Of a stretch of DNA of 64,000 bases, positions 1 to 64,000 are shown in pieces (within the stretch, counting starts at the first letter, position 1; every line of letters begins with the position of its first letter). The stretch lies in assembly GCA_035635555.1 (NCBI GenBank), contig DASQAT010000010.1, positions 1 to 64,000 of the forward strand, read 5' to 3'. Source of the stretch: Candidatus Dormiibacterota bacterium. GTDB taxonomy: Bacteria; Acidobacteriota; Polarisedimenticolia; Gp22-AA2. Position numbers and translations under genes: made by a program. Below the pieces are notes generated by a model, which was not told the DNA's origin, searched no databases, and saw nothing but the letters and a program-made list of their open reading frames with translations.

Positions 1-1164
1 GGAGCGCAGCGCCGCGGCGAAGTTCAGCCCGATCGACTCCTTCACCTGCACCTGGTTGATGCCGTGCAGGTTGAACTCGACCGGATCCTCGGCGGTCATG
101 ATGTTGGTCTCGGGCGTGTTGACCCGGCTGATCGACGAGTACAGGGTGTTGGTCTTTCCCGAGCCCGTGGGGCCGGTGACCAGCACCATGCCGTACGGCT
201 TGAAGATCGCCTTCTCGAACCGGGTGAGCGATTCCTGCTCGAACCCGAGCCTGGTCATGTCGAGCATCAGGTTCTCTTTGTCGAGGAGCCGGAGGACGAT
301 CTTCTCGCCGAACAGCGTCGGCAGGACCGAGACGCGATAGTCCATCTCGCGGTTCTTTCCCTGCAGCTTCATCTTGATCTTGATGCGCCCGTCCTGCGGC
401 AGCCTCTTCTCGGAGATGTCCAGCTTCGCCATGATCTTGAGTCGCGACGTGATGGCGTCGCGCAGCTTCATCGGCGGCTGCATGATTTCGTAGAGGACGC
501 CGTCGATCCGGAAGCGCACGCGGAAATCCTTCTCGTACGGCTCGATGTGGATGTCGGATGCGCCGCGCTTGATCGAGTCGGTCAGGATCAGGTTCACCAG
601 CCTGACGACCGGCGCCTCTTCGGTGGCGGCCTCCAGCTTGGCGAGGTCGACCTCCTGCTCGTCCTCCAGGAGCTCGAGGTTCTGCTCGTTCTCCTCCTGC
701 GCGAGGTCGTCCATGACCTTCTTGAGCTCGAGGGCATGGATCGAGCCGTAGTACCGGTCGATCGCCTCCTTGATGGCGACTTCGCTGGCGACCACCGGCT
801 CCACGTTGTAGCCGGTCATGAACTTGATGTCGTCCATGGCGAACACGTTGGTCGGGTCCACCATGGCGATGGTCAGGGTGGCGCCGGTGCGGCTGACCGG
901 CATGATCAGATATTTCTGCGCCACTTCGCTCGGGATGAGCTTCACGACCGTGTCATCGACCTCGACCTTCGTGAGGTTGATGGCGGGCACGCCGTACTGC
1001 TGGGAGAGGACGCGGGTGATGTCCTCTTCTTTGACGAACCCGAGCTTGACGAGGTTCAGGCCGAGCTTGCCGCCGTTGGTCTTCTGATATTCCAGGGCCT
1101 CCTGGAGCTTCTGAGGAGTGAGAAGCCCCGCCTTGATCAACATCTCGCCCAGCTTGACCGCCAT
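1..1164 (-). CDS. pilB: Type IV pilus assembly ATPase PilB (5' part; 3' end outside window)
   Basis: Hexameric cytoplasmic ATPase that powers pilus extension. The open frame runs without a stop from an ATG at 1164 to the window edge, giving the first 388 residues. The N-terminus (MAVKLGEMLIKAGLL) and the following 150 residues match the GspE/PilB N-terminal MshEN-like domain. Next comes the arginine-rich ATPase N-half with ASDIHIEPY near residue 225, then the Walker A motif GPTGSGKT at residues 331-338 (Lys337). The Walker B and tetracysteine regions would lie beyond the edge. A consensus promoter lies about 70 bases upstream. PilB family membership is firm. GspE of a type II secretion system is the only real alternative, and the pilMNOPQ operon nearby favours PilB. 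Confidence 0.93.
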   Translation of the reverse strand, partial: MAVKLGEMLIKAGLLTPQKLQEALEYQKTNGGKLGLNLVKLGFVKEEDITRVLSQQYGVPAINLTKVEVDDTVVKLIPSEVAQKYLIMPVSRTGATLTIAMVDPTNVFAMDDIKFMTGYNVEPVVASEVAIKEAIDRYYGSIHALELKKVMDDLAQEENEQNLELLEDEQEVDLAKLEAATEEAPVVRLVNLILTDSIKRGASDIHIEPYEKDFRVRFRIDGVLYEIMQPPMKLRDAITSRLKIMAKLDISEKRLPQDGRIKIKMKLQGKNREMDYRVSVLPTLFGEKIVLRLLDKENLMLDMTRLGFEQESLTRFEKAIFKPYGMVLVTGPTGSGKTNTLYSSISRVNTPETNIMTAEDPVEFNLHGINQVQVKESIGLNFAAALRS

Positions 1165-1235
1165 TCAGGACCTCACCGGGAATTCGCGGACGGCGCTCCG
1201 CTGTCACAGTCGCAAATACTCGAGTACGGTGTGAC

Positions 1236-1264
1236 AAATTATGTACGTGAACAATTTATGTCAA
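1236..1264 (-). promoter_or_regulatory. sigma70-type promoter for pilB
   Basis: On the minus strand TTGACA (1264-1259) is separated by exactly 17 bases from TAATTT (1241-1236). Predicted transcription starts near 1229, about 65 bases before the pilB ATG. The surrounding 1200-1380 stretch is markedly AT-rich compared with the coding DNA. Predicted from sequence only. Confidence 0.6.
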
Positions 1265-1386
1265 GTGATTCGAGGAAATATGCATACAAAGATTTGACGC
1301 CACGCCCATGAAAATGGACGCGTATGGATTGATGCCATTAAGTTGTTGTAAAACAGAGCGATAGATTAGCGGCAGGGATTGCGGGC

Positions 1387-1623
1387 TCAGTCCGGCTCGT
1401 AGCGCAGCTCCATCGAGGTGCGCGATCCGAGCGCCCCGCGCAGGAGCTTGACGAGCTGGGCCTCGGCGCCGCTCCCCTCCAGGTAGGAGATCACCGATGA
1501 ATTGATGTTGTAGGTGTACTCATCCAGGCTTTCGTCGGCGAGCTCCTCGATGAGGAACTCGAGCTGGGGCTCCGTGATCAGGCCGATCTCCTTCTCGTTC
1601 TCGTTGTCGTAGAGCTTGATCAT
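1387..1623 (-). CDS. Small conserved acidic protein, function unknown
   Basis: 78 residues beginning MIKLYDNENEKEIGLIT. Very acidic, no signal peptide or membrane segment; predicted alpha/beta with a helix-rich middle (EPQLEFLIEELADES). A GGGAGAG ribosome-binding site sits 5 bases before the ATG. Proteins of this shape recur in Acidobacteria, where some databases give them the name galactosyldiacylglycerol synthase. 78 residues cannot be a glycosyltransferase, so I leave the function open. It ends upstream of pilB, which has its own promoter. Confidence 0.7.
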   Translation of the reverse strand: MIKLYDNENEKEIGLITEPQLEFLIEELADESLDEYTYNINSSVISYLEGSGAEAQLVKLLRGALGSRTSMELRYEPD

Positions 1624-1659
1624 CGCGTCTCTCCCGGGTGGTCCGGGATCGCGGACCCT

Positions 1660-1863
1660 TCATGCATCGGGACCGCCCCGGCCTCCCAGAGTCAGAAAGT
1701 AAGCCCCGAGACCGCCCGCGGCAAGCAGGGAGACCGCCCCGCGCGCCATGCCCAGGGGTCCGCCCCCCGTCCCGCGCGCTCCGGCGAATTCCCAGACCGC
1801 GTAGAACGCGAAGAACGCGATCGCCGCCCCGATGAGGATCCGGTGCGCCGTCAGAAGGGTCAT
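1660..1863 (-). CDS. Small membrane protein with two predicted helices
   Basis: 67 residues. Two hydrophobic stretches (about residues 7-27 and 38-58) separated by a Gly/Arg-rich loop suggest a two-pass inner-membrane protein. AGGAG lies 6 bases before the ATG, and the gene begins 9 bases after the stop of the phosphoesterase gene, so it is probably the last member of that operon. No family recognised. Confidence 0.5.
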   Translation of the reverse strand: MTLLTAHRILIGAAIAFFAFYAVWEFAGARGTGGGPLGMARGAVSLLAAGGLGAYFLTLGGRGGPDA

Positions 1864-1872
1864 GACATGCTC

Positions 1873-2613
1873 CTAGGCGCCCAGAAGGAGGCGGTCGCCG
1901 AGCCAGCGCGGCAGTCCGGCCCGCAGGATCTTGTCGCGCGCCTCGGCGGCGCGATACTCGACCCGGTGAATCACCACGGTGTCCGGCGCGTCGTCATAGA
2001 TCGCGAACCCGCCGCGCGGATTATGATCGCGCGGCTGCCCGACCGAACCGGGGTTGATCAGGTAGCGGCGGCCGGGGAGGAGGTCGGTGACCGGGCCGTC
2101 CCCTGTCGCCGGCCGGCGGGACACGCGCGACTCTTCCAGGACGAACGCGCCGGGATAGTGGCTGTGCCCGAAGAAGCAGAGATCGAAGCGCGCTCCTTCG
2201 AAACAGCGCCTCGCTTCCCCTTCATCCATCAGGTACTGGTCCTCGTCGAGCGGCGTGCCGTGGGACAGGAGCTTCCCCGGGGCGAACTCGAGGGGACCCC
2301 GCGGCAGCCTCCTGAGGAAGTCGCGGTTGTCGGCAGTCAGGGACCGCCTTGTCCAGAGCGCGGACTGTCGCGCCGCCTCGTTGAATCCGTCCGCCTCCTC
2401 CAGGGAGGCGGCCACCCTGTCATGGTTGCCGCGAATCGCGACGAGGCCGGGGAGTCCGCGCAGAATCTCGACGACAGGGTTCGGGTCGGCTCCGTAACCG
2501 ACGATGTCCCCCAGGACCAGCGTTCTCTCGTAGCCCGGTGTGCGCGCCACGGCCAGAACGGCCTCGAGAGCCTCCAGGTTGCTGTGCAGGTCGGAGAGGA
2601 CGAGGTATCGCAT
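1873..2613 (-). CDS. Calcineurin-like metallophosphoesterase (YfcE/diadenosine-tetraphosphatase-like)
   Basis: 246 residues with a complete two-metal phosphoesterase signature: D8-L-H10 at the N-terminus, GDIVGYG with Asp36, GNHD (Asn63, His64), a later SHG, and GHSHYP. Near the C-terminus INPGSVGQPRD is typical of the YfcE/Aph-like group that hydrolyses phosphodiesters or phosphomonoesters with Mn2+ or similar metals. The true substrate cannot be read from sequence. The ATG shares one base with the stop of aroK (TGATG), so the two are translationally coupled. The long open frame extending upstream through accC is an out-of-frame shadow. Confidence 0.85.
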   Translation of the reverse strand: MRYLVLSDLHSNLEALEAVLAVARTPGYERTLVLGDIVGYGADPNPVVEILRGLPGLVAIRGNHDRVAASLEEADGFNEAARQSALWTRRSLTADNRDFLRRLPRGPLEFAPGKLLSHGTPLDEDQYLMDEGEARRCFEGARFDLCFFGHSHYPGAFVLEESRVSRRPATGDGPVTDLLPGRRYLINPGSVGQPRDHNPRGGFAIYDDAPDTVVIHRVEYRAAEARDKILRAGLPRWLGDRLLLGA

Positions 2614-3110
2614 CAGAGGAGCCCGGCGATGCGCTCGGCGACCTCTTCGGCCGACAGGCCGTGGGCGTCGATATGCAGGGAGGCGGCCCGATAGGACGGC
2701 AGACGACGGCGATACAGCTCGTCGGCCTGCGCCGCGGTCTTCAGGAGCGGCCGGCCGGCGTCGCCCGCGCAGCGCCGGAGCGCCACCTCCAGAGGCAGGC
2801 GGATCCAGACGGCCCGCCCGAGCTGATCGATGAGCCGGCGGTTCTCGTCCTGGGCGTAGGTTCCTCCGCCACAGGCCACGACCAGCCGCGAGCCGCCCCG
2901 CAACGAGGCCAGGATCTCCGTCTCGAGGCGCCGGAAATACGCTTCTCCTTTCACGGCGAAGATCTGCGCGATGCCGAGCCGTTCGTCCGCCACGATCCGC
3001 TCGTCCAGGTCCAGGAAGTCCCAGCCCAGGAGGCGCGCCAGGTGCCTGCCGACGGTGGTCTTTCCCGCCCCCATGAAACCGATGAGGAACACCACGTCCG
3101 GCTCGCCCAT
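2613..3110 (-). CDS. aroK: Shikimate kinase
   Basis: 165 residues, the usual size for AroK. It phosphorylates shikimate at the 3-OH with ATP in the aromatic amino-acid pathway. The P-loop GFMGAGKTT is at residues 11-19 (Lys17), followed by the shikimate-binding DLDERI, the FRRLE motif with its conserved Arg/Glu, and ACGGGT. The lid arginine lies in the AGRPLL segment. It starts 24 bases downstream of accC and overlaps the phosphoesterase start by one base, so it is read as part of the acc operon. Chorismate made by this pathway also feeds PabB and menaquinone synthesis (MqnE) encoded at the other end of the window. Confidence 0.95.
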   Translation of the reverse strand: MGEPDVVFLIGFMGAGKTTVGRHLARLLGWDFLDLDERIVADERLGIAQIFAVKGEAYFRRLETEILASLRGGSRLVVACGGGTYAQDENRRLIDQLGRAVWIRLPLEVALRRCAGDAGRPLLKTAAQADELYRRRLPSYRAASLHIDAHGLSAEEVAERIAGLL

Positions 3111-3134
3111 GGTCGCATTCCGCTCCCCGGCGGG

Positions 3135-4499
3135 TCAGGAGGCGACGGCGGCCTCCACCTTGCGCTCGAGGAGCCGGTCGAGAAACCCGGTGTTCAGGTT
3201 GCCCCGGATGAACTCGGGATCGTTCATGATGCGCCGGTGCAGGGGCACGTTCGTCCGGATCCCCTCGACGACCGTCACCTCGAGCGAGCGGCGCATGCGG
3301 GAGATCGCCTCCATGCGGTTGTTGCCGCGCGTGATCAGCTTGGCGATCATCGAATCGTAGTAGGGCGAGATCGTGCACTCGGGATGCGCCGCCGTGTCGA
3401 CCCGCACGCCCGGTCCCCCGGGGAGGTGGAACGTCGTGATCTTCCCCGGGGACGGCGCGAAGGTCTCCGGGTCCTCGGCGTTGATGCGGCACTCGATCGA
3501 GTGCCCGACGCTCTGGATGTCCTCCTGGCGGAACGCCAGCGACTCGCCGGCCGCGATCTTGATCTGCTCCTTGATCATGTCGATCCCGGTCACCATCTCG
3601 GTCACGGGGTGCTCGACCTGGATGCGCGTGTTCATCTCGATGAAGTAGAAGCGGCCCTCCTCGTCGAGCAGGAACTCCACGGTGCCGGCGTTCTGGTAGC
3701 CGACCGAGCGCGCCACCTTCAGGGCCGATTCCGCCATGCGGCGCCGGAGCTTCGGCTGGAGGCCGGGGGAGGGGGACTCCTCCACGATCTTCTGGTGGCG
3801 CCTTTGGATGGAGCACTCGCGCTCCCCGAGGGTCACGATGTTGCCGAAGGAGTCCCCCAGGATCTGGAACTCGATGTGCCGCGGCGTCTTGATGTACTTC
3901 TCGAGGTACACGTCCGGCACTCCGAATGCCGCCTTGGCCTCCGTGCGCGCGGCGCTCATCGCCGAGGTCAGCTCCTCGGCCGAGTTCACGACGCGCATGC
4001 CGCGCCCGCCGCCGCCGGCGGCCGCCTTCACGATCACCGGGTAGCCGATGCGCGCGGAAAGAGGCAGCGCCTCCTTCTCGTCGCTCACTGTGCCGCGGCT
4101 GCCGGGGATGATCGGCACGCCGGCGGCGAGCATGGTCTCGCGCGCCTTCGCCTTGTCCCCCATCAGTCGGATGACGTTGGGGCTCGGACCGATGAAGCGG
4201 ATGTGGCAGGCCTCGCACACTTCTGCGAAATGGGCCGACTCCGCCAGGAATCCGTAGCCCGGGTGGATGGCGTCGGCATCCGTGATCTCGGCGGCCGCGA
4301 TCACCGCGCCGATGTTGAGGTAGGAGTCGGCGTTGCGCGGCGGCCCGATGCAGATGTCCTCGTCCGCGAACTTGACGTGCAGGGAATCGGCGTCGGCCGT
4401 CGAATACACCGCCACGGTCTGGATGCCGAGCTCGCGGCAGGCCCAGATGATCCGCAGGGCGATTTCCCCGCGGTTGGCGATCAGGATTTTCTTGAACAT
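3135..4499 (-). CDS. accC: Acetyl-CoA carboxylase, biotin carboxylase subunit
   Basis: 454 residues. ATP-grasp enzyme that carboxylates biotin carried on AccB, the first step of fatty-acid synthesis. It starts [17 protein letters not shown], has the glycine-rich [11 protein letters not shown] loop (about residue 165), EKYI, the [15 protein letters not shown] catalytic segment around residue 290, and the C-terminal biotin-carboxylase domain ending in the FLDRLLE segment. Full length for the family. It lies 19 bases downstream of accB, the classical accB-accC order. Confidence 0.97.
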
Positions 4500-4518
4500 C
4501 GGACGGACGGGAGCGCGC

Positions 4519-4977
4519 TCATGCCGGCGCGGCTTTGCGGATCTTGAACAGCGGCTCCCCGTATTCCACCGGCTGCCCGTTCGCCACGAGCGCCTCGAGG
4601 ATCTCGCCGTCGCAGTCCGACTCGATCTCGTTCATCAGTTTCATCGCCTCGACGATGCACAGGATCTGTCCCTTCTTGACCTTGTCGCCGACCTCCACGA
4701 ACGAGCGCGACCCGGGCGCGCCGGCGCGGTAGAAGGTGCCGACGATCGGCGACTTCACCAGGTGGAGATCGGGGGATTCGACCACCGCGGGGCGGGCCGC
4801 GGGCGCCTCCGCGGCCTGCTGCGCCGCCACCGTAGCGGGTGCCGTGACGCCCGCCGGACCGTTCGAGACGGCGCCCCGCTTCACCAGCTTGATCTTGAAG
4901 CCGTCGCGCTCCAGCTCGAACTCGACGAAGCTCGAGGCTTCGATGTACTCCATCAACTCCTTGATTTCACTGTCCAA
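4519..4977 (-). CDS. accB: Acetyl-CoA carboxylase, biotin carboxyl carrier protein
   Basis: 152 residues from a TTG start at 4977, chosen because GGAGG lies 4 bases before it and because BCCPs normally begin right at this D/E-rich helix ([13 protein letters not shown]). An upstream in-frame GTG at 4992 would add 5 residues. The N-terminal helix-strand region is followed by a Pro/Ala-rich linker (about 40-70) and a lipoyl/biotinyl domain with EAMKLMNEI. The biotinylated lysine is residue 113 from the TTG. A possible TATGAT -10 element at 5061-5066 lies 84 bases upstream, so accBC may also have its own promoter. Confidence 0.95.
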
Positions 4978-5137
4978 ACGTCCTCCGTCCACGCGCGCTC
5001 TCCGGAATTCCGGGGCGGCCCACGAGACCCCCGCCCCGATGGACGCATTCGACCGTCCGCATCATAACCCAAGGCGACGACAAAGCCACCGGCGGGGGCC
5101 GCCGCCGGCCGCAACGCGGGATCGGGGGACCCGCCCT

Positions 5138-5494
5138 TCAGGCGAGGGCCTCCTCGAGCTGCAGCCCCGCCCTCCAGACTTCGTAGCGGACGCGCCCCTG
5201 CAGGCACTCCGGGCCGACCACGACGCACAGGAAGTAATCCCCGCCGATCGATCGCAGGATCGCCAGACCGGAGCGACTCGTGACGGAAATCTCCTCCGGC
5301 CCGCCGGCCGGCGTCGCCCCACGCAGGGCGGCGGAGGCCCTCTTGACCAGGCTGACCCACTCCGCGGAGGCCAGGTCGATGTTGAACGACGGCCGGGCCG
5401 CCAGTTTCTCGACCGGGATTCCGTCCAGACCGACCACGGCCGCTCCGAGCGCCTCGGGAATTCGATCGAGGATCTCCTGCAGCACGGCCTTCAT
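5138..5494 (-). CDS. Roadblock/LC7-domain protein
   Basis: 118 residues from the ATG at 5494, which overlaps the stop of the upstream TPR gene by ATGA. A longer frame to 5542 exists but would be embedded in that gene. The pattern of an N-terminal helix, AAVVGLDGIPVEKL, then SGLAILRSIGG and YFLCVVVGPE fits the roadblock/LC7 fold, a dimeric scaffold found in bacterial regulators of MglA/Ras-like small GTPases. No GTPase gene is in the window. Family assignment is by pattern only and moderately firm. Confidence 0.7.
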   Translation of the reverse strand: MKAVLQEILDRIPEALGAAVVGLDGIPVEKLAARPSFNIDLASAEWVSLVKRASAALRGATPAGGPEEISVTSRSGLAILRSIGGDYFLCVVVGPECLQGRVRYEVWRAGLQLEEALA

Positions 5495-6594
5495 CGGAGC
5501 GGCGCCCCCTTCGCGGCGGGCCCGCTGAAGTTCGCCAGCCACCGTTCCAGGCGGCTGATGGTGTCCCGTCGGGCGTCCGCGTGGGCCGCGACCGGCACCG
5601 CCGACGCGCCCGGGGGCGTCCGTGCGGGGGCCCCCGGAACGGCCGCGATCACCGCGGCGGGCAGCGGACCGTCGGACGCCGCGACATCCGGCACCGGCGA
5701 CGGAGCGCCGGCCGGCGCGAGCTCGTTCAGCCGCCGCGCGGCCTTCTGATTTCCGGGATCGACGCGCAGCATGCCCCTGTAGACCTCGATGGCCCTGTCG
5801 ACCAGCCCCTGGCGCAGATACAGCTCGGCCAGCGTATTGGTCTGCAGAGCGTCGTCATCCAGGGGCCCCCCGGCCGCATCGGACGAGGGCCCGGGCCAGG
5901 ATGGAGGAGCGCCTGGCGCGGGGGGGCTCCAGGCGTCTCGCGGCGATGACGTGGCGGCGCCGCCGAAGTCCTCGGGCCGGAATTCGGGGGATGGATCGGC
6001 CGGTCGATCCACGTGGCCGCGCTCCGGGGCGGGAGCGCGGCCCGCCTGAGGGACGGGGATAGCGGGCGGCTGACGGCTCGACGCGGGGACCGCCGGTGTT
6101 GAAGGGGCGGGGCGGCTCGTCGGAGTCGCGGGGGCTCCGATCGCCGCGGATCGGGTCGGCGGCATGGACACCGCCCCCTGCCGCAGAGTCTCATCCAGGA
6201 GAGTGGCGACCTCCCGGTCGGTCGGGTAGTAGCCCAGGATGGCGCGATAGGTGGCGGCCGCGCCCGCCGGATCCCCCATCTTCTTCTGGATTTCAGCCAG
6301 GAGCTTGGCGGCGAGATGGTTCTCAGGCTGCAGTTCGAGGACCTCCACGAATGTGCGCCGGGCGTTCTCCAGGTCGCCGGCTTCCAGGTAGGTCCGGCCC
6401 AGCGAAATGCGCGCCGTGTGATAGGCCGGGTGCCGCTGCAGTCCATCCAGGCAGACGTCGATCGCCTCCTGGTAGCGCCCCTCCTTGCGATATTCCTCCG
6501 CCAGCTGAAGAAAGGCCCGCGACAGGGGATCGCGGGCGATGCGATCCTTCAGGGACTCGATTGCCGGATTGCGCTGGGTGGCCGGTTTCGTCAT
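5491..6594 (-). CDS. TPR-repeat protein coupled to a roadblock protein
   Basis: 367 residues. Residues about 20-150 hold three to four tetratricopeptide repeats (LAEEYRKEGRYQEAIDVCLDGL, LGRTYLEAGDLENARRTF and so on). A long Pro/Ala/Ser-rich disordered linker (about 160-255) follows, then one more TPR pair (LAELYLRQGLVDRAIEVYRGML). No signal peptide, so it is cytoplasmic. The stop overlaps the start of the roadblock gene by ATGA. It is transcribed from a near-consensus promoter 50 bases upstream. Likely a scaffold or adaptor; substrate unknown. Confidence 0.8.
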   Translation of the reverse strand: MTKPATQRNPAIESLKDRIARDPLSRAFLQLAEEYRKEGRYQEAIDVCLDGLQRHPAYHTARISLGRTYLEAGDLENARRTFVEVLELQPENHLAAKLLAEIQKKMGDPAGAAATYRAILGYYPTDREVATLLDETLRQGAVSMPPTRSAAIGAPATPTSRPAPSTPAVPASSRQPPAIPVPQAGRAPAPERGHVDRPADPSPEFRPEDFGGAATSSPRDAWSPPAPGAPPSWPGPSSDAAGGPLDDDALQTNTLAELYLRQGLVDRAIEVYRGMLRVDPGNQKAARRLNELAPAGAPSPVPDVAASDGPLPAAVIAAVPGAPARTPPGASAVPVAAHADARRDTISRLERWLANFSGPAAKGAPLR

Positions 6595-6650
6595 CGCCTA
6601 AACGATTGTGTCCCTTGAGGTAAGCTCCCGACCAGGAGCTCGACGCCAGG

Positions 6651-6680
6651 ATTATAGAGAATGACCGAAAGCCTTGTCAA
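6651..6680 (-). promoter_or_regulatory. Near-consensus sigma70 promoter of the TPR-roadblock(-acc) operon
   Basis: On the minus strand a perfect TTGACA (6680-6675) and a perfect TATAAT (6656-6651) are separated by 18 bases. The predicted start is near 6644, 50 bases before the TPR gene. The -35 hexamer lies in the T-rich tail of the pilQ terminator, so one operon ends and the next begins within about 60 bases. Confidence 0.7.
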
Positions 6681-6711
6681 AACAGAAGCGCCCCCGGCTG
6701 AGCGGGGGCGC
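6672..6711 (-). terminator. Intrinsic terminator of the pilMNOPQ operon
   Basis: A perfect 9-bp GC stem (6703-6711 with 6688-6696) with a 6-base loop is followed on the minus strand by a T-rich tail (TTCTGTTTTG). It begins about 80 bases after the pilQ stop. Confidence 0.75.
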
Positions 6712-6793
6712 CTCCATCCCATGGGTTCTCGTTCCCGCCGGTGCGCGGCGCGGCCCCCGGAAGGAGGCGTGGCGCGGGCTGGAACGATCTTCG

Positions 6794-9442
6794 TCAATCC
6801 TTGGCGGCCCGGGCCTCCGGCGGGGGCTCCATCCGTTTCGTGATCCTCGGGGTGATGAAGATCAGGAGCTCGGTGTTGTGTCGGTTGAGCGACTTGTTCT
6901 TGAACAGCCAGCCAAGCCCGGGAATCTTGGACAGGCCCGGGACAGCCGTCTGGCTCACGGAATTGTTCAGCTTGAAAATGCCGCCGATCACGGCGGTGCC
7001 GCCGTCGGACACCAGGATCTGGGTGGCGGCGCGCTCGGTGATGATGGGCGGCACGTCCCCGACGCGGTTGTTGAAGTCCGGAGACGAGTTGTCGACCTTG
7101 ACGTCCATGATGACCGTCCCCTCCTTCGTGATCTGAGGCAGCACCTCCAGCTTCAACGACGCCGAGATGAATTCGACGTTGATCTGGGTCGCCGTGGTGC
7201 TGACGACCGGGATCTGCGTGCCCTGCTCGATGACCGCCTTCTGGTTGTTCTGCGCGGCGATCCGCGGAGAGGACAGGACCTTGACGTCGCCGTTCAGCTC
7301 GAAGGCATCGAGGGTCGCGTGGAGCTGGAACGTATCGAGAACACTCCCGTAGGCGATTCCGAACGTGCCCACCGATGTGACCCCAAGGTCGACGTCGTAA
7401 GTCAGATCGGTCTGCTTGCCCCGAATCGTCGTCTGCTTCGCAGCCCCCCAGATGATGCCCAAGTCACGCTCGAAAAGGCGGTCCGTCTCGACGATGCGCG
7501 CCTCGATGACGACCTGCGGCGTCTGCTCGTCCAGCGTGTCGATCAGTCGATTGATCGGATCCTGGCGGTCGCGCAGGTCGGTGATGATGAGCGTGTTGGT
7601 CCGGTTGTCCATGATGGCGTCGCCGCGCTTGGACATGATCTTCTTGACGATCGGCATCACGTCGTTCGCCTTGGCGTACGACAGGCTGCGCGTGAAGGTG
7701 ATCGGCTCCTCCTCGAGCTGCTGCGCCTCGATCAGCGCCTTGCGCGCCGACGCCTCCGCCGCCAGCTTCTGCGACGACGCGATCCGGATGACGTTGTTCT
7801 CGAAGACCTTGTCCAGCCCGTTGTTCTTCAGGATGATGTCCAGCGCCTGGTCCTCGGGCACGTTCTCGAGGACGATCGTCAGCGTCCCCGCAACCGCCGG
7901 ATCGAGGACGATGTTGTAGCCGGTGATCTCGTGGAACAGGCGGAACACATCCTTGAGATCGGCATCCTTGAAGTTGAGCGAGATCCGCTTGCCGGTGTAT
8001 TTCGGCCCCGTGTCGGAGATCGCCCGAGAGCTGAACCTGCTGCTGCCCTGCGAGATGACCACGTTCCCGCTGTCCCTGCCCGAAGGAACGAACGCCACCT
8101 CCTGCCGGGGAGTCTGCCCCTCGATCTTGACGCCACCCTCCGCGACCAGAGGGTTGAGCGGAGCCTTCTCGGCGGACGGGGTCACGGGCGACTCCTCGTT
8201 CGCGGCTGCGTCGGAAGGAGGTGTGGAGGTCGACGGTTCCGCGGCGGTCGGCTCCGCACTGGAGGTCTTCTCGGCCGGGGTCTCCGCCGCCAGCGACGAG
8301 GCGACCGGCTGGACCTGCTGCGGCTCGGTCTCGAGAGCGTGCCGCACGCCCTCCTCGGTGAAGTCCACGACCAGCCCATTCTCCGTCGGCACGATGGCAT
8401 ACGGGCGCGGGCTCGACATGTCCAGGACGACCCGCACGACCGGCTTCGGCCGTGTGGCGAACTGGGCCACGCGCACCCGCGACAGGCCGCCGCTTCCGAT
8501 CGACAGCGTCTTGGCCGGCGTCTTGTCCACCACGCCCATCAGGTCGATCACCAGGCGCGGCGGGTTCTTCAGCTCGAAATGCTCCTGCTGGAGCCCCCCG
8601 TCCGCGGTCAGGACCACGGTCTTCTCTTTGTCCTCGCCGCGCGCTTCGACCGACAGCAGGGCGTGGGCCCGGGAGCCCGACGGCGCGGCGCCGCGAACCA
8701 CCTTGACGCCCGGCGATCCGGCCTGGGCCGCTGTTGTCTTGGAGGCGGTCTGCGCCGAGCTCGTCCCGGACGAAGCCTCGGCAAGCGGCGTCGGCTCGGC
8801 CGTGCCGGCTGCGGCCCCACCATTCGTTCCTTCGGCCGGGGGCGGGGTCGATTGCACGGTCTCGATCGGCGCCCCTTCGGCCGGGACCGTGGAGCCCTGG
8901 GGACTCGTCCCCGTCGGCGCGCCGCTTTCCGGGGCGCCCTCCGCGGTCGATGACGCTGCCGCGGGGGACGATTCCGCGACGATCGGCGATTCGGGGGCGT
9001 TGCCCCCCTCGCCGAGAGACGGGAAATCGACGATCAGGTCGTGGCCCTCCAGGCGGATGGAGTGCTGCGCCGCGAGGACGTTCTTGAATTCGAATTTCGC
9101 GATCTTGCCGCCGTCCACGCTTTCGACGGACGTGACACGCACACCCTCGACCTGCGGCGTTCCGATCTGGACTTCCTGGGACAGTCCCTCGACATGCACG
9201 TCGAGAAGCTCCAGCACGAGCGTTCTCGGGTCCGGCTGGTAGGAGGTGTAGCTGAACGGGTAGTTCCCATGCAGGACGACCTCGGTGCCCGCCGGGGTCT
9301 CCTGGTGGTCGATGGCGTTGATGACCACCGCGGACGGCGCGTTGAGCACCGCCTGACCCGGCTCGCTGACGGGCGGATTGCCCGAGCATCGCAGGGCGGC
9401 CGCGGCGATCATGATCAGGATCGCGACCTTCCCGTACCTCAT
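6794..9442 (-). CDS. pilQ: Type IV pilus secretin PilQ
   Basis: 882 residues. Outer-membrane gated channel through which the pilus passes. An N-terminal hydrophobic export signal is followed by a first AMIN domain (about 40-130), a long low-complexity Ala/Pro/Ser/Thr/Glu-rich linker (about 145-240) and a second AMIN domain (about 260-370). A second disordered stretch follows, then the STN/secretin N1 domain (ISLNFKDADLKDVFRLF, about 490-560), the NolW-like repeat and the secretin pore (RIVETDRLFERDLGI to ELLIFITPRI, about 640-875). AMIN domains bind peptidoglycan. The ATG overlaps the pilP stop by ATGA. The linkers make it longer than proteobacterial PilQ. Confidence 0.96.
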   Translation of the reverse strand: MRYGKVAILIMIAAAALRCSGNPPVSEPGQAVLNAPSAVVINAIDHQETPAGTEVVLHGNYPFSYTSYQPDPRTLVLELLDVHVEGLSQEVQIGTPQVEGVRVTSVESVDGGKIAKFEFKNVLAAQHSIRLEGHDLIVDFPSLGEGGNAPESPIVAESSPAAASSTAEGAPESGAPTGTSPQGSTVPAEGAPIETVQSTPPPAEGTNGGAAAGTAEPTPLAEASSGTSSAQTASKTTAAQAGSPGVKVVRGAAPSGSRAHALLSVEARGEDKEKTVVLTADGGLQQEHFELKNPPRLVIDLMGVVDKTPAKTLSIGSGGLSRVRVAQFATRPKPVVRVVLDMSSPRPYAIVPTENGLVVDFTEEGVRHALETEPQQVQPVASSLAAETPAEKTSSAEPTAAEPSTSTPPSDAAANEESPVTPSAEKAPLNPLVAEGGVKIEGQTPRQEVAFVPSGRDSGNVVISQGSSRFSSRAISDTGPKYTGKRISLNFKDADLKDVFRLFHEITGYNIVLDPAVAGTLTIVLENVPEDQALDIILKNNGLDKVFENNVIRIASSQKLAAEASARKALIEAQQLEEEPITFTRSLSYAKANDVMPIVKKIMSKRGDAIMDNRTNTLIITDLRDRQDPINRLIDTLDEQTPQVVIEARIVETDRLFERDLGIIWGAAKQTTIRGKQTDLTYDVDLGVTSVGTFGIAYGSVLDTFQLHATLDAFELNGDVKVLSSPRIAAQNNQKAVIEQGTQIPVVSTTATQINVEFISASLKLEVLPQITKEGTVIMDVKVDNSSPDFNNRVGDVPPIITERAATQILVSDGGTAVIGGIFKLNNSVSQTAVPGLSKIPGLGWLFKNKSLNRHNTELLIFITPRITKRMEPPPEARAAKD

Positions 9443-9975
9443 AAGCTACCCTCCTCCGCTGTCGTCAGCCTCTTCGTCACGTCCCTGTACGGCTTGATGC
9501 TTCTGGGGTCATTGATGTCCTGCCGGAACACCACGATGCCGGTCCTGCGGTCGATCCGGGTGATCTTGCCGTCGTAGAGCGCGTCGCCCACCCTGAGGAA
9601 ATATCCCTTGTTGTCGCTGCCGTTGAAGAACGCCAGCGCGCCCTTTCCCTTCTGGACGATGCCGACCAGGTCGACCTCGGAGATGAGCATCCCCGCGATG
9701 CCGCGCGGCCGGGGACCCTTCCCCACCGTGTTCGCCGCGTCGACCAGCGAACGGAACGGATCGCGCCGGCCGGCGGGGTCGTAGGTGAAGCCGCGGCCGG
9801 ACAGCATCGCCTCGTTGTCCTGCATGATCTTGTTGATGGTCTCGGCGTCCTGCCCCGCGGGTGTGGCGCTCGCGGCCGGCGGGTTCGCCGGCGGGTCGTC
9901 GGCCAGGGCCCGGGGACCACCGCAGAGGACCGCTCCCAGAACCAGACTTGCCGGAAGGAGAAGGCGTCTCGTCAC
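9439..9975 (-). CDS. pilP: Type IV pilus assembly protein PilP
   Basis: 178 residues from a GTG at 9975 that overlaps the pilO stop by GTGA; this start gives a normal signal peptide (VTRRLLLPASLVLGAVLC). PilP joins the inner-membrane PilN/O pair to the PilQ secretin. The C-terminal beta domain is visible in YDPAGRRDPF, GIAGMLISEVDLVGIV and ALYDGKITRIDRRTGIVVF. A Cys ends the signal region, but the preceding Leu makes a poor lipobox, so lipidation is uncertain. Confidence 0.93.
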   Translation of the reverse strand: MTRRLLLPASLVLGAVLCGGPRALADDPPANPPAASATPAGQDAETINKIMQDNEAMLSGRGFTYDPAGRRDPFRSLVDAANTVGKGPRPRGIAGMLISEVDLVGIVQKGKGALAFFNGSDNKGYFLRVGDALYDGKITRIDRRTGIVVFRQDINDPRSIKPYRDVTKRLTTAEEGSL

Positions 9976-10538
9976 TTGGACGCACCTCCCTTGTCGTCGT
10001 AGACGAAGGTCGTGGCGGTGAAACTCGATTTGATCGAGTGCTGGCCGCTCAGCGCGGAGATGGTCACCCCGCTCACGTTGATGATGCGCGAGTACTTGCT
10101 GATGCGGTCGAAGAAGACCCCGAGGTCGTGGTAGTCCCCCTCGACGTCCATGGCGATCGGGAACTCCTTGTAGAACTCGACCTGCTTCAGCGCCCCGGGG
10201 TTGAACTGCTTCAGGTCCAGGTTCGACTGGTCCGCCAGGTTCTTGACCCACTTCAGGAGCTCGCCGGTCTCGGGCTCGGTGGGCAGGATCGCCAGCAGGT
10301 CGCTCAGCTTCAGCTGCAGGTTCTCGATCTCCTTCTCGAACTCCGGCAGCTTCGCCTCGATCGCCTGCCCCTTGCGGATCTCGGTCTGCAACCCCTCCAG
10401 GTCCGATCGGGAGCTGGCGTTGCGCTTCTCCATTTCCGAGAAGTTCGGATACGCCATCCAGGCGACGGCGACCAGGGCGATCGCCATCACGGCGACCACC
10501 GCGAACTGACCCCAGAAGGGCAGCTTCTTGAAGTCCAT
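9972..10538 (-). CDS. pilO: Type IV pilus assembly protein PilO
   Basis: 188 residues. One N-terminal membrane helix (about 10-30), then a coiled coil with repeated acidic/leucine heptads (about 35-90) and a ferredoxin-like periplasmic domain (about 95-180, FYKEFPIAMDVEGDYHDLGVFF). It forms heterodimers with PilN in the alignment subcomplex. Nine bases separate it from pilN. Confidence 0.93.
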   Translation of the reverse strand: MDFKKLPFWGQFAVVAVMAIALVAVAWMAYPNFSEMEKRNASSRSDLEGLQTEIRKGQAIEAKLPEFEKEIENLQLKLSDLLAILPTEPETGELLKWVKNLADQSNLDLKQFNPGALKQVEFYKEFPIAMDVEGDYHDLGVFFDRISKYSRIINVSGVTISALSGQHSIKSSFTATTFVYDDKGGASK

Positions 10539-10547
10539 GATCGCCCC

Positions 10548-11156
10548 CTACCCGCCCGACGGCGGGGTCGCGGCGTTCGCCTGGTCCTGCACCTCGGGAT
10601 GCGCCGTGAACAGGCAGTTCAGCGAAAACGTGACCCCCACCGGGATCGCGGTGATCGTGCCGAGGACCACGTTGTTGAAGTACCGGGACCCGGTCAGGTT
10701 GTTGTAGAAGTTCGATACCGCGTTGTACGTGGTGGCCTTCCCCTGGATCATGACGCTCGCGCCCGACTCGGTCATGCTGTCCAGCCACAGGAAATCGGGG
10801 AGCTGCTTGCTGACCTCGTCGAGAAGATGGACCGGGCCGCTCTGGTTCCGCTTCAGCTGCGTGATCAGGGCGATCTTGCGCTCCAGGAGCTCTTTCTTGG
10901 CCTTGTACTCCTCGCCCTTCTTGATGATGGCCTGCAGCCGCTCCTTCTCCACCTGCGCCTTGGCGATTTCGGTGCGCAACCTGCGGCTCTCGCTCTCCAG
11001 GCTGTACCAGCGCCAGCCGATGAACAGGAGGGCCAGGATGACCACGCCCGTCATGAGCACGTTCTGGCCGAGCGTCCCGACACCCTCGAACCGGGGGGCC
11101 TTGACGGCGCGCGTCTTCGCCTGCTGCGTCCCGGCGAGAAGGTTGATCTTGATCAT
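10548..11156 (-). CDS. pilN: Type IV pilus assembly protein PilN
   Basis: 202 residues. It begins MIKINLLAG, the conserved cytoplasmic INLL motif that PilM binds, then has one membrane helix (about 30-50), a coiled coil (55-95) and a periplasmic fold (100-185). The start overlaps the pilM stop (ATGA). The C-terminal tail is Ala/Gly/Pro-rich. Confidence 0.94.
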   Translation of the reverse strand: MIKINLLAGTQQAKTRAVKAPRFEGVGTLGQNVLMTGVVILALLFIGWRWYSLESESRRLRTEIAKAQVEKERLQAIIKKGEEYKAKKELLERKIALITQLKRNQSGPVHLLDEVSKQLPDFLWLDSMTESGASVMIQGKATTYNAVSNFYNNLTGSRYFNNVVLGTITAIPVGVTFSLNCLFTAHPEVQDQANAATPPSGG

Positions 11157-12217
11157 CGGTTGTCCCCCTGGCGGCGGGCGGCCAGCCCGACGGCGATCGA
11201 GACGCTGGAGCCGATCTCCTCCACCATGTCCTGCGAGATGCCCTTGCCGATCTGCACCCGGTTGAAGGGGTTCAGCGGCTCCACCGGGATGCCGAAGCGC
11301 TCCGCCAGCGCTTCGCGCAGGTGCGGGATGCGCGCCGACCCGCCTGCGATCACCAGGGTCTCGATGTTTTCCCCGGGAGTCGTGTTCTTGAAGAAGTCGA
11401 TGGTCTTCTGGATCTCCGCGCCGATGAAATCGTTCACCGAGGCGATGATCGGGTTCACGTTCTCGACCGGGATGCCGTCGACCTCCTCACCCCGCTTCAG
11501 CGACTCCGCCTGCTCGAAGCTCAGGTTCAGCTCCTTGCGGATGGCGTCGTTGTAGTGATTGCCGCCCACCGAGATGTCGCGCCAGAAGATCGAGGTGGTC
11601 CCCTTGAGGATGGCCACGTTGGTCGTGGAGGCGCCGATGTTCACGAGAGCCCTGGCCACGCCCGGGTCGGTGTCGTAGTTCATCTCGTAGCAGTTCTGCA
11701 GGGCGAACACGTCGACATCCACGACGAGCGGGTTCCGCCCGGCCTGGCTGACGACGGAGGTGTAATCGTTGATCTTGTCTTTCTTGGCGGCGACCAGGAG
11801 AACGTCCATGTTCCCCTCGCCCCCGCTGGCCCCCTTCAGGACCTGGTAGGCAAGGTTGACGTCCTGCACGTCGAACGGGATGTACTGCTCCGCCTCCCAG
11901 GGGATGACTTCCGCCAGCTCTTCCTCCGAGGTCGCGGGGATCGAGATCTTCTTGATGATGACGCTGTGCCCGGAGAGCGCTATCGCCACGTCCCCCCCCT
12001 TGATCTTGCGGGCGGAGAAGGCGCGCTGCACGGTGTCCACGACCAGGCCGGCGTCCATGATCGCGCCGTCCACGATCGCCTCGGGAGAGAGCCGCTCCAG
12101 CGCCACGTTCAGAAGCTGGTAGCCGCGGTTCTTGCCGAGCTCCTTCAGCTCGACGACCTTGACGGCGCTCGAGCCGATGTCGAGACCCACCAGATTCTTT
12201 CCCTTTGAAAAGAACAC
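11153..12217 (-). CDS. pilM: Type IV pilus assembly ATPase-fold protein PilM
   Basis: 354 residues. Cytoplasmic actin-like protein (FtsA/PilM fold) that binds the PilN N-terminus. Phosphate-binding motif LDIGSSAVKVVEL is at residues 11-23, LVNIGASTTNVAIL near 190 is the second phosphate loop, and VIAGGSARIPHL near 300 is the adenosine motif. First gene of the pil operon, with a promoter about 75 bases upstream. Confidence 0.95.
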   Translation of the reverse strand: MFFSKGKNLVGLDIGSSAVKVVELKELGKNRGYQLLNVALERLSPEAIVDGAIMDAGLVVDTVQRAFSARKIKGGDVAIALSGHSVIIKKISIPATSEEELAEVIPWEAEQYIPFDVQDVNLAYQVLKGASGGEGNMDVLLVAAKKDKINDYTSVVSQAGRNPLVVDVDVFALQNCYEMNYDTDPGVARALVNIGASTTNVAILKGTTSIFWRDISVGGNHYNDAIRKELNLSFEQAESLKRGEEVDGIPVENVNPIIASVNDFIGAEIQKTIDFFKNTTPGENIETLVIAGGSARIPHLREALAERFGIPVEPLNPFNRVQIGKGISQDMVEEIGSSVSIAVGLAARRQGDNR

Positions 12218-12294
12218 CCTCGATCTCCTTTAACCTATGGCGTTTCGGGAGGTTGCGGCCAACTGTGCCGGACACTCCTTGGTCACGAAAGTCC

Positions 12295-12322
12295 AATATA
12301 TTCCACGACTCCATTTTTGCAA
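12295..12322 (-). promoter_or_regulatory. Predicted promoter of pilMNOPQ
   Basis: Minus strand: TTGCAA (12322-12317), 16-base spacer, TATATT (12300-12295). The predicted start near 12288 leaves a leader of about 70 bases. The 12218-12440 intergenic stretch is AT-rich and divergent between pilM and rpmB. Confidence 0.5.
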
Positions 12323-12444
12323 GTTGCCGCTCCTGTTTTGGAAATCCGGATCTTGGTCGATAAATATATTCTTTATCGCCAGTAACATATGCATTTACAC
12401 ACAGATCCGGGGTAACCGGCCCTCAGAGCGCGTTCGCCGGTCGT

Positions 12445-12474
12445 TTGATCGGTGGGTCCTTGATGTGGTAGAGT
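12445..12474 (+). promoter_or_regulatory. Predicted promoter of rpmB
   Basis: TTGATC (12445-12450), 18-base spacer, TAGAGT (12469-12474), placing the start about 22 bases before the rpmB GTG. A second candidate, TTGGAA (12338-12343) with 17 bases to TAAATA (12361-12366), lies further upstream in the AT-rich part. Confidence 0.45.
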
Positions 12475-12503
12475 GCGCGCTCGCTGTTCAGGAGGGAGAC
12501 GAG

Positions 12504-12719
12504 GTGGCCCGATCCTGCGAGGTCTGCGGCAAGGCTCCGACGTTTGGACGCCAGATCAGCCACGCGCACAACGTGTCGTCGCGCCTCTGGTATCCGAACA
12601 TCCAGCGACTCAAGGTGATCGTCGGGAAGACCCGACGACGGATGAAAGTGTGCACGCGCTGCCTGCGGTCCGGCCGAGTCGTGAAGGCCGCGCACCGCGC
12701 CCCAAGAACGACCGCCTGA
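12504..12719 (+). CDS. rpmB: 50S ribosomal protein bL28
   Basis: 71 residues from a GTG at 12504 with AGGAGG 8 bases upstream. The longer open frame to 12237 is not supported: the protein begins ARSCEVCGK, the normal bL28 N-terminus. Two CxxC pairs (CEVC and CTRC) show the zinc-binding form of bL28. The SHAHNVS and RMKVCTRCL segments are characteristic. It is a single-gene unit between divergent pilM and convergent ridA. Confidence 0.95.
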   Translation: MARSCEVCGKAPTFGRQISHAHNVSSRLWYPNIQRLKVIVGKTRRRMKVCTRCLRSGRVVKAAHRAPRTTA

Positions 12720-12765
12720 AACTCCCGGTCGTCCCCCATCCCTGTCCGGTCCCCTGCGCCAGCGG

Positions 12766-13149
12766 TCAGCCGAGCGTCGCGATCGCGTCGATCTCGACGC
12801 GCGCTCCCCTCGGCAGCGCGGACACCTGGACCGTCGAGCGGGCCGGCCGGCCGTCCCCGAACGCGCGGGCGTAGGCTTCGTTCATCCCCTCGAAGTCGTT
12901 CAGGCTGGTGAGGTAGACGGTCGTCTTCACCACGCGCTCGAGCCCCGATCCGGCGGCTTCGAGGACCCCTTTCAGATTGTCCAGGACGCGCGCCACTTCC
13001 TCCTGGATCGTCCCCTGAACCAGGGTGCCGGTCTTCGGGTCGAGCGGCACCTGGCCGGAGAGGAAGAGAAGGCCCGCAGCCGCGATCCCCTGCGAGTACG
13101 GACCGATGGCCCTGGGGGCCCTGTCGGTGCTGATCGTCCTGGCGCTCAT
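12766..13149 (-). CDS. ridA: RidA-family 2-iminoacid deaminase
   Basis: 127 residues, the normal length. It hydrolyses reactive 2-aminoacrylate and related imines formed by PLP enzymes. Conserved features: GPYSQ near residue 16, the LFLSGQVPLDP strand, and the catalytic Arg in RPARSTVQV near 103, followed by ARVEIDAIA. It lies 49 bases downstream of rel, so it is probably co-transcribed. Confidence 0.93.
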   Translation of the reverse strand: MSARTISTDRAPRAIGPYSQGIAAAGLLFLSGQVPLDPKTGTLVQGTIQEEVARVLDNLKGVLEAAGSGLERVVKTTVYLTSLNDFEGMNEAYARAFGDGRPARSTVQVSALPRGARVEIDAIATLG

Positions 13150-13198
13150 CGTGCCTCCTGGTAGGTTCTCGAGATGGGGCGGCTCGGTCCCCGCCCGG

Positions 13199-15346
13199 TC
13201 AGGCCACCTGTCGCTCCACGTGATACACCCCTTCGATCCCCTTGACCTTCTCGACGATCTTTTCGAGGTGCGCGACGTCGGCGATGTCCAGGATCAGGCT
13301 GATCTCGCCGCGCCGGTCCTCGAAGGTGCGCGCCTCCACGTTCTTGATGTTCGATTTGGCGTCGGCGATGACGGACGTGATCTTCGCCAGCATGCCGGGC
13401 CGGTCCTCCGAGAACACGGTGATTCGCACCTCGAAGCGGGACGCGTCGTCGCTCTGCCAGGTGACCTCGATCCGCCTCTCCGGGTCGTACAGGAGCTTTT
13501 CGAGGTTGGGGCAGCGCTCGCTGTGGACCGTGACGCCGCGGCCTCGCGTGATGTAGCCGACGATCGGCTCGCCCCGGATCGGGTTGCAGCAGCGCGCCAG
13601 CGAGATCAGCGCGTCGTCCAGTCCGCGCACCGTCACCTTCTTCCCGGACATGCCGAGCGCCTTCCTGACGGCGTGCGCGATCGGTCCCTCGGCGGTCTCG
13701 TGCGGCTTCGCCTGGGGGTCGAGCTTCTCGATGAGCGCCCGGGGGGCGACCTTGCCGTACCCGACCGCGGCGTAGAAGTCCTCGATACTCGCGCATCCCA
13801 GCTCGTGCAGCACCGTCTGCAGGCTGGCGGCGTCCCCCTGGTGCTTGCGCAGATTGAACCGGAACTTCTTAAACTCGCGGTCGCTGACCGTCTTCCCGAG
13901 CTCCACGCTGCGATTGCGCTGGTCGACGTTCAGCCACTGGCGGATCTTGGCCCTCGCCCTGGATGTCTTCGCGATCGTGAGCCAGTCCTGGCTCGGATGG
14001 TGGTTGGGCGAGGTGAGGATCTCGACGATGTCGCCGTTCCCGATCTCGGTCCGGAGCGGCTGCAGCTTGCCGTTGATACGCGCCCCGACGCAGCGGTGCC
14101 CGACCTCGGTGTGCACCGAGTAGGCGAAATCGATGGGGGTGGCACCGCGCGGAAACGATTTCACCTGCCCCTGGGGCGTGAAGCAGTACACCTCGTCGGG
14201 ATAGAGATCGACCTTGACCATGTTCAGGAACTCGCGCGGATCCTTGAGCTCCTGCTGCCACTCCATGATCTGTCTGAGCCACTGGATGTTGGCGTCGTTG
14301 TCCTTCGACCCTTTCCCCTCCTTGTACTTCCAGTGGGCGGCGATCCCTTCCTCGGCGATGCGGTGCATCTCGTGCGTGCGGATCTGAACCTCGAACGGAA
14401 CCCCCTTGTCGCTGATGACCGAGGTGTGCAGAGACTGGTACATGTTCGGCTTCGGCATCGCGATGAAATCCTTGATGCGGCCCGGCACCGGGCGCCACTG
14501 GCCGTGGATGATCCCCAGAGCACCGTAGCAGTCTTTCACGCTCTGGGTCAGGATGCGGAAGGCGATGTAGTCGTAGACCTCCCCCACTTCGATCCTCTGC
14601 CGCTTGATCTTGCGATAGATGCTGTAGAGGTGCTTGCGGCGTCCCGAGATGTCGCACACGATTCCCGCCTTCTCCAGCTCGGCCCGCAGGGTGCCCTGGA
14701 TCTCCTTGATGAATTCGTCGGTGACCTTGCGCTTCTCGTCCATCGCCTGCATCAGGCTCTGGTAGCCCGCGGCATCGAGAAACTTGAGGGCCAGGTCTTC
14801 GAGCTCGTTCTTGATCTTGGCCATTCCGAGCCGGTTCGCGATCGGCGCGTAGATGTCGAGGGTCTCGCGGGCGATGCGCTCCTGCTGGCGGGGCGACAGG
14901 TGCTCGAGGGTGCGCATGTTGTGCAGGCGATCGGCCAGCTTGACGAGCACGACGCGGATGTCGTCCACCATCGCCAGCATCATCTTGCGGAAACTCTCCG
15001 CCTGCTGCTGCTCCTTCGAGTTGAAGGTCATGCGCGAGATCTTGGTGAGACCCTCGACCACGTGCGCGATGTCCTTGCCGAAGTGTTCCTCCACGACCTC
15101 GCGCGTCGTCAGCGTGTCCTCGAGAACGTCGTGCAGGAGCCCCGCGACGATGCAGGTGAGGTCGAGCTTGAGGTCGGCCAGGATGAAGGCGACGGACAGC
15201 GGATGCGTCAGGTACGGCTCGCCGGAGGAGCGTGTCTGCCCCTTATGCTCCTTGGCGGAGAAGACATAGGCCTTGCGCAGGAGGTCGAGGTCGGCCCCCT
15301 TCATGTAGGCCTCCACCTTCTCCTGAATGTCCTCGAACCGGATCAT
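13199..15346 (-). CDS. rel: Bifunctional (p)ppGpp synthetase/hydrolase
   Basis: 715 residues. The N-terminal HD hydrolase domain is intact (THPL, LLHDVLEDT around residue 75). The synthetase domain follows (RRKHLYSIYRKI, YIAFRIL, PKPNMYQSLHT) and carries the RxKD form (GRIKDF) of the substrate loop, which in this family marks bifunctional Rel/SpoT enzymes rather than RelA. TGS (FTPQGQVKSFPRGATPIDFAY, about 390-450), a conserved-cysteine region (ARCCNPIRGEPIVGY) and a C-terminal ACT domain complete it. An extended -10 promoter lies about 100 bases upstream. Confidence 0.96.
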   Translation of the reverse strand: MIRFEDIQEKVEAYMKGADLDLLRKAYVFSAKEHKGQTRSSGEPYLTHPLSVAFILADLKLDLTCIVAGLLHDVLEDTLTTREVVEEHFGKDIAHVVEGLTKISRMTFNSKEQQQAESFRKMMLAMVDDIRVVLVKLADRLHNMRTLEHLSPRQQERIARETLDIYAPIANRLGMAKIKNELEDLALKFLDAAGYQSLMQAMDEKRKVTDEFIKEIQGTLRAELEKAGIVCDISGRRKHLYSIYRKIKRQRIEVGEVYDYIAFRILTQSVKDCYGALGIIHGQWRPVPGRIKDFIAMPKPNMYQSLHTSVISDKGVPFEVQIRTHEMHRIAEEGIAAHWKYKEGKGSKDNDANIQWLRQIMEWQQELKDPREFLNMVKVDLYPDEVYCFTPQGQVKSFPRGATPIDFAYSVHTEVGHRCVGARINGKLQPLRTEIGNGDIVEILTSPNHHPSQDWLTIAKTSRARAKIRQWLNVDQRNRSVELGKTVSDREFKKFRFNLRKHQGDAASLQTVLHELGCASIEDFYAAVGYGKVAPRALIEKLDPQAKPHETAEGPIAHAVRKALGMSGKKVTVRGLDDALISLARCCNPIRGEPIVGYITRGRGVTVHSERCPNLEKLLYDPERRIEVTWQSDDASRFEVRITVFSEDRPGMLAKITSVIADAKSNIKNVEARTFEDRRGEISLILDIADVAHLEKIVEKVKGIEGVYHVERQVA

Positions 15347-15449
15347 GGCGTCTCACTCGACGGCCCGGCGCCCCGGCGAGGGGCTTCTCGACCTGTCGCT
15401 CGGGGGAGCACAACGGGCACGCGGCTGTCGAAGGCACCGCGGATAGGCC

Positions 15450-15458
15450 AGTATAGCA
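15450..15458 (-). promoter_or_regulatory. Extended -10 promoter element upstream of rel
   Basis: The minus strand reads TGCTATACT (15458-15450), a TGn extended -10 joined to TATACT. There is no good -35 at the expected distance, as is usual for extended -10 promoters. It sits about 100 bases before the rel ATG. Confidence 0.45.
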
Positions 15459-15520
15459 AAAAGAGGGGTGGCGGCCCGCGATGCTCCAGGGAGTGGGACG
15501 AGCGCCGGCGGCCGGGGATT

Positions 15521-16711
15521 TCAGCCCTTCACGTATTTCGAGCCGAGATGCCGGTAGACGATGACCAGGAGCGCGGCCGCCACGAACACCGAGGAATAGG
15601 TCCCGAAGACCACACCGACCATGAGACAGAAGGACATCGGGTTGAGCTTGTCGCCTCCGTACATGAACAGCGCCGTGATGGCGATGAACACGGTGAACGA
15701 CGTCAGGATCGTCCGGCTCAGGGTCTGGTTGATGGAGGCGTTCACCAGCTGCTCGAAGTCCACGTCACGGTACAGCCGGAGGTTCTCGCGGATACGGTCG
15801 AACACGACGATCGTGTCGTTGATGGAGTACCCCAGGATGGTCAGGAGCGCCGCCACGATGTCGACCGAAAACTCCTTCCGCATCAGGGAGACCGCGCCTG
15901 CGGCGATCACGACGTCGTGGAACAGGGCGATGACGCTGGTGAGCCCCCACATCCATTTCTTGAAGCGGAACCAGACGTACGCGAGGATGAACAGCGTGGA
16001 GCCGAACACCGCAAGGAGCGTGCTCCGCAGGAGCTCCTTTCCGGCGGTCGGGCCGATGAAATCGACGCTTCGCAGGGTGAAGGAGCCCAGGATCGACTGC
16101 TCCCGGAGCAGCCGCGTCACCTCGGGCTTGAGGCCGGGGATCGAGTCGATCTCCGACTCCGTCCTCAGGAGTCCGGCGTGCTCGGTGCGGTAGCGCACCA
16201 CAGCCGCGGCGATCGTCGCCGCCTCGTCGCCCGCCGACGCCCCGGCGGCCTGCGCGGGCAGGTGCGCGGCCAGCCACTCCTTCAGCTCCCCCTCGGTGAT
16301 CATGTTCAAATCGATCTTGCCCGACTGCTGGGACTGCCGCCACTCGGGCGACTGCAGGGAATCGATGACCTTGCGGCTGACCTCCCCCCCCTCGCTTCCG
16401 GTGGCCGACGAGCCGGTCTGCGACAGCTCGACGCGCACCAGCACCTCGTTGTCGTCGGCCTGGCCGATGTTCTGGATGCTGATGTCCCCGAGACCGGAGC
16501 GCTCGAGCGCCAGGCGCATCTCCTCGACGTGCGGCCGATCCCGGAACTTGAGCCGGACCGCCGTGCCGCCCGCGAAGTCGATCCCGTAGTTGAACCCTTT
16601 GGTCAGGATCGTCCCGACCGCCACGACCACCGCAAGCGTCGAGAAGGCGATGAAGACCCATTTCACACGGCCCATCAGCGGAAAGTTGGCGTTGGAGAAG
16701 ACCTGGATCAT
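15521..16711 (-). CDS. secF: Protein translocase subunit SecF
   Basis: 396 residues. Six-helix RND-type inner-membrane subunit that uses proton motive force to aid late protein export. TM1 is at about 18-38, then GIDFAGGTAVRLKF, a large periplasmic region (about 60-225) and five closely spaced helices with GYSINDTIVVFDRIREN (about 290), the SecF signature. The periplasmic domain is longer than in E. coli SecF and includes an Ala/Ser-rich insertion (about 100-190). Seven bases follow secD. Confidence 0.95.
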   Translation of the reverse strand: MIQVFSNANFPLMGRVKWVFIAFSTLAVVVAVGTILTKGFNYGIDFAGGTAVRLKFRDRPHVEEMRLALERSGLGDISIQNIGQADDNEVLVRVELSQTGSSATGSEGGEVSRKVIDSLQSPEWRQSQQSGKIDLNMITEGELKEWLAAHLPAQAAGASAGDEAATIAAAVVRYRTEHAGLLRTESEIDSIPGLKPEVTRLLREQSILGSFTLRSVDFIGPTAGKELLRSTLLAVFGSTLFILAYVWFRFKKWMWGLTSVIALFHDVVIAAGAVSLMRKEFSVDIVAALLTILGYSINDTIVVFDRIRENLRLYRDVDFEQLVNASINQTLSRTILTSFTVFIAITALFMYGGDKLNPMSFCLMVGVVFGTYSSVFVAAALLVIVYRHLGSKYVKG

Positions 16712-16718
16712 CGGATCC

Positions 16719-18317
16719 TCAGATACTCAGCCTCTCGGCCCTCGGATTGAGGGCGAGCTCCGCGTCGAAGATCGCCCGCGAGACGATGAGCGCCGTGAAC
16801 AGATTGGCCAGGATGCCGACGTTCAGCGTGACGGCGAAGCCCTTCACGGCGCCCGTCCCGTACGCGTACAGGAAGAACCCCGCGATCAGCGTCGTGCAGT
16901 GGCTGTCGATGATGGTGTTGAACGCCCGATCGAACCCCGCCTGGATCGCCGCCTTCACCAGCCGTCCATGCCGGAGCTCCTCCCGGATCCTCTCGAACAC
17001 CAGGACGTTCGCGTCCACCGCCATCCCCACGGTCAGGGCGAATCCGGCGATTCCGGGAAGCGTGAGGGTCGAGTGGAAATAGGCCATCGCCGCCAGCAGG
17101 ATCAGCAGATTGAGAACCAGCGCCACGGAGGCGTTGACGCCGGCGAAGCGGTAGTAGATCAGCATGAACAGGACGATGATGACCGAGCCGATCAAGGACG
17201 CGACGATCCCCTTGCGGATCGAATCGGCGCCGAGGGAAGGCCCGACACTGCGCTCCTCCAGGATGTCCATGCCGGCGGGCAGCGCCCCCGAGCGCAGCTT
17301 GAGGGCCAGGTCCTCCGAGCTCTCGAGCGTGAAGTCCCTCCCTTCGATGATCCCCTGCTCGGAGATCACGGCGTTGATCCGCGGCGCCGAGATGATCTTC
17401 TTGTCCAGCACGATCGCCAGGAGCTGTCCCTGATACTTCCTCGTCAGCTCCTGGAAGCGCCGCCCCGCGTCGGCGGTCAGCAGAAAATTCACGGCCGGGT
17501 TGCCGAACCGATCCTGGTCGCGGCGGGCGTTCTTGAGATCGTTCCCGGTGATCGGCGAGCTCTTCGTCACCGGCCAGTAGACCCGTACCGTCCGGCCGTC
17601 GGCACCCGTCGCGTCCTGGGGGAGCACCTCGACGTCCTCGGGCAGTTTGCCGCCGAACATCTGGACGACCGCCTCAGGGTTGTCGGGAGCCCGGAACTGC
17701 TCGGCCACGACACCGGGCGGGACCTTGACCAGCTTCCATTCCAGGAAGGCCGGCGAGCCGATCAGGTCCTTGACTCTCTCGGGGTTTTCGACGCCCGGGA
17801 GCTGGATCAGGATGCGGTCGGCCCCCGTCCCGGTCCCCTGCCTCTGGATGGTCGGTTCGGCCACGCCGAACTTGTCGACGCGCGTCCGGATCGTCTCGAG
17901 AGCCTGCCGGACCGCGGAGTCGCGGATCGTCGACTCGTCCTTGGCCTTGAGCTCCAGGCGCAGGCGGCCGCCACCCGTCGAGGAAGCGGAGTATTGCGGG
18001 AACTGCAGGGCGAGAAGATCACGGACCTCCCCGACCCGCGCCGCGTCGACCCCCTCCAGGACGATCCCCTTGAGACCGTCGGGGGAGATCTTCGCGGGAG
18101 CGAGCCCCTTCTCGCCGAGCGCGGCGCGGATGCGCTCCTGGGACAGATCGATCTCGGCCTTGACGGCGTCGTCGGTCCTGACGCGCATCACCATGTGGAT
18201 GCCGCCCTTGAGGTCCAGACCGAGGTGGATCTTCTCCGAGGGCGGGTAGATCGCGAGGACGCAGAGCACCGTCAGCCCCAGGATCAAAAGCAATCGCCAG
18301 CGAAGCTCGAGTCTCAT
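16719..18317 (-). CDS. secD: Protein translocase subunit SecD
   Basis: 532 residues. Partner of SecF. N-terminal TM helix, then LGLDLKGGIHMVM, the periplasmic P1 domain, and five C-terminal helices including LPGIAGFALTVGMAVDANVL with VFERIREELR, the SecD signature. It follows yajC by seven bases, the conserved yajC-secD-secF order. Confidence 0.97.
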   Translation of the reverse strand: MRLELRWRLLLILGLTVLCVLAIYPPSEKIHLGLDLKGGIHMVMRVRTDDAVKAEIDLSQERIRAALGEKGLAPAKISPDGLKGIVLEGVDAARVGEVRDLLALQFPQYSASSTGGGRLRLELKAKDESTIRDSAVRQALETIRTRVDKFGVAEPTIQRQGTGTGADRILIQLPGVENPERVKDLIGSPAFLEWKLVKVPPGVVAEQFRAPDNPEAVVQMFGGKLPEDVEVLPQDATGADGRTVRVYWPVTKSSPITGNDLKNARRDQDRFGNPAVNFLLTADAGRRFQELTRKYQGQLLAIVLDKKIISAPRINAVISEQGIIEGRDFTLESSEDLALKLRSGALPAGMDILEERSVGPSLGADSIRKGIVASLIGSVIIVLFMLIYYRFAGVNASVALVLNLLILLAAMAYFHSTLTLPGIAGFALTVGMAVDANVLVFERIREELRHGRLVKAAIQAGFDRAFNTIIDSHCTTLIAGFFLYAYGTGAVKGFAVTLNVGILANLFTALIVSRAIFDAELALNPRAERLSI

Positions 18318-18324
18318 CGAGAGG

Positions 18325-18654
18325 TCACGCCTCCGGCCGCGCGGAGGTCTCCTGGTCCTGGAGGCCGACGATCGAGCTTCGTGTCACGTCCACCCGGACC
18401 TTGTCGGCGATTCGCAGCTGCACGATTCCCTTGTCGATGCCCACCACCGTGCCGAGAAGACCGCCCGAGGTGATGACCTTGTCTCCGCTCTTGAGCGCGT
18501 CCAGCATCTTCTGGACGAGCTTCTGACGCGTGCGCATCGGCCGGATGAGGAGGAAGTAGATGATCGCGAAGATCGCGATCATCGGCGGCAGCTGGAACCA
18601 CCACGGACTGGCCTGCCCCTGACCGGGCGGCGACATCAGAGCGATGGACCACAC
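18325..18654 (-). CDS. yajC: Sec translocon accessory protein YajC
   Basis: 109 residues from a GTG at 18654, preferred because GGAGG lies 9 bases upstream; an ATG at 18681 would add nine polar residues on top of that ribosome-binding site. One membrane helix (PMIAIFAIIYFLLIRPMRTRQK) with the characteristic LIRP, followed by a small beta domain (GDKVITSGGLLGTVVGI). A hairpin plus T-run lies immediately upstream and may attenuate the operon. Confidence 0.93.
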   Translation of the reverse strand: MWSIALMSPPGQGQASPWWFQLPPMIAIFAIIYFLLIRPMRTRQKLVQKMLDALKSGDKVITSGGLLGTVVGIDKGIVQLRIADKVRVDVTRSSIVGLQDQETSARPEA

Positions 18655-18679
18655 GTCGGCGTTCCTCCGTTCATTCAAC

Positions 18680-18707
18680 AAAAAAAGAGGGGCCGGTCAC
18701 CCCCCTC
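18680..18707 (-). terminator. Intrinsic terminator in the yajC-secDF leader (possible attenuator)
   Basis: The minus strand reads GAGGGG, a nine-base loop, CCCCTC, then seven T residues (18686-18680). It lies 26 bases before the yajC GTG, with no minus-strand gene upstream for it to terminate. There is no T-run on the plus strand, so it does not serve pgeF. Either it attenuates yajC-secD-secF or it ends a short RNA of about 80 nt begun at the 18772-18800 promoter. Confidence 0.6.
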
Positions 18708-18771
18708 GCGAGCGTCCCGGCCGGACGGGCGCGGCGGGACCCGGCGCGTCCGACCCTCGTTGCGGCCCGAA

Positions 18772-18800
18772 AGATTGCCCGAACCGCCCGGGCTTGTCAA
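18772..18800 (-). promoter_or_regulatory. Candidate promoter for the yajC leader
   Basis: Minus strand: perfect TTGACA (18800-18795), 17-base spacer, weak CAATCT (18777-18772). The -35 overlaps the -35 of the divergent pgeF promoter on the other strand. Confidence 0.35.
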
Positions 18801-18823
18801 GGCAGCTTCCGCTCGCCTAGACT
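18794..18823 (+). promoter_or_regulatory. Promoter of pgeF-gmhA (leaderless candidate)
   Basis: TTGTCA (18794-18799), 18-base spacer, TAGACT (18818-18823). Only 7 bases separate the -10 from the pgeF ATG at 18831, so the predicted mRNA would start at or next to the start codon, and no ribosome-binding site is visible. Confidence 0.5.
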
Positions 18824-18830
18824 GCGCGGC

Positions 18831-19592
18831 ATGGATCGGGGGATCTCCGCGGGCCCGAAGGACGCGGCCGTTCTTCGCGGCTCCGGCTCGACGCGCAGGA
18901 TCGAGGTGCCGGTGCTCGCGGCGGTTCCGGGGCTCGTTCACATGTTCACGGCCAGGGGATCGGATCCCCGCGCGGCGATCGTCGAAGCCGCCGGACGCGA
19001 CCTGTCGCTGCGGACTCTGCGGCAGGTGCACGGTGCGCTCGTGCGCACGATCGGTCCGGCCCGGCCATCGGAGGACGACGGCTCGAGCGGACGCGAGGAG
19101 GGGGACGCCCTGGTCGTCGATGGACCCGGTGTCGCCGCGGGCGTGTGGGTCGCCGATTGTCTGCCGATCCTGATCGGCGACCCGGTGACACGCACGGCCG
19201 CCGCCGTGCACGCCGGCTGGCGCGGCACCGTGGCCGGCGTCGTGGGCCGGGCGATCGAGACGCTGCGCCGCGCCCGCGGCGCCAGGGCGTCCGATCTGAG
19301 GGTCGCGATGGGTCCCGCGATCGGTCCCTGCTGCTTCGAGGTCGGGGACGAGGTGGTCACGGCGCTCCTGTCCGCCTTCCCGGACGCCGGCGCCGCCGTC
19401 CGGCCCGGGCCGAAGAAGCGGATCGACCTCGTCGAAGCGAACCGGAGCCAGGTGCTCGCCGCCGGCGTGCCCGGGGATCGCATCCAGGCCTCCGGCCTGT
19501 GCACCCTGTGCAGGCCCGATCTTCTCGAATCGTACCGGCGCGATAGCACCGGGGCCGGCCGCATGGCTGCGATCATCGCCTGGAGGGACTGA
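18831..19592 (+). CDS. pgeF: Polyphenol oxidase/purine nucleoside phosphorylase family protein (YfiH/PgeF)
   Basis: 253 residues. The DUF152/LACC1 family contains purine nucleoside phosphorylase/adenosine deaminase activity and peptidoglycan-editing members. The zinc-binding/catalytic triad is intact: His67 (QVHG), Cys110 (ADCLP) and His127 (HAGWRG), plus GPAIGPCCFEVG and SGLCTLC. It overlaps no neighbour; gmhA begins right after its stop. The start is set by a promoter ending 7 bases before the ATG. Confidence 0.9.
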   Translation: MDRGISAGPKDAAVLRGSGSTRRIEVPVLAAVPGLVHMFTARGSDPRAAIVEAAGRDLSLRTLRQVHGALVRTIGPARPSEDDGSSGREEGDALVVDGPGVAAGVWVADCLPILIGDPVTRTAAAVHAGWRGTVAGVVGRAIETLRRARGARASDLRVAMGPAIGPCCFEVGDEVVTALLSAFPDAGAAVRPGPKKRIDLVEANRSQVLAAGVPGDRIQASGLCTLCRPDLLESYRRDSTGAGRMAAIIAWRD

Positions 19593-19593
19593 C

Positions 19594-20202
19594 TTGAAGA
19601 GCCGCGTCGCGCTTCGTGGATCCGTCGCTTCGGAGAGGGTCCGCAGGCTCCACCGCGAACACGCCGACGCCGCGGAGCGATTTTTCCTGGAGGGGGCGGC
19701 CGTGGTCGAGTCCGCGGCCGAAGCCCTCGTCACGGCGCTTCGGGGCGGGCGCACGCTCCTCTTCTTCGGCAATGGCGGCAGCGCGGCCGACGCCCAGCAC
19801 CTTGCCGCGGAGTTCGTCAACCGCTACGTCCGCGACCGCCCGGCCCTTCCCGCACTGGCGCTGACCACCGACACCTCCGTTCTCACGAGCATCGCCAACG
19901 ACTCCGAGTTCAAGAGCGTGTTCGCGCGTCAGGTCGAGGCGATCGGCCGGCCGGGCGACGTGGCCGTCGGGATCAGCACCTCAGGCGGTTCGGCGAACGT
20001 GATCGAGGGACTGCGGACCGCCCGCGCGCGGCGTCTTGTCACGATCGGGTTCTGCGGGGAGGAGGGGGGGGCGATGCGCGGTCTCTGCGACCACCTGATC
20101 AGCGTCCCCTCGAAGACCACGGCGCGCATCCAGGAGGTCCACATCCTGGTCGGTCACATCCTCTGCCAGATCGTGGAGGAGACCCTGTACCCCCCGAAGT
20201 GA
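19594..20202 (+). CDS. gmhA: Phosphoheptose isomerase (SIS domain)
   Basis: 202 residues from a TTG with GGAGGG 6 bases upstream. Converts sedoheptulose 7-phosphate to D-glycero-heptose 7-phosphate for LPS inner-core synthesis. A single SIS domain with FFGNGGSAADAQHLAAEF (about residue 52), DTSVLTSIANDSEF, GISTSGGSANVIEG and the C-terminal QEVHILVGHILCQIVE helix. DiaA is a paralogue of the same fold, but the heptose motifs favour GmhA. No other heptose genes are in the window. Confidence 0.88.
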   Translation: MKSRVALRGSVASERVRRLHREHADAAERFFLEGAAVVESAAEALVTALRGGRTLLFFGNGGSAADAQHLAAEFVNRYVRDRPALPALALTTDTSVLTSIANDSEFKSVFARQVEAIGRPGDVAVGISTSGGSANVIEGLRTARARRLVTIGFCGEEGGAMRGLCDHLISVPSKTTARIQEVHILVGHILCQIVEETLYPPK

Positions 20203-20233
20203 ACGTCCGCGACGCCCCGCCCCAGCCTTCCCG

Positions 20234-21598
20234 TCAACCCTTGAGCAGGGCGATCGTGTCGCGGATTTCCTTGGCGTCGGGGGCCTGCGGGCTGAGCTTC
20301 AGGTATTCCTGGTAGTGCTGCACGGCGCCCGGGAAGTCCTGCAGGCGCGTGAGAACGCGCGCCAGCTCCTTGTGTGCGGGGGCGTACTTGGGATCGATCT
20401 CGATCGATTTCTTGAAGGCCTGGGCCGCCTCCTTGTCCTTGTTCTCGTTCCAGGCGTGCACGCCGAGGTTGAAGAACACGGTGGCGGCGTTGCCCGGGTC
20501 CACCGCGATGACCTTCTGGTACATCTCCTCGGACTTCGCCTTATCCTTCCGTTTTTCGTAGATGGCGGCCAGCTCCATGTAGGAGTCCGACTTCGTGGGA
20601 TCGATGGCGCTCGCCTTTTCGAACGCCGCGATCGCCTTGTCCTCCTCGCCACCGAGGACGTACGCCTTCCCGAGCTGGAACCAGACCTTGTCGATGTCCG
20701 GCTGGAGCTCCGTCTCCTTCTCGAGCTCCCCGGCCGCCTCCTTGTAGCGTTCCCCCCTGATGTCGACGTTTCCGAGGAAGTAGTGGGCCCATTTCATGTC
20801 CGGCTTCAGCTCGACCGCCTTCGCGAACGCCTGTGCGGCGCCCGGATCGTCGCCCGTCTCGAACAGGCTCTTGCCCAGATAGAAATAGACCGCCGGGTTG
20901 CCGGTGGGGTCCTTCGCGAGGTAGGCCTTGTACCCTTCGATCGCCTCCGGGTGACGGCCGGCGTCCGCCAGCTCCTTGGCTTTCTTCAGCCCCTCCACGT
21001 TCGCCTTGGGAGCCTCTCCGGAGCCAGGGACCGCGCCAGGGGCGCCCTCGGGGGTGGCAGGTTGCGTCCCGGCCGGCGCCACGGTCGATGCGTTGGATTC
21101 GCCGCCCTCCTTCTTCTTGCGCTCCGCCTGGACCGCCGCCATGAAGTCAGCGTCCTTGGCGATCACGAAGTTCACGAGGTTGCGGCCCGCGTCACCCGGC
21201 AGGGCGAACTGCAGCTCGGGGTACTCCTGCTTGGAGCCCATGATCACATCGCCGCTGCCGCGGTCCGCCTTTTCGGAATCGACGATCTCGTAATGGACCT
21301 TGACCGTCTTGTAGCCCGGCAGTTCGGCGACGACCCGCCACTTCTTGGCGACCGAGATATCCAGGGCCGCGATGAAGAACTTGCCGTCCTTGTTCGTCGT
21401 GAGGGGAGCGATCTTTTTCTTGACGTCGACGCCCTCGAAATTGATCTTCACCTTGGGCACGGGCTTGCCCTGGGGGTCGGTCACGACACCCCACACCTTC
21501 GTGATGGCGTCCGCGTAGGCCGGCTTCAGCGATACGACGGCCACGGTCAGGGCCACCGCCGCCGCGGCCGCCAGGAACCTTCGTTGCGTCCGTGTCAT
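20234..21598 (-). CDS. Exported TPR protein with N-terminal carboxypeptidase-regulatory-like domain
   Basis: 454 residues from the ATG at 21598 (GGAGGAG 7 bases upstream; a longer frame to 21652 lacks this). A signal peptide ends around YADA, followed by a carboxypeptidase-D regulatory-like beta-sandwich (KVWGVVTDPQGKPVPKVKI, about 30-125), a Ser/Ala/Pro linker and about seven TPRs (200-450). The start overlaps the stop of the four-helix membrane gene by ATGA, making this the last gene of the apbE operon. Probably periplasmic; it may scaffold the flavin/barrel components, but that is inference. Confidence 0.8.
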   Translation of the reverse strand: MTRTQRRFLAAAAAVALTVAVVSLKPAYADAITKVWGVVTDPQGKPVPKVKINFEGVDVKKKIAPLTTNKDGKFFIAALDISVAKKWRVVAELPGYKTVKVHYEIVDSEKADRGSGDVIMGSKQEYPELQFALPGDAGRNLVNFVIAKDADFMAAVQAERKKKEGGESNASTVAPAGTQPATPEGAPGAVPGSGEAPKANVEGLKKAKELADAGRHPEAIEGYKAYLAKDPTGNPAVYFYLGKSLFETGDDPGAAQAFAKAVELKPDMKWAHYFLGNVDIRGERYKEAAGELEKETELQPDIDKVWFQLGKAYVLGGEEDKAIAAFEKASAIDPTKSDSYMELAAIYEKRKDKAKSEEMYQKVIAVDPGNAATVFFNLGVHAWNENKDKEAAQAFKKSIEIDPKYAPAHKELARVLTRLQDFPGAVQHYQEYLKLSPQAPDAKEIRDTIALLKG

Positions 21599-22140
21599 GG
21601 CGTTATCTCCTCCCGTCCGGCGGGCCTGCGCACCGCCCGGCGCCGGACCCAAGATCTTATACCCCGTCGTCCGGGACGATCAAGATCGCGGATCGAACGA
21701 CGGGCACGCGATGTGCCCGCCCGGGACCGGCCGACCAGGAGGTGCCCGGCGAACAGAAGCGCGTAGAGACCCCCCGAGACCAGGTGCGCTCCGACCAGAA
21801 CGCGCTTCACGGCCGGGTCGGTGACGACTTGCAGGAGATAGCCCGAGGCGATCATCGACGGGGCCAGGAGGAGAAGCACAAGACCGGTGGCGCGACCGTG
21901 GCGCTGGCGCGGGTCGAGCAGCCGATCCACGATGTGGTCTCGCGCGATCAGGCCCAGTGCGAACACCGCGATCGGGCCCCCGATCACGTGCAGCGACAGG
22001 GCGTGGGGCTGCCAGGGGTGATGGATGACAGAATACGGGTCGGCCGAGCTCATCAGGTACTTCATGAAGAAGAACGCCGCCCCGGTCAACGACATCCACC
22101 AGGTCGCCAGGCCCACGATCGTCCGCTCGATACCGCTCAC
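21595..22140 (-). CDS. Four-helix integral membrane protein, possible b-type cytochrome
   Basis: 181 residues. Four hydrophobic helices are visible: about 8-28, 48-66 (LSLHVIGGPIAVFALGLIA), 85-105 and 113-135 (VLVGAHLVSGGLYALLFAGHLLVG). Histidines in the second helix (His51) and fourth helix (two His, about 17 residues apart) could ligate haem, as in small cytochrome b-like or DUF4405-type proteins. The haem role is inferred from His placement only. The C-terminus is a highly basic Arg-rich tail. The start overlaps the FMN-protein stop by ATGA, so the genes are tightly coupled. Confidence 0.65.
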   Translation of the reverse strand: MSGIERTIVGLATWWMSLTGAAFFFMKYLMSSADPYSVIHHPWQPHALSLHVIGGPIAVFALGLIARDHIVDRLLDPRQRHGRATGLVLLLLAPSMIASGYLLQVVTDPAVKRVLVGAHLVSGGLYALLFAGHLLVGRSRAGTSRARRSIRDLDRPGRRGIRSWVRRRAVRRPAGREEITP

Positions 22141-22718
22141 GGGCGCGGCTCCTGGAGGCGCTCCTGGCCTGCGGGCCGTGGCGGCGCAACGAACAGCCGG
22201 TGCAGCGCCAGGATTCGCCTCGCCGCCTGGGTGACGGCGCGGGAGGACAGGGTGGCCCCCGTGAGGGCGCGGATCCCCTGGCGCGTCCCGAGGTCCGCGG
22301 CCCCGCGGCCCGGAAACTGGTCCAGCCAGCGCCGGGGCGGCAGGTAGTCCTCAGGCTCGTCGAACGACAGGATGTCGATGCGCTTGATCGTCGCGTCCGG
22401 GCCGACGAGGATCAGGACGGTTTCGGGAAGTGTGCGCACCAGATGGGTGTCGAAGTAGCCATAGCCCAGCACCCGGCCGGCGCTCGTGCCGACGGTGTAG
22501 GGGACGACCCGCGCCTCCACAGGCGCTCCCGCCGACTCCGCGGCGCGACGGACCTGCTCCTCGTCCAGGTAGAGAGTCTTGCGCTCGACCTCGGCCGGCG
22601 GCGGGAATGCGGCGTCGAGGGCCTGTTGCACGGTCATATAGACCCGCGCGGCGGCCCCCCCCGCGGGGAGGAACAGCGCCAGGAGCAGGACCAGGATCAG
22701 GTGGCGAGCGGTCATCAT
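22137..22718 (-). CDS. Periplasmic FMN-binding domain protein (covalent flavin acceptor)
   Basis: 193 residues with a signal peptide (LILVLLLALFLPAGGAAA). The FMN-binding domain carries GIRALTGATLSS; Thr156 is the residue to which ApbE-type transferases attach FMN in NqrC/RnfG-like proteins. YGYFDTHLVR and ETVLILVGPDATIKRIDIL are the preceding beta strands. The ApbE enzyme that would load the flavin is encoded two genes upstream. Its start shares a base with the barrel gene stop (TGATG). This is most likely the soluble or membrane-tethered electron carrier of the operon. Confidence 0.85.
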   Translation of the reverse strand: MMTARHLILVLLLALFLPAGGAAARVYMTVQQALDAAFPPPAEVERKTLYLDEEQVRRAAESAGAPVEARVVPYTVGTSAGRVLGYGYFDTHLVRTLPETVLILVGPDATIKRIDILSFDEPEDYLPPRRWLDQFPGRGAADLGTRQGIRALTGATLSSRAVTQAARRILALHRLFVAPPRPAGQERLQEPRP

Positions 22719-24208
22719 CAGAAGAGGTATCCGAGCGCGAAATTGAACTGGTCGACACCGGTGCCGGCACGGTTTCCAGAGTCCTGCACGTCCGCCTTGA
22801 GGACGATGTTCGGGATCGGCCGGAAGGTCAAGCCGTACGTCTTCACGGTGCGGTCGTTTCCGGGGTCACGGGAGTACCCAGGTGACACCTCCGCCTGCGT
22901 GTCCAGGACCTCGTAACGCACGAAGGGACTCAGCTCGCGTTCGGAGTGGCTCAGGAGGGTCAGGATGTTGAAGGCTGCCTCGCCGTACCATCCCGCGGTG
23001 CGCGCGCCGATCGCCGTCCCGCGCGTGGGGTCGGTCGCGAGCAGCGGGTCGTGCGCCAGGCTGACCGCCTCCGCGTCGCTCAGGATGCCGCGGGCATAAA
23101 GACCGCGCAGGTGGACCCCGCGCGCATTCCACTCGGCGTGAGCGTCCCACAGCGTCAGACGCGGATGTCCGAGGGCCGAGTCCCCCTGGCCGGTCCGTCC
23201 CGTGAAGGCCGCTGTTCCCAGCAGAAACCCCGGCGCCGGAGTCCAGTCGACGCGGGCCGTCACGGCCAGGTCCTCGGCGCGAGAGGCCGCCCCCTCCTGT
23301 CTCCCCTCCCGGATCCCCTCGTCGGCGGAGAATCCCGAGGCGTCCAGGGAGGCCACCACGTAGGCGCGGTACGAGATCGGACCGAGATCACCGTAGACGC
23401 CGAGCCCGTTCTCCCTCCAGGTCGAGGGGATGATCAGCGTCTCCACCTCCGGACGAAGGGCGCCGTGGAAGATGGGCGGCTCGTGCAGCTCGGTCAGGAA
23501 TCCCAGCGGCACCAGGAGCAGCCCCCCGCGCATGCCGAAGCGCCGCCAGGGGCGGTAGTCTACGTAGGCGAACTCGACAGCCGTCTCCCCCGGCTCCCCC
23601 TCCCCCGAGACCGCGTGCTCGTACTCGACCTCCGAGTTGAACAGCAGGTGGTCGGTCCACTTGTACCCGAAATAGAAGACGGCACGCTCGAGGTCGAGGG
23701 TGTCCGGGACACCCGCGGGCGCGCCATCGTCCCGGCGCGCCGCGAAGTCCTGGTACAGCATCTGCCCGTATCCGCCGATCGTCACGCCGCGCTTGACGGC
23801 ATAGACCTTCGACGCCGCCGGGCCGAAGCCGGGAACCGGCCCCTGCGCGGCCGGCGGCGTCGCGGCCGCTTCGCCGATGCGCAGCCTTTCGATTTCCAGC
23901 GCCAGGGCGTCGATCCGCTTCTGCAGCTCCTCCAGCGTGGGCGCCCCCGCCCCCTCTTCGCGCGCCGCCCGCATCGAATCGATTTCCGCCCGCAGCTTCG
24001 CGACCAGCGCCTCGAGCTCGGCGATCCGATCCGCCAGGCTCCTCGTCTCCTCGGCGCTCGATGCGGTCCGTTCATCCGTCGCGCCCTGGGCCGTCGGGCC
24101 GGGCCTCCCCGCGGTCCACGCGACGGTCAGCAGGGCCCAGGCGATCGCAGCCCGCCTCGGACCGCCGCGGCGCCGCCCGGCCCGTGCCTGTCCTTGGGTG
24201 CGGTTCAC
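22718..24208 (-). CDS. Porin-like outer-membrane beta-barrel protein with N-terminal coiled coil
   Basis: 496 residues from a GTG at 24208 that overlaps the apbE stop (GTGA) and has AGGAGG 4 bases upstream. A signal peptide is followed by a coiled coil (about 50-115, LADRIAELEALVAKLRAEI) and a barrel of alternating amphipathic strands ending in FALGYLF, a terminal Phe typical of Bam substrates. The layout resembles phosphate-selective (OprP/OprO-like) porins with a trimerising N-terminal coil. Substrate unknown. Being between apbE and the FMN protein, it may import or export the substrate or shuttle of the redox system. Confidence 0.8.
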   Translation of the reverse strand: MNRTQGQARAGRRRGGPRRAAIAWALLTVAWTAGRPGPTAQGATDERTASSAEETRSLADRIAELEALVAKLRAEIDSMRAAREEGAGAPTLEELQKRIDALALEIERLRIGEAAATPPAAQGPVPGFGPAASKVYAVKRGVTIGGYGQMLYQDFAARRDDGAPAGVPDTLDLERAVFYFGYKWTDHLLFNSEVEYEHAVSGEGEPGETAVEFAYVDYRPWRRFGMRGGLLLVPLGFLTELHEPPIFHGALRPEVETLIIPSTWRENGLGVYGDLGPISYRAYVVASLDASGFSADEGIREGRQEGAASRAEDLAVTARVDWTPAPGFLLGTAAFTGRTGQGDSALGHPRLTLWDAHAEWNARGVHLRGLYARGILSDAEAVSLAHDPLLATDPTRGTAIGARTAGWYGEAAFNILTLLSHSERELSPFVRYEVLDTQAEVSPGYSRDPGNDRTVKTYGLTFRPIPNIVLKADVQDSGNRAGTGVDQFNFALGYLF

Positions 24209-25347
24209 CTGGCCTCCTTGCGCCATTCGGCGGCTCGACCCGCCCGTTCCCGTCGTGAACCCCCGCCTTCGAACCGCTCTTCGAAGGCGCGGGACGACTT
24301 CGACCGGAGCGCGCCCGTATCGTCGCGCCACACGTACAGCGCCGGGAGGTCGCGCGCCTCCGCCCACGCCGATCCCCTCTCCGGCCCCATGACGAAGAGG
24401 GCGGTCGACAGGGCGTCGGCCGAGGTCGCGTCGCGGGCTGCGACGGTCAGGGATCCCTGGAAGCGGGCCGGCCGCCTTTCCGCGGGGTCGAGGATGTGGC
24501 CGATCCGGCCCCGTGGTGTCTCCACGAAGCGCTCCGAGTTGCTCGAGGTCGCCAGGGACAGGCCGTCGATGCCGACGACTGCGATCACGCTGTCCCGGTC
24601 CCCCGGGTCCGCGATGCCGATGCTCCACGCCGGAAAACGCACGGGATGCCCGATCGCCAGGACCTGTCCGCCGAAATCGAGGAGGGCGCGCCGCACTCCA
24701 TGGCGCCTCAGGACGCCGGCCGCCGCATCCAAAGCAATGCCCTTGCCGATTCCCCCGAGATCGAGTCCCACGCCTTCGGTGTCGAAGCGCACCGAGCGCG
24801 TCCTGCGATGGAGATGCACGTGGCGCCAGCCGATCGGCGGCCTCACGGAGGAAGCCGTCTCGCCCTCCGCCGCCACGGCTGGACTCTCCGGGTCCGGCAT
24901 GCGGCCGTCGTCACCGCGCAGACCGAGGGCACGGACCAGGGGCTCCACCGTGGGATCGAAGGCACCGCCGGTCTCTTCCGCCCAGCCCAGGGCGACGCGC
25001 ACCGCGCGGAAGAGCTCACGCGAGCAGAGCACCGGAGCCCGCGCCGCCTTGTCGTTGAGGCGCGAGACCTCGCTCTCGCGCCGCCAGTTGCTGAAGATCC
25101 CCTCGAGACGGGCCACCTCGTCGAACGCGGCTTCGAGGGCTCCGGCGGGCGCCGGGCCGTCCGTCTCGATCGCCAGACGGGTGCCCATGAGGAAACGGGC
25201 CCGGGCCGTCCCGCCCTGCCCGCTCGCGGCATCGTCCTGCGCGGAGAGGCGGCTGGGACCTGCGGCGATGAGACAGATGAGCACGCCGGCCGCCGCGGCG
25301 CGATGGGCTGCGCGGCACCGCACGCCAGACGACTGTCCGATCCGCAT
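24205..25347 (-). CDS. apbE: FAD:protein FMN transferase
   Basis: 380 residues. ApbE cleaves FAD and attaches FMN by a phosphoester bond to Thr/Ser of target proteins outside the cytoplasm. An N-terminal export signal, RFLMGTRLAIETDG, FSNWRRESEVSRLN, GVGLDLGGIGKGIALD (about 200), LLDFGGQVLAIG and the C-terminal DATSADALSTALFVMG (metal-binding) are all present. First gene of the operon; its likely substrate is the FMN-domain protein downstream. The promoter and a Fur-like palindrome lie in the 80 bases upstream. Confidence 0.93.
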   Translation of the reverse strand: MRIGQSSGVRCRAAHRAAAAGVLICLIAAGPSRLSAQDDAASGQGGTARARFLMGTRLAIETDGPAPAGALEAAFDEVARLEGIFSNWRRESEVSRLNDKAARAPVLCSRELFRAVRVALGWAEETGGAFDPTVEPLVRALGLRGDDGRMPDPESPAVAAEGETASSVRPPIGWRHVHLHRRTRSVRFDTEGVGLDLGGIGKGIALDAAAGVLRRHGVRRALLDFGGQVLAIGHPVRFPAWSIGIADPGDRDSVIAVVGIDGLSLATSSNSERFVETPRGRIGHILDPAERRPARFQGSLTVAARDATSADALSTALFVMGPERGSAWAEARDLPALYVWRDDTGALRSKSSRAFEERFEGGGSRRERAGRAAEWRKEAR

Positions 25348-25371
25348 GTCCGGTCCCCGGGCTCGTTGTGA

Positions 25372-25388
25372 TTGCGACTCAGTCTCAA
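25372..25388 (-). promoter_or_regulatory. Fur-like inverted repeat over the apbE operon start site
   Basis: An 8-1-8 inverted repeat, TTGAGACT-G-AGTCGCAA on the minus strand, with one mismatch between half-sites. It resembles the 7-1-7 Fur box form TGAGAAT-n-ATTCTCA. It lies 11 bases past the -10 element, at about +5 to +21, where a repressor would block initiation. The regulator is inferred. Confidence 0.45.
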
Positions 25389-25399
25389 TTAGGTCGCGT

Positions 25400-25429
25400 A
25401 CTCTACCGCGGGGCGCGACGGGCTGTCAA
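25400..25429 (-). promoter_or_regulatory. Promoter of the apbE flavin operon
   Basis: Minus strand: perfect TTGACA (25429-25424), 18-base spacer, TAGAGT (25405-25400). The predicted start is near 25393, about 46 bases before the apbE ATG. Confidence 0.6.
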
Positions 25430-25500
25430 GACGGCCGTGGCCCCCACTGTGGTACGCTGCGCGCCCCCGGGACGCCCCGTCCCGGGAGGAGAGGGCCGGC

Positions 25501-26007
25501 ATGAAAGCCCGAACCGCTCCCAAGCCCGCCAGCGAATCCCGCGTCGAGATGACCGAGATCATTCTCCCGGAGGACACGAACCAGTACGGTCACGCCTGGG
25601 GGGGACGCGTCATGACTCTGATCGACAAGGCGGCGGCCATCGCAGCCACGCGGCACTGCCGCACCAACGTCGTCACGGCGTCCGTCGACTCGCTGGTGTT
25701 CCGCATCCCGGTGAAGCTCGGCCACATCCTCAAACTGTTCGCCTCGGCCAATGCCGCCTTTCGCACCTCGATGGAGGTCGGCGTGAAGGTCGTTTCCGAG
25801 GATCCGTTGTCGGGGCTGCAGGCGCACTGCTGCAGCGCCTATGTCACGATGGTGGCGCTCGACGCCACCGGGCGACCCGCCTTGGTTCCGGCCCTCCTGC
25901 CCAAAACACCGGAGGATCGACGGCGGCAGCGCGAGGCCCTGCAACGGCGCCGGGCCCGTCTCCGGATTCGCGCGCGCAAGGAGCGCCGCCCCTCCCGCGC
26001 GCGTTAG
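25501..26007 (+). CDS. Hotdog-fold acyl-CoA thioesterase
   Basis: 168 residues. It matches the YciA/BFIT-type hexameric thioesterases: ILPEDTNQYGHAWGGRVMTLIDKAAAIAA holds the conserved Asn/His-Gly-Gly-Asp motif, followed by the ASVDSLVFRIPVKLGHIL strands. The C-terminal 40 residues are strongly basic and probably disordered. GGAGGAGAGG lies 7 to 10 bases before the ATG. Stand-alone gene divergent from apbE. Confidence 0.85.
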   Translation: MKARTAPKPASESRVEMTEIILPEDTNQYGHAWGGRVMTLIDKAAAIAATRHCRTNVVTASVDSLVFRIPVKLGHILKLFASANAAFRTSMEVGVKVVSEDPLSGLQAHCCSAYVTMVALDATGRPALVPALLPKTPEDRRRQREALQRRRARLRIRARKERRPSRAR

Positions 26008-26021
26008 GGGCGTGTCCGAGT

Positions 26022-26171
26022 CTGGCCCGGGCGATCGAGATCCGCGAGCAGGGCTTCTTCGGCCCGGCCATGGTCGGGCACGAGGAGCTCGAGTACGGCG
26101 GCATCGTCAACACCCTGAAGGATCTCGACGGTCCCTTCAAGGTCCGCCAGGAGGCGCGCGTCAAGTCCTGA
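26022..26171 (+). pseudogene. Orphan 3' gene fragment without a start codon
   Basis: A 49-codon open stretch ending in TGA at 26171 reads like a real protein C-terminus (EQGFFGPAMVGHEELEYGG, then DLDGPFKVRQEARV). No ATG, GTG or TTG precedes it in frame without entering the thioesterase gene; an internal ATG would give only 33 residues. I could not name the parent family. It looks like the tail of a gene whose front was deleted. Alternatively it is a short real gene. Confidence 0.4.
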
Positions 26172-26234
26172 CGGGCGTCCTTTCCGCCCCGTCGCTCCGC
26201 GTTCCAGGCCCGGCCCTCTCCCTGCCCGGCTTGT

Positions 26235-26263
26235 TTGCTTCCCGCCTGTCCGCGACCCATATT
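26235..26263 (+). promoter_or_regulatory. Candidate promoter of the FHA-GAF histidine kinase
   Basis: TTGCTT (26235-26240), 17-base spacer, CATATT (26258-26263). The predicted start near 26270 agrees with the TTG start at 26293 rather than the in-frame GTG at 26266. Confidence 0.35.
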
Positions 26264-26292
26264 CGGTGGAGCGGCAAAGCGGAGGGGGGAAC

Positions 26293-27813
26293 TTGCCTCG
26301 CCAGACGGTGCGCCTCGAGATCGCTCTCCCCGACGGCTCCTCCAGGACCGTGCCCCTCGATCACACACCGTTCAGCATCGGCTCCGCGCCGTCGTCGCGG
26401 CTGGCCCTCGCCCTGCCCGGCGTCGCGGAACATCACGCCCAGATCGTCGTTCTCGGAGGGGCGTACCACCTGGTCCCCGGCGCGTCGGGCGCTCCCCTTT
26501 CCGTCGACGGCCTGCCGGTGCCCGCGGACGGTGTCACGCTGGCCCACGGCGCGCGCGTCGTCCTGGGGAGCGCGAACCCCTGCACCGTCCGATTCCTGGT
26601 CGAGGGGTCTCCCGTCTCGGACCGCGAAGACCGGCTGGTGACCCTGATGGAGGTCGCCCGCACGATCACCTCGTCTCTCGCTCTCGAGGACGTGCTCGAT
26701 CGTGTCCTGGAAGGTGCTTTGCGCTTCTCCGGGGCGGAGCGCGGCTACCTCTTCCTCAAGGAAGGAGGACGCCTCGACCGCTGGCACCGCGGACCCTCCG
26801 GGGTTGACGACGTCCAGGTCAGCCTGTCGGTCCTCGAAGAGGTCGCGGCCACGGGCAAGCCGGTCTACCGCGACGTGGCGTCCGGGGAGCCCGGACAGCT
26901 CACCACCGACAGCATCGTGCGGCTGCGCCTGCAGGCGATCCTGTGCCTTCCCCTGTCGGTCCGGCAGGATGTCATCGGAGTCGTCTATCTCGACAGCCGC
27001 AGGCGCCTGCCGCACCACAAGCCCGACCTGCCGCTCCTCGAGGCCCTGGCCGGTCTCGCGGCCGTCTCCATCCAGAACAGCCGCCTGGTCGAGGAGCGGC
27101 TGCGCGCCGAGCGGACCCAGGTGATCGGGCAGGTCGCGCGCGCGGTGGTGCACGACCTGCGCAGCCCGCTCTCGTCCATCCGCGGCCTGGCGGAGCTGCT
27201 GCACGAGCGTGCCCCGCAGGAGGATCCCTCACGTCCCCACCTGGCCACAATCATGGCCGAGGCGGATCGTCTGACGGGGCTCACCGGCGATCTGCTGCAG
27301 TTCTCGCGTGAGGCCCCGCCCCTCCTCCGGTCGCCGGCGCGTCTTGCGGACCTCGTGCGGCAGACACTCAAGCCGCTGCAGCCCCGCCTGCAGCGCGCCA
27401 ACGTGAGCCTGTCGCTCGGTCTCGACGAGGAGGCGCGCGCCTCCCTCGACGGACCGCGCATGCTGCGCGTCCTGCACAATCTCATCGCCAACTCGCTCGA
27501 CTCCATGCGCGGCGGCGGTCTGCTGGACATCCGCTGCCGGCGCGTCAACGGCACCTCGGAGCTCAGCGTGCGCGACAGCGGCTGCGGCATGAGCGAGGAG
27601 GTGCGCCGCCGGGTGTTCGAGCCCTTCTTCACTCACGGCAAGGCGCAGGGCACGGGGCTCGGAATGGCCATCGTGCAGAAGATCATCGCGGAGCACGGCG
27701 GCACGATCCAGGTGGACAGCGCTCCCGGAAAGGGCACGACGGTCACCGTGGGTCTGCCCGCGGCCGCGAACGCCGCCGTGGAGCGCGCTGCATCCCCCGG
27801 GGGCACCTCCTAG
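26293..27813 (+). CDS. FHA-GAF sensor histidine kinase
   Basis: 506 residues from a TTG at 26293 with a GGAGGGGGG ribosome-binding site. No transmembrane segment, so cytoplasmic. An N-terminal FHA domain (about 5-95, phosphothreonine-binding type) is followed by a GAF domain (about 115-260) and a HisKA helix with VVHDLRSPLSSIRGLAELL (phospho-acceptor His). The HATPase domain has an N box (HNLIANSLDSM), G1 (DSGCGM) and G2 (GTGLGMAIVQKI). The FHA domain suggests crosstalk with Ser/Thr kinase signalling. There is no adjacent response regulator. Confidence 0.9.
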   Translation: MPRQTVRLEIALPDGSSRTVPLDHTPFSIGSAPSSRLALALPGVAEHHAQIVVLGGAYHLVPGASGAPLSVDGLPVPADGVTLAHGARVVLGSANPCTVRFLVEGSPVSDREDRLVTLMEVARTITSSLALEDVLDRVLEGALRFSGAERGYLFLKEGGRLDRWHRGPSGVDDVQVSLSVLEEVAATGKPVYRDVASGEPGQLTTDSIVRLRLQAILCLPLSVRQDVIGVVYLDSRRRLPHHKPDLPLLEALAGLAAVSIQNSRLVEERLRAERTQVIGQVARAVVHDLRSPLSSIRGLAELLHERAPQEDPSRPHLATIMAEADRLTGLTGDLLQFSREAPPLLRSPARLADLVRQTLKPLQPRLQRANVSLSLGLDEEARASLDGPRMLRVLHNLIANSLDSMRGGGLLDIRCRRVNGTSELSVRDSGCGMSEEVRRRVFEPFFTHGKAQGTGLGMAIVQKIIAEHGGTIQVDSAPGKGTTVTVGLPAAANAAVERAASPGGTS

Positions 27814-27814
27814 C

Positions 27815-29338
27815 TCAGTCCTCTTCCTTCAGCGTCAGGGTGAACTGCCCGTGGCGAAGCGCCGCGTCGGCCTCGAACTCGAGGCGCGTCCTCGCCGGGA
27901 AGGCTTCGGGATCGATGAGACCGGGACGCTTCTCCTCGAGAAACGAGGCGACCTCCGGGTGGACGCGCGCCACGACGCGCGTCGCGGCCTCGAGCCGCCC
28001 CAGCCGGCGGACCTCGCGCAGGATTTCGTAGACGATCGTCTCGGGCGATTTGAGCCGGCCGGATCCGGAGCAGGTGGGACAGGGCAGGCAGAGAAGCCGT
28101 TCCAGGCTGCGCTTCGTACGCTGGCGCGTGATCTCGACCAGACCGAACTCACTGATCTGCAGGACGCGGGACTTCGCACGGTCCCTGCGCATCTCCGACT
28201 GCAGGGCGAGCAGGACCTCGTCCTTGCTGGCCTGCGTCTCCATGTCGATGAAATCGATCACGATGATCCCGCCCAGGTCGCGCAACCGGATCTGTCGGAC
28301 GATCTCCACGGCCGCCTCGAGGTTGGTCCGGAGGATCGTCTCCTCCAGGCGCCGCGTGCCGGTGTATTTCCCGGTGTTCACGTCGACGGCCACCAGGGCC
28401 TCGGTCGACTGGATCACGATCGACCCGCCCGATTTCAGCCAGACGCGGGATCGCAGGGCGCGCTCGAGATGATGCTGCACGCCGCGCGCCTCGAACAGGG
28501 GCTCCGGACCCGCGTGGCCATGGATCCTGGAACCCAGCGCGGGCTCGATCCGTGAGACCAGCTCCTGCACTTCCCTGAGGGCCGCATCCCCCTCGACCAC
28601 GATCCGCTGCACGTCCTCTCCCAGGACATCGCGCAGGACCTTGGTCACGGCCGAGGACTCCTGGTGCAGCAGGGACGGGGACTGCGCCCCCTCCGCGCGG
28701 CGGCGCACGTCGTCCCAGGTCGCGGCGAGTGTCAGGGCTTCAGGGACAAACTCCCTGGTCGCGCGCCCTTCCCCGGCCGTCCGCACGATGAATCCGCCCG
28801 GCAGGCCCAGATCGCGGGCCACGCCCTGAATCAGCCCCTGAAGCCGCTCGCGCTCGGTCGGATCTTCGATCCTGCGTGAGATTCCATTCTGAGGATGGTT
28901 CGGCAGGTACACGAGGAGACGGCCGGGGAACGACACGAGCGACGTGAGACGCGCCCCCTTCTCGGGCACGGGATCCTTGGACACCTGCACCAGGAGCTCC
29001 TGGCCCGCCTTCAGGCGATCTTCGATCCGTCCGGGGGCCGGCGGGGCCCCGACCCCGTCGGGCATCGGATTCCCGGCGGGGCCGGTTTCGAGGAGCTCCA
29101 CGTCTCCTGCCGGCGACTCGAGGTCCTGCATGTGCAGGAATGCGTCGCGGCCGGTGCCGATGTCCACGAAGGCCGCCTGCATTCCCGGCAGCACGTTGCC
29201 GACGCGACCCTTGTAGATGTTTCCCGTGATGCCGCGACCGGACGGCCTCTCGACGAACACCTCGGTCAGAACATCGTCCTCGAGCAGCGCGATGCGGGTC
29301 TCGGGCGTGGCACAGTCGATCAGGATTTCGCGACGCAT
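27815..29338 (-). CDS. rng: Ribonuclease G/E family endoribonuclease
   Basis: 507 residues, RNase G length (no long RNase E scaffold tail). The S1 domain is interrupted by an acidic/Pro-Gly insertion (GNIYKGRVGNVLPGMQAAFVD, then about 75-105). The DNase-I-like catalytic domain has VAVDVNTGKY and IIVIDFIDME, the two Mg-binding aspartates. The zinc-link motif is LPCPTCSGSGRL. It follows rodA by 10 bases; rng at the end of an mre cluster is a widespread arrangement. Confidence 0.95.
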   Translation of the reverse strand: MRREILIDCATPETRIALLEDDVLTEVFVERPSGRGITGNIYKGRVGNVLPGMQAAFVDIGTGRDAFLHMQDLESPAGDVELLETGPAGNPMPDGVGAPPAPGRIEDRLKAGQELLVQVSKDPVPEKGARLTSLVSFPGRLLVYLPNHPQNGISRRIEDPTERERLQGLIQGVARDLGLPGGFIVRTAGEGRATREFVPEALTLAATWDDVRRRAEGAQSPSLLHQESSAVTKVLRDVLGEDVQRIVVEGDAALREVQELVSRIEPALGSRIHGHAGPEPLFEARGVQHHLERALRSRVWLKSGGSIVIQSTEALVAVDVNTGKYTGTRRLEETILRTNLEAAVEIVRQIRLRDLGGIIVIDFIDMETQASKDEVLLALQSEMRRDRAKSRVLQISEFGLVEITRQRTKRSLERLLCLPCPTCSGSGRLKSPETIVYEILREVRRLGRLEAATRVVARVHPEVASFLEEKRPGLIDPEAFPARTRLEFEADAALRHGQFTLTLKEED

Positions 29339-29348
29339 TCCGGGCTGT

Positions 29349-30437
29349 TCAATTGACGAGACGGCGCATCCAGACGTTCAGCACGAGTCCCATTCCGAGC
29401 AGAGTGCTCGCAAGCGACGAGCCGCCATAGCTCATCAGCGGCAACGGCACGCCCGTCGTCGGCAGCATGCCCACTACGACGCCGATGTTGAGCAGGGCCT
29501 GGCCGGCGAACGTGCAGACCACCCCGATGGCGAGGAAGACCCCGAGGCGGTCGCGGGCCGCACGGGCCGTCGCCAAACACCGGTAGATGATGACGAAGTA
29601 GAGCCCGAGCGCCAGCATCGCTCCAATGAAGCCCCGCTCCTCCGCCAGGACCGCGAACACGAAGTCGGTGTGCTGTTCCGGCAGGAACTGCAGCGAACCC
29701 TGGGTCCCGGACAGGAACCCCTTGCCGAAAATTCCGCCCGAGCCCACGGCGATGAGCGACTGGATGAGCTGGTAGCCCGAACCCTTCGGGTCCCGGGTCG
29801 GTTCGAGAAAGGTCTTGACGCGCTCCTTCTGATACGGCTTGAGGTGACCCCAGACCATGGGGAGGGCCAGCGTGGCGATCAGGGCCAGGATCACGAGCGT
29901 GCGCACGCGGATCCCGCCGATGAACACGGCGCCGGCGTAAAGCGGCATGAAGGTGACCGCCGTCCCGAGATCCGGCTGCCGCAGGATCAGGAGGACCGGC
30001 AGTCCGATGATGGCGCAGATGGCCGCGAAGTGGAGAACCCCCAGTCCGCGCACGCGCTCGCGGCCCAGGTAGGCCGCCAGCATCAGAATGGTGGAGACTT
30101 TGGCGATCTCCGAGGGCTGGAACTGCACCCCTCCGATCCCGAGCCACGACTTGCTGGAGTTGACCACGCGGCCGTAGACGAGAGTCAGCAGGAGAAGCGT
30201 CAGACTCAGGCCGTAGAAGGCGGACGCGAACTCCGCCAGGGTGTGGTAGTCGATGAGGACTGCCAGAAGCATGAGGACGATGCCCAGGAGCAGCCAGATC
30301 AGCTGGCGGTGGAACGCCCCGGCGCTCGGTGTTCCTGTGGTCGCGGAATAGATCACCACGAGCCCGATCGAGCAGGCCGCCAGGATCGCCAGGAACAGGA
30401 TCCAGTCGAAATTACTGAGGGACCGCCACGCTGGCAA
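29349..30437 (-). CDS. rodA: Rod-shape peptidoglycan glycosyltransferase RodA
   Basis: 362 residues. SEDS-family polymerase with about ten membrane helices that makes lateral-wall glycan strands with PBP2. Signature segments include YGRVVNSSKSWLGIGGVQFQPSEIAK, FLPEQHTDFVFAVLAEERGFIGA and the C-terminal PTTGVPLPLMSYGGSS. TTG start with GGAGG 8 bases upstream; the first 26 bases overlap the mrdA 3' end. Confidence 0.95.
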   Translation of the reverse strand: MPAWRSLSNFDWILFLAILAACSIGLVVIYSATTGTPSAGAFHRQLIWLLLGIVLMLLAVLIDYHTLAEFASAFYGLSLTLLLLTLVYGRVVNSSKSWLGIGGVQFQPSEIAKVSTILMLAAYLGRERVRGLGVLHFAAICAIIGLPVLLILRQPDLGTAVTFMPLYAGAVFIGGIRVRTLVILALIATLALPMVWGHLKPYQKERVKTFLEPTRDPKGSGYQLIQSLIAVGSGGIFGKGFLSGTQGSLQFLPEQHTDFVFAVLAEERGFIGAMLALGLYFVIIYRCLATARAARDRLGVFLAIGVVCTFAGQALLNIGVVVGMLPTTGVPLPLMSYGGSSLASTLLGMGLVLNVWMRRLVN

Positions 30438-32304
30438 GCTGCTGCCCTCCCTGGCGCGCGTCGAGCTTCTGGAAGAAACGCTCCAGCACGAGGCGGGCGA
30501 TCGGCGCCGCCGTCGTCCCGCCGTGCCCGCCGTTCTGCACGAACACCGCCCAGGCGATCTTGGGGTCGTCCTTGGGCGCGAACCCGACGAACCAGGCGTG
30601 GTCCCGCTTCTCCTTCGGCAGCTTGTCCGCGTCGACGTCGCGCGACGCCTTGAACACCTGGGCCGTGCCGGTCTTCGCGCAGATGTCGCGGCCCGCGATC
30701 TTGGCCCGCCCCCCCGTGCCGTCCTCGTTGACCACGCCCCACATCGCGTCCTTGATCACCTCGAGGGTGCGCGGGCGCATTGGCACGCGTCTTTCGACGT
30801 AGTCCTGCCTCTCCTCCTCCTCGACGCCCTCGCGGACCTCGCGCGACAGCAGCAGGTGCGGGCGGTACAGCGTGCCGCCGTTCCCGATGGCGGCCGCGAA
30901 CCTGGCCATCTGGATCGGCGTCACCTCGATGGCCCCCTGTCCGATCGACACCGAGATGGTCTCCCCGGGGTGCCAGACCGGATCGCGCGGGACCGCCCGC
31001 TTCTTCCACTCCGGGTCGGGCACCGTGCCCGCCTCCTCGTGCGGCAGGTCGAGACCGGTCGGCTCCCCGAATCCCAGGAGGTGGGCCCACTTCGAGATGC
31101 GGTCGATTCCCATGTCGTTGCCGAGGTGATAAAAATAGATGTTGCAGGACTGGATGATTGCCTCGCGCATCGTCAGGTACCCGTGTCCCCCCTTGCGCAC
31201 GGCCCAGCATTGATAGACCTTCTCGCCGAAGCGCCAGGACCCCGTGCAGTGATCGCCCCGCGCGGGCGTCGCGACGTTCTCCTCGAGAGCGGCTATCGAC
31301 ATGACCACCTTGAACACCGACCCGGGCGCGAACTTGGAGAGCGACACGCGGTCCTGCAGCGGGTGACGCGGGTCGTTCACCAGCCCTCCCCAGGTATCCT
31401 GCGAGAACCGGTGCGCGAACACGTTCGGATCGTAGGCCGGGCGCGAGATCATGGCCATAATCGCACCCGAGTTGGGATCGAGGAACACCGCCGATCCGGC
31501 GTCGTCGCCGTAGGCATCCTCGAGCGCGCGCTGCAGGTCGAGATCGATCGACAGACGCATCGCCCGGCCCGGGTTCGGCTTGCGTCCCTCCTCGATCTCC
31601 TGGATTTCGCGACCCAGGCTGTTCACGACGACCTGCTTCCAGCCCTTCACGCCCTTCAGATCGCCGTCGTACTGTTTTTCAACGCCCGCCTTCCCGACGA
31701 TCTCGCCCAGATCGAATTCGCCGGAAGGATCGCTCCGGATCTGATCCTCGCTCACCTCGCCGACGTAGCCGAGCGCGTGGGCCGCGAGCGCGCCGTAGAG
31801 ATAATTGCGGCGCGACTCGACCTCGACCGACAGCATCGGCAGCTCGAGGCGGCGCGACTCGATGTACGCCGCCTCCGCGAGATCGACGTCCTCCTTCAGG
31901 ATGACCGGCTCGAACGCCGGGCGCCCGCGATATCGCGCCAGGCGCTCGTTGAGGGTCTTCTCGGGGACGCCGAGGATCTCGGCCAGGCGCGGGAAGAACG
32001 CCTTCATGTCGGCGACCTTCTCCCGGTCGAGACGGATGTTGAAGGCGATGCGACTGTTGGCGAGAACCCGGTGCTCGTCGTCCGAGATCACCCCGCGCAG
32101 CGGCATGAGGGTCACGCGGCGGAGCCGGTTGTTGTCGGAAAGCCGCTTGTAATAGTCGACCTTGACGACCTGGAGATACCAGAACGCGAACAGGTACAGG
32201 ACGAGGACAGCGCCGAACAGGACCTGGATCACCTGGATCCGCGTGTTCAGGCGCCGCGCCTCGTAGTAGTCCTGGAACCCTTTGTAGTCCTGCTCGAAGG
32301 CCAT
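30412..32304 (-). CDS. mrdA: Penicillin-binding protein 2 (transpeptidase)
   Basis: 630 residues. Elongasome D,D-transpeptidase. One N-terminal membrane helix (about 30-50), the pedestal/dimerisation domain with RGVISDDEHRVLANS, then the transpeptidase: SxxK in FAPGSVFKVV, SxN in QSCNIYFYHLG and KTG in CAKTGTAQ. All catalytic motifs are intact. Confidence 0.96.
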   Translation of the reverse strand: MAFEQDYKGFQDYYEARRLNTRIQVIQVLFGAVLVLYLFAFWYLQVVKVDYYKRLSDNNRLRRVTLMPLRGVISDDEHRVLANSRIAFNIRLDREKVADMKAFFPRLAEILGVPEKTLNERLARYRGRPAFEPVILKEDVDLAEAAYIESRRLELPMLSVEVESRRNYLYGALAAHALGYVGEVSEDQIRSDPSGEFDLGEIVGKAGVEKQYDGDLKGVKGWKQVVVNSLGREIQEIEEGRKPNPGRAMRLSIDLDLQRALEDAYGDDAGSAVFLDPNSGAIMAMISRPAYDPNVFAHRFSQDTWGGLVNDPRHPLQDRVSLSKFAPGSVFKVVMSIAALEENVATPARGDHCTGSWRFGEKVYQCWAVRKGGHGYLTMREAIIQSCNIYFYHLGNDMGIDRISKWAHLLGFGEPTGLDLPHEEAGTVPDPEWKKRAVPRDPVWHPGETISVSIGQGAIEVTPIQMARFAAAIGNGGTLYRPHLLLSREVREGVEEEERQDYVERRVPMRPRTLEVIKDAMWGVVNEDGTGGRAKIAGRDICAKTGTAQVFKASRDVDADKLPKEKRDHAWFVGFAPKDDPKIAWAVFVQNGGHGGTTAAPIARLVLERFFQKLDARQGGQQLASVAVPQ

Positions 32305-32308
32305 GGCG

Positions 32309-32773
32309 TCAGGGGAGCCGCGCGGCGGACCAGAAGAACAGGAGGCCGAGGACGCCGTTTCCCAGGCCCCGCTGAAGGAGTTCGAGCGTCGGGGGGAAGA
32401 CGAAGCTCCGCCCCATCGCCAGCGACAACCCCAGCTCGGCGACGGGATCGAACACGGTCGCGGCGAACAATATGCCGAACCTCGGGATCGGCTGATTCAG
32501 CATGAACAACGAGCCGAAGGAACCCACCAGGTATCCGATGAGGGTCTTCTTGAAGCCGTTCATGCCCAGGACGGATCCGAGGAGGGAGTCCTCCACGAGC
32601 CCGGCGCCGATTCCCATGAGCATCGCCCCCGCCGGCGGGCTCGTCAGACCGAAGTACACCACGATGATGAGGAACAGATCGCAGTAGCGCGCCAGCGACG
32701 GCGCGTAACGGGACAGGAAGGCCTGCGCCAGGGCGGCGGCGGCGAGCGCCACGACACCGCGCACGATCCTCAT
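32309..32773 (-). CDS. mreD: Rod-shape-determining protein MreD
   Basis: 154 residues, five predicted membrane helices, with the family pattern PPAGAMLMGIGAGLVEDSLLGSVLGMNGF. The start overlaps the mreC stop by ATGA and the gene ends 4 bases before mrdA. Confidence 0.9.
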   Translation of the reverse strand: MRIVRGVVALAAAALAQAFLSRYAPSLARYCDLFLIIVVYFGLTSPPAGAMLMGIGAGLVEDSLLGSVLGMNGFKKTLIGYLVGSFGSLFMLNQPIPRFGILFAATVFDPVAELGLSLAMGRSFVFPPTLELLQRGLGNGVLGLLFFWSAARLP

Positions 32774-33612
32774 CGCGAGGCGCTCCGCTCGGGCGGCCCT
32801 TCCGGCTTCAGCATCACCAGGACCTCCTCGAGACGGCGGAAGTCGACCTCGGGCCGGAGCTCCACGAGCTTGGTCAGACCCTCGCCCTCGCCGATCGACG
32901 CCACGATTCCGATGGTATACCCCTTCGGATAGATCTGGTCGAGACCGGAGGTGATGATCACGTCCCCGACCTCGATATTCGAGAGTTCGTTCACGTACTC
33001 CATGCGGCAGCCGTGTTCCCCCGATCCGACGATCATCCCCTGCACGCGCGTCCTCTGGATGAGACCGGCAACCCCGGAGTTGGGATCGAGGATGGTCTGG
33101 ATCTTGCTCGTTCCCGGGGCGGCTTCGATGACGCGGCCGACGATGCCGCGCGGGGTGAGGACCGGCATGTTCACGCGCACTCCGTCGTGGCTGCCCCGGT
33201 CGAGCGTGACGATGCGCGCGCTGCCGTCGGCCCCGCGCGCGATCACCCTCGCCGCGACCGTGGTCCAGGGCACGCTGTCACGCAGGTCGAGGAGCTCGCG
33301 CAGACGCACGACCTCCTGGCGCGATTCCTCCGCCTCCTGCGCCTTCAGCGCCAGCCCGTCGATCTGTTCGCGCAGGTGGCGGTTCTCGCGCTCGACGCCG
33401 CGCAGGTTGACATAGGCGCCCCACGTCCCCGAAAGGCCCTGACCGGCCCAGTGCGCCCCCTTGAGAAACGGCGACATCAGGCTCATCACCGCCTCCTCGA
33501 GCAGGGAGCGCTGGCCGGCGCTCTTGATACGGGTCGACATGAGGCCGAGATTGAGGGTCAGCAGGACCAGAAGCAGGAGGTACGGCTTGCGCTCGGTGAG
33601 GAGATGGGCCAT
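32770..33612 (-). CDS. mreC: Rod-shape-determining protein MreC
   Basis: 280 residues. Bitopic elongasome protein: an N-terminal helix (about 12-32), a coiled coil (70-105, ENRHLREQIDGLALKAQE), then the paired beta-barrel domains (AARVIARG, GVRVNMPVLTPRGIVGRV, VGDVIITSGLDQIYPKGYTIG). Normal length. Confidence 0.94.
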   Translation of the reverse strand: MAHLLTERKPYLLLLVLLTLNLGLMSTRIKSAGQRSLLEEAVMSLMSPFLKGAHWAGQGLSGTWGAYVNLRGVERENRHLREQIDGLALKAQEAEESRQEVVRLRELLDLRDSVPWTTVAARVIARGADGSARIVTLDRGSHDGVRVNMPVLTPRGIVGRVIEAAPGTSKIQTILDPNSGVAGLIQRTRVQGMIVGSGEHGCRMEYVNELSNIEVGDVIITSGLDQIYPKGYTIGIVASIGEGEGLTKLVELRPEVDFRRLEEVLVMLKPEGPPERSASR

Positions 33613-33665
33613 CGACTCAGCCTCCCTGCCGCGTGCTCATGAGGACCGGGAGGAGCGCCGCCCTG

Positions 33666-34727
<1,062 letters not shown>

Positions 34728-34794
34728 TCAGTCCCTGTCAAGGACCGCGGGTTCGTGCAAGATTCCGCGCGACAACATCTTACGAACGGGGCTA

Positions 34795-34823
34795 ATATTA
34801 GGGCCCTGCCTGCCCAAAGTCAA
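34795..34823 (-). promoter_or_regulatory. Promoter of the mreBCD-mrdA-rodA-rng operon
   Basis: Minus strand: TTGACT (34823-34818), exactly 17 bases, TAATAT (34800-34795). The predicted start near 34788 gives an 80-base leader. Confidence 0.6.
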
Positions 34824-34837
34824 ATCATTGACTTTGG
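34814..34837. promoter_or_regulatory. Perfect 10-bp inverted repeat over the mreB -35 element
   Basis: CCAAAGTCAA, four bases (ATCA), TTGACTTTGG: both ten-base arms are perfectly complementary. One arm contains the -35 hexamer of the mre promoter, so a dimeric regulator bound here would occlude or contact RNA polymerase. No T-run follows, so it is not a terminator. Confidence 0.5.
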
Positions 34838-34900
34838 ACCACAACCCCTTCCAACACAGATGCTTACACACAGAAGCGCACACTCTGCACGGGGCGCGAT

Positions 34901-36367
34901 TCAACGGACTGTCCGCACGGCGGCCGGCCGGGGACTTTCGACCTCCGCCAGGGCCACACCGTTCTTGCCGCGGCCCTTCACGAGATACATCGCCTGATCG
35001 GCACGCGCCAGCAGGTCGTCCTTGGTGCGTCCGTGGTCGGGGAACGATGCAATGCCGAGGCTGGCGGTGATGCGCACCTCGAGGCCGTACGACGCGAGGA
35101 ACGTGGTCTCCTCGATCTTCTGACGAATGCGCTCGGCGATGATCGCGGCCCCCTCCGGACCTGTCTGAGGCAGGATCACCGTGAACTCATCGCCGCCGAA
35201 GCGCGACACGACATCGATCTCGCGCACCGTCGAGCCGATCACGCGACCGACTTCCACCAGCGTCCGGCTGCCCCAGAGATGGCCGTGCTGGTCGTTCACG
35301 TTCTTGAACCCGTCGAGGTCCAGAAAAATCAGCGACACGGGCGTGCGGTACCGCTTGCTGCGTTCCACCTCGCGTCGCAGCGTGGCGTTGAGGTACCTGG
35401 AATTGAAGAGCTTCGTCAGATCATCGGTGATCGAGAGCTCCTCCGATCTCTTCAGGAGGAGCGCGTTATCGATCGCGACGGCCGCGGGTTCGAGCAGGAG
35501 CGACAGCAGACGCGCGTCCTGGCCGGTGAAGTGCGCCGCCCTCTGGCGGTCCAGCCCGACCAGCACGCCGATGAGCCGTCCGCGGCTCAGGAGCGGCACC
35601 GCCAGGACGGATCGGGCCGGGTTCGATTTCGGCAGGTCGGGCATCGAGGCGTCTCCGGGGCCGGCATCGTCCAGTATCACGGGCTGACGTCGCTGCGCCG
35701 CGCGGCCGGCCGCCCCTTCACCGATTCCGAGCCGCTTGCCCCGCATGGCGCCCATCCCTTCGCCGCCGGTCCGCTCGACCGTGAGCAGCCCCTGCTCAGG
35801 GTCGGCCAGAAGGAACAGCCAGGCCCGCAGCTTGAGGAATTCCCCCACCCTCTCCATGGCCACGTCGATGATGCGGTGGGGATCGAGCTCGCTGCCTGTC
35901 AGCCGGACGATGGTGGTGAGACCCCTCATCCTGGAGGATGCGTCGCGCGCCTCCAGCGTCGCGCGGCGGCCGCGCTGCCGCTGGTCGGCCAGCTGCTTCT
36001 CCCGGTCGAGCAGGGTTTCTAGCAGGCGCACGTCCAACGTCGGGCCGATCTTCAGGAGTCCGGGATCCGTGTTGCGCGCCGGGCCGGCACCACGGCGCTG
36101 GCTGGCTCCGCGGCCGGAACGTTCCAGACGGAAAGGCAGGAGCAGCGCGTTCCGGTCCAGCCGCTTGAGCAGGCGCATCGCCGCCTGCGGCCTGCCGGCG
36201 TCGTCCACCTGGTAGAGGATGACATCGATCCGGCCGGCGACCGGCCGCCCCGCCGCGAGGCCCGAGGAGCGCACCACGGTGAAGCGGTCCCTGGCGCGGC
36301 GCCAGGCGGGGGGCAGGCCCCCGGATCCGTCGGCCAGGACCACGAGGATCTTCGAGCCGCGGGGCAT
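34901..36367 (-). CDS. Diguanylate cyclase with GAF domain
   Basis: 488 residues. The N-terminus (about 1-105) looks like a degenerate receiver-type alpha/beta domain (KILVVLADGSG). A GAF domain follows (about 150-300) and then a C-terminal GGDEF domain with an intact active site RFGGDEFTVI. RxxD (REID) sits five residues before GGDEF, the product-inhibition I-site. It makes cyclic di-GMP from two GTP. Starts 11 bases after the FecR-like gene, so the two are likely one unit. Confidence 0.92.
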   Translation of the reverse strand: MPRGSKILVVLADGSGGLPPAWRRARDRFTVVRSSGLAAGRPVAGRIDVILYQVDDAGRPQAAMRLLKRLDRNALLLPFRLERSGRGASQRRGAGPARNTDPGLLKIGPTLDVRLLETLLDREKQLADQRQRGRRATLEARDASSRMRGLTTIVRLTGSELDPHRIIDVAMERVGEFLKLRAWLFLLADPEQGLLTVERTGGEGMGAMRGKRLGIGEGAAGRAAQRRQPVILDDAGPGDASMPDLPKSNPARSVLAVPLLSRGRLIGVLVGLDRQRAAHFTGQDARLLSLLLEPAAVAIDNALLLKRSEELSITDDLTKLFNSRYLNATLRREVERSKRYRTPVSLIFLDLDGFKNVNDQHGHLWGSRTLVEVGRVIGSTVREIDVVSRFGGDEFTVILPQTGPEGAAIIAERIRQKIEETTFLASYGLEVRITASLGIASFPDHGRTKDDLLARADQAMYLVKGRGKNGVALAEVESPRPAAVRTVR

Positions 36368-36378
36368 CGGACAGGCTC

Positions 36379-37827
36379 CTAGTAGCTCTCGACGTAGACG
36401 CTGCGCCGCATCCGCGTGGTGTTGCCGGCGGTGTCCTGCGCAACGAGGTCCACCTGGTTCTGCCCATCCTTCTTCATGCGCACCACCGCGGTGAAGGCTC
36501 CGTCGTCGTACACGTCGATCTTCTGACCGTCGATCGACAGGACCGCGCCGGGCTCGGTCCGTCCGTTGATGATGACCAGGTGACCCGAGGGCAGGAAGTC
36601 GACGACCTCGAGAGGCGGCGGAGTCGTGTCGTCCGTATGGTGCTCACGCGAGCTCGCCACCTTGAACTTGCGTGTCTCCGAGAAGGGGCTCTCGACGCTC
36701 CCCGCGTCGATCGCGGAAACCCGCCAGTAGTAATTGCTCTCCTGCAATCCGGGGATCTCGACGCTCGCCGATCGAATGTCCGACTTGTCGAGGAGGAGCT
36801 CGCCGAACAACGCCGTGCGCGCGATCTGCAGGCGGTAGCGCTCGCCACCCGCCACCTTGGCCCAGCGCAGCGTGGTCGTCTCGGTCGAGGGGTCGTCGTG
36901 CAGGAACACGCGCTGGTCGGTGGGATCGAGCAGAGACGGCGCCGGCAGCAGCTTGACCCTGCTGACGACCTGCTCGCGGGTGACCTCCATCCGTTCCAGG
37001 GGCTTCAGGATGAGGGTCTTGCCGGCGGTCTGGACCTCCGCCGAGCCGCTCTGCACTTCCGTGCGCGTCTTGCGGGTGTCGGCGTCATAGGCCACCTGGA
37101 ACTCCGATCGATCGACGGCGCGTGCCGTGGTCGACTCGGTCGCCACCTCGTGGAACGATCCCGCCACGTTGGCGCCGGGCATGGTCGCGGACACGCCGCC
37201 CCAGTTGAGCTTTTCGCGGACCTTGCGGACCCGGGTCGTGGGGTCCTCGAACAGCTCGCGTATCTCCAGGAGAGAGCCGGGGTTGATCGTGGTGATCGTC
37301 CCGTCGAAATAGATGATCTGTGCGGAGCCGTTGCCGGCCGTCTTGATCTGATCGCCGACGCGCAATGCCGTGCTCGCGTTGACGTCGTCCCAGACGAATT
37401 GACGGGAGCGCTTGATCTTGACGTCCCCCTCGTACTTGTAGATCTTGGCGGTGAACGATTCCCCCGAGGACCCCTCGAGGATCTTCTGCGAAAATGACTG
37501 GGATTGCTGCGCGGCCGCGCGCGCCTCGGCGAAGTCCTTGCGTTCGTAGGACAGGCGGGCCGAGTCGAGGATCTTTCCGGCGCTCTCGATGACCCGCGCG
37601 AAGGATGCGTCGGCCGACGCCTGCGCCTCCCGGTACATCCGCTCGGCGCGATTGATCTCCTGGAGCGCCAGCTCTTCCGGCGTCGTGCGGCGCGCAGCGC
37701 GCAGGTAGTAGAACACGCCGCCCATGGCCAGGAGCAGCACCAGATACACGACCCCGCGCATGATGCTGCGGTAGGAAATCGTGGCCCAATCGAGGAGGAT
37801 CGGGGTATTCGGGCGTCCCTGCCCCAT
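36379..37827 (-). CDS. FecR-domain membrane protein with C-terminal Ig-like/bacterial beta domains
   Basis: 482 residues from the ATG at 37827 (GAGG 8 bases upstream); an upstream in-frame start at 37851 adds eight residues. One N-terminal membrane helix (about 28-48) is followed by a helical segment (50-115) and a FecR domain (TAKIYKYEGDVKIKRSR to NPGSLLEIRELFEDPT, about 125-245). Fibronectin/Ig-like modules come last, with LRWAKVAGGERYRLQIA and NYYWRVSAID. The layout suits an envelope sensor or wall-associated protein. Pairing with a GGDEF enzyme suggests an input for c-di-GMP signalling. Confidence 0.8.
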   Translation of the reverse strand: MGQGRPNTPILLDWATISYRSIMRGVVYLVLLLAMGGVFYYLRAARRTTPEELALQEINRAERMYREAQASADASFARVIESAGKILDSARLSYERKDFAEARAAAQQSQSFSQKILEGSSGESFTAKIYKYEGDVKIKRSRQFVWDDVNASTALRVGDQIKTAGNGSAQIIYFDGTITTINPGSLLEIRELFEDPTTRVRKVREKLNWGGVSATMPGANVAGSFHEVATESTTARAVDRSEFQVAYDADTRKTRTEVQSGSAEVQTAGKTLILKPLERMEVTREQVVSRVKLLPAPSLLDPTDQRVFLHDDPSTETTTLRWAKVAGGERYRLQIARTALFGELLLDKSDIRSASVEIPGLQESNYYWRVSAIDAGSVESPFSETRKFKVASSREHHTDDTTPPPLEVVDFLPSGHLVIINGRTEPGAVLSIDGQKIDVYDDGAFTAVVRMKKDGQNQVDLVAQDTAGNTTRMRRSVYVESY

Positions 37828-37937
37828 GCGTTTGTCCTCAGCTCGCCGCAATGCCTCGCTGGCAACTCTTTGCGGACGCTCGACTTAGATGGTCGAACGG
37901 CCATTCCCGGGGCGACCGGGTCCCGGATGCCGACTTA

Positions 37938-37965
37938 AATATAGGATTGGAGACGCGTTGCGCAA
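37938..37965 (-). promoter_or_regulatory. Candidate promoter of the FecR-GGDEF pair
   Basis: Minus strand: TTGCGC (37965-37960), 16 bases, TATATT (37943-37938), about 105 bases upstream of the ATG. Confidence 0.4.
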
Positions 37966-37975
37966 GAAAAGCGAC

Positions 37976-38004
37976 TTGCGGAGGCACCCTTCCCCCGGTA
38001 GACT
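37976..38004 (+). promoter_or_regulatory. Candidate promoter of the peptidyl-prolyl isomerase gene
   Basis: TTGCGG (37976-37981), 17 bases, TAGACT (37999-38004). The leader to the ATG at 38053 is about 40 bases. It is divergent from the FecR promoter. Confidence 0.45.
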
Positions 38005-38052
38005 GTGTTCTTCCGCGGACGATGCCGGCCGTTTCCTCAGGGAGCAGTCTCG

Positions 38053-39954
38053 ATGCTGCAGCAGATGCGTGAGCAGTTCCGATACCTGAAGTGGCTTCTT
38101 GTCGTCATCATTTTCATGTTCATCTGGTGGGCGTTCGCCACCTGGGGCGGAGGAGCGACGCGGGGACGCCAGGACGTTACGTGGGCCGCCAGGGTCAACG
38201 GTGTCGCCATCCCGATCGAGACGTTCCAGCTCGCCGCCCGCCAGCTGGAGGAGAGATACCAGTCCCTCCTCGGCGAGCAGTACGCGCAGCAGCGCTCCAT
38301 GTTCCGCATCGGCAGACCGGCCATCGACGGGCTGGTGGATGAGGAGCTGATCTACCAGGAGGCCCTGCGCCAGGGGATCTCCGTGACTCCGCAGGAGCTC
38401 GTCGAGGCGATCACGCGCGATCCGAACTTCCAGGAGAGCGGCCGGTTCATCGGCCTCGACCGCTATCGCAGTCTGTTCCGCGGCAACCGCATGAGCGTCG
38501 AGGACTACGAGAACCAGCTCCGACGCGGGCTCGTGATCGATAAGTTCCGCCATCTGATCGTGGATGCGGTGAACGTGAGCGACGCGGATATCGAGCAGGA
38601 GTTCCTGCGGCGCAACGCGAAGGCGACCGTGGAGTACGTCGTCGCCGATCCCGCGAAGACGGTCGCCGGGACGGCGCCGCCGGAATCAGATCTGAAGACC
38701 TACTACGAGGAGCACAAGGACCGTTACAAGCAGGGCGAGGGTCGCACCGGCCTGTTCGTCCTGTTCAGTCCCTCGGACACCGCCGCCAAGGAGACCGTGT
38801 CGGACGAGGACGTCGCCGCGGCGTACGAGCGCTACAAGAACACCCGCTACGAAGTCGGCGAGCAGCGCTGCGCCGCCCACATCCTCGTCAAGGCGGCCGA
38901 ACAGGCCGCTCCCGACGCGGTCAAGAAGGCCGAGACGAAAGCCCGTGATGTCCAGAGACGGCTGAAGAAGGGCGAGGATTTCGCGGCCCTGGCGCGCAAG
39001 GAGTCCGAGGATTCATCGGCTTCGAATGGCGGTGACCTGGGGTGTTTCCCGCGCGGTCAGATGGTGAAGGAGTTCGAGGACAGCGCCTTCTCCCTCCCGG
39101 TCGGCGGTGTGAGCGATCTCGTCCGGTCGCGTTTCGGGTTCCACATCATCAAACTCAAGGAGATCCGGCCGCCGCGCACCACGTCGCTGCAGGAGGCGCG
39201 CGAGCCCCTCCGCCAGGAGCTGAAGCTCGAGCGGGCGCGCGGCGAAGTCCTCAAGCGCACCGCCGATTTCGCCCGCGCCGCGGCCGGCGGAAAGCTCGAG
39301 GTGGTGGCGAAGTCGCAAGGACTCGCGGTCCAGCAGACCGGCCAGGTGCACGACGGCGATGCCCTGCCCGGCGTGGTCGCGTCCCAGGCCGTCGTCGCAG
39401 GCATGCTGGCGCTCCCGCCAGGCGGCGTCAGCGACCCGATCCCGATCCCCGCCGGACAGGTGGTCGTCCAGGTCACCGGCACGGCGCCGCCAGCGGCCAT
39501 GCCCTTCCAGGAAGTGCGCGCCCGTGTGCTCAAGGACCTCCAGGACGAACACGCCCGTCAGGCCGTGGCCGAGGCCATCCGGTCTGTCGGCCGGTCCGGC
39601 GACCTCAAGAGCGTGTCCCGCGTCCTCAAGGTCGAGGTGAAGACACAAGCGGACCTGGCTCGTGGCGCCGGCCTCCCCGGCCTGCCCCCCGACCCTGCGA
39701 TCGAGAAGCAGATCGGCACGCTGGCCCCCGGAACCCTCGGCGACCCCGTGACGACCTCGGCCGGGATCGTGGTCCTCCGAATCAAGGAACGCAGCGATCA
39801 CCGCGAAGAATTCGCCTCCCAGAAGGATTCGATCGGCGACGGGCTGCTGCGCCAACGCCAGGATCGGATGTACCGCGCGCTGGTCAAGAGACTGCGCGAG
39901 GCCGGCCGCGTCGAGGTCAACGGTTCTCTCGTCGACTCGCTCGATCGCGCCTGA
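38053..39954 (+). CDS. Membrane-anchored peptidyl-prolyl isomerase/chaperone (PpiD/SurA-like)
   Basis: 633 residues from the ATG at 38053 (GGAG 8 bases upstream). A single N-terminal membrane helix (LKWLLVVIIFMFIWWAF) precedes a SurA_N-like chaperone domain (RVNGVAIPIETFQLAARQ). The parvulin domain (about 270-375) shows CAAHILVKA, DFAALARKES, NGGDLGCFPRGQMVKEFEDSAF and RFGFHIIKLKE. A second, more diverged parvulin-like repeat may lie at about 400-600. It helps fold outer-membrane proteins at the periplasmic face. Architecture is PpiD-like. Confidence 0.9.
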   Translation: MLQQMREQFRYLKWLLVVIIFMFIWWAFATWGGGATRGRQDVTWAARVNGVAIPIETFQLAARQLEERYQSLLGEQYAQQRSMFRIGRPAIDGLVDEELIYQEALRQGISVTPQELVEAITRDPNFQESGRFIGLDRYRSLFRGNRMSVEDYENQLRRGLVIDKFRHLIVDAVNVSDADIEQEFLRRNAKATVEYVVADPAKTVAGTAPPESDLKTYYEEHKDRYKQGEGRTGLFVLFSPSDTAAKETVSDEDVAAAYERYKNTRYEVGEQRCAAHILVKAAEQAAPDAVKKAETKARDVQRRLKKGEDFAALARKESEDSSASNGGDLGCFPRGQMVKEFEDSAFSLPVGGVSDLVRSRFGFHIIKLKEIRPPRTTSLQEAREPLRQELKLERARGEVLKRTADFARAAAGGKLEVVAKSQGLAVQQTGQVHDGDALPGVVASQAVVAGMLALPPGGVSDPIPIPAGQVVVQVTGTAPPAAMPFQEVRARVLKDLQDEHARQAVAEAIRSVGRSGDLKSVSRVLKVEVKTQADLARGAGLPGLPPDPAIEKQIGTLAPGTLGDPVTTSAGIVVLRIKERSDHREEFASQKDSIGDGLLRQRQDRMYRALVKRLREAGRVEVNGSLVDSLDRA

Positions 39955-40002
39955 CAAGTTCGTCATCCGCCACATTTCCCCCGCGCCGCCGCACGCTCCG
40001 GC

Positions 40003-40030
40003 TTGAACGGCTCCGGCCAGGCCCTATATT
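40003..40030 (+). promoter_or_regulatory. Promoter of the small TPR gene
   Basis: TTGAAC (40003-40008), 16 bases, TATATT (40025-40030). A GGGGAGGG ribosome-binding site lies in the 22-base leader. Confidence 0.5.
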
Positions 40031-40060
40031 GCCCCTATCCGTGAACCAGGGGAGGGTCGA

Positions 40061-40567
40061 ATGGACGCATCGACGTCGGAGAACTCGTTCCGCCGGGGAT
40101 TGCGCGCCGTGGACCGGGGCGCCCATCTGGAGGCCCTGGCCTATTTCGAGGCGGCGGTGCAGCTCGCGCGCCGCCTGGGCGCGGAAGCCGTCCCCATGAA
40201 GTACCTCTCGTATTACGGCTGGTGCCTGGCGATCTGCTCGGACCGTCTGGACGAGGCGCGCGAGTTCTGCGAAGCGGCGGTGCGCAGCGAGTTCTACAAC
40301 CCCGATGCGTACTGGAACCTGGGCCGCGTCTATCTGAAGACCGGGGACCGGTCTCTCGCCTTCGACACCATCGTGCGGGGGCTCCAGCTCAATCCTCGCC
40401 ACTCCGGGCTCGTCGGGGTGCTCCGCAGGCTGGGGATCAGGCGCAAGCCGGTCCTCCCGCTCTTCGACCGCAGCCATCCTGTGAACCGGCTCCTCGGACG
40501 GCTGCGCCGCAGTCTCTCGCGGGTGGCCCCGAGTTCGCGGGAACGGGTCCAGGCTACTGGACGGTGA
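40061..40567 (+). CDS. Small TPR protein
   Basis: 168 residues, cytoplasmic. Three TPR-like helix pairs are visible ([59 protein letters not shown]). The Arg-rich C-terminus ([14 protein letters not shown], then LRRSLSRV) may be unstructured. Its last 14 bases overlap the 3' end of the convergent MopE-repeat gene. Function unknown. Confidence 0.8.
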
Positions 40568-43500
40568 CGGGCGAGCTGGCGCTGCCGCCGGCCGTTGAGA
40601 CCACCGTGACACTGCCGGGATTGGCGGTCGGGCCGGAGACGAGACGGTACACCGAGGCCGCGGGGACGTACGTCATGGCGCCGTAACCCACGACCGAGAG
40701 GGTCACCGACCCGACCGGGTAGTTGGACGTCGCCTCGACCGTGAGCGTGCTGGTGGAAACGCGGTACGTCGCCAGCCGGATGATGACCGTCTCGACGACG
40801 TCGTCGATGACGTTGTTGCAGTCGTCATCGACGCCGTTGAAGATCTCGACAGCCCCGGGATGGATGGACGCGACCGCGTCGTTGCAGTCGCCGCCGCACG
40901 ACGTGTAGCCGTCCCCGTCCTGGTCGAACCCTTCGTCCACCGTCCCATCGCAATCGTCGTCCCGCGCGTTGCAGACTTCCGTGGTGGGCTGTCCCGCCAC
41001 GGCGTTGCAGGCCGATGACGTGGGCGAGGTGCAGACGACGGTGCCGGTGCGCAGGCACGCGCCGACTCCGGCGCTGCAGCTGACGTTCGTGCCGAACCCC
41101 TCGTCCGTCAGCCCGTCGCAGTCGTCGTCCTTGGCGTTGCAGATTTCGGGCGCCCCGGGATGGATCGCCGCATTCTGGTCATCGCAGTCGACGTCCGCCT
41201 TGAAGCCGTCTCCGTCGCCGTCCTGGCAGACGTCCCCCACCCCGTTGTTGTCGGAGTCGTGCTGGTTCGGGTTGGCGAGCACGGGACAGTTGTCGCACCC
41301 GTCGCCCCGGCCGTCGCGGTCCTGGTCCGCCTGCGCCGGGTTGGCGATGAGCGGGCAGTTGTCGTTGATGTCGGGGATCAGGTCGAGATCGAAGTCACGG
41401 TTCTGGGGCAGGCAGGGCGTGGCCGTCGGGCGCGTGCTTCCGCCGGTGCCGGTGCCGAGAGTCCCCTCGCCGCAGACGTTCCTTGCGGCCTGCAGATAGT
41501 AGTAGAACTGCCCGAGGGGTGGGGACTGGGTCTCGTTCAGGCGCACGTTCGCCGCCTCCGAGTACAGGCAGACGCTCTGGAACGCCCAGCCCTGGATCTG
41601 GACGAGACCGCGGTAGACGTTGTAGACGTTCGCCTCGGGCACCTGCTCCCAGGCCAGCTGCGTGAGACTCGGGGAGCCCACCACGCTCAGATTGAGCGCC
41701 TCGCCCGGGGTGTGCGCCACCGAGTACAGGAGCGGAGCACAATCCGCGGGGTCGAGCACGCCGTCATTGTCGTCATCCGTATCGACGCAGTCCTTCAAAC
41801 CGTCCCCGTCGGTGTCCGGGAAGCCCTCGTCGACGGACAGGTTGCAATTGTCGTCGATCCCGTTGCAGACCTCCGGCTGGCCCGGGCCGATCAGGGGGTT
41901 CGAGTCGTTGCAGTCTCCGCCGCAGGACGTGTAGCCGTCCCCGTCGTTGTCGAATCCTTCGTCGATCACCATGTTGCAGTTGTCGTCGATGCCGTTGCAG
42001 ATCTCCGTCGCCCCGGGGCGGATCTGCGGGTTGGCGTCGTTGCAGTCGCCGCCGCAGGACGAGTAGCCGTCGCCGTCCGCGTCGAACCCCTCGTCCACGA
42101 CCCCGTTGCAGTTGTCATCGGCGCTGTTGCAGATCTCCGGCACCCCCGGGTGGATCTGCGCGTTGCCGTCGTTGCAGTCGCCGTTGCACGTCGTGAAGCC
42201 GTCGCCATCCCGATCGAACCCCTCGTCGATCGCCTGGTTGCAGTTGTCGTCGATGCCGTTGCAGATCTCCGTCGCCCCCGGATGGACCGCCGCGTTGTTG
42301 TCGTTGCAGTCCGTGTCGGTCGTGTAGCCGTCGCCGTCGGCGTCCACGCCGCCCGTGTCGGCCGCGATGCGCAGGTCGTACGACCCGTAGATCCCGAAGT
42401 CGCTCGCGTGGACCGACTTCACGTACAGCGTCCCGGTCGCGGCCGGCGTGTAGAGGATCAGCGAGGATGCGTCGCTGGCGCTTCTGTCATCGTTGCTCGC
42501 CAGGACCGTCGTGCCGTTCGAGGCGAGAAGAGTCAGCGACGTGTTCGCATCGCTCAGAAGATTCAGCGTCTCGACGACGTACGGAGTGCCGGCCACGGCC
42601 GGGAATGCAAACAGATCCGTGTCGGGCTCGCCGAGGAGGTCGTTGTTGCGATCGGCGAAGAAGGTGTTGTGCAGGAGCGTATTTCCGGGCGATACCGTCC
42701 GCGCCTCGGCGATCGTGTCGTTCGACTCGAACCCGTCCGTGAAATACTCCACGCCCAGCTCGCGGAAGATGCTCTTCATTTCGGCGAAGTGCCCGTTGTT
42801 CACGCTGGGATGGAACCAGCCGTCCCAGAAATCCTCCAGGCTGACGTTGGTGGCGGTCGGAAGGTAGATGCTCATCGCCTTCCAGTACAGCGCGTCCTGT
42901 CCCGACAGGAGGTCCCACGACTCCTCCGTGCCGGGGGATTCATCCTGGGTCGTGGCGCCGTCCACGATGTCCCAGAGTCCCGTGTACACGGTCGTTTCGC
43001 TCGTGGACCCGCGGCAGACGAAGGGAAGCTGGGTCTCGGCATCGAAGTAGAACTGGAGATTTCCGGGGCCGGGGAGCCCGGTCGTGCGCACGTACAGGCT
43101 CGCGTGCGGCAGGCCGGCGAAGCGGCGGGCCGAGAGTCCGAAGAAGGACGCGTGCCCCTCGTCCCACGCCAGCATGATGTTCTGGTTGCAGTCGCTGAGA
43201 TGGTGCTCGCCGCCGGGGTTGTCGCTCTTGGCGAAGTTGTAGGAGACGTAGTGCCCCATTTCATGCATCACGACCGTGTCGTCGTAGCCCGCGTTCCGCG
43301 CCTGCGTGATGGTGTTGTTGTTCGGGTTGAAGCTCGAGAGGTTCGGATTGAAGGCGTTGAACACCACGATCAGGAGCGGATAGGTGCCGGTGCCGCGCAA
43401 CGACAGGAGGTAATCGCTCCCGAGCTCGGTCGCGGCGAGGAGATTGAACGGCTCGCCGCCGGCCCCTTGCACCGCGGCCAGCGTCCCGATGAAGAGGTCC

Positions 43501-43883
43501 TGATTCGGTGTATGACCGGTGAAAGTCTGCGAACGGATGGACCAGATGTCCCCGGACTGGTTGCCGGAGCGGATATCGATCGGCACGGCGGTCGTGGACT
43601 GGCGTCGGGCGAGGCAGCGCACGTAGATGTCCCGCGTCCGGTTGTCAATCACGTGGAACACGAAGTTCCCCGTGCTGTCGGTCACTCCGCTCCCGACGAT
43701 CTTGGTCCCCTCCACGACTTCGACGCTCGCGAAACGGATCGGCTGCTGCGGCTCCACGCCTGTGAAGCCGTTGATGTCGAACTCCCTGTCGACGTAGACG
43801 AAGCGGCCGCTGACGTTGTAGTCGGCCAGGGCGGGGACGCACGACCAGGCGAGGAGTGCCAGTCCCAGGAGAGCGCGCTTCAC
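40554..43883 (-). CDS. Large secreted zinc-metalloprotease-like protein with MopE-type metal-binding repeats
   Basis: 1109 residues from a GTG at 43883 overlapping the upstream stop (GTGA); this start gives a clean signal peptide ([16 protein letters not shown]). An N-terminal beta domain precedes a gluzincin-like core: [14 protein letters not shown] (HExxH, about residue 220) and, about 36 residues on, [10 protein letters not shown], positioned like the third zinc ligand. A pre-peptidase C-terminal-type beta domain lies at about 415-515. It is followed by about seven MopE putative metal-binding modules (D-x-D-G-D-G-Y, CNDx[11 protein letters not shown]) interleaved with thrombospondin type-3-like DxDxDGxGDxCDNC repeats and a fibronectin-like insert. 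It ends in a short beta domain. Protease activity is inferred from motif spacing. Confidence 0.82.
40798..41225 (-). repeat. MopE-type repeat block, C-terminal cluster
   Basis: Within the preceding gene. Three metal-binding modules with the pattern DGDG-Y/F, C-D-D/N-x-N, HPG-P-EICN-x-DDDCD-G/N-DEGF, one split by a Cys-rich insert. At the nucleotide level the modules share recurrent GTTGCAGTCGTC-like tracts. Confidence 0.75.
41818..42345 (-). repeat. MopE-type repeat block, central cluster
   Basis: Four near-identical modules of about 38-42 residues in tandem, each with [14 protein letters not shown] followed by HPG or similar and [11 protein letters not shown]-x-x-x-DEGF. Both Asp/Asn ladders and paired cysteines are conserved, consistent with calcium or other metal binding. 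DNA identity between units is high enough to allow recombination and copy-number change. Confidence 0.8.
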
Positions 43884-44404
43884 GGTTGCGGCTCGCCGAC
43901 CGGGACACCCATCCATTCATAGGCCCCGGCATGGTGCCTGCCCTGGGGGGCGGAAGCGCCGCTCCTCCAGATGATTCCCTGCTCGGTGTGGAACAGCCTC
44001 CCGTCGGGGAGCCGGAAGGAGGCCTCGAGCCTGATCGGGAAAGCGCCGGCGCGCTTCGACTGGATGGGGATGCTGTATGTCCGGTTCTCCCCGGCGCGCA
44101 ACGAGCCCGGCGGGCCGCTCTCGATTGCCCCGGAATCGGCGCTGAGCGCCTCCGGCACGACCAGCGACAGGTTGACGTCCTGGAGATCCCCCGAAGCCCC
44201 CAGAGTCGCCTCCAGCCGCGGCGGAAGGCCGCGACCCGGATCCCCGGGGATCGCCTGCAGGTCGAGCGTCAGCGGGAGGGTCGGCTCGATGGTGGAGTGC
44301 GTGGCGGAATACGGGCGGGAGGACGCCGGGCGGAGCCAGAAGGCTGCCACCACGAGGACCACAGGAAGCGCCACGACCAGAAATCGCGGTGTCCTGCGCA
44401 CCAA
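43880..44404 (-). CDS. Exported or membrane-anchored protein of unknown function
   Basis: 174 residues with one N-terminal hydrophobic helix ([17 protein letters not shown]) and a beta-rich remainder ([32 protein letters not shown]-like strands). Overlaps the metalloprotease-like gene (GTGA), so the two are made together; it may assist secretion or act on the same surface. No family recognised. Confidence 0.7.
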
Positions 44405-44473
44405 ACAGCCCCCCCTCCGCGCGGGCCTTGAATGATGGGCGATGATGAACGGGCGGTGTGCGACGCCTCACCC

Positions 44474-44502
44474 TAAGTACGGTGGCTGCTGCACAAAGTC
44501 AA
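44474..44502 (-). promoter_or_regulatory. Promoter of the metalloprotease operon
   Basis: Minus strand: TTGACT (44502-44497), 17 bases, TACTTA (44479-44474); leader about 65 bases to the ATG at 44404. Confidence 0.5.
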
Positions 44503-44543
44503 GAACAAATGAGGTTTCAGGTGACGTTCCGGCCATGAGGCCC

Positions 44544-44571
44544 TTGACTCGGACCGCGTTCACCGTAAACT
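44544..44571 (+). promoter_or_regulatory. Promoter of the small helical gene and cysteine-desulfurase homologue
   Basis: TTGACT (44544-44549), 16 bases, TAAACT (44566-44571). AGGAG follows 5 bases before the GTG at 44592. Confidence 0.5.
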
Positions 44572-44591
44572 CTGGGTGCTCCAGGAGCCTG

Positions 44592-44861
44592 GTGAAGCCG
44601 ATGAAAATCCTGCGCTTTCCCGTCCGGCAGTCTGCGGTGCGGGACATCCCCGGTCGGATCGCCTCGCTCGAGATCCTGCTGTCGGAATGCAGGAGCCGCC
44701 AGTCTCGTTTTCACGAGGATGGACGACGCCTGAGACAATCACTCGAAAGGCTTGCGGTCCTGGCGCGGAACATGGTGCGGGACAGCGAGACCCTGAAGCG
44801 CTCCGCCGGCCGGCTGCGCGCCTGCCGTCCCCGAATCGCGCCGAAGTCCCCCCCCGTCTGA
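44592..44861 (+). CDS. Small basic helical protein, function unknown
   Basis: 89 residues from a GTG (ribosome-binding site AGGAG, 5-base spacing); an ATG at 44601 gives 86. Predicted almost entirely helical, with two amphipathic segments (RIASLEILLSECRSRQ and LRQSLERLAVLARNMVRDSE) and a basic tail. It ends 11 bases before the cysteine-desulfurase homologue. It has its own promoter, which supports it as real, but no homologue was recognised. Confidence 0.5.
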   Translation: MKPMKILRFPVRQSAVRDIPGRIASLEILLSECRSRQSRFHEDGRRLRQSLERLAVLARNMVRDSETLKRSAGRLRACRPRIAPKSPPV

Positions 44862-44872
44862 GCGCGACCTCG

Positions 44873-46039
44873 ATGGCCGGACCGATCTATGCGGATCATG
44901 CCTCGACGACGCCCGTGTCCGCCGAAGTGCTCGAGGCGATGTTGCCCTACCTGGGTGAGCGATTCGGGAACGCCTCCAGTCTCTACGCGCGCGGCCAGCG
45001 GGCCCGCGAGGCGGTCGAGCGGGCGCGCGCATCGGTCGCCCTCCTCCTGAAGGTCGCCTCGGACGAAGTGCTGTTCACCTCCTCGGCCAGCGAGTCGAAC
45101 AACCTCGCCTTGAAGGGGATCGCCCAGTCGGCGGGGCGCGGGGGGAAAACGATTCTGGCGGCCGCCACCGAGCACATCTCCGTCCTGCACCCACTGCGCA
45201 CCCTGGAACGCCAGGGCTTTCGCGTACGGCTGCTCCCGGTGGACCACCACGGGCTTCTGGACCCCGACGACCTGCGACGTGCCCTGGATGACGAGACGCT
45301 GATCGTCAGCGTGGCGCACGCGAGCGCCGAGATCGGCACGCTTCAGCCGCTCTCCGACCTCTGCCGCGTGGCGCACGCCGGCGGGGTGCCCCTGCACTGC
45401 GACGCGACCTTGACCGCCGGGGCCCTGCCCTGGCCGGAGGCACCCGACGCTCCGGACCTGGTCACGGTATCGGCGCACCTGCTGTACGGGCCGCAGGGGA
45501 TAGCCGCCCTGCGCGTCCGCGAGGGTATCCGGCTGGCGCCGCTCGTCGAGGGAGGAACGCAGGAGGGAGGAATGCGGGCCGGCACGGAGGCGCTCGCCGC
45601 GGTGGCGGGGTTCGGCGCCGCCGCCCGCCTGGCCCTGTCGGAGATGGACGGTCGCAGCCGCCGGGCCGCTTCCCTCGCGACGCGCCTGCGACGCGCCCTG
45701 GCCGGCAGGCTCGATGGACTCGAGGCGACGGGACATCCGGAGCGCCGGATTCCCGGGCACGTCAGCCTGTGTGTCCGGGGGGTCGAGGCGGAGGCGATGG
45801 TGCAGGCCCTCGATTCGGAGGGGATCGAGGCGGGCAGCGGCTCCGCCTGCACGACTGCGGTCCACAAGCCTTCCCATGTCCTGGAAGCGATCGGAATGGA
45901 TCCCGTGACGGCACGCGGCGCCCTGACGTTTTCATTCGGCGAAACGAACCGCGAGACCGACCCCGACCGCGTTGCGGCGGCTCTTGTCCGGGTGGCCGAA
46001 CGACTCCGGGCGCTGAGCCCGTTGCCTGGGAAATCTTGA
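44873..46039 (+). CDS. Cysteine-desulfurase (NifS/IscS) homologue lacking the PLP lysine
   Basis: 388 residues in the class V aminotransferase fold: YADHASTTPVS, RFGNASSLYARG, SSASESNNLALKG, TEHISVL, HCDAT, GTQEGGMRAGTEALAA. The active-site Cys326 (GSGSACTT) is present, with a normal loop to HKPSHVL. At the PLP site, where IscS/NifS read SxHKxxGPKG, this protein reads SAHLLYGPQG: the Schiff-base lysine is Leu203 (codon 45479-45481). The usual HANNE and DATQ segments are also altered (HASAE, DATL). It should not be a normal PLP enzyme; a scaffold, regulator or re-purposed persulfide carrier is possible. The frame and length are intact. Confidence 0.85.
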   Translation: MAGPIYADHASTTPVSAEVLEAMLPYLGERFGNASSLYARGQRAREAVERARASVALLLKVASDEVLFTSSASESNNLALKGIAQSAGRGGKTILAAATEHISVLHPLRTLERQGFRVRLLPVDHHGLLDPDDLRRALDDETLIVSVAHASAEIGTLQPLSDLCRVAHAGGVPLHCDATLTAGALPWPEAPDAPDLVTVSAHLLYGPQGIAALRVREGIRLAPLVEGGTQEGGMRAGTEALAAVAGFGAAARLALSEMDGRSRRAASLATRLRRALAGRLDGLEATGHPERRIPGHVSLCVRGVEAEAMVQALDSEGIEAGSGSACTTAVHKPSHVLEAIGMDPVTARGALTFSFGETNRETDPDRVAAALVRVAERLRALSPLPGKS

Positions 46040-46042
46040 GGG

Positions 46043-47323
46043 TCAGTCGAGGGGGTCGAAAACCAGGCCTGTCAGGACCTTCGGGAAGAAATACGTCGAC
46101 TTCTGCGGCAACCTGAGCCCGGCTCGGGTCACCTCGATGACCTGCTGGATGCGCGTCGAATTCATCAGGACGCCGATCTGGGCGCGGCCCATCGCCACAC
46201 TCTCGAACACCGCACCCTGGTCTTTCACGTACTCCAGATGGGCCTGGCGCGCCTGGGCCTCGGGCGTGATCCCGAGGATCCCCTCCAGCAGCAGGTGGTG
46301 AAGGAGGACGACGTCGAGCCGGCGCAACGGTTCCGGGATCGGCGCGAGCTCCTTTCGCCCGAGCCCCTCCCCCTCGCTCCATTCCAGGAGCCAATACGAG
46401 TCGTCCGGGAGGACGAGCCCGAACACACCCGGGTGGGCCGACCTCGACGACACCTTCACCCGGAGCTCGTTGGCCGTCCGCACGCGCTCGAGCCGGAACA
46501 GAGGCGCCAGGCGCGCACGGAATCCCGCCTCATCGAATCCCGGCAGGGAATGCACCAGGCGGTGGATCGGGTAGATCGCGAGACCGCTGTCCTCGAGGCT
46601 GCAGAGGAACGCCAGGACGTGCTCGGCGTCCCGGAGTCCGCGGGCGCGCCGCTCGTCGCGGTAGGCCAGGGCCGATTCGTACCGATGGTGACCATCCGCG
46701 ATGAGGGCCCACTGATCGCGCAGGCGGCGGGTGATGAACTCGACGCGCTCCCGGTCGCCGACCCGGACCACGCGACTGAGCGTGCCGTCGTCGTCGCGGG
46801 CCTGCAGGAACGTCTCGCCGCCCATCGCCTTCGCGACCGTGCCCGACACGTCTCCCCCTGGATCCGAATGCAGGAGGAAGACCGCGCTCAGGTGCGTCCG
46901 GCTGGCGGCGAGCAGTCGTCCGCGGTCGACGCGCGGCCCTTCCAGAGTGCGCTCGTGGGGCAGGATCGATCCGGATCCGAACGGTTCCAGGGTCAGACGG
47001 GCGAAGAACCCGCGGCGCGTGGCCACGCCGCCCGACGGAGGGCTGTAACTCTGCTCGCAGACATACAACGCGGCCTGCGTGTCGCGCACCAGGACTTCGT
47101 CGTGGATCCACTGATAGAGGAGCCGCGCCGCGCCGGCGTAGGGTTCGTCCCCGGCCGACGGCCGGGGCAGATCGACGTGCACGACGTTTTCGTCGTGACG
47201 GGCCAGGAGGCGGGCGCGCTGCTCCTCGGTGAGTACGTCGTAGGGCGGCGCCACCAGCCGGTCCAGGATCGGGCGCAGACGCGGCGCGTAGGTGAGGGCG
47301 CGGAACGGGAGGACGGCGGGCAT
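46043..47323 (-). CDS. DUF1015 family protein
   Basis: 426 residues from the ATG at 47323 (longer frame to 47425 overlaps the upstream gene). Matches the uncharacterised DUF1015 family, sometimes associated with SerC/SerA-like loci: PFRALTYAPRLRPILDRLVAPPYDVL, NVVHVDLPRP, PHERTLEGPRVDRG and DGHHRYESALAYRDE. The conserved Asp-Gly-His-His-Arg suggests an enzyme. Cytoplasmic. No experimental function known to me. Confidence 0.88.
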   Translation of the reverse strand: MPAVLPFRALTYAPRLRPILDRLVAPPYDVLTEEQRARLLARHDENVVHVDLPRPSAGDEPYAGAARLLYQWIHDEVLVRDTQAALYVCEQSYSPPSGGVATRRGFFARLTLEPFGSGSILPHERTLEGPRVDRGRLLAASRTHLSAVFLLHSDPGGDVSGTVAKAMGGETFLQARDDDGTLSRVVRVGDRERVEFITRRLRDQWALIADGHHRYESALAYRDERRARGLRDAEHVLAFLCSLEDSGLAIYPIHRLVHSLPGFDEAGFRARLAPLFRLERVRTANELRVKVSSRSAHPGVFGLVLPDDSYWLLEWSEGEGLGRKELAPIPEPLRRLDVVLLHHLLLEGILGITPEAQARQAHLEYVKDQGAVFESVAMGRAQIGVLMNSTRIQQVIEVTRAGLRLPQKSTYFFPKVLTGLVFDPLD

Positions 47324-47334
47324 CGAGGACCGGA

Positions 47335-47997
47335 TCAGAGGTGCTCGAGGCTCATGCGAACCTCGAATTTGTGAATGAAGTCGGCTTCGATTGAGCCGGT
47401 CGATCGTCGGTCGGCGAGAACCCACACATTCTTGACCCGGTCGAACCCCGTAACGAGGATGCGCGCGCGCATCCTGAGCACGCTCCCCTCCTTGCCCTGC
47501 GCCACCACGCCCTCGAGCGATACCTTCCCTGCCTTCATCTTGAGCAGCTGCATGACGTGATAGCTCCCGCTCAGACGCGGCGGGGCCTCGGCCACCTGGA
47601 GCTCGAAATCGGCCTGTTTGAAATCGACGAAGGAGCTCTTGACGGTTTGACTCTTCTCGTCGACCTCCTCCGGCGGGTAACCCTCGGCGGCCAGGGCCTC
47701 GAGAAGACCCTTGAAGAGCCTGGCCGGCCGGATCTTGTAGACGCGAACCAGGTAGGAGGACTCCGCCTCGGGCGGCACAGGCGCCGGGCTGTCCTCGCCG
47801 GTCGACTGCCCTTCCCCGGGGGCGTCCGCCGGGGGGGTCACCGCGGGGGAGGGGCTGCTCCCGTCCTGCGCGCGTGGGGCGGCGTCAGCCGACCAGGCGC
47901 CTGACAGGACACACAGAATCGCCCCCAGGACGAGGGCGGACATCTCCCGGGCGGTCGGCGCACGCCGGTGAAATCTCGTCGGTACGCACGCGGGCAT
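47335..47997 (-). CDS. Exported protein of unknown function
   Basis: 220 residues. Long basic N-region followed by an export signal (MSALVLGAILCVLSGAWSADA), a Pro/Ser/Glu-rich linker (about 40-80) and a 130-residue alpha/beta domain. A later in-frame ATG at 47943 is possible but lacks a ribosome-binding site. The extended -10 element nine bases before the first ATG favours that start. Eleven bases before DUF1015. Function unknown. Confidence 0.7.
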   Translation of the reverse strand: MPACVPTRFHRRAPTAREMSALVLGAILCVLSGAWSADAAPRAQDGSSPSPAVTPPADAPGEGQSTGEDSPAPVPPEAESSYLVRVYKIRPARLFKGLLEALAAEGYPPEEVDEKSQTVKSSFVDFKQADFELQVAEAPPRLSGSYHVMQLLKMKAGKVSLEGVVAQGKEGSVLRMRARILVTGFDRVKNVWVLADRRSTGSIEADFIHKFEVRMSLEHL

Positions 47998-48006
47998 GGA
48001 GCGGAA

Positions 48007-48015
48007 AGTATAGCA
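48007..48015 (-). promoter_or_regulatory. Extended -10 promoter before the exported protein
   Basis: Minus strand TGCTATACT (48015-48007), nine bases before the ATG at 47997; the transcript would be essentially leaderless. Confidence 0.4.
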
Positions 48016-48021
48016 GAGACG

Positions 48022-50571
<2,550 letters not shown>

Positions 50572-50635
50572 CGGCTGAATCCAGACTCTGCGGGCCAAAT
50601 CCTCCCCCCCATCCGGCGGTCTTCGACAGGTCGGA

Positions 50636-50663
50636 AATATAGTGCCCCGCGGGCCGGGTGCAA
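50636..50663 (-). promoter_or_regulatory. Promoter of the hybrid kinase
   Basis: Minus strand: TTGCAC (50663-50658), 16 bases, TATATT (50641-50636). Confidence 0.5.
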
Positions 50664-50692
50664 GGATCCGACCCCTCAAACCCTTACGCTCC

Positions 50693-50720
50693 TTGACTTT
50701 TGAGGATCGCCGCGTAGAAT
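50693..50720 (+). promoter_or_regulatory. Promoter of the DsbA-like gene (leaderless candidate)
   Basis: TTGACT (50693-50698), 16 bases, TAGAAT (50715-50720). The ATG is nine bases after the -10 and no ribosome-binding site fits in the gap. Confidence 0.55.
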
Positions 50721-50729
50721 CAATCCGCC

Positions 50730-51683
50730 ATGAGGCCCCTGCGACAGGCATTCCTTCCGACCGCGATCGCGGCCATCCTGATCCTCCCCGGGATCTCCCT
50801 GGGCGAGGGCCAGGGACCCGTGACCGATTTCTCCAGGGTCAAAGAAGTCGATTGGTCGGGCCTGTCGGAATCGCAGAAGAAGGTCGGCCTCAAGGTCATG
50901 AACGAGAACGGCTGCAACTGCGGCTGCAAGATGACGATCGCGGTGTGCCGGGAGCGCGACTCGTCCTGCCGCCGGAGTCTCATTTTCGCCCGGACGATCC
51001 TCGACGCCCTCCACGAGGGCAAGCCGGAGAACGAGGCCGTCCGCGTGCTGAAGGCCAAGTCCGACACGTTCGTCGAGGCCAAGCTTCCGGACGACGCGGG
51101 TGTCGTCTACCGGATCGACTCAGGGAAGAGCCCGATGCGCGGACCCAAGGAAGCGCCCGTGTCGATCATCGAGTTCTCCGACTTCCAATGTCCGTATTGC
51201 GCCGGGCTGGAGTCCACCCTGGATCAGGTCCTCAAGGCGTTTCCGAAGGAAGTCAATCTGATCTACAAGCAGTTCCCGCTCAACATCCACCAGTACGCGC
51301 GCCAGGCGGCGGTGGCGTCCATGGCCGCGCACCAGCAGGGGAAGTTCTGGCAGCTGCACGATAAGATGTTCCAGAACTCCACGGCCATCAGCGAAGAGAA
51401 CATCAAGAAGTGGGCCAAGGAGGTCGGGCTGAACATGGGAGACTTCGAGAAGTCGATGCAGTCCGGCGCCCTGGAGACCATGGTCCAGAAGGATCTCGCC
51501 GACGGTGCCGGCGCGCGCGTCCTGGGCACGCCCACCCTTTTCATCAACGGCAAGCGGGTGCAGGATCGTTCGTTCGAGGGGTTCAAGAAGACGATCCTGG
51601 AGGAGCTCGCCGCCGCCCGGACGGCGCCGAAGCCGGTTCCCGCGAAAACGCCGGCCGCCGCCAGGTCGTCCGTCAAGAACTAG
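50730..51683 (+). CDS. DsbA/DsbG-like periplasmic thioredoxin with N-terminal Cys-rich motif
   Basis: 317 residues with a signal peptide (LPTAIAAILILPGISLG). An N-terminal segment (about 30-120) has five cysteines in a short run (Cys62, 64, 66, 73, 80; CNCGCKMTIAVCR), resembling CcmH/PCYCGC-type motifs. The DsbA-like fold starts at about 140 and has CPYC at 154-157, the ISEENIKKWAKEVGL helical insert and GTPTLFING with the cis-Pro. It probably acts in oxidative folding or thiol repair of envelope proteins. The Pro/Ala/Lys-rich tail is disordered. The N-terminal cluster may bind metal or act as a thiol partner. Confidence 0.88.
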   Translation: MRPLRQAFLPTAIAAILILPGISLGEGQGPVTDFSRVKEVDWSGLSESQKKVGLKVMNENGCNCGCKMTIAVCRERDSSCRRSLIFARTILDALHEGKPENEAVRVLKAKSDTFVEAKLPDDAGVVYRIDSGKSPMRGPKEAPVSIIEFSDFQCPYCAGLESTLDQVLKAFPKEVNLIYKQFPLNIHQYARQAAVASMAAHQQGKFWQLHDKMFQNSTAISEENIKKWAKEVGLNMGDFEKSMQSGALETMVQKDLADGAGARVLGTPTLFINGKRVQDRSFEGFKKTILEELAAARTAPKPVPAKTPAAARSSVKN

Positions 51684-51703
51684 CAGCCCGTCCGGTTCCT
51701 CTC

Positions 51704-53842
51704 CTAACCTCCGCCGCCGCTCTCCAGTCGAAGAAGGAGTTTCTGAAGCTCTGGCGCCTGGGGCTGCTCCGGATCCATCCGCAACGCCGCCTTGAGGTGC
51801 GCGACGGCCCTCTCGCGGTTCCGAATCCGCTCCGCGTAGAGGAGCCCGAGGCTGCGGTGCGCATCGGACAGCCCGGGATCGAGGCGGAGCGCCGTCTCGT
51901 ACTGGTCGGCGGCCTCCGTGTACTTCCCCTGGCGTGTGAGGAGGTAACCCAGGAAGTTGGCGGCGCGGGCCGAAGGGGGCGTCGAAGAGACCGCGATCCG
52001 GAACTCGCGCTCGGCCGTCCCGACATCCCCCTTCCAGAGGGCGACCTCCCCGAGTCCGCGGTGCGCCTCGGCCAGTGCCGGTTCAAGGCGGAATCCGGCC
52101 TCGAACTGCTCGGCGGCCTCGTCCCGGCGCGAGGCGGCGGTGAGGGCGTCTCCCAGGTTGATCCTGTAGATGGCGACCGCGGATTCGAGGCGCACAGCGG
52201 TCCGCAGATCCGCCACCGCCGCGCCCACGTTGCCCCGCAGGAGCTCGATCGAGCCCAGGTTGTTCCAGGCGCGCGACGAATTCGCATCCAGCTCCAGCGC
52301 TCTCCGGAACGCCTGCTCGGCGCGGGACTGATCCCCCATTTTCCGGTAGGCCGTTCCGAGATTGATCGCAAGGTCCGCGTCCTTCGGGTTTTTCTCCGCC
52401 GCCGTCTCGAGCAGACCGAGGGCTTCCGCGGCCTGACCCTGCTGAACGAGCGCCATCCCGAGATTGACGCGTGCGTCCTGGAAATCCGGGTAGATCGCCA
52501 GCGCCGCCCGGTAGCTCTGTGACGCGTCGCCGTAGCGCGCCTCTCTCAGGTACGCATTTCCCAGGTTGTACTGGATCCGGGCGCTGCGCGGCGAGACGCG
52601 GGCGGCGCTGCTGTACAGGGAGAAGTCGTCCTTCCAATCGGGGATGCGCGTGTAGGACCGACCGAGCAGGAGAGCGGCCGCGACGGCCGCGACGACCCAC
52701 GCGAATGCGCGCGCCCCGCCTCGATCGGGCCGACCGGCGGCCCAGCCCGCGAGAAGGCACAGACCCGCGCTCGGCAGGTACATGAGCCTTTCCGCGAGGA
52801 GCGTGCCGATGAACAGCGTGATGTTCGTCGTGAGGCACGCGCTCACCGCCATGAACAGCAGGGCGAAGCCGGCCATGGGAGCGCGTCGCAGGAGCCACAG
52901 CCCCGCCGCGAGCACGGCGAGCGCCAGGACAAGGCCGCCGGCCGCGAGCGGATCGCGGAGCGAGCGGATGATCGGGATCTGGTCATAGGAATAGTCCGCC
53001 GACAGGTGCAACGGCCACACGAGAAGCGCCGCGTAGCGGACCAGGGTGCCGAGGCCGGTCAGCCGACCGTCGAACGGGCCGGCGGCGGCAGCCGGGTTGT
53101 CGACGAATGGAATCGGTCCGCCAGGACCGAGGCCTCCCAGGACCGCCATGCGGGTCGTCAAGTAGATGGCCACGCAGGCGGCGTAGCCGACGTACAGGGC
53201 CGCCCGCCGCCGCGAGGCCGGCGCTGCGGGCGGAAGCCCCGCTTCCGACAGCAGGCAGAGAGCGGGGCCGACGATCGCGGATTCTTTCGCGAACATGCCG
53301 AGCAGGCAGGCCAGCCACGCGGCGCCGGTCAGCGGTGAGACACCGCGCCGCGGGTCGAGAAGCGCCCGCCTGTGGAACAGGATCGCAGTCAGGACGCCGG
53401 CGGCGGCGAGAATCTCGGAGCGGCCGACGATCCCGGCCACCGCCTCGACATGGACCGGGTGTACGGCGAAAAGGATTCCTGCGACGGCCGCGGCGGGCGT
53501 CCGTCCACCGGCGAGATCGAGCGCGAGGAGCGTCACCAGGAGCGTGGCGAGCGCGTGCAGGATGGCATTCACCAGATGGAACCACGCGGGCCGCATCCCG
53601 GAGATGGCGGCGTCCACGGCGAACGACGCGCTGGTCAGCGGGCGGTAGAGGTCGTGCGCGTGCCCCGGCGCGTTCCAGTAGGGGGTGACCAGGAGACGAG
53701 GCAGCTCCCGCAGATCGGTCATCAGCGGGTTCATGAGGATGACGCCGCGATCGTCGAAGACGAAATCGGATCGCAGCGCGGGAAGGTAGAGAGCGAGTGC
53801 GAGGAGAGGGCAGACGAGCAGGAGGAGTCGCCGGCCCGTCAA
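51704..53842 (-). CDS. TMTC-like membrane glycosyltransferase with C-terminal TPRs
   Basis: 712 residues. Residues 1-400 hold about ten membrane helices with the TMTC/O-mannosyltransferase-like motifs FVFDDRGVIL (catalytic Asp pair), YRPLTSASFAVD and HPVHVEAVAGIVGRSEILA. Residues 410-710 are about eight TPRs. This combination is known in eukaryotic TMTC O-mannosyltransferases and in bacterial homologues; a lipid-linked sugar donor and protein acceptor are inferred. Start at 53842 overlaps the stop of the upstream exported protein (ATGA). Confidence 0.82.
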   Translation of the reverse strand: MTGRRLLLLVCPLLALALYLPALRSDFVFDDRGVILMNPLMTDLRELPRLLVTPYWNAPGHAHDLYRPLTSASFAVDAAISGMRPAWFHLVNAILHALATLLVTLLALDLAGGRTPAAAVAGILFAVHPVHVEAVAGIVGRSEILAAAGVLTAILFHRRALLDPRRGVSPLTGAAWLACLLGMFAKESAIVGPALCLLSEAGLPPAAPASRRRAALYVGYAACVAIYLTTRMAVLGGLGPGGPIPFVDNPAAAAGPFDGRLTGLGTLVRYAALLVWPLHLSADYSYDQIPIIRSLRDPLAAGGLVLALAVLAAGLWLLRRAPMAGFALLFMAVSACLTTNITLFIGTLLAERLMYLPSAGLCLLAGWAAGRPDRGGARAFAWVVAAVAAALLLGRSYTRIPDWKDDFSLYSSAARVSPRSARIQYNLGNAYLREARYGDASQSYRAALAIYPDFQDARVNLGMALVQQGQAAEALGLLETAAEKNPKDADLAINLGTAYRKMGDQSRAEQAFRRALELDANSSRAWNNLGSIELLRGNVGAAVADLRTAVRLESAVAIYRINLGDALTAASRRDEAAEQFEAGFRLEPALAEAHRGLGEVALWKGDVGTAEREFRIAVSSTPPSARAANFLGYLLTRQGKYTEAADQYETALRLDPGLSDAHRSLGLLYAERIRNRERAVAHLKAALRMDPEQPQAPELQKLLLRLESGGGG

Positions 53843-54630
53843 GGGCCGGAGGCGCCGGGGGTCGCTGCCGTGTCAGGCTCGATCGTCGAGCTCTCGATCT
53901 CGACCTGCCGCTCGGAGCCCGCCCCCAGGTTGACCAGGCCATCGAGCCTGGTCCTGCGAGCCTTTTCGACCGGGACATCCGTCAGGTAGCCGGAGCTCCG
54001 GTGCGCCCAGCTGTTCTGGCGGCCCAGAACATCGAACGCCAGGTAGATGTCGTACGTTCCTGGGTCGAGATCGAAGTCCATCCGCTCCGGGAGGGTCACG
54101 CAGCGGTACTCCTCCTGCCAGCGGGGAACCAGCGTATCCGGCGCCATGGGAGGCTCGGGCGGCTTCAGCGACCGCCGATCATCTTGCGGGACGACGACCG
54201 GCCCCCTTGGGCCGCTCTTCTTGACCTGGCCCGCCTTGTAAGCGGGAAGCCAGGTCGCGGTGCGGAACACGGGCGATTCGAAGAGCATCAACGGGGTGTC
54301 CGCCTGTCCTCGCTTCACGGCCGATACGCTGAACCTGTAGCCGAACGTGAAGACCTCGTTCCTCTTCTCCGGCACTCCGGGCTTCTGAGGCGGGCGGATG
54401 GGCCGGTCGTCCGGGAACGTGCACCAGCGCCTGTTCCCGCCGATCATCAACGCCACGCGCCCCTTGTCGGCCGCGGGAGAGGCTGGCAGCGGCGGAGCGA
54501 GGATGGCGGGCGGCTGCGGCGCCGGCGCCTCCGAGGCGGGTGGCGTCTCGGGGGTCGCGGATTCCGCCTTGGTCGGGGACGCGAGCGAGACCATACCCGA
54601 CCCGACGAGGACGATGGCGATCACCGTCAT
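53839..54630 (-). CDS. Exported protein of unknown function
   Basis: 263 residues from the ATG at 54630, chosen because it opens directly into a signal peptide (MTVIAIVLVGSGMVSLASPTKA); a longer in-frame start (54744) adds a basic run. A Pro/Ala-rich stretch (about 25-60) leads to a beta-rich domain with FTFGYRFSVSAVKRGQ and MDFDLDPGTYDIYLAFDVLGR. Coupled to the TMTC-like gene by ATGA. A perfect TATAAT (minus strand, 54749-54744) lies about 115 bases upstream, but no -35 match is evident. Confidence 0.7.
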   Translation of the reverse strand: MTVIAIVLVGSGMVSLASPTKAESATPETPPASEAPAPQPPAILAPPLPASPAADKGRVALMIGGNRRWCTFPDDRPIRPPQKPGVPEKRNEVFTFGYRFSVSAVKRGQADTPLMLFESPVFRTATWLPAYKAGQVKKSGPRGPVVVPQDDRRSLKPPEPPMAPDTLVPRWQEEYRCVTLPERMDFDLDPGTYDIYLAFDVLGRQNSWAHRSSGYLTDVPVEKARRTRLDGLVNLGAGSERQVEIESSTIEPDTAATPGASGP

Positions 54631-54803
54631 GGGACCGGGAGTCCTCGTCGAACGACGTGTGCCGCGGCGGGTGAATCGAGATCGCCCCGTCCGCCTCTTG
54701 TGTGCTAGATTTCTCCGAACCATGTGCGTCGTCACGGGCGGCAATTATACTTCGCGCGGGACCCCCGGGCCACGAACCGGCCCGGGTCGTGAGAGCTATT
54801 TAT

Positions 54804-54998
54804 TTCCCGGAACTGCCCGTGCTTCAGCTACCGAGGTTGACGTACGCAGAGCCGAGGTTCAAGGCCCCGGCGAAGGTGTGGGGAACTTCGTGGAAAGGTC
54901 TCCAGTACGTGGTCAACTTCTGGAAGGCGGGCAGTTCCGGGAATCTCACAATCACCCTCAAATGAGTCGCGAATTTCCCTGGTTGCTCCAACCCGTGT
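54804..54998 (-). ncRNA. Candidate structured RNA of about 200 nt (6S-like rod architecture)
   Basis: No convincing protein is encoded here. The strand holds a 16-bp perfect inverted repeat (54928-54943 with 54804-54819) enclosing an internal bubble (10 nt on one side, 16 on the other). An inner 10-bp stem follows (GTTGA..CGTAC with GTACGTCAAC, one 3-nt bulge), then a terminal loop. An outer GTGAGA/TCTCAC stem extends the rod. A separate 8-bp GC hairpin with a 7-nt loop lies at 54764-54786. A near-consensus promoter (55005-55033) begins transcription near 54998. Closing stem, central bubble and terminal hairpin recall 6S RNA, but identity is not proven; it could be a long leader of the downstream exported-protein gene. 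Confidence 0.45.
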
Positions 54999-55004
54999 AG
55001 CCCG

Positions 55005-55033
55005 ACTCTACCCAAGATATAGGGCCCTGTCAA
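55005..55033 (-). promoter_or_regulatory. Strong promoter of the structured RNA
   Basis: Minus strand: perfect TTGACA (55033-55028), 17 bases, TAGAGT (55010-55005). It points away from mutS2 into the structured region. Confidence 0.6.
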
Positions 55034-55061
55034 CAGGAAAATACTACCTCTGGTAAGGAGC

Positions 55062-57434
55062 GTGGTCGAGAGCGTACTCTCCTCCCTGGAATTCGACGGC
55101 GTCCTGAACCTGCTCGCCGCCGAGACCGCCACCCCGGCGGGGGCCACCTCGGCTCTGACGCTGCGCCCCTCGTTCCATCCGCCCGAAGTCGAGGCCGTCA
55201 ATCGTCTCGTGGCGGAAATGCTCCACTACCTCGAGGTCCGGGGGGCACTTCCATTCGGGATCGTCCCGGACGCGGAGCCTCTGCTGACGCGCCTGGGGGT
55301 CGAGGGGGCCGTCCTGGCCCCGCTCGAGGTGCTGGATCTGGTCTCGGCGATGAAGTCGGGGAGGACCCTGAAAGCCTCCCTGACCGAGACGCGCGGGCTG
55401 TTCCCGGGTCTTTGGGCGTCCGCGCGCGATTTCCCTGAGCTCGGCAATCTCATCCGGTTCCTCGACGGGAAGATCGCGACCACGGGAGAGATGGAGGACT
55501 CCGCCAGCGACGAGCTGCACACCGTGCGCCAGGAGATTCGCCGACGCAATGAGCGGCTCCAGGAGGCCCTCGACGCCATCGTCGCGCGGCCGGAGGTCGC
55601 GCGGGCGCTTCAAGATACGTTCATCTCCATCAGGAGCGACCGGCACGTGATTCCGATCCGCTCCGAGGCGCAGGGGTCATTGGTGGGAATCGTTCACGGT
55701 GTCTCCGGCAGCGGCGCCACCGTCTACGTCGAACCGATCGAGACGGTCGATCTGAACAACCAGATCGTCACGCTGCGCGATCGCGAGGCGGCGGAGATCC
55801 AGCGTCTCCTGCAGGAATACAGCGATCTGCTGCGGGGGCGACTCGCGGAGCTGCGCGTCCTCGTCGTCGGCATCGGACGGCTCGACCTTCTCTCGGCCCG
55901 CGCGCGTCTCGGGCGAAGGTTCGGGGCCCGCCCCGGCCAGATCTCCTCGAGCGGTGAGCTGCGGCTGCGCGCGGCCCGCCACCCGCTCCTGGAGCAGGCC
56001 CTGAAAACCGAGGGGCGCGCGATCGTGCCCCTCGACCTGGAGCTGTCGACGGGGACACGCGTCCTGATGATCAGCGGTCCGAACACCGGCGGCAAGACGG
56101 TCGCCCTGAAGACAGCCGGTCTCCTGTCGCTCATGTTCCAGTCCGGACTGCCGGTCCCCGCCACGGAGGCTGTGCTCCCCGTGTTCCGGGGCATCTTCAT
56201 CGATATCGGCGACCACCAGTCGATCCCCGACGGCCTCAGCACGTTCTCGGCCAGAATGAGGAACATCTCCGAGATCGCGGGGGCGTTGGAAGCGCCGGCC
56301 CTGGTCCTGATGGACGAAATCGGCACCGGCACCGATCCGGAGGATGGTGTGGCGCTGGCCATCGCAATCCTGGATTTCCTGCGCGAGCGCGGCGCCCTGG
56401 TCATCGCCACCACTCACCTCGAGGCGCTGAAGGCCTATGCGGCCACGACCGAGGGGTGCGCCAATTCCGCCATGCAGTTCGAGGAAGAGACATTCAGTCC
56501 GGTCTTCAAGCTGATCGCGGGGATCCCCGGGAGGAGTGGTGGGCTGGAGATCGCCGAGCGTCTCGGTCTGCCCGTCGCGATCCTCGAAGCGGCCCGCGCG
56601 GGGCGCGGGCAGTCCGGCCAGAGAGTCGCGTCCTACCTGGCCCGCCTTCAGGCGATGACCGCCGACATGGACGCCCGGCTCCGCGACATCCACGCTGATC
56701 GACAGGGGCTCGCGGACCGGCGCGCCGCCCTCGAGGCGGAGTTTCAGGAGCGCGAGGCGCGACGACAGCGGGCGGTGGTGGCCGAGATCGAGCACGCCCT
56801 CAAGGCGATGCGCGAGGAGGGAGAGCGTTACCTCGAGACCGTCAAGGACAGGACGCTCCTGGTCGCCATGCGACGCCAGGAGACGAAAGCGGCGGCGGCG
56901 CTGCGGGCCCGGGCGCGCTCACTGCTGAAGACAGCGGGGCCGGAGCCCGCGGCCCCGAATCAAGAATGGAAGGGCCTTGGACCGGGTACGCGGGTCGTGG
57001 TGGACAGTCTCGGCGTTCACGGTTCGGTGGAATCCGTCCGCGGCGACCGCGTGGTCGTTCTCGTACGCGGCAAGAGAATGACGATCGCCCTTCGCGAGCT
57101 GCGTGCCGAATCGAAGCCCGGCGCGCCCGGGGTCGTCGAGTCCACGCTGCCCGAGGGAGTGACGCTGTCGCGCAAGCCGGGTGCCGCCGCGGCGGACGAG
57201 ATCCACCTCCTCGGCCGGACGGTCGAAGAAGCGCTGGAGCTCGTGGACAAGTATCTGGACGACGTCTACCTGGCGGGGACGAGTCCCGTCCGCATCGTGC
57301 ACGGCGTGGGTTCCGGTCGCCTGAAAAAGGCGATCGCGAGTCTCCTGGAGCGTCATCCGCACGTCGACGGATTCACGAGCGCGCCTTCAGACCAGGGGGG
57401 CGTCGGCGTCACGATCGTCACCCTGCGACTCTAG
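55062..57434 (+). CDS. mutS2: Endonuclease MutS2
   Basis: 790 residues. MutS-family ATPase/Smr nuclease that suppresses recombination and in some bacteria rescues collided ribosomes. GTG start with AAGGAG only one base away; no better start precedes LEFDGVLNLLA. Core and clamp (1-300), Walker A GPNTGGKTVALKT (about 342), DHQSIPDGLSTFSA, Walker B LVLMDEIGTGTDPEDG, a coiled-coil region (about 500-630) and a C-terminal Smr domain with RIVHGVGSGRLKKAI. The usual LDLRG of Smr reads IHLLGRTVEEAL, so the nuclease motif is partly diverged. Confidence 0.93.
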   Translation: MVESVLSSLEFDGVLNLLAAETATPAGATSALTLRPSFHPPEVEAVNRLVAEMLHYLEVRGALPFGIVPDAEPLLTRLGVEGAVLAPLEVLDLVSAMKSGRTLKASLTETRGLFPGLWASARDFPELGNLIRFLDGKIATTGEMEDSASDELHTVRQEIRRRNERLQEALDAIVARPEVARALQDTFISIRSDRHVIPIRSEAQGSLVGIVHGVSGSGATVYVEPIETVDLNNQIVTLRDREAAEIQRLLQEYSDLLRGRLAELRVLVVGIGRLDLLSARARLGRRFGARPGQISSSGELRLRAARHPLLEQALKTEGRAIVPLDLELSTGTRVLMISGPNTGGKTVALKTAGLLSLMFQSGLPVPATEAVLPVFRGIFIDIGDHQSIPDGLSTFSARMRNISEIAGALEAPALVLMDEIGTGTDPEDGVALAIAILDFLRERGALVIATTHLEALKAYAATTEGCANSAMQFEEETFSPVFKLIAGIPGRSGGLEIAERLGLPVAILEAARAGRGQSGQRVASYLARLQAMTADMDARLRDIHADRQGLADRRAALEAEFQEREARRQRAVVAEIEHALKAMREEGERYLETVKDRTLLVAMRRQETKAAAALRARARSLLKTAGPEPAAPNQEWKGLGPGTRVVVDSLGVHGSVESVRGDRVVVLVRGKRMTIALRELRAESKPGAPGVVESTLPEGVTLSRKPGAAAADEIHLLGRTVEEALELVDKYLDDVYLAGTSPVRIVHGVGSGRLKKAIASLLERHPHVDGFTSAPSDQGGVGVTIVTLRL

Positions 57435-57456
57435 AACACCGTCGAGGCGCGGCCCC

Positions 57457-58293
57457 CTAGCGCAGGCCCCAGTCGGCGGGGACGGGCGACCGGTCGGCGC
57501 TCGGGTCGAGGACGCGCGGTCCGTTCCCCTCGACCTGGAATGAAAACGACCAGGAGCGCGGAACATCCCCCGTGGTCTCGAACGCCACGACCCGGTAGCG
57601 TCCAGGGACGACCCCCTGAAACTCGAACCGGCCGCTGGCGTCGGAAATGGCGCGTCCCGTCACCGCCACTTCGAAGACCGCCTGCGCGCGGGCACGGCAC
57701 TCCTGGATCAGGTCGCGGCGCTCGCGCTGTCCCGTGGCCAGGCGGGTCTTGGCCTGGTCACTGCGGCCCGACGCCTCGCGGAAGTTGTCGGACGAGGTGA
57801 GGGCGCGGTCGGCCTCCGCGCGGAGCGTCCCAAGGTCGCGATCCTTCCGATCGAGGCGCGCCCGGCACTCGGCCCCCGCCTTGCGGTGCTCGGAGTCGAG
57901 ATCGCCGTTCTCCTTCACGAGAAGGACGAGGACACCCGCCCCGGCGCCGCCACCGGCGCCCAGCGGGGGAGCCAGGACCCCCTGCACGCTCACCAGGTGA
58001 GGCATGGCCGGCGTGGCCGCCTGCGCCGGGCTTCCGGGCGTGTCAGCGGGGACGGGCATGCCCGTCCCGGCGGGCGCAGCGGTCGGCGCCATGATCCACC
58101 CCTCCAGCCGCACCCGACGCCAGCCGTCGCGCTCCTCGAGGACGACGAGCGGAGCGTCTTCTCTCAGGGCTCCCAGCCAGGCGCCCTTCGGCGCATCGAA
58201 CAGGGCGAGTTCGGGAGCAACTCGCCCCGCCGCGGCGAGGCTGACACAGACAAGGACAAGCGCCAGAGGGGCCGTGAAGACCACACGCCTCAT
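57457..58293 (-). CDS. Exported protein with SH3-like, coiled-coil and C-terminal regulatory-like beta domains
   Basis: 278 residues from the ATG at 58293; an upstream in-frame start at 58365 would place a long hydrophilic stretch before the signal peptide. Signal peptide (FTAPLALVLVCVSLAAA), SH3-like segment (APKGAWLGALREDAPLVVL to WRRVRLEGWI, about 30-75), a Pro/Ala/Gly linker and one hydrophobic stretch. A coiled coil follows (about 130-195), then a beta-sandwich (GRAISDASGRFEFQGVVPGRYRVVAFE) of the carboxypeptidase-regulatory type. Likely envelope-associated. Function unknown. Confidence 0.75.
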   Translation of the reverse strand: MRRVVFTAPLALVLVCVSLAAAGRVAPELALFDAPKGAWLGALREDAPLVVLEERDGWRRVRLEGWIMAPTAAPAGTGMPVPADTPGSPAQAATPAMPHLVSVQGVLAPPLGAGGGAGAGVLVLLVKENGDLDSEHRKAGAECRARLDRKDRDLGTLRAEADRALTSSDNFREASGRSDQAKTRLATGQRERRDLIQECRARAQAVFEVAVTGRAISDASGRFEFQGVVPGRYRVVAFETTGDVPRSWSFSFQVEGNGPRVLDPSADRSPVPADWGLR

Positions 58294-58349
58294 CACCGCA
58301 CCCCCCGGATTCTCCTGCGTTTCATTTGTGTAGTTGCCCTGGGTCCGTC

Positions 58350-58377
58350 TTGATCGTCGTCGCACGGTCTCTATATT
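58350..58377 (+). promoter_or_regulatory. Orphan promoter between 57457 and 58648 genes
   Basis: TTGATC (58350-58355), 16 bases, TATATT (58372-58377) on the plus strand, reading into a region with only a weak small open frame. The interval 58294-58647 otherwise has no supported gene. Confidence 0.4.
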
Positions 58378-58418
58378 CGAGGCAGCGCGGTACCGCGTCC
58401 GCGCGAGGACGGTCCCGC

Positions 58419-58640
58419 GTGCTCAAGACGAAAGTCATCCGGAGAATCCTCGAAAGCTGCCGCGATCAGGACACGCGGGAGACCGAAGCCCGCACCCGAC
58501 CGGGGACGCGATCACCGGCCGCGGGCGGGGGGCTCGCCGGTGTGTCTCCGCCGAGCGGGTCACCGCGCCGGACCACGCTCCGAGACCCACGCCTGGGGCA
58601 AAGCCCCGGCACACGGCGTCGCAGGCCCGATCGGGGCTGA
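58419..58640 (+). CDS. Possible small protein, low confidence
   Basis: 73 codons from a GTG (VLKTKVIRRILESCRDQDTRE). The first 30 residues look like a basic helical protein and the promoter at 58350 supports transcription. The remainder is Arg/Pro/Ser-rich low-complexity typical of GC-rich non-coding frames. It may be a short gene truncated by frameshift, or an RNA with no protein. Confidence 0.22.
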   Translation: MLKTKVIRRILESCRDQDTRETEARTRPGTRSPAAGGGLAGVSPPSGSPRRTTLRDPRLGQSPGTRRRRPDRG

Positions 58641-58647
58641 GCGGACG

Positions 58648-59352
58648 TCAGTGGTCGTTGTCCGCGTCGTCCGTACCCGTGGACAGCCTCTGAAGCCACT
58701 CTCCGGCAGGATCGAATTGCGGCGCCGTCTTGGGGGCGCCGGCCTCGATCTGCGCGATCTCGTGCTCTTTCTGACGAATGTCCACGATGCTCTTGTCGAA
58801 GCTGCCCGCCGTCGCTGCGTGCGCGGCCGCGGCCTCGAGTCTCTTGAGCTTCTCCTGCAGGAGCGTGATCTCGATGTTGCGCTCCTCGACTTCGATCTCG
58901 GCTTCGCGAAGATGCTTGCGCAGGAACTGGATCTCCTTCAGGGCGCGTGAGCGCAGCGCCTGATAACGGTCGTCGGCCTGCTTCAGCTCGTCGTCCCTGG
59001 CTTCCGCAACCGCCTTGTACTCGAACAGCTTCTGGCCCCCGGCCCGGATCATTCCGTACTGGACGAGGATTTGCTCGTGCTTGAGGAGGAGCTCGTTGTA
59101 GAGCGAGACTGGCACCATCACTTCCTGCGGCGCCGTGTCGCGCATGGCCGGGACCGGGTGAGGGATCCTCGCCGGCAGCTCTCCATCCGTCGAGAACCCG
59201 AGGGCCTGGAGGTCCTCGCGACGGATCTTGTACTCCTCGCCGAATTTCCCGATCTCTTTCTCGGCCTTGAGACGGCCCGAGCGGATGTAGCGACGGACGG
59301 TGGCGGGCGTCCTGCCGATGAGCCTCGAAGCCTCGCGGATCGTCAGAAGCAT
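58648..59352 (-). CDS. Coiled-coil protein with N-terminal MerR/excisionase-type helix-turn-helix
   Basis: 234 residues from the ATG at 59352 (in-frame TTG at 59364 is possible). The first 55 residues are a winged helix-turn-helix of the HTH_17 kind (LLTIREASRLIGRTPATVRRYIRSGRL). The rest is mainly a long coiled coil (about 115-195). A DNA-binding protein that oligomerises, or one that tethers DNA to another structure. The acidic tail is DDADNDH-like. No metabolic ligand domain. Confidence 0.8.
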   Translation of the reverse strand: MLLTIREASRLIGRTPATVRRYIRSGRLKAEKEIGKFGEEYKIRREDLQALGFSTDGELPARIPHPVPAMRDTAPQEVMVPVSLYNELLLKHEQILVQYGMIRAGGQKLFEYKAVAEARDDELKQADDRYQALRSRALKEIQFLRKHLREAEIEVEERNIEITLLQEKLKRLEAAAAHAATAGSFDKSIVDIRQKEHEIAQIEAGAPKTAPQFDPAGEWLQRLSTGTDDADNDH

Positions 59353-59413
59353 AACCCCACTCAATCCGGTCGAGGCGTCCGAAGTTCAGACGCGGCCGGG
59401 GGCGTCGGTCGTT

Positions 59414-59443
59414 CTTATACCAGAATCCTCTTCATCCGCGCAA
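59414..59443 (-). promoter_or_regulatory. Promoter of the MerR-like gene
   Basis: Minus strand: TTGCGC (59443-59438), 18 bases, TATAAG (59419-59414). Confidence 0.5.
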
Positions 59444-59447
59444 GCGT

Positions 59448-60140
59448 TCAGCCCTCGTGGAGCATCATCAGGAGGCCGACGCCGGCGACCAGGGCGCCGC
59501 TGATCAGATCGCCGTAGCGCGTGAAAAACGGCAGGTCGATCCGCCGGATTCCGCGCACGGCGAACAGCGTCACCCCCGTCATCGTCCCGATGGTGCACAG
59601 GGCGAACCCGAGGGCCGCCGCCAGGAGCGCCGCCGACCCCTCGACCGCGGAGGCGAAGAGCACCGGCACGAGGAGGGCGCAGGGACTGATGCCGATGACC
59701 AGGACCAGGGTCCTGGCGGTCACGGCGCCACGGAACCAGCGCTCGAGAAGGTGGCCGTGCGCGTGCAGGTGCTTCGCGGAGCCGTCGGGAAGGTCGCCTC
59801 TCCGCGCGTGGGCGGTCGCCTCACGGTAATGCCTCCAGAGTCCGTACGAGACTCCGAACACCACCAGGATCAGACCACCCAGGAATCCCAGCGACCGGCC
59901 GGTGCGCTCCGCCAGTCCCTCCACCCTCCCCGAGCCGGCCACGATCGTCAGCCCCCCGAACAGCATGGTCACGACCACGTGAAGGGAGCCCGCCAATCCC
60001 GTCAGGAGGACCACGCGTTTCTCGCTCCAGCGCTCGACGCGCGCCAGGAGGACGAAGGGGAGCCAATGGTCCGGGATGAGAGCGTGGATGACGGCGGTGC
60101 CGCACGAGGAGAGGAAGAGCAGCAACGCCGTGCGGGTCAC
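59448..60140 (-). CDS. NicO/RcnA-like heavy-metal transporter
   Basis: 230 residues from a GTG at 60140, the only usable start. Six hydrophobic helices. The first holds CGTAVIHALIPDHWLPFV, the His/Asp motif typical of nickel/cobalt NicO-type permeases. A His-rich cytoplasmic loop (AHARRGDLP, KHLHAHGHLLERW) precedes SPCALLVPVL. Direction (uptake or efflux) and metal cannot be read. Confidence 0.75.
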   Translation of the reverse strand: MTRTALLLFLSSCGTAVIHALIPDHWLPFVLLARVERWSEKRVVLLTGLAGSLHVVVTMLFGGLTIVAGSGRVEGLAERTGRSLGFLGGLILVVFGVSYGLWRHYREATAHARRGDLPDGSAKHLHAHGHLLERWFRGAVTARTLVLVIGISPCALLVPVLFASAVEGSAALLAAALGFALCTIGTMTGVTLFAVRGIRRIDLPFFTRYGDLISGALVAGVGLLMMLHEG

Positions 60141-60213
60141 GCGGCCCCCGAGAGCCGGGGCGGTCTTCCAGGCCCGGAGACGGGCCGGCCCTCCCCTCCG
60201 GCGATGGGCGCGG

Positions 60214-60222
60214 ATTATAGCA
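60214..60222 (-). promoter_or_regulatory. Extended -10 promoter of the NicO-like gene
   Basis: Minus strand TGCTATAAT (60222-60214): perfect -10 plus extended TGn. About 75 bases before the GTG. Confidence 0.45.
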
Positions 60223-60317
60223 TCCGGTTCGAGCGTCGGCCGGCTGACACCGGTCCGCCCGCCGCGGGCCCCTGCTGCATGCTGACCGCGAAGACACCCT
60301 TGAAAGCCTTGATGGGC

Positions 60318-60345
60318 TTGACTTCCACGCGGTTCGCGGTACTTT
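60318..60345 (+). promoter_or_regulatory. Promoter of the barrel-like gene (leaderless candidate)
   Basis: TTGACT (60318-60323), 16 bases, TACTTT (60340-60345), with the ATG only five bases further on at 60351. Confidence 0.4.
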
Positions 60346-60350
60346 TGGGC

Positions 60351-61226
60351 ATGCCCTTCGGGACGCACTCCGTCCGCTTCGCACTTCGCGCCGTTCTCGC
60401 GCTTGTTCCGGCCGCCCCGGCCCTGTCGTTCGCGGCGGTCCTGCCGGAAGCGTCCGGCGACGTCCCGGCGGCGAATCGCGCGTCGAGGCCTTCGACCGAC
60501 GTGCCCGGCCCCCCGCTTCCGTTGCCCGTCACTGCGCCGCTGCGCTTCGCGCCCGGGCCCGGATTCTTCCCGTCCGTCCACCCCCTCTTCGTCCGGGAGA
60601 GCCTGTCGTTCATGCCGGTATTCGGCCAGGAAGGGGCTCTGGCTTTCCGGCCGGAAGGCTTCTCGGTGCGGCTCCTGTCGAAGATGAGCCACGAGGCACG
60701 GCGCTACCGCGAGAGGAACGTCTCGGAGGCCGGGAGCGCGTTCCAGAACGACTCCTTCGGCGTGTTCGACTCGGCCGTCGAAGCGAACTCGAGCGCCGCG
60801 GCGTCACGGGTCATCACCCGGTCCTCTCACCGGGCGTTGAGCGATGAGCTCGACCGTGTGGCTCGCGCCTCGCTCGGCCTGGGCCCCACTCTCGACCTGC
60901 TGCAGAACCTGTCCCTGCGCCGTACGCGGTCCGGGGGGCCAGGTGCCGGGGCACCGGCGCAGGGACGCGACGAGGCTCCCGCCTCAGCGGGCGGCGCGCC
61001 GCGGCTGCGCGGCGACGTCGGAGTCCGCCTGGACGCGCATCCGGCTCTGCTGTTCCGCGCCCAGTTCGGCGCCCTGCGCGGCCGGATCGACCTGCCGATG
61101 CGCAACGAACCGGTCCGATTCTCCCTGGAATCGCAACTCGGCGCCCGCGGGCGCGCGGTCCTCTCCTCCGGCCTGCCGCGCGACGGCCAGGCCTGGGCGA
61201 CGCTCACTTTCAGCTTCGGTTTCTAG
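60351..61226 (+). CDS. Exported, possibly outer-membrane protein of unknown function
   Basis: 291 residues from the ATG at 60351, which opens into a signal peptide (VRFALRAVLALVPAAPALSFA). The long frame before it lacks any such feature. The C-terminal third has alternating strands (FRAQFGALRGRIDLPM, VRFSLESQLGARGRAVLSS) and ends in LTFSFGF, a terminal aromatic as in Bam substrates. The middle is Pro/Ala/Ser-rich. No homologue recognised. Confidence 0.6.
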   Translation: MPFGTHSVRFALRAVLALVPAAPALSFAAVLPEASGDVPAANRASRPSTDVPGPPLPLPVTAPLRFAPGPGFFPSVHPLFVRESLSFMPVFGQEGALAFRPEGFSVRLLSKMSHEARRYRERNVSEAGSAFQNDSFGVFDSAVEANSSAAASRVITRSSHRALSDELDRVARASLGLGPTLDLLQNLSLRRTRSGGPGAGAPAQGRDEAPASAGGAPRLRGDVGVRLDAHPALLFRAQFGALRGRIDLPMRNEPVRFSLESQLGARGRAVLSSGLPRDGQAWATLTFSFGF

Positions 61227-61233
61227 ACGATCG

Positions 61234-62691
61234 TCAGCCGCAGGCCAGGTCCGCGTCCAGGACGTCGAGCAGGGCGCGCGCCTTGTCGAGCGTCTCCCGG
61301 TGCTCCTTCTCCGGTTCGGAGTCGGCGACGATGGCTCCGCCCACGCGCAGGTGGGCGAGGCCGGAGGCGCACAGGATCGTCCGGATGACGATGTTGAAGT
61401 CCATCCCGCCGTCGAGAGACAGGTAGCCGATGCCGCCGGCATAGACGCCGCGCTCCTCCCCCTCCAGCTCGTCGATGATCTCCATCGCACGCACCTTGGG
61501 GGCGCCGGTCATGGAACCGCCCGGAAAGAGAGCGCGCAGGAGGTCGACCCGATCCACGTCCGGGCGCAACCGTCCGCCGACCGTCGTGACCAGGTGGTGC
61601 ACCGTGGCGAACGACTCGAGCGCGCACAGGGATTCGACGCGCACGCTCCCGCTGTCGCACACGCGTCCCAGGTCGTTTCGGACGAGGTCGGCGATCATGA
61701 CGTTCTCGGCGCGGTCCTTCGCGCTCGCGAGCAGGTCGCGGGCCAGCCGTTCATCGAGGTCCGTCGTGGCGCCGCGGGGGCGGGTCCCCTTGATCGGACC
61801 CGTCCGGGCCCGGGCCCCGTGGAGGGAGACGAAGCGCTCCGGCGAGGCCGAGACCAGCTGGAACTCCCCGGTGTCGATGTAGGCGGCGAACGGGGCCGGA
61901 TTGCGGCGGGAGAGATCGAGGAACAGGTCGAGCGGATCATCGTCGATGGGGCACTCGATGCGGTGCGACAGGTTCACCTGATAGATGTCTCCCGCAGAGA
62001 TGTACTCGAGGGCCCTGCCGATCGACCTCAGATAGGCCGCCTTGCCGGTCCTCAGGATCGCGCGGCGGCGGCCGGCGGTTCGCGGGGCGCGTGGCGGAGC
62101 GGCGGGTTCGGCCAGAGTCGATCGCATGTCCCGGAGAGCCTCCACGGCGCGCCGCTCCCGTTGCGTCTCGCCGGCGGCTCCCAGACCGGTCGCCAGAAGG
62201 AGGGCGCGCCGCTCGAGGTGATCGTAGACAACGGCCCGGTCGTACAGGCCGAACCACGCGTCCGGCCGCCCGAAGGGATCGGGAGGCGGGGCGGACAGAC
62301 GCTCGACCGCCCGTCTCAATCCGTAGCCGAGATAGCCGATGGCTCCTCCGGCGAACGGAAGACCGGAAGCGACCCGCTGCACGGCGCCGGCCGGCGCCAG
62401 GGCGCGCAGGAGGTCGAACGGATCGCGTGCGCCGCGCGTTTCGACGGTCGTGCGCCCGCCGCAGTGACGCACCACGCGGGCCTCATCGGCGCGTATCGAC
62501 ACCGTCACCTGCGGGTCCCACGACAGGACGGAGAAACGCGACGCGACGTGGCCGGGAAGACCGCTGAAGAGCAGGACGGGATGGCGGCGATGGCGCACGC
62601 GTGCGAGGTCCTCGAGGGGATCGACGCGCCCCGGGCCATCCTCCACGAGCGGGCGAGGAGGTGCCGCCACCGGAAGGAGCGGCTCGATCAT
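61234..62691 (-). CDS. pabB: Aminodeoxychorismate synthase component I
   Basis: 485 residues from the ATG at 62691 that overlaps the pabC stop (ATGA). Converts chorismate plus ammonia (from PabA) to 4-amino-4-deoxychorismate in folate synthesis. PIKGT (not the PIAGT of anthranilate synthase) marks PabB, its Lys being the catalytic nucleophile. YQVNLSHR, LSRRNPAPFAAYI, LFPGGSMTGAPKVRAMEIIDELE and GGIGYLSLDGGMDF complete the active site. PabA is not in the window. Confidence 0.94.
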   Translation of the reverse strand: MIEPLLPVAAPPRPLVEDGPGRVDPLEDLARVRHRRHPVLLFSGLPGHVASRFSVLSWDPQVTVSIRADEARVVRHCGGRTTVETRGARDPFDLLRALAPAGAVQRVASGLPFAGGAIGYLGYGLRRAVERLSAPPPDPFGRPDAWFGLYDRAVVYDHLERRALLLATGLGAAGETQRERRAVEALRDMRSTLAEPAAPPRAPRTAGRRRAILRTGKAAYLRSIGRALEYISAGDIYQVNLSHRIECPIDDDPLDLFLDLSRRNPAPFAAYIDTGEFQLVSASPERFVSLHGARARTGPIKGTRPRGATTDLDERLARDLLASAKDRAENVMIADLVRNDLGRVCDSGSVRVESLCALESFATVHHLVTTVGGRLRPDVDRVDLLRALFPGGSMTGAPKVRAMEIIDELEGEERGVYAGGIGYLSLDGGMDFNIVIRTILCASGLAHLRVGGAIVADSEPEKEHRETLDKARALLDVLDADLACG

Positions 62692-63581
62692 CGTCCCACC
62701 TGCCGCGGGGTGCCGGGTGTCGCGGCGCACTCCTTCTCAAGCAGGTCGCGATACGCCGCCAGCAGGTCGCGCGTCACCGGACCCGGGACCCCCTCGCCGA
62801 TCCGTCGCTCGTCCACCTGGACGACCGGCAGGACCTCCCAGGAGGTGTTGGTCAGGAAGGCCTCCTGGGCCTCGGCCAGAAGACCGGCCGGAAGGCGTTC
62901 TTCGGACACCTCGATCCCCGCCGCCTGCGCCAGCTCGACGACGGCTTCGCGCGTGATCCCGGCGAGTCCTCCGGCGGGCGCCGGCGGCGTCAGGAGACGA
63001 CCCATCACCACCAGGAAGACATTGCTCGCCGTCCCTTCGGTCAGGTGGCCACCCCCGTCCAGAAGGACCGCCTCGAACGCGCCACGATCCCGGGCCTCGC
63101 GGCGCGCCAGGACGGATCCCAGACGCGAGATCGTCTTGAGGGCGGGATCGAGTGCGTCCGGGGGGATCTGCCGGCGGCGCGGGATCAGGACGCGCACTCC
63201 GTCCGCATACAGGCTCTTATCCAGTCCCTGGAACGGGGCCGCGGAGACCACCACGGTCGGGGGCCCGATCGCCTCCACGTAGTCGCCCGGCCGCCCCGTC
63301 CCGCGCGTCACCGTCAGGCGGATGCGGGCGTCCGTCAGCTTGTTCGCCTCGAGGACCTCGCCCGGGGCTCCGGCCAGGACCGGACCCGCCGATGTCAGGT
63401 CGAGACCGATGCCGTCCGCCGAGCGATGCAGCCGCTCCAGGTGCCGGTCCTGCCGGAAGACCACGCCCCCCACCGCGCGCAACGATTCGAAAACGCCGTC
63501 TCCGTAGAGCAAGCCGCGGTCGAAGACCGAGACTCGCGCCTCCTCCTCCGGGACCAGCCGACCGTTCAGATGGATCCACAC
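62688..63581 (-). CDS. pabC: 4-amino-4-deoxychorismate lyase (class IV PLP aminotransferase fold)
   Basis: 297 residues from a GTG at 63581. Removes pyruvate from aminodeoxychorismate to give p-aminobenzoate; neighbouring pabB fixes the role among fold-IV enzymes (branched-chain or D-amino-acid aminotransferases are otherwise close). Motifs: FDRGLLYGDGVFES near residue 20, the PLP Lys in PALKTISRLGS (about 156) and HLTEGTASNVFLV. Confidence 0.88.
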   Translation of the reverse strand: MWIHLNGRLVPEEEARVSVFDRGLLYGDGVFESLRAVGGVVFRQDRHLERLHRSADGIGLDLTSAGPVLAGAPGEVLEANKLTDARIRLTVTRGTGRPGDYVEAIGPPTVVVSAAPFQGLDKSLYADGVRVLIPRRRQIPPDALDPALKTISRLGSVLARREARDRGAFEAVLLDGGGHLTEGTASNVFLVVMGRLLTPPAPAGGLAGITREAVVELAQAAGIEVSEERLPAGLLAEAQEAFLTNTSWEVLPVVQVDERRIGEGVPGPVTRDLLAAYRDLLEKECAATPGTPRQVGR

Positions 63582-63646
63582 GGATCACCACCCCCGCGAA
63601 GGCGCGGGTTGCTCCCCGGCCGCGCCATCCCGGGTCGGAGCGAATC

Positions 63647-64000
63647 TTAGGACGGGACCCGGTCTCCGGCGGCCGTCGTGTCCACGGGGGTCGGTGGAAC
63701 GGCGCGCCAATCGAGCGGCGGGCGGCGGGCGGGCGCCTCGACGGGATTGTAGAGCGTGTCTCTCTCGACCGGCACGCGCCCCGCCTCCTCGATCAGCGTG
63801 ATGAGCTGGCTCCGGCCGATGCCCTGGGGCGACGTCGAGCCGGCCCGATGGTAGATCTCCTCGGTCATGACCGTGCCGTCGAGGTCGTCGGCTCCGAAGT
63901 GCAGCCCCGCCTGGGCCACCCGCGGTGTCATCATGATCCAGTACGCCTTGATGTGCGGGAAGTTGTCCAGCATCAGCCTGCCTATCGCGAGGTTCCGCAG
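63647..64000 (-). CDS. mqnE: Aminofutalosine synthase MqnE (3' part; start outside window)
   Basis: The last 117 codons of a radical-SAM protein. Q-A-G-L-HFGADDLDGTVMTEEIYHRAG matches the MqnE C-terminus (MqnC has a different LGADDFGST-type motif). Follows the HIKAYWIMM segment and ends with an Arg/Pro-rich tail. It catalyses the addition of radical-derived 3-enolpyruvyl-benzoate to SAM's adenosyl group in the futalosine route to menaquinone. The radical-SAM cysteines lie outside the window. Confidence 0.9.
   Translation of the reverse strand: MRNLAIGRLMLDNFPHIKAYWIMMTPRVAQAGLHFGADDLDGTVMTEEIYHRAGSTSPQGIGRSQLITLIEEAGRVPVERDTLYNPVEAPARRPPLDWRAVPPTPVDTTAAGDRVPS

Follow-up and report, generated by a model that had tools for sequence, protein, structure and literature searches.

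A predicted Fur-controlled operon for a porin, a flavoprotein, and a four-helix membrane protein as a probable assimilatory ferric reductase system

A five-gene operon in the window (the whole stretch of DNA that was analyzed, 64,000 nucleotides) probably codes for a Fur-repressed assimilatory ferric reductase, in which electrons pass from quinol through heme b and FMN to Fe(III) and which has a porin of its own and hands Fe(II) to FeoB or FTR1. If this is correct, it puts a name to an iron starvation route in several phyla for which metagenomes are the main source of knowledge, and flavinylation-based electron transfer gains a porin and a family of small cytochromes that has not been assigned.

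Operon structure

The genes encoding ApbE, the porin, the FMN_bind protein, the four-helix membrane protein (MEM), and the TPR protein form, in that order of transcription, a single minus-strand operon (20234-25347). All five overlapping or touching genes claimed in the original prediction for positions 20234-25429 are present on the minus strand, and each junction between them is a start/stop overlap of 1 to 4 bases (GTGA, TGATG, GTGA, and ATGA, from the end of ApbE to the start of the TPR gene). The features are as follows.

20234..21598, minus strand: exported TPR protein with a CarboxypepD_reg domain (Pfam); its gene has an ATGA overlap with the MEM gene
21595..22140, minus strand: four-helix membrane protein (MEM), a predicted di-heme cytochrome b (invariant histidines, four predicted helices)
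22137..22718, minus strand: periplasmic FMN_bind protein, predicted to carry covalent FMN on Thr156 (PF04205, 2.2e-6; R-x-x-T-G-A-T)
22718..24208, minus strand: 16-strand outer-membrane porin with an N-terminal coiled coil (GTG start at 24208)
24205..25347, minus strand: ApbE, exported FAD:protein FMN transferase (PF02424, E value of 5.5e-66, residues 54-336)
25371..25389, no strand assigned: Fur-type palindrome ATTGAGACTGAGTCGCAAT, 19 bp, about 24 bases ahead of the ApbE ATG
25400..25429, minus strand: sigma70-like promoter TTGACA-18-TAGAGT, directly ahead of the palindrome

No match to this promoter appeared in 50 shuffles. The palindrome sits just behind it, so the original placement of an inverted repeat at the transcription start is correct. 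An exact match to ATTGAGACTGAGTCGCAAT occurs only once in the 4.28-Mb genome, at 25371-25389.

Phyletic distribution

Searches with the FMN protein gave matches in 56 of 149 related genomes, and in 40 neighborhoods around these matches the gene order was nearly always porin, FMN protein, four-helix protein, with ApbE encoded either before or after them. When used to scan named genomes, the porin alignment yielded 550 confirmed stretches, the best 80 of which were kept and read; the FMN gene adjoins the porin gene in all of these best 80. Judging by record titles, they belong to Acidobacteriota, Elusimicrobia, Gemmatimonadota, Nitrospirota, and Ignavibacteria/Bacteroidia, as well as to single metagenome-assembled genomes (MAGs) of Gammaproteobacteria, Deltaproteobacteria, and Schekmanbacteria. 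A named-genome scan with the four-helix protein as the sole query gave no matches. Removal of duplicates left 106 distinct loci.

The porin gene is located directly upstream of the FMN gene in 103 of the 106 loci, an adjacency that is partly conditioned, as the loci were selected by these two proteins; MEM, its replacement ALT (see below), ApbE, Fur, and FeoB played no part in the selection. The slot after the FMN gene is occupied by MEM in 84 loci and by ALT in 19, never by both. Two of the three loci with neither simply end there (short contigs), and the third carries MEM on the other strand. An ApbE gene is found near the trio of porin, FMN protein, and four-helix protein in 78 loci. Absence of co-conservation outside this genome, which would have refuted the original prediction, is thus not what was found: the porin-FMN-cytochrome trio is kept in many phyla.

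Some loci (L118, L123, L125-L127, L131, L134-L137, L141, and L143), mostly from MAGs titled Holophagales or Thermoanaerobaculia, retain the trio but have no Fur-type box and no ApbE gene close to it.

Links to iron

A Fur-family gene is encoded upstream on the same strand, at a distance of at most 7 kb, in 26 of the 106 loci, which come, judging by record titles, from Acidobacteriota, Elusimicrobia, Nitrospirota, and Gemmatimonadota. FeoB-like matches were detected upstream in 11 of the 106 loci, from Acidobacteriota, Nitrospirota, Ignavibacteria, Bacteroidia, and Elusimicrobia; the match in L045 is merely a 309-base fragment, and one representative was confirmed to combine FeoB_N with FeoB_C (PF02421 and PF07664). 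For 98 loci, palindromes were scored in the 500 bases that precede the first gene of the operon and in 1,960 random windows from the same loci. Scores of at least 22 were reached by 44% of the operons and 0.6% of the control windows, and scores of at least 20 by 57% and 2.3%, respectively. The scoring core was picked after the boxes had been seen, so the evidence lies in the contrast with the controls and not in a P value. Some of the upstream palindromes, such as AATGATAATCATTCTCATT, are near-textbook Fur boxes. The resemblance of the repeat to a Fur site, noted originally in a single sequence, is matched by a strong enrichment of Fur-type palindromes upstream of such operons. Together with the Fur and FeoB genes, these boxes support the originally suggested iron-controlled electron transfer or metal reduction and uptake, and with it iron control of the operon, on the basis of comparative genomics only and without expression data.

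The genome that contains the window encodes a single Fur-family protein. Besides the exact copy, this genome has two other matches to ATTGAGACTGAGTCGCAAT, one (3 mismatches) located 47 bases ahead of the fur gene and the other inside an unrelated reading frame. The stop codon of fur overlaps the start of a gene for an FTR1-FtrD fusion (iron permease), which places the two in one operon. With a box ahead of fur and FTR1-FtrD, the permease operon has the same type of box as the porin operon, and the proposed iron link is thereby supported within this genome as well. In all 13 genomes of the lineage that hold the full-length FTR1-FtrD permease, fur directly precedes it, and in all 13 the best-scoring 19-mer of the fur-permease locus lies at the fur promoter; one of these genomes (G012) is classed in the same class and not, unlike the rest of this order-level set, in the same order. 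No FeoB, Nramp, or Zip importers were found in the genome that contains the window.

In those genomes where the cluster begins with a Fur-family gene, its product could respond to a metal other than iron. The whole device might even serve a different metal under a Zur- or manganese-type Fur relative, as the Fur families are hard to separate by sequence and the NCBIfam matches of the single Fur all fall below the curated cutoffs. Such an assignment is highly improbable in view of the FeoB and FTR1-FtrD partners and of the best relatives of this Fur in the PDB, which are ferric uptake regulators, a ranking with which NCBIfam agrees.

In the genomes with loci L041 and L042 (considered with L181 and L179), one Fur gene heads the porin operon and another precedes the FTR1 permease, and the respective boxes differ somewhat. 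The two Fur paralogues of these genomes may divide the work.

Flavinylation of the FMN_bind protein

ApbE carries the DLGGIGKG and TSADALSTALFV motifs and is inferred to flavinylate the FMN_bind protein of the same operon. In profile searches, the closest relatives of the latter with solved structures are those of RnfG (best E value, 2e-8). The canonical ApbE substrate motif, D-x-x-[S/T]-G-A-[S/T] (PMC12052999), is not met by these FMN proteins: in 41 sequences, the Asp position is occupied by Arg (30), His (9), or Pro (2), and the first [S/T] is Ala in 7, while the Gly and the final Thr/Ser are found in all 41. The window protein has Arg150 in place of the usual Asp. Thus, the numbering of the covalent-FMN motif TGAT with Thr156 was correct in the original prediction, but the motif lacks its usual Asp. 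An Asp-to-Ala change in the motif of a model protein was reported to have only a minor effect (PMC12052999), so that flavinylation is still expected here, albeit with no flavin data.

The four-helix membrane protein and its replacement

Residues H43, H61, H111, and H125 of MEM are invariant in an alignment of 40 sequences (A2). Its AlphaFold2 model (pLDDT of 95) has helices at residues 2-21, 36-67, 75-95, and 101-130 and places the pairs H43/H61 (helix 36-67) and H111/H125 (helix 101-130) at matching depths, which meets the criterion set for them. Histidines paired in this manner between helices are the arrangement of bis-histidine cytochromes b. The histidines that had been described as suitably placed are therefore four invariant ones in the positions of a di-heme cytochrome b, and MEM is predicted to be such a cytochrome, in the absence of heme data. 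Hydrogenase cytochrome b (HyaC) and cytochrome b6f rank high in the Foldseek output without reaching significance (E value of 0.33 for HyaC). Weak PF01292 matches were seen in 15 of 40 MEM members, and PF14358 also matches some of them weakly; the window protein has no Pfam family above the cutoff.

ALT, the four-helix-like protein encoded directly after the FMN gene in L082, L128, L150, and other loci, contains H-x-H plus a third histidine. Its conserved motifs are E-x-x-H-x-H, H-L, and W-L-x-R-F, and it represents a small, unannotated membrane family that matches no Pfam family. ALT and MEM were considered as homologues, and hhalign revealed no relation between them. ALT may be another heme protein.

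The trio could also be envisaged as an envelope redox repair or maturation system (sulfoxide, thiol, or cofactor reduction) that is merely in greater demand when iron is scarce, given that pairs of flavin and cytochrome b have varied roles elsewhere, as in the MsrQ-like systems (PMC8238504). We regard this as very unlikely, since such a system would not account for the linkage to FeoB, for the iron permease under a shared box, or for the invariant porin partner.

The porin

The AlphaFold2 model of the porin (pLDDT of 88) has 16 strands, and its Foldseek matches are OmpC, OmpF, and OmpM1 (E values of about 1e-12). A long and highly conserved loop, residues 172-203, occupies the L3 position between strands 5 and 6, so that the protein meets the definition of a general 16-strand porin. 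Residues E132, E134, and E136 are invariant and alternate along strand 3, and H181, E182, and R191 fall in the L3 position; both sets are inferred to line the pore. Assignment to Pfam Porin_O_P was rejected, as only 14 of 39 members match it (1.2e-5 at best) and the window protein does not. The porin could serve some other solute.

Porin-cytochrome conduits, such as MtrAB and OmbB-OmaB-OmcB, consist of an outer-membrane barrel and a periplasmic redox protein, which is a multiheme cytochrome. The operon described here likewise encodes a barrel plus a periplasmic redox protein; it differs in that the latter is a flavoprotein and the barrel is modeled as a 16-strand porin, in which the L3 loop is conserved. 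Whether the porin and the FMN protein together make up an outer-membrane redox conduit, with the FMN protein docked where the barrel opens to the periplasm and Fe(III) reduced in or beyond the pore, is doubtful, albeit worth keeping in mind. Such a conduit would be a flavin-based counterpart of the porin-cytochrome ones and a TonB-independent and siderophore-independent iron route common to many uncultivated lineages. It is unlikely that the trio, again as a flavin counterpart of those conduits, serves dissimilatory respiration by exporting quinol electrons to external acceptors, with Fur control reflecting the role of iron as an acceptor. A predicted membrane cytochrome, a periplasmic flavoprotein, and a strictly linked porin would all suit extracellular electron transfer, but the Fur-type boxes and the linkage to Fur, FeoB, and FTR1 point to assimilation controlled by starvation, and no multiheme cytochrome was seen among the conserved neighbors that were read, with not every neighbor annotated.

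Proposed electron path

In the assimilatory ferric reductase favored here, Fur would leave the box at the transcription start when iron is short. MEM, as a predicted di-heme cytochrome b, would then accept electrons from quinol in the membrane, or from a donor in the cytoplasm, carry them to its periplasmic face, and pass them to the FMN protein, flavinylated by the coexpressed ApbE. The FMN protein would reduce Fe(III), or ferric chelates, entering via the porin, and the resulting Fe(II) could be imported by FeoB, whose gene is part of the cluster in some lineages; in the genome that contains the window, the importer would be the FTR1-FtrD permease behind its Fur-type box. Computation supplied the layout and co-conservation of the operon, the Fur genes and boxes, the FeoB and FTR1 linkage, the predicted folds, the invariant histidines, and the flavinylation-like motif. 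That FMN and heme are bound, which way the electrons flow, that Fe(III) is the substrate, what the porin selects, and that Fur represses the operon are inferences. The motif without Asp, the nonsignificant Foldseek matches of MEM, the Holophagales-type loci with neither box nor ApbE, and the lack of any experiment count against this model.

Relation to known systems

Gene clusters encoding PepSY-like, DUF2271, and ApbE proteins are Fur repressed in Shewanella and Caulobacter and have been linked to iron assimilation (Meheust et al. 2021, PMC8238504). They share ApbE with the present operon, together with features that are predicted for it: an extracytosolic protein that is flavinylated, an electron donor in the membrane, control by Fur, and a connection to iron assimilation. 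They differ from it in that the flavoprotein here is of the FMN_bind type, the small four-helix protein is a different one, and there is a dedicated barrel with a general porin fold, in place of which TonB receptors are encoded in some of the published clusters (PMC8238504). Small flavinylation-associated cytochromes have been published (PMC11334425), and the MsrQ-like and DUF4405 cytochromes (PMC8238504, PMC11334425) are, as is predicted for MEM, conserved-histidine heme b membrane proteins encoded beside apbE; however, DUF4405 is described as having six transmembrane helices, compared to four in MEM. FtrABCD is an Fe2+-only uptake system (PMC11966278), and both it and those P19-FTR1 clusters that include a gene for FMN binding (PMC8238504, PMC11966278) resemble the present system in combining an Fe(II)-dependent FTR1-type permease with a flavoprotein partner. 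Here, in contrast, the permease belongs to a separate Fur-boxed operon and the flavoprotein is accompanied by a porin and a predicted cytochrome.

A literature search retrieved no paper describing the porin-FMN-cytochrome combination, and the word "porin" is absent from the main texts of PMC8238504 and PMC11334425 (supplementary tables not covered). This set is predicted to work like the published flavinylation-based iron reduction, yet it is not of the PepSY, MsrQ, or DUF4405 type. If the model is correct, the set would make testable whether a barrel with a porin fold can, with no TonB involved, be dedicated to a ferric reductase of the periplasm as its partner.

Accessory genes and locus variants

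The TPR protein, originally presented as a partner of the barrel, does belong to the operon in the window but lies outside the conserved unit: found in just 15 of the 106 loci, it was rejected as a core member and is an accessory, lineage-specific local addition confined to close relatives.

A second ApbE gene is encoded on the opposite strand just past the operon in L097, L124, and L142, and L071 has a tandem pair of porin genes ahead of the FMN gene. In two loci from one genome (L062:5710-8013 and L105:6957-9260), ApbE and the porin form a single 768-residue open frame with no intervening stop, possibly a natural fusion or else a sequence error. The same two possibilities apply to L119:1982-4606, at a contig end, where a single open frame runs through the porin and the FMN protein without a stop codon separating them.
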